Below are positions 1 to 24,768 of a stretch of 24,768 nt of DNA, piece after piece. Below the pieces are notes generated by a model. It was not told where the DNA came from, did not search any database, and saw only the letters and a list, made by a program, of their open reading frames with translations. Within the stretch, counting starts at the first letter, position 1, and the number at the start of each line of letters is the position of its first letter. Both the position numbers and the translations under genes were made by a program. The DNA comes from a virus, in IMG/VR virus record IMGVR_UViG_3300033182_000864, positions 1 to 24,768 of that record, one strand, 5' to 3'.

Positions 1-1
1 A

Positions 2-265
2 ACTGATGCATCTACTCGTGCAACAGTTATTGGATTAAGCGTAACAAATCTAACAGAATCATTTGTATATGTTGATATCTTAATACAAGACGACACAAGT
101 GTTACCGGTTATTATTTAAAAGAGACATTGCTACCAGCAAACACCAGTTTGCGAGCAGTGAATCAAGGTGAAAAATTGATTCTAGCACCTAGCAATAAAT
201 TATTAGTAAGGTCAAGCGTAACAGATTCAGTTGATGTTGTTGCCAGTCACGTGGAGGTAGTGTAA
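2..265 (+). CDS. C-terminus of a small beta-sandwich virion protein (partial)
   Basis: An open frame enters from the left edge and ends at TAA 263-265, one base before the next start codon. The 87 visible residues alternate short hydrophobic strands and turns (SVTNLTESFVYVDILIQD, then LPANTSLRAV, KLILAPSNKLLVRSS, VDVVASHVEV). This matches the strand pattern of the small protein at 15158-15481: a TVxVxN-like strand, a YVxV strand, a Y..K/Y..T turn, an IVLQAGKNIVV-like strand, then a final VxVVxxxVE strand. It is probably a jelly-roll-like virion or baseplate/fibre accessory protein made late in infection. That role is inferred from neighbours and fold pattern only. The N-terminus lies outside the window. 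Confidence 0.7.
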   Translation, partial: TDASTRATVIGLSVTNLTESFVYVDILIQDDTSVTGYYLKETLLPANTSLRAVNQGEKLILAPSNKLLVRSSVTDSVDVVASHVEVV

Positions 266-266
266 T

Positions 267-647
267 ATGACATATTTTGTAGGCAGTAGTCCACAGGACG
301 TTTTAACTGGTGTAATTAAAAGATATTTTTACGGACTTCGTAGAAATGACGATGGCGAATTATTCTTAATACGTATTGATCAACTTTCAGGCGGCGACGA
401 AAACATTGCTGTAATTAACGATATAGGTATTTCAGAAAATAACTTTCTTGACTTTGAAGAAGGTATCGATTTCCTTGACGGCATAGACGCTAATCACGAT
501 GTTGTATATGATAATTTACGTTATCCGCAATTACGCTGGGATGGAAGATCGTTAACATATTATATTGACCCAGTAGATGGTCAATTTATTGTAAGAATTT
601 CAGAAGGATACGAATATCCTGAGAACATTTCGGGACCAGGATACTAA
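267..647 (+). CDS. Conserved phage structural-region protein, 126 aa, unknown function
   Basis: The start ATG follows a GGAGG Shine-Dalgarno nine bases upstream, and the gene begins one base after the previous stop. The product is acidic and mostly predicted beta strand, with no signal peptide or membrane segment. It opens with MTYFVGSSPQDV, has a GLRRNDDGELFLIRIDQL segment, an FEEGIDFLDGID acidic stretch, and ends YEYPENISGPGY. The next gene starts 12 bases later, so it is probably co-transcribed with the giant fibre-like gene at 660. Its position among tail-fibre-like genes suggests a small virion or assembly protein. I do not recognise a named family and assign no function. Confidence 0.8.
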   Translation: MTYFVGSSPQDVLTGVIKRYFYGLRRNDDGELFLIRIDQLSGGDENIAVINDIGISENNFLDFEEGIDFLDGIDANHDVVYDNLRYPQLRWDGRSLTYYIDPVDGQFIVRISEGYEYPENISGPGY

Positions 648-659
648 GGAGCAAATTAA

Positions 660-3600
660 ATGGCTGAATTTAAGTTAAACAGGTTTAAGTATATTTGGAA
701 AGGACCTTGGCAAAACGGATTAAGTTATAATCGTGACGACATTGTTCGTGTCAACGGTGTAACTTATGTATGTGTTATCACGCACACTGCTAGTGATTCG
801 TTTAGAGACGACTTGTATGCAATATTACCTGGTTCAAGTCCTCCGCAACCTGCTCCAAAATGGGTAGTAATGACTAGCAGTCGATCTTTTGTAGGATCTT
901 ATATTGTTAGTAGAGAATACAACGTAGGTGATATAGTACTGTACGACGGCGTATTATGGGTGTGTAATACGGCACACTTGTCAACCGGTGATCCTTCGCA
1001 AGTATCTTATTGGAATAGTTTAGCAGAAAATATTAGTTTTACAGGAAACTGGACAGGATCAACAGTATATGGTCCTGGCGCAATCGTAAAATATAATGGA
1101 ATTAATTACAAATGTTTAAATAATCATTTATCTGGAGCAACATTAGAAGCAAACAATGACGATTGGGAAGTCTTTACAGAAGGGAAGCAGTATAGAGGAG
1201 ATTGGTCTACATCAACAGAGTATCGTAAGAATGATCTTGTAAAATATGGTTCAACAATTTTCCGTTGTACTGAAACTCACACAGCAAATACTCCTGATCT
1301 TGATTTAACGAAATTTGTATTAGAATTTCCAGGTACAGAAGCAAATGGTGAATGGGCTGAAGATACTTATTACCAACAAGGTGATGTGGTTCGTTATGGT
1401 GGTTATGTATATTATGCTATTGAAAATAATTATAATGTTAGACCAGATAGAGAACCTAACTGGATTATACTTGCGAAAACAGCGCATTTTGCAGGTGACT
1501 GGAGTATAGACGGTTCGTACAAGACAGGTGATGTAGTTTTAAGAGGTGGCTATCTATATCTTGCAAAGCAGGACATTAATGTAGCAGATGCAAATGACGG
1601 TAGTACTCTTGATTATCTTGACGAATCAAATTGGGAAATATTAACATCTGGTCAAAATTGGAGAGGAGCGTGGAACACTGGTATCTATTATAGTTTAGGT
1701 GATATTGTTGTACATCTAGGTTCTACATATAGTTGTAATTTTGAACACGATTCTTTAAGTAATAATCGCCCTGGCGACAACGGTAGTGGTTACGAATACT
1801 GGGACTTATTAATACAAGCAGGTCAGCCAGGTGCATTACACGACAAAGGTGATTTGATCACATATGGCTTAGCAAGGGAATTTGCAGGCGACGGAAGTAC
1901 CTTAGGAGATGTTAGACATCCTATTGGAGAAGAAGACCAACTATTATCTATTTCTACTGACCTAGAACTTTTCTGGAGAAATCAAACTACAGAATCTGAT
2001 GTGATTTATGTTTCTACTACAGGTGTAGATAGACCAGGTTATGGATTTAGCTTATACAAACCATTTAAAACAGTTCGCCACGCTTGTGAATATGTAGAAG
2101 ATAATTATGAAGCACTAACTCCTATCAAGATTTTAGTTACTGCTGGAACATACGAAGAGATAGGACCAATTATTGTACCTGCTGGAACAGTAGTCCACGG
2201 CGATGAATTACGTTCAACTATTGTTAAAGCTACACCGCCTATTGAAGCATATCAGAATGACTTTCAATACGTTGAACAATATATTGCACACATTGGAACA
2301 TTTATTTTAGATTTGGTACAAAATGTTGCAGTGACACCTACAACAGGTAATACAGAAACACAAAATTTTGCAGGCGTAGTTTCTAACAACACAGCAGCTC
2401 AAAGAATTGTAGATTTAGCTGATGAATATATGCAATTTATTGACTTTAGAATTGGATCTGGAGATACTGATCCTACGATGTCTGGTTCTAACACTCCTAC
2501 ACCGTTTATTGAAAACGAATATGCATATGATCAGTTAGTTATAAACAGAGAATTTATAGCACAAGAATGTTATGCAAAACTAGTAGAGTTAAACCCTTCA
2601 GTAACCTTTGATTCAGATCGTGTACTAAACGATATACGTTCTTTACTTAGAGGCATTGAACGAGATATGAGATACAGCGGAAACTATGGTACTCTTTTTG
2701 CTGCAAGAAGGTATTCAAATGCATTTACAGGGTCGCAATTAGATGATCTATTCTATATGAGAGATACTACAGGTCTTGTAAGTATGACTACTGACGGATT
2801 AGAAGGTATTCTTAATCCGCCAGGCGTATTTGAATTGTATCAGCGTCCTACAGGAGGCACACTTGTATCACTTGATCCAGGTTGGGGCCCAGATGATGAA
2901 CGTGTATGGATTGTAAATCGTTCACCATTTATGCAGAGTGTTACTAACTTTGGTAATGCGTGTGTTGGAATGAAAGTTGACGGCTCTTTACACAATGGCG
3001 GTAATCGTTCAATGGTAGCAAACGACTTTACACAGATATTATCAGATGGTATTGGCGCTTGGGTTACTAATAATGCAAGAGCAGAACTTATATCAATCTT
3101 TACATATTATTGTGCAGTAGGATATCTTGCAGAAGACGGCGGAGTAATACGATCAGCAAACGGTAACAACTCGTATGGAACATATGGTTCTGTTGCAGAT
3201 GGCAATGATCCTACAGAAACTCCTCAGACTGCATATGTATACAATTATAACAATCAAGCAGATGTAATTCAAGCATTTGCTGGCGGCAACGATGACAGGG
3301 TTCTGCTATTTGAATACGGAAATGCTGGTACCCATTATACTAACGCAGCGGCAACAATCATAGGTGCAGGTGCAGGTGCAAGCGTAGAGTACACAGACTT
3401 TAGAGACGGTGCCTTAATGAACCCTAGACTCATTAATACACAGGGTTCAGGTACAGAAGGTGGTTCCAACTACCTATTGCGTCAAGGTTATGCACAGGTT
3501 ACTGCTAGTGCATCATCGAGCATAATTTTAGGTGCTAACGATGTAACAGCAGCTCTAAGTGAAATTGACGGAATGAGAATTACCATAATATCAGGTAACG

Positions 3601-6110
3601 GAGTTGGCCAATATGGAATTGTTAATTCATATGACCCTGTAACCAAAATAGTTAGTGTAATTAAAGAAAGCGACGGCACTGCTGGCTGGGATCACGTGTT
3701 AGCAGGAAGTACAATTCAGTCATCATTAGATTCGACAGCCTATTATAGAATTGAACCATTAATTACTTGTAATCATCCCGGATTTACTTCAACAACATCT
3801 ACAATCCCTGCATCTAAAACTTGGGCAGATGTTGCATTTGGTGGAACAACAGTTCTTTACTCTGGGTTAATTGGGGATCCAGGAACTGGCGCAACCGAAG
3901 GATTAGAATCAGTAACTTCTACTTGGAGAGTATTAAGAACTGGAGAAGATTATACTGTTACTGTAATTAATCCTGGTGCAGGTTATGCAGAAGGTGACAC
4001 TATTACTCTTGAAGGAACAAATTTAGGAGGTGCAAGCCCTGCAAACGATATTACTATAACTGTGACAACTATAACAGACGATAGTACTAACAGCATTACT
4101 TCTTTCACATACGAAGGCACGCCAAGAGGTGGTCGTTTTGTAGCCATTGATAATACCGACACTATCATTTACAGTGATAACGGTACTTCTTGGTCTTCAG
4201 TAACTGTTACTTCAGGCAATTATATTAGAATGGTTTCGGGCGAAGATATATTCCTTGCTATAAACAATAGCGGAACAAGTTACATTTATTCACAAACTGG
4301 TGAAACTTGGATAGGAAGAAGTTTCCCATCAAGTGCTTCGTGGAGCGATATAGTGTACGGTGGCGGAAAATTTGTTGTTACGGCTACCGGAACAGATACA
4401 GTGCTGTACAGTTCAGATGGCTTAACATTTACAGCAAGCACAATGCCAACTTCAGCTAATTGGAGTAATGTTGCTTACGGACAAGGAACATTTGTTGCTA
4501 TTACTTCAGATGCTTCACAAGATGCTGCAACATCTACTAACGGGAGCAGTTGGACTGAACAAAACGGAGCATTACCGGCAGGAAGCACACCTTGGGTTAA
4601 ACTAGTATACGGCAATAATAGATTCCTTGCTGTTGCCAGCGATGGAACTACAGCGTATTCGCTTGATAAAGGCGTAACGTGGACAGCAGGCGGTGATGCA
4701 AGTCTTGGAGGCAATCTAACCGTAACTGATGTAAAATACAAACAAGGTGTATTCTTTGCTATAGGAACAAGTACAGGCGGAACTATAGCAGCAACGTCTG
4801 AAGATGGGTTGCTTTGGACACAACGAACTATGGCGTCAAGTGGTGATTGGGGAGCATTAGGATTTGCTACGATTAATAATATTCCAACTTGGATAGTATT
4901 GGCAGATGGTACAACAACATCTTCACAGGTGGTTACAGGTGCTAGAGCTAAGGTACACCCTAAGATTGAACAAGGAAAATTCCAAAATGTATTAATATGG
5001 GATCCAGGTAGCGGTTATAGCGATTCTAATCCTATAACATTTACAATAGTAGATAATCAATACTCAGTAGAAGCAGAAATAGATGGAAGATTAGGCAACG
5101 GCGTATTAGCACAACCTGACTTTATAAACAGAGGTAGTGGCTATAGAACATCTAGTTCAACCATTACTATTACAGGTAATGGATATGCAGATGTAATACC
5201 TGAAGAAGCAACATTGACAATAAGCGGAGTATCTGTTGTACCTGGACCAGGTGCGCAGATAAGAATTTCGTCAATACCTGACGAAGCAACAGACGATCCA
5301 GATGACTCATTATTGTTTGTTACAACAACTGTAACAGATCTTGGTGATGACGGTACTGGTAATAACACTAATCTTATTGAAGTTACCATTACTCCTAGAT
5401 TACAGAATGAATATAATTTAGAACACGGTACATCACTAACTATACGTTCTAACTATAGTCAGTGTCGTATCACTGGTCACGACTTCTTAGATATTGGAAC
5501 AGGTAATTTTGAAAATACTAATTACCCTGAAATATATGCAGGAGGCAATTATTTCATAGCATTACCAGAAAACGAAGTATTAGAACAAAACGGTGGTAGA
5601 GTATTCTACACAAGTACTGACCAAGATGGTAACTTTAGAGCAGGTGAGTTGTTTTCGGTACAACAGTCAACCGGTATTGTTACTATTAGTGCTGAATACT
5701 TTGATCTAGACGGACTATCAGAACTAGCACTTGGTGGTGTAAGACTAGGCGGTTCAGGTACGGTCATTAATGAATTCTCAACAGACCCAACATTTGCAGC
5801 AGACTCTAACAATGTTGTTCCAACACAGAGAGCTATTGCAACGTTCTTAGAAAACAGACTTTCGGTTGGTGGCGAAAACTTAGAAGTCAACGCAATTATT
5901 GCAGGTGTTGTTAAAGTAGGCGGAGAAGATAATACTATAGAACGTGTAACAAATCAATATTACTACATTCCTACAGATGCTGAATTTAGTGGTACTTGGG
6001 ATAAAACAACAGTAACTGGTACAGTATTAAGCACACACGAAACATCAATCCAAGGTTCGTATGTAGGAATGATGATGATGTTAAGACAATATGATGACAC
6101 TATGCAATAA
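660..6110 (+). CDS. Giant tail-fibre-like virion protein, 1816 aa (smaller paralogue)
   Basis: AAGGAG lies eight bases before the ATG. Seven modules of about 50 residues fill residues 10-390, each like W(K/R)GxW...Y..GD(I/V)V.YxGxxYxC...H; they resemble CBM5/12 (ChtBD3-like) carbohydrate-binding repeats. A beta-helix-like region starts near residue 449 (YVSTTGVDRPG) and includes the AGTYEEIGPIIVPAGTVV rungs and, near 741, the GWGPDDERVW segment. One eroded helical module lies near 620-680. GxGY-type repeats flank a propeller at about 1157-1425 with six Asp-box-like loops (for example YSDNGTSW, SSDGLTF, SEDGLLW). The C-terminus has RITGHDFLDIGTGNF near 1601, TSTDQDGNFRAGELF near 1645 and the STDP...VVPTQRA block. 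It is probably a host-surface-binding fibre or baseplate appendage; no catalytic site is evident. It is clearly paralogous to the gene at 6161. Confidence 0.9.
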   Translation: MAEFKLNRFKYIWKGPWQNGLSYNRDDIVRVNGVTYVCVITHTASDSFRDDLYAILPGSSPPQPAPKWVVMTSSRSFVGSYIVSREYNVGDIVLYDGVLWVCNTAHLSTGDPSQVSYWNSLAENISFTGNWTGSTVYGPGAIVKYNGINYKCLNNHLSGATLEANNDDWEVFTEGKQYRGDWSTSTEYRKNDLVKYGSTIFRCTETHTANTPDLDLTKFVLEFPGTEANGEWAEDTYYQQGDVVRYGGYVYYAIENNYNVRPDREPNWIILAKTAHFAGDWSIDGSYKTGDVVLRGGYLYLAKQDINVADANDGSTLDYLDESNWEILTSGQNWRGAWNTGIYYSLGDIVVHLGSTYSCNFEHDSLSNNRPGDNGSGYEYWDLLIQAGQPGALHDKGDLITYGLAREFAGDGSTLGDVRHPIGEEDQLLSISTDLELFWRNQTTESDVIYVSTTGVDRPGYGFSLYKPFKTVRHACEYVEDNYEALTPIKILVTAGTYEEIGPIIVPAGTVVHGDELRSTIVKATPPIEAYQNDFQYVEQYIAHIGTFILDLVQNVAVTPTTGNTETQNFAGVVSNNTAAQRIVDLADEYMQFIDFRIGSGDTDPTMSGSNTPTPFIENEYAYDQLVINREFIAQECYAKLVELNPSVTFDSDRVLNDIRSLLRGIERDMRYSGNYGTLFAARRYSNAFTGSQLDDLFYMRDTTGLVSMTTDGLEGILNPPGVFELYQRPTGGTLVSLDPGWGPDDERVWIVNRSPFMQSVTNFGNACVGMKVDGSLHNGGNRSMVANDFTQILSDGIGAWVTNNARAELISIFTYYCAVGYLAEDGGVIRSANGNNSYGTYGSVADGNDPTETPQTAYVYNYNNQADVIQAFAGGNDDRVLLFEYGNAGTHYTNAAATIIGAGAGASVEYTDFRDGALMNPRLINTQGSGTEGGSNYLLRQGYAQVTASASSSIILGANDVTAALSEIDGMRITIISGNGVGQYGIVNSYDPVTKIVSVIKESDGTAGWDHVLAGSTIQSSLDSTAYYRIEPLITCNHPGFTSTTSTIPASKTWADVAFGGTTVLYSGLIGDPGTGATEGLESVTSTWRVLRTGEDYTVTVINPGAGYAEGDTITLEGTNLGGASPANDITITVTTITDDSTNSITSFTYEGTPRGGRFVAIDNTDTIIYSDNGTSWSSVTVTSGNYIRMVSGEDIFLAINNSGTSYIYSQTGETWIGRSFPSSASWSDIVYGGGKFVVTATGTDTVLYSSDGLTFTASTMPTSANWSNVAYGQGTFVAITSDASQDAATSTNGSSWTEQNGALPAGSTPWVKLVYGNNRFLAVASDGTTAYSLDKGVTWTAGGDASLGGNLTVTDVKYKQGVFFAIGTSTGGTIAATSEDGLLWTQRTMASSGDWGALGFATINNIPTWIVLADGTTTSSQVVTGARAKVHPKIEQGKFQNVLIWDPGSGYSDSNPITFTIVDNQYSVEAEIDGRLGNGVLAQPDFINRGSGYRTSSSTITITGNGYADVIPEEATLTISGVSVVPGPGAQIRISSIPDEATDDPDDSLLFVTTTVTDLGDDGTGNNTNLIEVTITPRLQNEYNLEHGTSLTIRSNYSQCRITGHDFLDIGTGNFENTNYPEIYAGGNYFIALPENEVLEQNGGRVFYTSTDQDGNFRAGELFSVQQSTGIVTISAEYFDLDGLSELALGGVRLGGSGTVINEFSTDPTFAADSNNVVPTQRAIATFLENRLSVGGENLEVNAIIAGVVKVGGEDNTIERVTNQYYYIPTDAEFSGTWDKTTVTGTVLSTHETSIQGSYVGMMMMLRQYDDTMQ
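690..1830 (+). repeat. Seven tandem Trp/Gly-Asp (CBM5/12-like) modules in the 1816-aa protein
   Basis: The encoded modules begin at YIWKGPW, FVGSYI, FTGNW, YRGDW, ANGEW, FAGDW and WRGAW. Each continues with a Tyr, a GD(I/V)V strand, a YGG or YNG turn and usually YxC...H. The repetition is strong at protein level and diverged at DNA level. Carbohydrate binding is the usual role of this fold, but binding here is inferred. Confidence 0.75.
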
Positions 6111-6131
6111 AAATAGCATATTAAGGATTAT

Positions 6132-6139
6132 GATAAATA
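6132..6139 (+). promoter_or_regulatory. Candidate T4-type late promoter (GATAAATA)
   Basis: GATAAATA matches seven of eight bases of the T4 gp55-dependent late consensus TATAAATA. It sits in the 50-base gap between the two giant paralogues, 21 bases before the ATG at 6161, with an SD (GGAG) in between. Late promoters of this class need only this -10-like octamer. The position fits separate late transcription of the 2992-aa gene. Confidence 0.55.
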
Positions 6140-6160
6140 CAATAACTTGGAGTTACTTAA

Positions 6161-9100
6161 ATGGCAGAATTTAAACTAGGTAGAATTAGATTTGTATGGA
6201 AGGGCGCCTGGTCCGCAGACACAACATACTATCAAGACGATGTAGTATCGTTAGGCGGCAAGACATACATTTGTGTTATAGGACACGATAGTTCATCAGA
6301 TTTCTTCTCAGATTTAGATGTTACACCTACTAAATGGAATCTTGTTTCAGATGGCCAAACTTGGAAAGGTGAATGGTCTGTATCAACAGAATACATTTAT
6401 AATGATATCGTAAGTTATGGTGCAAGACTTTACATCTGTAATACCAATCATACAAGTGCTAGTGATTCTGCCGATGGCCTTGAACTTGATATTGATAAGT
6501 GGGACGTCTTTGCTGAAGGGTTAGACTGGAAGGGAGATTGGTCTACAAGCACAAAATATCTAATTAAAGACATTGTAAAATACGGTGGATCATTGTATAT
6601 TTGTAATACCGTACACACTTCTACTTCTACAGAAGCAAGTGGTTTAGAAGCAGACGTTGCTAATTGGGATATATTCCATCAAGGAATTGAATATAAGTCA
6701 AATTGGGCGTCTTCAACACGTTATAAAGTTAACGATGTTATTCGTTATGGTGCAAGTCTTTGGATAGCAACAGTAGCTCATACTTCTAGTGCATCATTTG
6801 CAACTGACAGTGCTAACTGGGAAAAGTTTGTAGATGGTTTCCAATTTGAAGGCGACTGGGACGCATATGTAGAATATCAACCAGGTGATATTGTTACTTG
6901 GGGTGGTAATCAATATATTGCTAAGACTACCCACGCAGCAGCATTCCCAACAGATACAAATAACTGGGATTTATTTGCAGAAGGATTTAAGTTCCTTGAC
7001 GATTGGGGTGCAGATAGTTCAGACTACGAATATAGAGTAGGCGATGTTGTAAGACAAGGCGGCTATACATATTTGTGTATCCAAGATCATTCTAATCAGC
7101 AACCACCAAATGCAACATACTGGAAAAAATTTACTTCAGGGTTAAATTGGAGAGGTGAATGGTTAGACGACCAAGAATACCTTGAAGGAGATGTTACCCG
7201 TTACGGTGATAACTCTTATGTTTGTATTAACGGACACATTTCAGAAGGTGATGACTACTCAACAGAAACTGCTGTAGAGCCAGGTGGCGGCGCAGAAAAT
7301 TCTCGCCCAGACTTAGACGTAGCAGGAACATATTGGCAGGTCATTACTGTTGGTTCTGAACAAAGTGTTTTAACAACTACAGGCGATTTAGTTTATTATA
7401 GTGGCGCTGCTCCGCAAAGATTACCAATTGGCTTAGACGGCCAAGTATTAACAGTTCAAGCAGATGGTACTCCGGGCTGGGAATTCTTAGGATTAATTGA
7501 AGACGTTTATTACGTAGCAGAACACGGCTTAGATAATCCAGCACCAATTTATGGTAAGACAATCGATCGTCCTTGGAAAACAATTCGTTATGCTTGCCAA
7601 CAAATTGAAAGAGGAACAAAGAACCCTCAAGCAGCAAGATTGCTTGAACTGAATCGCAAATTTATTCAACGTGAAATGATCGAATGGGTTGATGCACAAA
7701 TTACTGCTGGAAATACTCCGTTTGCTACTGGCTTTAATTATGATTCGTTTACTTGCGAACGTGATATGGGTCTCATTGTTGATGCACTTATTTGGGACAT
7801 CACACACGGTGGAAATGTTCGTTCAAGAGAATCAGCATTAGAATATGTTAATAACGCATCAGCAGTTTATACACTAAATCAAGGTGAAGAAACTATTGCA
7901 GCGATTAATTATGGTTTAACTGTTATAGGTCACGTTTTAGCACAAACAGATCCTAGCACAAACTATCAGGTTGCTAACGGAGATAATTCTACTGCTGTTG
8001 TTGAACAATGGAAGGATGCTACACTAGAAGCAGAACCTGGTGTATTAGCAACTATTACTTCGTTGGTAGGACTTATTACAGATGCTATCGACGAAGGTGT
8101 TGACACTAACATTCCTGCAAGAGAAATTAATACAAACTTAATTAAAGTTTCTACAGGTAAACACTACGAAGTACTACCTATTGTTGTTCCTGCAGAAACT
8201 GCAATAATGGGCGATGAAATACGTTCAACTCAGATTTATCCACGTACTAGCACTAATAGTACGTTAACTCCTGCGAGAGATGTTAGATTTACACACATCG
8301 GTGTTAATAGAATAGAAGAAATTGTAGGCGACATTATAGACGGCGTATCTGTTTCTTCAACTACAGGAAATGCAGAAGTACAAAGCCAAGAATGGCCATA
8401 CGCTGAAACAACTGTTGTAAGACCACAAGTAGAAAAATTAGCTCGTACAATAAAGCGTCAAATTGATTTTAAGACAAACCAAAAGAACGAAATAATTCTT
8501 GCACCTGCATATGATTTAACTGATGCAAATTACGGCTATTCAAGAGATTTGTTCTTGCTTAATAAAGATTTTATTAAGGCAGAAGTTGAAGCATATCTAG
8601 ATGAAGAATATCCAGATTTAATATACAGTAGAACTAAATGCTTACGTGATGTTGGCTTAATTATGGATGCTGTTGCGTATGACTTAACATATGGTGGTAA
8701 CTGGGCTAGTGTTGAAGCAGGTAAGTCCTACTTTAACGGAAACTCAGGTGTATTACAAATAGACGGAACAGAAAAGGCAGCAATGCTTGCGTCATTAGGA
8801 TATTTAAAATCTCTAATGCAGACTACTGGTAGAAACATTTCTGTAATACCAACATATCAAACCCCAACTACACCTTCTGACTACACAACAGTACCTGTAC
8901 CTCAGGTTTCGGGTGTACCTGGAAGTGCTACAGTATCGACTACTATTGGTAACTTAGTAGATGATATTATTACAACAATTAATTTAGGTTACGCAAATGC
9001 ACCTAGCATTACGTATCCAACTGTTCCAACAGATTCTGATACGTATACTGTACAACAGGCATTAGAAACTGCTAAGTCTACAATCCAGACAGGTACTATT

Positions 9101-12100
9101 GATTTTATTAATAAGAACTTTGGAAGTTTTACTTACGATAGTGCAGTGTGCAGAAGAGATTTAGGATATATGTTAACAGATTTAGCATATGATGTTGCCT
9201 TAGGTACAAACTACAATCAGGTATATTCTGGAATAGCATACAATAGACCAACTAATGGTTATAACCTTGCAAACGAAAGAACTGAAACAATTGGTTCAAT
9301 TCGTTACGCACGCGATCTTGTTGCAGATGAATTAAGTGATTCAACAGCAATTACTCGTTCAAATGCTGCATTCAATGAAATTGTAGACATTATTGTAAAC
9401 GGAAACGGTTTGGCAGATACATTGTCCTATCCAGTTCCTGCAGGATTACCAAGTGCTAACGCTGACGATGCATATACACTATTAACAAATAACAAAACAT
9501 TTATTGTTGCAGAAATTACTGCGTGGATAGACGACCAAGTAACGCAAGATACTATTACAGTACCTAATCCAGGTAGTATTTGGTTTAACTTTACTTACAA
9601 TTCAGCTACCTGTGCTAGAGATGTTGGTTACATCGTTGAAGCAATGAAGTACGATATACTTTATGGTGGTACAATGGCTACTACACGCATTGCTCAATCA
9701 TACTTTGGTCTAAATGGTGAAGCATATCCTTCAGGCGAGATTGCACAGACATCAGCAGCATACGGCAGATTATCAACTGTACTAGATCAAGTTGTAAGAC
9801 ACGTATCAGTAACAACTTCAAGTGGTAACGGAGAAATACAGGATACCGGCGGAACACCTGCAACATCAACAGAAGGTAATGCACTAATTGCTAAAATGGC
9901 CATCATTACAGACGCGATTGATGCAGGAAACTTAAACAGCCTACCTGCAACAGTGTATCCAAACCTAACTACATTATCTGTAAGCGGTACGCTACAATCT
10001 GAAAAAACAGCAATTGATAGTGCTCAAGCACAGATCATTTTAGATACCATACAGTACATCAGTGATACTTATAATGACTTTAATTATAACCACGCTAAAT
10101 GTTCTAGAGATGTTGGATTGATCATTGATGCTGCAATGTACGATTGGATCACAGAATCTAATTATGCTGGTTTATTTGCAGCATATTCGTACACTAGAGC
10201 ACCTAGCGAAAACGTTATTAAGGATCAAAAAACTGCATCTATTGCAGCATTTGAATATGCAAGACAACAAGTAATTTCTACAGTTGAAGCAAATAGCGCA
10301 CATCCTCAAGGGGTTATTGCTGTTAACAATACCTTTGAATGGATTGACGACTTTATATTCTCTGCAAATGCAGAAGGCGGCAATGATCAAGTTGACGACC
10401 AAGAAGTTTATAACGCTGTTAGACAATTAGAACTTAATAAAGATTTCATTACAGCAGAAGTTAATGCGTATATGAGCTATTGGTTTAGTTCTGGTGTAAC
10501 AGCAAGCTCAGCATCAAATGAACTTACTGTTGCTGATACTAGTTGGCTAAGACAGAATCAACCTATTAAATTTGAAGATCTAGATGATAGTTCAGGCGGC
10601 ACCGTTGCACAGTCTGGATTAACAGCAGGAACTACATATTACGTTAAAAACATTACTTCAGATACATCATTTACTATTTCTGATACCGCCGGCGGCACTG
10701 AACGAGTACTTGCACCTGAAACTAGTGGGTTCCAATACGATCACGAAAAATGTCGTAGAGATACAGGTTATATAATTGACGGCGTGTCGTATGACGTAGC
10801 ACTTAATACAAACTATAACCAAGTTGTAAATGGTAGAGCATATCTAGGAGCATCATCAACTGAAGTGTTAGGAAACGAAAAAACACAAACACTTACAGGT
10901 ATTAACTATGCTAAAAACCTAATTGCTGGATTATATGATGTTAGAAATGATGCAACAGCACTTGCACGTTCAAATGCTGCATTTACTGAAATTACTGACA
11001 TTATTACAAATGAAGGTGGCGCAAGCGCAATTACATTTAATGTTCCAAGTGGTGCAACTACAGGACAACAAAATGCAGTATTACAGTTACAGGCTAACAG
11101 ATCATTTATCCAGAACGAAGTAGTTGCGTGGATCGATGATCCTCTTAACTATCCTTCATTATCGTATGATCCAGATATTTGTAAGAGAGATGTTGGTTAC
11201 ATTGTTGATGCTCTTTGCTACGACATACTATATGGCGGCAACAGCGCAACAGTACAAGCAGCAAGAGCATACTTTGTAGGTAATTCATTACAGATTGGTG
11301 CTGCTGAACAGACACCAACAAAACTTGCGTATAATTATCTACAAACATTTATTGACAATGTCATTAAAGACGATGCTGCAGGTTGGTCTAGCATAAGCGG
11401 TGGATCACAAGACACTACTAATGGTCCTGGAACTGATACTGAAGCAAACAGAGCTGTAACGCTTATTGAAATAATAGAAGATGTTATTGAAGCAGGTAGT
11501 TTAAGCGGATTACCAAGTACTAACTATCCAGATGTTTCATTTGCAGACAGCGGAGTAAGAAATGCTCAGATTGCTATGCTCGATAACAAAGAAAACATTA
11601 TCATTAAGACTGTAAGATACCTTGACGATACATATTCACAGATGTATCGTGTAGTTGCAGAGTACGAATATGATCAAGATTTGTGCGCTAGAGACGTTGC
11701 TGAATTTGTACACGCTATGAAATATGATTTAACGTGGCCACAAATTTGGAAGCGAGTGTACACTGATAGTGTTACATTGTATCGTCCGGCAAGTTACAAG
11801 ACAAGACGTGCTGCGGAAGCATATGCTAATGCAGTAATTGGCTCGCAAGAATCTAATATGTTCTTGTTACGCAACGGTACTGGTGTAAGAGGATGCACAT
11901 TAGACGGATTGAACGGTAATCTAACTCCTGCAAATAGTTACGGTACAAAACGTGTATCTGCAGGTGCTTATGCATCACTTGATCCGGGTTGGGGCCCAGA
12001 TGACGAAAATGTTTGGATTACTGCTCGTTCACCATTTATGCAGAGCGTTACTTGTTTTGGTTATGGTGCAATTGGTCAAAAGATTGATGGTGCATTACAC

Positions 12101-15100
12101 AATGGCGGCTACGATTCAATGGTATCAAACGACTTTACACAGTTGATATCCGACGGTATTGGTGCTTGGGTAACTAACAATGGTAGAGCAGAACTTGTAT
12201 CTGTGTTTACATATTACTCACAGATTGGTTACCTAGCAGAAAACGGTGGACGTATACGTGCTACAAACGGTAACAACTCATACGGCGCATTTGGTTCTGT
12301 TGCAGAAGGAACAGACGCAGACGAAACTCCAGTAACAGGTTTTGTTGATAACAGCACACAGTATAACGCAACTATTGCAGCAGTTAATACAGACACTGAC
12401 GAACTGCTAAACGTAGAATACAATCACGCTGGTAACGAATATACCGAGGCAGCACTTGACTTCTTTGGTCCCGGTACAGGCGAAGTTGTTCGTGCAGACG
12501 AATTCCGTGACGGAGCAGTATTCCAAGGTAGGATTGACGAACTAGACGATTCATCAGGCGCTGCTGGTGGTAGCGGTTATTTACTTGTAGGTAACACAGC
12601 ACAAACTGGTTCAGCAACTAGTTTAACTCTTGCTGCTACTGACGGTAATCTTTCAACTGCTTATCCTGGTATGAGACTACAGATCGTAGGTGGTGCAGGT
12701 ATGGGATTATATGGCATCGTTAACACATACAATGCTGGATCTAAAGTTGCTACGGTTATAAGAGAAAGCGACGGCGTAGCAGGTTGGGATCACGTTGTTC
12801 CGGGTTGGCCATTTGAAACACCAAATTCAACATCTGTTTATCAAATTGAGCCAAGAATTGCATTTACGGCACCTACAAAGAGTTCAGCAGCAATAACACT
12901 CCCAACATCAACTACTTGGTATGATGTTAGATACATTAAGACATCTGCAGAATATACAAATGTTGCTACACAAACAGAGTCAGATGGTACAAGTGCTACA
13001 TTTGATGTTACAAGAAATGGAAGCAAATACTACGTAGATATTAATAATGCAGGTACTGGATACGAAAGACTAGACGTTCTAACTATCTTAGGTAGTAGCG
13101 TAGGTGGTTCTGATACTACACACGACATTACTATTACAGTATCAACAGTTAATAGTACTACAGGTGCTATTATAGACTTTGATTTTGAAGGATATGGTAG
13201 AAGTGGTAGATTTATTGCTGTAGGAGCAGGCACTAATGGTGCTTACAGTTTAGACGGCAGCACGTGGGCAGCAGAAGCATTACCAACTCCAAGCGCAGGT
13301 CACTGGAACTCAATAGCATCAGGTTTGCAAGACGACGGTTCGTCAACATACTTAGAATCAGCAGCAGTTATAGTTGGTGCAGGTTCAAACGATGTTGCAT
13401 ACGGTGCCGATGCAGATACTTGGAGCACAGGAGTTTCATTACCAGCAGGAATGAGCTCTGCAGGTAATAAAGTAATTGCATATGGTAATGTTGTAGGTAC
13501 TATTTTCAATAGATTTGTTGTTATATCAGACGATGACAGAGATGTTGCATATTCAGACGACGGTGGCGCAAGTTGGACATTAACAACTAATGCACTTCCA
13601 GCAGTTGGCTATACCGCTATTACATACGGTAAAGGTCTATGGGTAGCTGTTGATTCGGGTTCTACTAACATTGCTTACTCAACAGATGGTATTGCTTGGG
13701 TAGCAGCAACTACAGTTCCTGGTAACATTGCTGGCGGAGTTGCTTGGGGTAATGGACGCTTTGTTGCTGTAGGCGGCACGTTAGGTGTTATGTACTCGTT
13801 AGACGGTGATATTTGGTACGATCCAATAGACGGCAATAGTAACAATTTAGGTTTAACACTAACAGCAACGGATCGCAAAATTGCATACGGACAAGGCATA
13901 TTTGTTGTAACATCAGACGACACTGATCAAGTTGAATATTCAGAAGATGGTATTGTTTGGACTGCTTATACATTAACAGGCGGAGCAGTAACTGGCGGAT
14001 TCAATGCTGTAGCACACGGCAATCCAGACAAGACTGGTATATGGGCAATACTGCCAAATGCTAGTGGCACTGGCGGCAGAAAAGCAACAATTGGTGCTAC
14101 TGCTAAAGGTAGAGTTGCTGTTGCTAACGAACAGGTTTACGAAGTTAGATTAACAGAGCCAGGATCAACATACACAGTTGCACCAACAGCAACCGTTACG
14201 GATCCTAATAACATTAACGATGTTATCATTGATGTTAGGATAGGAAATGGAGCATTGGCTAATCCAACATTTGTTAACAGAGGCTCTGGATACACTGCAT
14301 CTAGTGCATCATTAGATACATTAAATAGTAATGGTTACGCTAATTACTTCCAAAACGGTAGTTACATTGCTGTTAGACGTTTAACAGAAAGACCAGTTAA
14401 CGGTTCAAATGTTGAGTTTGATAGTTTACCTGGACAATACTTCAAGTTAGTTAATACAGTTAGTTTCTTAGGCGACAACGATGGTTCGTATACTGGATTC
14501 TTGCAGATATCTCCAGAAATGGAAATTATGGATGCTCCAGTAGACGGCGACCCAGTAACTATGCGTATAAGATTCTCGCAGGTAAGATTGACAGGACACG
14601 ACTTCTTAGATATTGGAACTGGTAACTTTGCTGATACTAATTACCCAAGTACACCTATTAATACACCAGATCAAACTAAGGAAACAACAGATAACGATGG
14701 CGGTCGTGTATTCTACACGTCAACTGACCAAGATGGTAACTTTAGAGTAGGTGACTTGTTTGAAATTGAACAGGCAACTGGTGTTGCAACGTTGAACGCA
14801 GAAGCATTTAACATTGCAGGTCTACAGGAACTTACACTAGGTGAAGTTACACTAGGTGGTAATAGTGCATCGATTAACGAATTCAGTACAGACCCATTCT
14901 TTACTGCAAACTCAGATAGTGTTGTACCAACGCAACGTGCAGTAAAAGCATACATTGAGTCACAAATTGGTGGCGGTGGTGCATCGCTAGTTGTTAACAG
15001 TGTAACAGCAGGTGATGTATACATTGGTAGCAACTTAATTACTACTGTAACTGGACAAGCGATAAATATTAAAGGTAACATAGTGTTTAGTGGCACTGTA

Positions 15101-15139
15101 CTAGGTTTACCTCTAGCGTATAACTATTACTTAAGATAA
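6161..15139 (+). CDS. Giant tail-fibre-like virion protein, 2992 aa (larger paralogue)
   Basis: GGAG precedes the ATG. The start MAEFKLGRIRFVWKG is nearly that of the 1816-aa protein. Order: seven Trp/Gly-Asp modules (residues 11-395); a beta-helix-like segment from about 451, interrupted near 485-660 by the first helical C-x-R-D module; seven more C-x-R-D copies (Cys at 827-1842); the shared beta-helix core with GWGPDDENVW near 1943; GxGY repeats; a propeller at about 2345-2630 with six Asp-box-like loops (YSLDGSTW, YGADADTW, YSDDGGASW, YSTDGIAW, YSLDGDIW, YSEDGIVW); then RLTGHDFLDIGTGNF and TSTDQDGNFRVGDLF near the C-terminus. An extra domain of about 80 residues (1443-1524) sits between module copies 5 and 6. 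It is probably a long receptor-binding or side-fibre protein. The 1176 extra residues relative to the paralogue come mainly from the helical array. No catalytic residues are evident. Confidence 0.9.
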   Translation: MAEFKLGRIRFVWKGAWSADTTYYQDDVVSLGGKTYICVIGHDSSSDFFSDLDVTPTKWNLVSDGQTWKGEWSVSTEYIYNDIVSYGARLYICNTNHTSASDSADGLELDIDKWDVFAEGLDWKGDWSTSTKYLIKDIVKYGGSLYICNTVHTSTSTEASGLEADVANWDIFHQGIEYKSNWASSTRYKVNDVIRYGASLWIATVAHTSSASFATDSANWEKFVDGFQFEGDWDAYVEYQPGDIVTWGGNQYIAKTTHAAAFPTDTNNWDLFAEGFKFLDDWGADSSDYEYRVGDVVRQGGYTYLCIQDHSNQQPPNATYWKKFTSGLNWRGEWLDDQEYLEGDVTRYGDNSYVCINGHISEGDDYSTETAVEPGGGAENSRPDLDVAGTYWQVITVGSEQSVLTTTGDLVYYSGAAPQRLPIGLDGQVLTVQADGTPGWEFLGLIEDVYYVAEHGLDNPAPIYGKTIDRPWKTIRYACQQIERGTKNPQAARLLELNRKFIQREMIEWVDAQITAGNTPFATGFNYDSFTCERDMGLIVDALIWDITHGGNVRSRESALEYVNNASAVYTLNQGEETIAAINYGLTVIGHVLAQTDPSTNYQVANGDNSTAVVEQWKDATLEAEPGVLATITSLVGLITDAIDEGVDTNIPAREINTNLIKVSTGKHYEVLPIVVPAETAIMGDEIRSTQIYPRTSTNSTLTPARDVRFTHIGVNRIEEIVGDIIDGVSVSSTTGNAEVQSQEWPYAETTVVRPQVEKLARTIKRQIDFKTNQKNEIILAPAYDLTDANYGYSRDLFLLNKDFIKAEVEAYLDEEYPDLIYSRTKCLRDVGLIMDAVAYDLTYGGNWASVEAGKSYFNGNSGVLQIDGTEKAAMLASLGYLKSLMQTTGRNISVIPTYQTPTTPSDYTTVPVPQVSGVPGSATVSTTIGNLVDDIITTINLGYANAPSITYPTVPTDSDTYTVQQALETAKSTIQTGTIDFINKNFGSFTYDSAVCRRDLGYMLTDLAYDVALGTNYNQVYSGIAYNRPTNGYNLANERTETIGSIRYARDLVADELSDSTAITRSNAAFNEIVDIIVNGNGLADTLSYPVPAGLPSANADDAYTLLTNNKTFIVAEITAWIDDQVTQDTITVPNPGSIWFNFTYNSATCARDVGYIVEAMKYDILYGGTMATTRIAQSYFGLNGEAYPSGEIAQTSAAYGRLSTVLDQVVRHVSVTTSSGNGEIQDTGGTPATSTEGNALIAKMAIITDAIDAGNLNSLPATVYPNLTTLSVSGTLQSEKTAIDSAQAQIILDTIQYISDTYNDFNYNHAKCSRDVGLIIDAAMYDWITESNYAGLFAAYSYTRAPSENVIKDQKTASIAAFEYARQQVISTVEANSAHPQGVIAVNNTFEWIDDFIFSANAEGGNDQVDDQEVYNAVRQLELNKDFITAEVNAYMSYWFSSGVTASSASNELTVADTSWLRQNQPIKFEDLDDSSGGTVAQSGLTAGTTYYVKNITSDTSFTISDTAGGTERVLAPETSGFQYDHEKCRRDTGYIIDGVSYDVALNTNYNQVVNGRAYLGASSTEVLGNEKTQTLTGINYAKNLIAGLYDVRNDATALARSNAAFTEITDIITNEGGASAITFNVPSGATTGQQNAVLQLQANRSFIQNEVVAWIDDPLNYPSLSYDPDICKRDVGYIVDALCYDILYGGNSATVQAARAYFVGNSLQIGAAEQTPTKLAYNYLQTFIDNVIKDDAAGWSSISGGSQDTTNGPGTDTEANRAVTLIEIIEDVIEAGSLSGLPSTNYPDVSFADSGVRNAQIAMLDNKENIIIKTVRYLDDTYSQMYRVVAEYEYDQDLCARDVAEFVHAMKYDLTWPQIWKRVYTDSVTLYRPASYKTRRAAEAYANAVIGSQESNMFLLRNGTGVRGCTLDGLNGNLTPANSYGTKRVSAGAYASLDPGWGPDDENVWITARSPFMQSVTCFGYGAIGQKIDGALHNGGYDSMVSNDFTQLISDGIGAWVTNNGRAELVSVFTYYSQIGYLAENGGRIRATNGNNSYGAFGSVAEGTDADETPVTGFVDNSTQYNATIAAVNTDTDELLNVEYNHAGNEYTEAALDFFGPGTGEVVRADEFRDGAVFQGRIDELDDSSGAAGGSGYLLVGNTAQTGSATSLTLAATDGNLSTAYPGMRLQIVGGAGMGLYGIVNTYNAGSKVATVIRESDGVAGWDHVVPGWPFETPNSTSVYQIEPRIAFTAPTKSSAAITLPTSTTWYDVRYIKTSAEYTNVATQTESDGTSATFDVTRNGSKYYVDINNAGTGYERLDVLTILGSSVGGSDTTHDITITVSTVNSTTGAIIDFDFEGYGRSGRFIAVGAGTNGAYSLDGSTWAAEALPTPSAGHWNSIASGLQDDGSSTYLESAAVIVGAGSNDVAYGADADTWSTGVSLPAGMSSAGNKVIAYGNVVGTIFNRFVVISDDDRDVAYSDDGGASWTLTTNALPAVGYTAITYGKGLWVAVDSGSTNIAYSTDGIAWVAATTVPGNIAGGVAWGNGRFVAVGGTLGVMYSLDGDIWYDPIDGNSNNLGLTLTATDRKIAYGQGIFVVTSDDTDQVEYSEDGIVWTAYTLTGGAVTGGFNAVAHGNPDKTGIWAILPNASGTGGRKATIGATAKGRVAVANEQVYEVRLTEPGSTYTVAPTATVTDPNNINDVIIDVRIGNGALANPTFVNRGSGYTASSASLDTLNSNGYANYFQNGSYIAVRRLTERPVNGSNVEFDSLPGQYFKLVNTVSFLGDNDGSYTGFLQISPEMEIMDAPVDGDPVTMRIRFSQVRLTGHDFLDIGTGNFADTNYPSTPINTPDQTKETTDNDGGRVFYTSTDQDGNFRVGDLFEIEQATGVATLNAEAFNIAGLQELTLGEVTLGGNSASINEFSTDPFFTANSDSVVPTQRAVKAYIESQIGGGGASLVVNSVTAGDVYIGSNLITTVTGQAINIKGNIVFSGTVLGLPLAYNYYLR
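6190..7355 (+). repeat. Seven tandem Trp/Gly-Asp (CBM5/12-like) modules in the 2992-aa protein
   Basis: The modules start at VWKGAW, WKGEW, WKGDW, YKSNW, FEGDW, FLDDW and WRGEW. The second and third are the most regular, with YxxxDIVxYGxxLYICNTxHTS in common. The module count equals that of the paralogue at 660, so the N-terminal block predates the divergence of the two genes. Confidence 0.75.
7615..11790 (+). repeat. Eight-copy helical C-x-R-D module array within the 2992-aa protein
   Basis: Each copy carries a helix like L..NK.FI..EV.AWID, an F.YD spacer, then C-x-R-D-(V/M/L/T)-G-(Y/L)-I-(V/I)-D-A..YD....GGN or a variant. The Cys residues are at 532, 827, 997, 1151, 1314, 1531, 1674 and 1842, and C-x-R-D is invariant in all eight. 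Two subtypes are visible: A with YD(I/L)xYGGN...YF (copies 1, 2, 4, 7) and B with NYNQV...AY or NYAGL...SY and a longer following helix (3, 5, 6). Copy 8 is a terminal variant. Spacing is 143-295 residues. I recognise no named family. Confidence 0.8.
15061..15068 (+). promoter_or_regulatory. Candidate T4-type late promoter inside the end of the giant gene
   Basis: GATAAATA lies within the last 80 bases of the 2992-aa gene and 90 bases before the ATG at 15158. It is identical to the octamers at 6132 and 16341. It could start late transcripts for the 107-aa and S74-domain genes. A chance match within AT-rich coding sequence is possible. Confidence 0.4.
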
Positions 15140-15157
15140 GATTGGAGAATATAAAAA

Positions 15158-15481
15158 ATGGCAAACGGAATATTAGGAACACCAACAGCAGTAGGAGCAA
15201 CAACTAATACTACTGTCTACACAGTACCAACAGATACGTTTAGCGTAGCAACAGTAAATGTGTGCAACCAAAACGCAACAGACGTTACAGTGAGAATTGC
15301 TGTGGCAGCATCAGGTACCCCAACAGCGGGCGAATACATTGAATACGGAACAACTATTGTTGCTAATGGTGTTTTAGAAAGATCTGGTATCGTACTACAA
15401 GCAGGCAAGAATATTGTTGTGTATTCAAGCGACGCAAACGTTTCAGTAGTATGCTATGGCATCGAAACAAGCACTGCATAA
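15158..15481 (+). CDS. Small beta-sandwich virion protein, 107 aa
   Basis: GGAG lies upstream of the ATG. The protein is Val/Thr/Ala-rich and predicted all beta, with strands TVYTVPTDTFSVATVNVCNQ, VTVRIAVAASG, YIEYGTTIVANGVLERS, IVLQAGKNIVVYSS and VSVVCYGIE. The pattern of a strand ending in N, a sandwich strand, a turn before a Tyr, then a QAGKNIVVYSS strand is common in small jelly-roll domains attached to phage structural proteins. It resembles the partial protein at the left edge. It lies between the giant fibre-like gene and the S74-domain fibre, so it is probably a minor virion or fibre-attachment protein. There is no signal peptide or membrane segment. The molecular role is inferred. 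Confidence 0.8.
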   Translation: MANGILGTPTAVGATTNTTVYTVPTDTFSVATVNVCNQNATDVTVRIAVAASGTPTAGEYIEYGTTIVANGVLERSGIVLQAGKNIVVYSSDANVSVVCYGIETSTA

Positions 15482-15499
15482 GGAATGAAGGAATAGATT

Positions 15500-16345
15500 A
15501 TGGCTAGAAGAATTTCAACAGGTACGGTAGGTGATCCAATCTTAGGTACTTTAAAAACTAACGAAAATGTTATTACTACGGTCAATGACACAAACATTAC
15601 TCTTACCCCGTCAGGCACAGGTACTGTTGATTCTAGTGCTGACATAAGAGTTCTAAACGAAAAGGTTCTTAAACTTTACGAATCAGGTAGCACTAATTTT
15701 ATTGGTTTAAAATCTCCAGCTTCGGTAACTAGTGATTTAACATATGTATTACCTGGTACTGATGGTTCAAGTGGACAAGCATTAACTACAAACGGATCAG
15801 GCACGCTAAGTTGGGCATCAGTTGCAGTAAGTGTTAATAACGATGCTATTGATACTATTGAAAGAAACCTAACTTGGACTAGTGCAACATCAGGCGGAAT
15901 TACATCTGTAGGTGTTACTTCAACTAAGATCACGTTTAAACCAAGCGATGGAACTCTACGATTAAAAGGAGGCCAAGCATCCTCAAGCACAACAACAGGT
16001 ACGCTTATTGTTACAGGCGGCATTGGTGCTTCTGGTGCAATATATGCAAATAGCATAAGCGCAACATCTATTACAGAATCATCAAGCATAGTGCTAAAAG
16101 AAAATATCAATCCTTTGATAAACGCAGTAGACACTATCTTAAACTTAGAAGGTGTTTCATATACAAGAAAATCAACAGGTAAGACTGAAACTGGTCTAAT
16201 TGCTGAAGAAGTAGAAAAGTTTGCTCCAGAGTTAGTTAGTAATGACGGTGAACATAAGTCAATCCAGTACAGTAGATTAACAGCATATCTTGTTGAAGCA
16301 GTCAAACTTCTTAAGCAAGAAATTGATATGTTAAAAAACAGATAA
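15500..16345 (+). CDS. Tail fibre with C-terminal S74-type intramolecular chaperone domain
   Basis: AAGGAATGAAGG precedes the ATG. Residues 1-190 are fibre-like beta repeats, including a LYESGSTNFIGLKSPASV segment and LTYVLPGTDGSSGQALTT, a pattern typical of phage fibres. Residues 193-281 match the peptidase S74 / intramolecular chaperone auto-processing domain: SSSIVLKENINPL, then GVSYTRKSTGKTETGLIAEE, a VEKFAPELV helix, the IQYSRLTAYLVEAVK helix and a C-terminal coiled coil (LLKQEIDMLKNR). In this family the domain drives trimerisation and then cuts itself off at a Ser near its N-terminus. Ser194-Ser196 before Leu-Lys200 are the candidate nucleophiles; the usual S-D is replaced here by S-S. 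The mature fibre would be about 193 residues. Confidence 0.88.
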   Translation: MARRISTGTVGDPILGTLKTNENVITTVNDTNITLTPSGTGTVDSSADIRVLNEKVLKLYESGSTNFIGLKSPASVTSDLTYVLPGTDGSSGQALTTNGSGTLSWASVAVSVNNDAIDTIERNLTWTSATSGGITSVGVTSTKITFKPSDGTLRLKGGQASSSTTTGTLIVTGGIGASGAIYANSISATSITESSSIVLKENINPLINAVDTILNLEGVSYTRKSTGKTETGLIAEEVEKFAPELVSNDGEHKSIQYSRLTAYLVEAVKLLKQEIDMLKNR

Positions 16346-16348
16346 ATA
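16341..16348 (+). promoter_or_regulatory. Candidate T4-type late promoter overlapping a stop codon
   Basis: GATAAATA contains the TAA stop (16343-16345) of the S74-domain gene and lies 23 bases before the ATG at 16372. The octamer is the same as at 6132. It probably starts late transcription of the 98-aa and glycine-rich adhesin genes. Confidence 0.55.
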
Positions 16349-16371
16349 TTTAAACAAGGGATAAGTGTACA

Positions 16372-16668
16372 ATGGCTGATTTACAAAATACAACAATTAA
16401 TACAACAGGCTACTTAAAAATGCCTGTAGGAACCGTAGCCCAACGTCCAAGCGGACTAACGGCATCTGATGCAGGAATGATACGTCTTTGTACAAATTTT
16501 CCAGGCTATAGTACTCCTGTAGTTGAATATTATGACGGCACTGACTGGAAATCATTATACACACCTGGAGTAGTAGGTAGTGGTGGTACGCTAACAACTG
16601 TTGGCGGAGATAACATACACTCATTTACTTCAGACGGTAATAGTACATTTAGTGTTATAACAGAATAA
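16372..16668 (+). CDS. Short fibre-like protein, 98 aa, with a clipped adhesin-start motif
   Basis: The gene begins 26 bases after the S74-domain gene, with AGGGATAAG upstream. Residues 17-62 carry the widespread fibre motif PxGTxAxRP...AGMIR....Y...VEYYDGTDWKSL. Residues 70-95 (GGTLTTVGGDNIHSFTSDG) match the module that begins the glycine-rich domain of the next gene (ITAGGYRIHMFTTVGDHSF). Here the protein ends right after the F-S-V strand, where the neighbour goes on to its LVVAGGGGGG segment. It may be a natural short fibre tip or the remnant of a longer adhesin. A 13-base gap separates it from the next gene, so the two are probably co-expressed. Confidence 0.8.
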   Translation: MADLQNTTINTTGYLKMPVGTVAQRPSGLTASDAGMIRLCTNFPGYSTPVVEYYDGTDWKSLYTPGVVGSGGTLTTVGGDNIHSFTSDGNSTFSVITE

Positions 16669-16681
16669 GAGAGAATTAAAT

Positions 16682-17674
16682 ATGCCATATGTTAAAAGTA
16701 TTAGAGGAAATTTTTTAAATCCTAAGAAGGAAGGAGAACTTTCCGTAACTGACGTTTATGATTTTGTTGGAGGAGACGAAATCATCACCGCTGGCGGTTA
16801 TAGAATACATATGTTTACTACAGTAGGTGATCATTCTTTTAGAGCAATTCCTAAAGCAAATGTTCCTAGTTCAGTGTTAGCAGCCACAGGTAATTCGCTA
16901 ACTTGCCAAATTCTTGTTGTTGCTGGTGGCGGCGGAGGCGGCACACGAAACGGTGGCGCAGGATCAGGTGGTACTGACGGCGGCGCAGGTGGCGGCGCAG
17001 GCGGCATGATCGATCATCCGGGATTAGAGTTAACTGTTGCAGACTATCCCGTTACAGTTGGTCGCGGCGGCTACGGTGGCAGTAACGGTTATGGATCAGG
17101 CGAAACATATGGAGAGAAAGGATTAAATTCGGTAATGGGTCCTTTAACTGCAATAGGCGGCGGCTATGGCGGCGCAGGCCCTGGTGGTCCAGTTGCTAAT
17201 GGTGGCCCTGGTGGTTCAGGTGGTGGACGCGGTGGCGGCGGTTCTCCAAACACAGGTGTATATGGTATTGCACAACAGCCAGGACAGTCAGGAGATTCAG
17301 GTACCTACGGTTACGGTTTTAATGGTGGCCCTAATCCAAACCAAGCACCATACTCAGGTTCTGGCGGCGGCGGCGCCAGTGGCTCAGGAGGAACAGGAGG
17401 TAACGGTCGTGTTGCTCCAGGCGGATCCGGTAGAAACTCGTCAGCATCAGGCTCAACAATAACATATGCCGGTGGCGGTGGCGGCGGCGGTGGCGGCCCT
17501 TCACCAGTTTCTGCAGGCCCTGGTGGTCCTGGTGGTGGTGGCTCTGGTAATTCAGGCACCGGTTCTACAAACCGCGGCGGTGGCGGTGGTGGCGGCAATG
17601 GTAACCCTGTAGGTGGCCCAGGTGCCGGCGGTCGAGCAGGTCCAGGAATTGTTGTTGTAAGATATACTGCTTAA
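16682..17674 (+). CDS. Glycine-rich tail-fibre adhesin, 330 aa
   Basis: The ATG follows a GAGAG SD. Residues 30-56 carry a GGDEIITAGGYRIHMFTTVG module, and QILVVAGGGGGG starts at 76. From there to residue 318 the chain is a dense array of Gly-rich runs (GGAGGGAGG, GGYGGAGPGG, GGRGGGG, GGGGGGGGG) separated by short loops. The end, PGIVVVRYTA, is the usual closing strand of this class. Such domains resemble the polyglycine-II helical sandwiches of phage tip adhesins (for example gp38 of S16-like phages), whose variable loops bind host receptors. Receptor recognition is therefore the likely role, but no receptor can be named. The GGTGGCGGC-type repeats are prone to slippage and recombination. 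Its stop overlaps the convergent oxygenase gene by four bases. Confidence 0.85.
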   Translation: MPYVKSIRGNFLNPKKEGELSVTDVYDFVGGDEIITAGGYRIHMFTTVGDHSFRAIPKANVPSSVLAATGNSLTCQILVVAGGGGGGTRNGGAGSGGTDGGAGGGAGGMIDHPGLELTVADYPVTVGRGGYGGSNGYGSGETYGEKGLNSVMGPLTAIGGGYGGAGPGGPVANGGPGGSGGGRGGGGSPNTGVYGIAQQPGQSGDSGTYGYGFNGGPNPNQAPYSGSGGGGASGSGGTGGNGRVAPGGSGRNSSASGSTITYAGGGGGGGGGPSPVSAGPGGPGGGGSGNSGTGSTNRGGGGGGGNGNPVGGPGAGGRAGPGIVVVRYTA

Positions 17675-18186
17675 AAACTTTTATGCCAAGCAGCAATGGT
17701 ATAACGTGTACCGTTGATTACTTCGTTAACACTGTGATTAACGATATTACCCGGAAAAGTGAGTAATGCTCCTTTTTCGGGTTTTATTTTTTCACCTTCG
17801 ATAATAGTTTCACCACCTTCAAACTCATCATTTAAATATAGTATTGTAGTATAAGGATGGTATTGATAATCTTTATGAGTAGGTTGATATACTCCAGTAC
17901 GCCATTCAGTAATATGATGATAATTTATAAACGCATTTTGATCAATAGTTTGGATATGTGTTGACAGATCGGCAGTTACTTTTTTAATAACATCAATATC
18001 ACTATCAAACTCATCGTTAGTTAAAGATGCTATAATAGGATATAGATTCAATATAATTCTGTCAGAAAATTTTGTAGAAAACTCGTGTTTGTATCTATTA
18101 TGAAAGTTTATTATTTTATCACACATTTTGTGTGATAAAAAATTTTCTCTAAAATAGACCTTAATTGGTTCCACCTGGCTTACCAA
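17671..18186 (-). CDS. 2-oxoglutarate/Fe(II) oxygenase, prolyl-4-hydroxylase type (A')
   Basis: The double-stranded beta-helix ligands are visible: H104-x-D106 (THKD), distal H151 (VNHSV) and the 2-oxoglutarate-binding R161 before YTIAAW. The YLNDEFEGGET strand is typical of the P4H alpha-subunit family, which hydroxylates proline or other side chains with O2 and 2-oxoglutarate. The start is TTG at 18186, supported by GGGAG seven bases upstream; GTG at 18174 is a weaker alternative. The gene overlaps the upstream oxygenase by 26 bases and is last in the cassette. At 171 aa it is little more than the catalytic core, lacking the longer N-terminal part of its relative at 21507-22160. A perfect inverted repeat lies in codons 16-24. 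Substrate unknown. Confidence 0.88.
   Translation of the reverse strand: MVSQVEPIKVYFRENFLSHKMCDKIINFHNRYKHEFSTKFSDRIILNLYPIIASLTNDEFDSDIDVIKKVTADLSTHIQTIDQNAFINYHHITEWRTGVYQPTHKDYQYHPYTTILYLNDEFEGGETIIEGEKIKPEKGALLTFPGNIVNHSVNEVINGTRYTIAAWHKSF
18114..18140 (-). other. Perfect 12-bp inverted repeat with 3-base loop (RNA hairpin candidate)
   Basis: TTTTATCACACA and TGTGTGATAAAA flank a TTT loop with no mismatch. The repeat lies inside the last oxygenase gene of the cassette, 20 bases beyond the stop of the preceding gene. On the minus-strand RNA the AAA loop is followed at once by an in-frame AUG that forms part of the stem. There is no U-run after the stem, so it is not a classical intrinsic terminator. 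Confidence 0.7.
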
Positions 18187-18844
18187 AAAACTTCTCCCAT
18201 TGGGTTTCAGAGTTCATACGTCTTGCTTCTGGTGGCATACCTAACATAGGTCTTGTATCATACTTTAGTTCTGCTCGAGGACCATTAGCATCAACATAAA
18301 ACATAAATGCTTGTATCTGTTTCTGTCCGTGGTATGGTAAACGCCAATGCGGTAACACATTACCCTTATAGATAACTATGTCTCCTGGTTTTTGTTTTAA
18401 TTCTATTATCTCGCCGTTGGTTCTTTCAAAATAAATAGGCCACGGATCAACTTCGTCATCGACTGAAATACAACAAGATACAGAAAATTCGCTACACGCT
18501 CTGTCAGTATGTCGTTTCATTTCAGATCCGTTGTAATATATTCTTGCATATGAATATGTAGGATAAACTTCGTAGCCTACTGTTTCTTCAACAATATCTT
18601 TCATTACGGATACTGATAATGCTTCAAAGATTAAAGGGCTGTACCAACTAAATGATTTATTAACCATTTCATCCGCAAATGGAAATTCATTACTGTTAGT
18701 AGAATAACATCTATAAGAAGGATCTTGTCTATTAACATTTAAAATTAATTGTTCGCTAAGTTCAAAATCCTTAGCCATTATTTTACACGCATCCGCACTT
18801 ACAACAGACGGTATTATTTCGTAATGATCATTAGCAAAGCTCAT
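18161..18844 (-). CDS. 2-oxoglutarate/Fe(II) oxygenase, HWR type (B')
   Basis: The ATG directly follows the TAA of the carbamoyltransferase, with AGGGA upstream inside that gene. Iron ligands are H112-x-D114 (KRHTDR) and H166 (PHWR). Around them are YPTYSYARIYYNG, WPIYFE, a KPGDIVIYKG strand and FMFYVDANGP. The same signature order occurs in the protein at 20891-21517, so the two are paralogues. The HxD...H triad and the following basic residue (R168) mark an intact member of the Fe(II)/2-oxoglutarate dioxygenase superfamily. Hydroxylation is the most likely reaction, on an unknown substrate. The C-terminal tail of about 38 residues after NGPR is charged and may dock a partner. Translational coupling to both neighbours is likely. 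Confidence 0.87.
   Translation of the reverse strand: MSFANDHYEIIPSVVSADACKIMAKDFELSEQLILNVNRQDPSYRCYSTNSNEFPFADEMVNKSFSWYSPLIFEALSVSVMKDIVEETVGYEVYPTYSYARIYYNGSEMKRHTDRACSEFSVSCCISVDDEVDPWPIYFERTNGEIIELKQKPGDIVIYKGNVLPHWRLPYHGQKQIQAFMFYVDANGPRAELKYDTRPMLGMPPEARRMNSETQWEKFFGKPGGTN
18194..18198 (-). promoter_or_regulatory. Shine-Dalgarno that sets a TTG start
   Basis: On the minus strand GGGAG (CTCCC on plus) sits seven bases before the TTG at 18186, inside the coding end of the upstream oxygenase. It is the reason for preferring TTG over the in-frame GTG twelve bases further in. Confidence 0.6.
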
Positions 18845-20521
18845 TTATTGTCCCTTTATTAATAATTTATGCTCAGGCAGATACAAGTAATCAATTTGTG
18901 AATTGTTTAAAGTGTTTATAGCCTGTTCTACAGTTTCGTTTATACAATCGCCTGCAAGATTAAACGATGTGTTCAATACCATCGGTATTCCGGTAATTTT
19001 TTTAAACTGTTCAATTACCTTATAAAACTCTAGGTTGTTTGTTTTTGTTAGTGTTTGTATTCTACAAGTATCGTCTACGTGCAGTACAGCAGGTATTAAA
19101 TGCTTTTTATCTTGTTTTGCATCTACAGCATACATCATAAAAAGCGATTCGTTTAAACTATATAAATCAAACCATTCTGACGCATTTTCTTTTAATACCG
19201 TAGCAGCAAATGGTCTAAACCATTCGCGTTTCTTAACTGTATTAACTTTGTCTTTTCCTTTAGGATCTCTTGGATCATAAAGGATGCTCCTATTGCCTAG
19301 TGCTCTAGGGCCTGCTTCAGAACGTCCTTGGAACATTGCTACAATATTTCCCTTAGCAATAAGATCTGCAACCTGCTCTGAAGTAACAGAATCAATAACT
19401 TGATTATCTGTTTTAACAACTACTTTATATGTAGGTCCATAATAAATTGATTTCTGTTCTTGTTGAATTTGATTTAACGAGTTTGCAATTATTAATGCAG
19501 CACCTAATGAAGTTCCTGCATCGCTGGAAAGAGGTTCAATATACACGTTAACATCTGAAGGCAAACTTTTTAGTATGTGATAATTAGCAACACAGTTTAA
19601 GAAAAATCCACCAGATAAACATAAATTTTTCTGTCTTGTTTTTGATAGCTCGTCTAGTATTTCTTCTAACACACACTGTTGTATATCTTCTTGGAGATCT
19701 CTAGCAAAGTCTGCTTGCTGCTCAAACTCCGTTAAGCCAGAAACGTTTATAAACCCTTCCTTTAGGTCATTATTTTTGTATTGAAAAATGTCGGTGTTAA
19801 GAACACCGTCCTTGTATATTTGAAATTTTCCTTTAGTACCAAAAGAAGACATTCCCATAACCTTTCCTGCATCTAGTTCGTGAAAATTAAAAAGTTTTGC
19901 AGTTTTTTGAAATGCTAATCCTTCGCTAAAAGAATTACTTAAAAACACACCTTCTGAAATATAATACTTACTACTAGGCAATGAAAAATTGACGCCTATG
20001 TGTTTTCTAACTACTTTAAAATCATTTGGATACGACGCAATGAACGAAGAACTAAGTTCTCTGCCATACGTTCCTTCTAAAAATCGTTTATCGTTAATAG
20101 GGTATTCAGATCCCATACCGTCTTTTATAATACACAACGCAGTGTCAAAACCTGAATTATAAAAAGCACACGCTGCGTGCAATTTATGATGTTCGTTTGA
20201 AAAATCGTATAGTTCAAAACCGTGATTGTAAAATGATTTGCCGAGACGCAGTATTAGTTCGCTATAGTAATCTAAACTTTCAAACATTTCTGCTCTTTGC
20301 ACCGGATGTACACCTGCAACTGCAAGGTAATCAATATAGTCTACGTAATCAACTATCTTATTAATAGCATTAAATGCAAATTCGTCATATTTTATATTTG
20401 AGAGTCTTTCATTTTCAATATGAAACAACAACTCGTTTCCTTTAATAAGACTAACTGACGAGTTGTGTCCTCTATTAATTCCTAGTATGATTTTGTTATG
20501 TGAAGTTTTTGAGTTGATCAT
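18845..20521 (-). CDS. NodU/CmcH (TobZ)-type O-carbamoyltransferase, 558 aa
   Basis: Start ATG at 20521, where the conserved fold begins 10 residues later; 32 more upstream codons are open, but they run out of frame through the preceding gene. N-terminal Kae1-like domain: GINRGHNSSVSLIKG, the HIENER segment, a metal-site-like EHHKLHAACAFYNSGF near 110-125 and IKDGMGSE. C-terminal domain: LCLSGGFFLNCVAN near 300, EPLSSDAGTSLGAA, AGPRALGNRSILYDPRD near 400, REWFRPFAATVL, VDDTCRIQTL and NTSFNLAGD near 515. All family blocks appear intact and the length is usual. The family moves a carbamoyl group from carbamoyl phosphate, via carbamoyl-AMP, onto a hydroxyl. Known acceptors include sugars and antibiotics, and some viral members act on 5-hydroxymethylcytosine. 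The acceptor here is unknown; the four neighbouring oxygenases suggest a hydroxylated substrate. Confidence 0.92.
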   Translation of the reverse strand: MINSKTSHNKIILGINRGHNSSVSLIKGNELLFHIENERLSNIKYDEFAFNAINKIVDYVDYIDYLAVAGVHPVQRAEMFESLDYYSELILRLGKSFYNHGFELYDFSNEHHKLHAACAFYNSGFDTALCIIKDGMGSEYPINDKRFLEGTYGRELSSSFIASYPNDFKVVRKHIGVNFSLPSSKYYISEGVFLSNSFSEGLAFQKTAKLFNFHELDAGKVMGMSSFGTKGKFQIYKDGVLNTDIFQYKNNDLKEGFINVSGLTEFEQQADFARDLQEDIQQCVLEEILDELSKTRQKNLCLSGGFFLNCVANYHILKSLPSDVNVYIEPLSSDAGTSLGAALIIANSLNQIQQEQKSIYYGPTYKVVVKTDNQVIDSVTSEQVADLIAKGNIVAMFQGRSEAGPRALGNRSILYDPRDPKGKDKVNTVKKREWFRPFAATVLKENASEWFDLYSLNESLFMMYAVDAKQDKKHLIPAVLHVDDTCRIQTLTKTNNLEFYKVIEQFKKITGIPMVLNTSFNLAGDCINETVEQAINTLNNSQIDYLYLPEHKLLIKGQ

Positions 20522-20888
20522 TAGGCACCCATAGATCGTGTAACTGGAAAGGTATGTTAAGTTCTTTAAGACGCTTGTATAATCTTTCCTGACAACCTGG
20601 ACCATAAAATGTTTCAATCCTGTCGTTATTAGATTGGTCGGTTGGATCCCATCCTTTTAGTAACATATAAAACTCTGCATACGGATCCCACGCAGCATAT
20701 AGATTAAACCATCCTGCTTCGAAGATTACTTCCCAAAGAGAAACGTCCTCTACTTGCATTTCTCTATCATATGTCCAGTCTACCTTAGGAGGATAAATTG
20801 GTTTATCCGAGTCCATAAAATTGTCATCCCAGAACTCGTCTTCGTCTGCTTTTACTAAGATGTTATATGTTGTTTTAAAAGTTGCCAT
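20496..20888 (-). CDS. Unknown small protein X, 130 aa (paralogue of the 22217 gene)
   Basis: The ATG lies two bases after the stop of the upstream oxygenase, and the 3' end overlaps the carbamoyltransferase start by 26 bases, so it is embedded in the cassette. Key segments are LWEVIFEAGWFNLYAAWDPY, AEFYMLLKGW, ETFYGPGC and LKELNIPF..HDLWVPN. The protein at 22217-22612 has the same order: TWEEIF, VYAAWSPY, VEFYLVV, ETFFGP, IKSLGIT and VWVE. No catalytic motif, signal peptide or membrane helix is visible. The many aromatic residues suggest a compact folded adaptor or a small enzyme. The family is not recognised; tight linkage suggests it acts with the carbamoyltransferase or the oxygenases. 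Confidence 0.85.
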   Translation of the reverse strand: MATFKTTYNILVKADEDEFWDDNFMDSDKPIYPPKVDWTYDREMQVEDVSLWEVIFEAGWFNLYAAWDPYAEFYMLLKGWDPTDQSNNDRIETFYGPGCQERLYKRLKELNIPFQLHDLWVPNDQLKNFT

Positions 20889-20890
20889 TG

Positions 20891-21517
20891 TTACAAGTAC
20901 TCTATATATGATTTATGATGTATGTTTTTACCTATTCTAGGAGTCTTTAATACTCCAATAGATTCACGTTCGTCAAATTTGTATTCTGGATAAGGGCCGT
21001 TTGCATCCACATAATGAAAAAATCCTTGAACGTGCCAAACGTCCTCTTCGTATTTTAATTCTTCTCTCCAGTGTTCAAGATCAACGCCTCTATAAATTAC
21101 TAAATCTCCGGGTTTGAGAGACACACTAGTTCCGTCCATATAGATAGGCCATTGGAATTTTCTGTCATCGTAACTATAACCTAAACACATTGTTGCTGAT
21201 ATTTCACAAGAAGGTCTATCAATATGTTTTTCTAATGTGTCACCGTTTCTATAAACACGATAAAATGAATACGTAGGATACAATGTTAATCCAGTATACT
21301 TTTCCATAGAAGAATGTAAATTTAATAACATTGCTTCCATTGCAGGATCAGCATACTTTGCGTGTGCGCCTAACACCTGTTGTCTATCCGGAGTAAAGTT
21401 CTGTGCTTCGTCAAATAAAGCGTATTGTGTTGCAAAATCAACAAGTTCCTTTGAAACTGCATTTTTTACTACAGCATACCCTTTCTTTTTAAAGTTGTCA
21501 ATTACTTTAGTCGTCAT
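20891..21517 (-). CDS. 2-oxoglutarate/Fe(II) oxygenase, HWR type (B)
   Basis: The ATG at 21517 overlaps the upstream oxygenase by 11 bases, with GGAGG located upstream. Iron ligands are H98-x-D100 (EKHIDR) and H149 (LEHWR), and R151 follows. LYPTYSFYRVYRNG, WPIYMDG, LKPGDLVIYRG and FFHYVDANGP match the protein at 18161-18844 in order and spacing. The product is a probable hydroxylase using O2 and 2-oxoglutarate, with unknown substrate. The N-terminal KKGYAVVKNAVSKELVDFA is the usual entry strand and helix of this superfamily. The C-terminus differs from its paralogue, being shorter and ending in HHKSYIEYL, so the two may act on different partners. Confidence 0.88.
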   Translation of the reverse strand: MTTKVIDNFKKKGYAVVKNAVSKELVDFATQYALFDEAQNFTPDRQQVLGAHAKYADPAMEAMLLNLHSSMEKYTGLTLYPTYSFYRVYRNGDTLEKHIDRPSCEISATMCLGYSYDDRKFQWPIYMDGTSVSLKPGDLVIYRGVDLEHWREELKYEEDVWHVQGFFHYVDANGPYPEYKFDERESIGVLKTPRIGKNIHHKSYIEYL

Positions 21518-22160
21518 AATTTGTAATGCCTCCGGTCTGATCTCGTACCCAAGTTACGAGTGCATATTTAGTACCTTTGGTTACAGGATGCGCTATGTGA
21601 GTGTACGCATAGTTAGAAGGGAATATTAACATCATTCCAGGTTGAGGTTTAATCTTAACATCAAAATTAACAAACTCAATTTCACCACCCTCAAAATCGT
21701 TATTAAGATAGAGTACAACTGTTAATGCTCTACCTGTTTCTGTTCCACCGTCGTAATGGGCTTTATATTGTTGATTATCGCTATACTTCAACAACGAATA
21801 GCGTTCTTGGTAGAAACTTTCATTAATCTTATAGCGGCGACCATACGGATTGATTCCAGCCATAATACACATAAAAAATTGATTGTGTATGTTTTGCATT
21901 AATGGATCATTTTGCGATTCAGCAATGTAACTAATCGCTAGTGCTTTGTTAGTTCGAGCATCTTGGAATACACCGTCGCCTATAGTTGGTGCTCGTACCC
22001 AACTATAATCATTATTTGGATCAGCAACAGCCTGCTCAACAAGATCTATAGTGTGTTGAGGATTTGGCCATACGTTTTCAAAGATATCTACACAACCTGC
22101 TACAGTAGCATCAGGTTTAAGTTCTCCAGGAAACAAGCCGTTTATGTATAATGTTGTCAT
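21507..22160 (-). CDS. 2-oxoglutarate/Fe(II) oxygenase, prolyl-4-hydroxylase type (A)
   Basis: This is the first gene of the minus-strand cassette; AAGGAAGG stands before the ATG. Catalytic residues are H135-x-D137 (KAHYDGG), H191 (AHPVTKG) and the 2-oxoglutarate-binding K198 before YALVTWV. YLNNDFEGGEIEF and KPQPGMMLIFPS are standard P4H-family strands, shared with the smaller protein at 17671-18186. Many P4H-type proteins hydroxylate prolines in structural proteins; in T4-like marine phages they are frequent but of unknown substrate. Residues 1-115 form a helical part with an NPQHTIDLVEQAV segment. As the promoter-proximal gene it probably shares one transcript with the five genes downstream. 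Confidence 0.9.
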   Translation of the reverse strand: MTTLYINGLFPGELKPDATVAGCVDIFENVWPNPQHTIDLVEQAVADPNNDYSWVRAPTIGDGVFQDARTNKALAISYIAESQNDPLMQNIHNQFFMCIMAGINPYGRRYKINESFYQERYSLLKYSDNQQYKAHYDGGTETGRALTVVLYLNNDFEGGEIEFVNFDVKIKPQPGMMLIFPSNYAYTHIAHPVTKGTKYALVTWVRDQTGGITNYDD

Positions 22161-22180
22161 ACTAACCTTCCTTTATATAC

Positions 22181-22186
22181 TTTATA
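22181..22186 (-). promoter_or_regulatory. Weak candidate -10 element for the oxygenase/carbamoyltransferase operon
   Basis: TATAAA on the minus strand lies in the 56-base divergent gap and has a poor -35-like TTTCAA 17 bases upstream. The gap also holds a tandem 9-base repeat, CTTTATATA (22171-22179 and 22180-22188). The gap must hold the promoter if the cassette is a single operon. The element itself is uncertain because the region is very AT-rich. Confidence 0.3.
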
Positions 22187-22216
22187 TATCGTTAAAATTC
22201 TTATTGAAATTTAATC

Positions 22217-22612
22217 TTGGTAAATATTTTTGTGGTAAATTTTAAAAGATATGATGATATCTACCTAACCAATAGCAACGGCATACAAGCGGTTGATCCT
22301 AAGTCCTTGCCTCCAAAAAAGCATTTAGCAAACGAAAAATTTGTGCCAGACATCGCAAATGTTGATACCTGGGAAGAAATCTTCCGCAAACAAAATTATG
22401 TTGGTGTTTATGCTGCCTGGTCGCCATACGTTGAATTTTATCTAGTTGTACACGAGTTATTTCTAAATACAGAATATGCTTGCGAAACATTCTTTGGTCC
22501 TACAGCATTAAATGACACCGTACAACGAATTAAATCTCTTGGCATTACACTAGACAAAGATTTTGTGTGGGTTGAAAGCATTGATCACCAAAACTTTGTT
22601 AATCAAATTTAA
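22217..22612 (+). CDS. Unknown small protein X', 131 aa, TTG start
   Basis: The frame opens after TGA 22205-22207 and the first usable start is TTG 22217 (GTG 22232 is the alternative); no ATG lies ahead of the conserved core. There is no clear SD. The core TWEEIF, VYAAWSPYVEFYLVV, CETFFGP, IKSLGIT and VWVESID matches the minus-strand protein at 20496-20888 in order. It is divergently placed from the oxygenase operon, and its stop overlaps the 83-aa gene by 14 bases. Function unknown. The weak start could mean low expression or early decay, although the reading frame is intact. Confidence 0.75.
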   Translation: MVNIFVVNFKRYDDIYLTNSNGIQAVDPKSLPPKKHLANEKFVPDIANVDTWEEIFRKQNYVGVYAAWSPYVEFYLVVHELFLNTEYACETFFGPTALNDTVQRIKSLGITLDKDFVWVESIDHQNFVNQI

Positions 22613-22850
22613 GCATAGTTAGCATCATATTTTTAGTATCATTAAACGTAATACTATCAAAGTATGGCAGAGTGTCAGTTGTGTTTAATGTAATTCCATT
22701 GTCTTTCAAAAGTAATGCCAGTTTATCTATTAGATCCTTCTGTGTAGCACATTTATTCAGCACATCACTATTAGCATCTATAATAGGTAATAACACTTTC
22801 ATAAATGTCTCGCTTACTTTGCCGTTAGATATAGATGAAATTTTATCCAC
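22599..22850 (-). CDS. Small helical protein, 83 aa, GTG start, unknown function
   Basis: GTG at 22850 is preceded by AGGAG with six bases spacing, and a sigma70-like promoter sits upstream. The 83-residue product is predicted mostly helical (ETFMKVLLPIIDAN, KDLIDKLALLLKDNG, TKNMMLTMLKF) with a short TLPYFDSITF stretch. No membrane segment, metal motif or DNA-binding motif is clear. It is a single minus-strand gene between two plus-strand genes and converges on protein X'. Its promoter type suggests early expression, unlike its structural neighbour. I do not recognise the family; a small host-takeover protein is possible but not supported beyond size and promoter. Confidence 0.7.
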   Translation of the reverse strand: MDKISSISNGKVSETFMKVLLPIIDANSDVLNKCATQKDLIDKLALLLKDNGITLNTTDTLPYFDSITFNDTKNMMLTMLKFD

Positions 22851-22869
22851 GCACTGCTCCTAACTAAAG

Positions 22870-22877
22870 CATAAATA
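22870..22877 (+). promoter_or_regulatory. Candidate T4-type late promoter (CATAAATA)
   Basis: CATAAATA lies 53 bases before the ATG of the cupredoxin-domain fibre gene and matches seven of eight bases of the T4 late consensus. It is in a non-coding gap, which makes it more credible than intragenic matches. Confidence 0.5.
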
Positions 22878-22886
22878 TACTATGTA

Positions 22887-22915
22887 ATTATCAATATTGA
22901 TAGTACGGTTATCAA
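22887..22915 (-). promoter_or_regulatory. Candidate sigma70-type (early) promoter for the 83-aa gene
   Basis: On the minus strand a -35 TTGATA (22910-22915), a 17-base spacer and a -10 GATAAT (22887-22892) each differ by one base from the bacterial consensus with ideal spacing. The AGGAG/GTG start follows downstream. The core of the spacer and the -10 coincide with a 14-bp palindrome. Confidence 0.55.
22889..22902. repeat. 14-bp perfect palindrome in a divergent promoter gap
   Basis: TATCAATATTGATA is fully self-complementary and overlaps the -10 of the minus-strand promoter. Short flanking arms TACTAT (22878-22883) and ATAGTA (22900-22905) are also complementary to each other. It could be an operator for a dimeric regulator, or chance in AT-rich DNA. 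Confidence 0.45.
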
Positions 22916-22930
22916 GATAGTGAAAAAATT

Positions 22931-23896
22931 ATGGCAACAAACGCAGCACCAATTGTAGACAGAATACGAATCATTCCAAGACCAGAAGATTTTCTTGATA
23001 GAAATGTTGGCTCTAGCGGCGAAGTTTTCTTTTCAAGAGAAACAAATAGTTTAAGAGTTTACAGCGGTAAGGTCGCTGGCGGCTATGAATTAGCAAAAAC
23101 TGATTTAACTAACATATCAAACAGTGACTTTGCAACCAAAGCTACAGCAGCAGGTGTAGGGGGAAGCGCAACACCTGAGTGGGATGCTATTACTGGTAAG
23201 CCTAACTTTGCTACAGTGGCAACTACTGGCGATTACAACGATCTAACAAATAAGCCATCAGACATTGACTTATCATCATATGCTACTATTGACTATGTTA
23301 ATAGCCAAATAGTAGCAAGCAATGGTAAAACTTTTAGTTTTGCAGTCGCAGCAGACGATTCAACACAAGTAGAAATATCATCAAACGAAACAATTAAATT
23401 TAGTGGCGGCCCTGGCATAACGACTACTAGCGATGCTGAAGGAAATATCACTATATCAACATCAACTACAGGGTTATTTTCTGGACTATCTGATGCAACT
23501 ACCGCAAGTTTAACAATTGATAAGATCTACCAACCTGCAATTACTACCTTTCGATTAGAAAATGTAGGAGTAACAGCATTTACGTTTAGTCCGCATTACA
23601 CAGGCAATAACCCAACTGTTTACGCAATATCCGGAACTACTGTGGCATTTGACTTAGACAACATTGGCGGCCATCCTTTTGAAATACAGGATTCATTAGC
23701 AGCACCATTTAATACTGGATTAGTTCACGTTGCTGCCAACGGAACTATATCAACTGGCGCTGACGCACAAGGTAAGGATTCAGGAACGCTTTACTGGACT
23801 ATTCCTGAAGCAGAAGGCGGTACATTCCGATACCAGTGCCAAAATCACGTAGCAATGGTTGGTGCTATTTCTGTTAAGAGATTATCACTTATCTAA
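22931..23896 (+). CDS. Fibre/virion protein with C-terminal cupredoxin-like domain, 321 aa
   Basis: The ATG has a weak SD, but the late-type promoter and N-terminus support it. Residues 10-60 (RIIPRPEDF, GEVFFSRETNSLRVYSG) and the repeat-like ITGKPNF...YNDLTNKPS at about 87-110 are typical phage fibre motifs. Residues 200-321 look like a cupredoxin: the GGHPFEI strand carries H248, and near the end FRYQCQNHVAMVGAISV carries C303, H306 and M309. C-x2-H-x2-M is the amicyanin-type ligand loop, so all four type 1 copper ligands are present. The domain is fused to a structural protein, with no signal peptide and no sign of being a free plastocyanin. Copper binding and any electron-transfer role are untested; a purely structural sandwich is possible. 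Confidence 0.85.
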   Translation: MATNAAPIVDRIRIIPRPEDFLDRNVGSSGEVFFSRETNSLRVYSGKVAGGYELAKTDLTNISNSDFATKATAAGVGGSATPEWDAITGKPNFATVATTGDYNDLTNKPSDIDLSSYATIDYVNSQIVASNGKTFSFAVAADDSTQVEISSNETIKFSGGPGITTTSDAEGNITISTSTTGLFSGLSDATTASLTIDKIYQPAITTFRLENVGVTAFTFSPHYTGNNPTVYAISGTTVAFDLDNIGGHPFEIQDSLAAPFNTGLVHVAANGTISTGADAQGKDSGTLYWTIPEAEGGTFRYQCQNHVAMVGAISVKRLSLI

Positions 23897-24151
23897 GTCG
23901 TTAAAAATTTGGTAAAGACGTTTTCTTACCTTTGCTAACTTAGTTACATACTCTTTAGTTTTTGACGGGTCAGGATATCCTCTACTAAGAGTTTCGTGCT
24001 CGTTATCTATCAGTGATGCTTGATGCTTAAATTCTTTCATTAGACGTTCAACTTCAGTTTTTAATTTAGGATTGGTTATCCTGTGAACATTCTCAGTAAA
24101 TCGTTTTAGATCAACAATGTATTGTGTAGATTTTGTTAAGCGTAAAGACAT
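23885..24151 (-). CDS. Small helical protein, 88 aa, unknown function
   Basis: The ATG follows the cupin's TAA with no gap, with AGGTGG acting as SD. The protein is highly charged and predicted almost all helix: YIVDLKRFTENVHRI, LKTEVERLMKEFKHQASLID, KEYVTKLAKVRKRLYQIFND. This suggests a helical bundle or coiled coil. A break at RGYPDPSKT links two helical halves. There is no membrane segment. It is translationally coupled to the cupin and its stop overlaps the fibre gene by 12 bases. The family is not recognised; small helical proteins of this kind are common and uncharacterised in T4-like marine phages. Confidence 0.75.
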   Translation of the reverse strand: MSLRLTKSTQYIVDLKRFTENVHRITNPKLKTEVERLMKEFKHQASLIDNEHETLSRGYPDPSKTKEYVTKLAKVRKRLYQIFNDLDK

Positions 24152-24514
24152 TTAACCACCTATATTTGAAGCAGGTATTACAGTATAAAAATCATTAGAG
24201 TCATTAGCATTGCTTACCTGAGTTACTGAACTATTTGGTATTAAACATTCAAGCGATACTGGAGATAACGGCTCTGCCTTATATACTGATCCTTCCACTA
24301 ACTCTTGTTGATACACCTTTCCGTCATTAGTATCAATCCACCGCACCATAAATTTTCCATTGTTTACAAACCAAGACTTAGTTGTTTCCTTATGAAAATG
24401 GAAAGGTGTTTTGCTGCCAGGCTGATTAAAGATTAATATCTTACCGCAGTATGTTTCTTCGTCTGACCAGGTAATTTCCATACCCCAATCTTTTTTGTAT
24501 TGTTCTTCTGACAT
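24152..24514 (-). CDS. Cupin-domain protein, 120 aa
   Basis: This is a small single-domain RmlC-like cupin. Motif 1 is visible as GSKTPFHFHKETTKSWFV with H39, H41 and E43 as likely metal ligands, then NNGKFMVRWID. The motif 2 region (GSVYKAEPLSPVSLECL) lacks the usual His, so only part of the metal site is conserved. The family includes sugar epimerases, isomerases and sugar-binding proteins. The PFHFHK/SWFV pattern resembles the cupin half of mannose-6-phosphate isomerase-like phage proteins, but the reaction is unknown. The ATG is 22 bases after the stop of the Nudix-like gene and the frame abuts the next start, so the three minus-strand genes probably form one operon. Confidence 0.82.
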   Translation of the reverse strand: MSEEQYKKDWGMEITWSDEETYCGKILIFNQPGSKTPFHFHKETTKSWFVNNGKFMVRWIDTNDGKVYQQELVEGSVYKAEPLSPVSLECLIPNSSVTQVSNANDSNDFYTVIPASNIGG

Positions 24515-24536
24515 TTTAATTTATTAAATCTATTAA

Positions 24537-24767
24537 TTAGAAAACTGTTTCTAACTTGTTTAAGTTAGTTTTTTTATTTAAAGTATTTTGTAATCCATAG
24601 TGCAAAGGTTTGGGCCACTTGCCAAATGATACCCAGGCGTATCCATCATGCTCGTCGTTTAATATGGGCATGAATTCTTCCTTAACTACACAAAGGTACG
24701 TATGAAAAAGAAACTGAGTATCGTTAGATACGAACGTTTCTAAAGGTAAGGTTTTCTTAATTTCAAC
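24537..24767 (-). CDS. C-terminus of a probable Nudix hydrolase (partial)
   Basis: A minus-strand frame enters from the right edge and ends at TAA (24537-24539). The 76 visible residues include FLFHTYLCVVKEEFMPILND, EHDGYAWVSFGKWPKPLH and YGLQNTL. The F.TYL..V..EF.P.LN.EH..Y.W pattern followed by LH.GL...L is the usual C-terminal half of phage MutT/Nudix proteins that hydrolyse nucleoside diphosphate derivatives. The diagnostic Nudix box would lie upstream, outside the window, so the call rests on the C-terminal pattern only. Confidence 0.6.
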   Translation of the reverse strand, partial: VEIKKTLPLETFVSNDTQFLFHTYLCVVKEEFMPILNDEHDGYAWVSFGKWPKPLHYGLQNTLNKKTNLNKLETVF

Positions 24768-24768
24768 A

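Follow-up and report, generated by a model that had tools for sequence, protein, structure and literature searches.

An antisense oxygenase–carbamoyltransferase cassette between a glycine-rich adhesin gene and its likely partner gene in a marine T4-like phage fragment

What would a phage modify with four Fe(II)/2-oxoglutarate (2OG) oxygenases and an O-carbamoyltransferase (CTase) encoded in a single operon beside its tail genes? The question arises from IMG/VR record IMGVR_UViG_3300033182_000864, analysed here in its entirety (24,768 b; hereafter the window), which is a fragment of the genome of a marine T4-like phage. An initial annotation had proposed that the enzymes act in series on one substrate, such as fibre side chains, modified DNA bases or a surface sugar. 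At a probability just short of even, we favour the reading that the cassette tailors an adhesin, with prolyl hydroxylation by the oxygenases and independent O-carbamoylation of the same adhesin by the CTase; prolyl hydroxylation appears to be the better-supported part, judging from sequence.

Gene content and the four oxygenases

ORF calls place six overlapping or abutting minus-strand ORFs across positions 17671–22160, transcribed in the order OG1, OG2, U, CTase, OG3, OG4, which agrees with the tight operon described in the initial annotation. The adjoining genes are tail genes, as that annotation had also held: the operon is flanked by a glycine-rich adhesin gene (16682–17674, plus strand) and by a gene for the small protein U (22217–22612, plus strand). 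The latter is a second paralogue, overlooked in the initial annotation, of the U gene within the operon (20496–20888, minus strand).

OG1 (21507–22160, minus strand) and the P4H-type OG4 (17671–18186, minus strand) match PF13640 in Pfam (E 3e-17 and 7e-11, respectively) and retain HxD...H...K/R (H104, D106, H151, and R161 in OG4). OG2 (20891–21517, minus strand) and OG3 (18161–18844, minus strand) belong to one family (phrog_2954/T4-GC615); neither has a Pfam match, and their sole PHROG match is phrog_2954, which is labelled ‘ferrochelatase’. The metal-binding HxD...H is intact in all four oxygenases, and in an alignment of the OG2/OG3 family its residues are invariant (HxD at 112–114, i.e., H112 and D114, with H166). 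In the same alignment no conserved R/K was found ~9–12 residues past the distal His, and an invariant Arg immediately follows that His (as HWR); 2OG binding in OG2 and OG3 would therefore be non-canonical. An AlphaFold2 model of OG3 (pLDDT 83) has a double-stranded beta-helix fold with HxD...H, and its PDB matches include the prolyl hydroxylase of Pseudomonas putida and human PHD2 (best E 3e-10); as modelled, the fold is prolyl-hydroxylase-like, and the ‘ferrochelatase’ label is a misnomer. The count of four intact oxygenases given in the initial annotation thus holds, since OG2 and OG3 keep HxD...H and the OG3 model matches prolyl hydroxylases, alongside the PF13640 matches of OG1 and OG4.

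The closest solved relatives of OG1 are collagen-type prolyl 4-hydroxylases (P4Hs; E 2e-10), followed by LH3 and prolyl 3-hydroxylase 1; together with the proximity of the OG3 model to the P. putida P4H and PHD2, this speaks for adhesin tailoring. Substrates of the P4H family include X-Pro-Gly or Pro-rich repeats. The window oxygenases share the P4H-type fold and, in OG1 and OG4, HxD...H...K/R with collagen-type P4Hs (3itq, 5hv0; chlorella virus 5c5t), but differ in being phage-encoded, present several to an operon, and antisense to an adhesin gene; the adhesin in question has a polyglycine domain, in contrast to the Gly-X-Y of collagen-type P4H substrates. No collagen Gly-X-Y repeats were found in the window, which rules out a collagen-repeat protein as a substrate encoded there.

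Cultured relatives (S-MS29, S-CAM8, P-RSM4, and S-SSM5) carry the same ingredients beside fibre genes: in addition to a CTase and a glycine-rich protein, they encode around six proteins of oxygenase type. In S-SSM5 the glycine-rich protein is 390 aa long and lies next to the CTase. The parts of the cassette are not new, because direct homologues of its CTase (T4-GC303) and oxygenases (T4-GC101/155/412/615) have already been catalogued in cyanophages (PMC3037559; oxygenases also in PMC9602691), although in PMC3037559 they were annotated one by one as metabolic genes or as ‘ferrochelatase’, unlike the reading of them here as a cassette. No description of the slot between adhesin and U genes was found in the cyanophage literature searched; new here is the cassette lying antisense between a PF21722 adhesin gene and its likely partner gene U.

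Genes for 2OG oxygenases rank with the most abundant accessory genes in T4-like cyanophages, a single genome having as many as 24; what they do for the virus has ‘not been specifically investigated’ (PMC9602691). Many of these genes sit outside the fibre region, elsewhere in the genome, which together with their abundance favours metabolic cargo, as proposed for cyanophage oxygenases (PMC3037559, PMC9602691): the enzymes would alter host 2OG, nitrogen or small-molecule metabolism, and the boundaries of the late region would simply collect such cargo. We regard this as quite unlikely for the window cassette; it predicts neither the affinity to collagen P4Hs nor the association with adhesin proline described below.

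The adhesin–U slot and adhesin proline

The adhesin (Y) matches Gly_rich_2 (PF21722) over the cut-off (E 4.7e-07) and contains 23 Pro, nine of them in X-Pro-Gly. It resembles the polyglycine adhesins of S16 and PP01 (gp38), which have a glycine-rich receptor-binding tip (PMC12892980). U has no match in the PDB, Pfam, PHROG or the phage collection. Directly downstream of the adhesin gene (3′, same strand) is where U lies in most relatives: in the U-family set of 47 loci this arrangement was seen in 33 of 61 cases, with gaps of −19 to +23 b. By analogy with Pam3, in which gp24 needs the small dedicated chaperone gp25 (PMC9608196), we propose that U is an adhesin chaperone or partner, although U differs from the Pam3 chaperone in having no detectable PDB or Pfam relative. 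No report of a hydroxylase in S16, PP01, or Pam3 was found in the literature searched.

With Y for the adhesin, C for the CTase, F for the OG2/OG3 family and O for a PF13640 oxygenase, the gene order in the window is Y>O<F<C<U<F<O<U>. Five loci from two lineages have Y>C<F<O<U>, and one locus (L201) has Y>C<U>. The cassettes of this slot run antisense to the adhesin gene and are placed either between it and U or immediately past U; they comprise CTase–F–O sets, oxygenases only, and oxygenases with flavin halogenases or with a methyltransferase. Host-recognition regions gather cargo genes in general (PMC7029224, PMC3909814), an accumulation that counts against adhesin tailoring.

The residue composition of the adhesins was compared between loci with and without a nearby oxygenase (within four genes of the adhesin), using the glycine-rich core and sequences clustered at 60% identity (49 clusters with, 33 without). 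Pro makes up 6.5% of the core with a nearby oxygenase and 2.7% without (p=1.8e-10), the largest difference for any of the 20 residues, and the share of Pro followed by Gly is 37% versus 26%. The difference in Pro is not attributable to locus GC or background Pro; it is also present in U-anchored loci alone (p=7e-6) and declines as the distance between the oxygenase and adhesin genes grows. Phylogenetic generalized least squares (PGLS) gave p=1.8e-5 on the adhesin tree and a marginal p=0.083 on the smaller U tree; nearest cross-label matched pairs favoured the effect in 32 of 36 cases, but the four closest pairs in only two of four. There are also counter-cases in which an oxygenase sits near a proline-poor adhesin (L177, L196, L197, and L200). 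A replication fixed in advance and anchored on the upstream fibre gene, which yielded only three oxygenase-positive cases, failed as pre-specified (p=0.44). The Pro-rich oxygenase-negative proteins in that set are Gly-X-Y collagen repeats, a different class; with these removed post hoc, Pro was 4.85% versus 2.9% (p=0.014–0.02, three positives only), and PGLS on the combined set gave p=2e-8. The association between adhesin proline and nearby oxygenases is probably real, and lineage, habitat or host may still confound it.

These results suggest that the hydroxylases act on prolines of a host-binding protein. The initial annotation had named virion fibres among its targets and Pro among its residues, and this portion of its interpretation gains support, because adhesin proline content follows nearby oxygenases; the proposed action in series does not, for the reasons given below.

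The carbamoyltransferase, its clades and the proposed action in series

The CTase (18845–20521, minus strand) matches PF02543 (E 6e-21) and PF16861 (E 3e-59), both above the Pfam cut-off, and carries Carbam_trans_N and Carbam_trans_C domains. The motifs HHxxH, DGxG, DAG, and GPRALGNRSI are invariant or nearly so across seven aligned sequences, and the protein matches TobZ and GdmN at 4e-37 to 3e-47. An ATG start at 20521 (558 aa) is more likely than the alternative TTG at 20617. The initial annotation of one intact NodU/CmcH-type CTase is therefore upheld by both domains and the retained family motifs. Enzymes of this family use ATP and transfer the carbamoyl group of carbamoyl phosphate to a hydroxyl. 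The window CTase has both domains and the conserved motifs in common with the O-carbamoyltransferases NodU, CmcH, TobZ, and GdmN but, unlike these, has no sugar or antibiotic pathway nearby.

Hydroxyl-then-carbamoyl chemistry has been published for a homologous phage-type CTase, which carbamoylates 5-hydroxymethylcytosine (5hmC) and thus shares both family and hydroxyl acceptor with the window enzyme (PMC8670742). Modified DNA bases would be an analogous target, and OG1 has a sub-threshold Tet_JBP match (Pfam, E 0.0067); however, OG1 is far nearer to protein hydroxylases, and the cassette is grouped with fibres rather than nucleotide genes. A partner of the thymidylate synthase family (PF00303) was sought in 12 related records and found in none of them (the window genome itself being only a fragment), which disfavours, in relatives, the DNA target of the initial annotation. 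We consider DNA modification most improbable.

A single-protein search returned no close CTase relatives in viral contigs. For tree and neighbourhood analysis 87 loci were assembled, and these divide into clade A (20) and clade B (67). The window CTase falls in clade A, which is supported. Of the 67 clade B loci, 63 have a GT9/heptosyltransferase-like gene close to the CTase and 35 have sugar genes (nucleotidyltransferase, PfkB, cupin, and epimerase), whereas none has a member of the OG2/OG3 family. The GT9-like protein (T4-GC302, annotated as hypothetical) had no PDB match by sequence, but its model (pLDDT 90) matches the heptosyltransferases WaaC, WaaF, and TibC in a structure search (E 1e-8 to 1e-10), and 15 of 27 family members match PF01075. 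Based on these neighbours and on the heptosyltransferase-like model, the CTase of sister clade B probably works with a sugar pathway; none is seen for the clade of the window, as the GT9-like gene is near the CTase in none of the 20 clade A loci and is absent from all five whole records that hold clade A CTases. A sugar acceptor, another target raised in the initial annotation, is accordingly plausible for clade B and finds no such support for the window. It is thus doubtful that the window CTase targets a sugar (e.g., a heptose) carried by the fibre or by the surface of the host, the oxygenases being unrelated neighbours, even though TobZ and NodU of the same family do modify sugars.

In clade A the CTase keeps different company, with a glycine-rich protein nearby in 18 of 20 loci, an oxygenase within three genes in 18, and an OG2/OG3-family member in 17, across several different gene orders. 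This proximity, like the shared operon, would suit a serial chain, in which the oxygenases make fibre hydroxyls (e.g., hydroxyproline) and the CTase carbamoylates those same hydroxyls; so would an X-Pro-Gly share that is slightly higher in the presence of a CTase (p=0.03, uncorrected; 7 versus 41 clusters), although in the same clusters CTase presence alters no adhesin residue share. However, co-location is expected anyway, because both gene types gather at the fibre end, and each occurs without the other. OG2/OG3-family genes are present without a CTase in syn9, S-PM2, and ACG-2014b (with 7–8 PF13640 genes each in syn9 and ACG-2014b), and of 80 loci retrieved through the OG2/OG3 family, 78 lack a CTase and two have one. 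Conversely, no oxygenase was detected on a 155-kb contig with CTase and GT9-like genes (L053) or on the 102-kb contig L201, in which the CTase alone lies between adhesin and U; the OG2/OG3-family search of these two possibly incomplete contigs had no positive control. The adhesin beside the L201 CTase is proline-poor (1.3% Pro). Since the L201 CTase is distant (33% identical to that of the window) and from another lineage, the adhesin slot has received a CTase on at least two occasions, one of them without oxygenases; the position of the L201 CTase in the same slot is in keeping with adhesin tailoring. These separate occurrences make an obligate serial pathway unlikely, and carbamoylation of the very hydroxyls made by the oxygenases is, in our estimate, very unlikely.

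Proposed adhesin tailoring and phage host recognition

In the adhesin-tailoring reading, a minus-strand operon would have been inserted between the gene for a polyglycine-type tail-fibre adhesin and its small partner gene. The P4H-type oxygenases would hydroxylate prolines of the glycine-rich domain of the adhesin, many of them in X-Pro-Gly, and this could stabilise polyglycine/polyproline-II-like strands or change receptor loops. U would assist the adhesin, and the CTase would O-carbamoylate an adhesin hydroxyl, on a side chain or a glycan, independently of the oxygenases. No proposal of adhesin prolyl hydroxylation in phages was found in the open-access literature, subscription literature being mostly outside the search.

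More broadly, we tentatively suggest, as a possibility well below even, that the antisense cassettes in a polyglycine adhesin–chaperone slot of marine and freshwater phages are exchangeable and chemically tailor the adhesin, with prolyl hydroxylases, flavin halogenases, methyltransferases, and carbamoyltransferases as cargo. If so, receptor-binding proteins would gain collagen-like hydroxyproline and other modifications, which would adjust their stability or their binding to the host. Hydroxylation of adhesin prolines by these oxygenases would reassign a large group of phage genes now classed as ‘metabolic’ to host recognition, and collagen-like protein hydroxylation would become part of how phages bind their receptors.

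Public labels of the oxygenase families

Two of the window's oxygenases (18161-18844 and 20891-21517) are members of phrog_2954 / T4-GC615, a family that carries the public annotation label 'ferrochelatase'; despite this label, its members have a 2OG prolyl-hydroxylase-like oxygenase fold with an HxD...H motif. The proteins encoded at 17671-18186 and 21507-22160 match phrog_2297 and phrog_274, which are labeled 'DNA endonuclease' and 'DNA endonuclease V', respectively, in PHROG. Because these proteins match PF13640 oxygenases, both endonuclease labels look wrong.

Right end of the window

A small cupin-like protein (24152-24514, minus strand; phrog_7851, 'cysteine dioxygenase') is a relative of P-SSM2 T4-GC307, which is located in a heptose gene cluster. 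No relatives were identified for two short minus-strand ORFs (23885-24151 and 24537-24767), the latter of which is truncated where the record ends.

Adhesin loci and fiber proteins of related phages

In L201 (7426-10384), a lone carbamoyltransferase (CTase) of a different lineage from the window's CTase lies antisense between the glycine-rich adhesin and its small partner gene U (order Y> C< U>). The adjacent adhesin contains 1.3% Pro, and no oxygenases were detected on the 102-kb L201 contig.

Flavin-dependent tryptophan-type halogenases (PF04820) are frequent in antisense cassettes adjoining the adhesin-U pair (L172:8337-9929, L176, L181, and others), and one such cassette includes a methyltransferase (L174:6536-7108). 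Certain related phages (L235, L284, L227, L241, and others) also encode Gly-X-Y collagen-like fiber proteins with GPT/GAT repeats; no oxygenase gene was found close to the genes for these proteins.

Upstream neighbor of the clade B carbamoyltransferase

In L006 (8737-9984), L007 (8877-9989), and about 60 IMG/VR loci, T4-GC302, annotated as 'hypothetical protein', is encoded directly upstream of the CTase of clade B, the sister clade to that of the window's CTase. Based on its modeled structure, the T4-GC302 protein is a GT9/heptosyltransferase-like glycosyltransferase.
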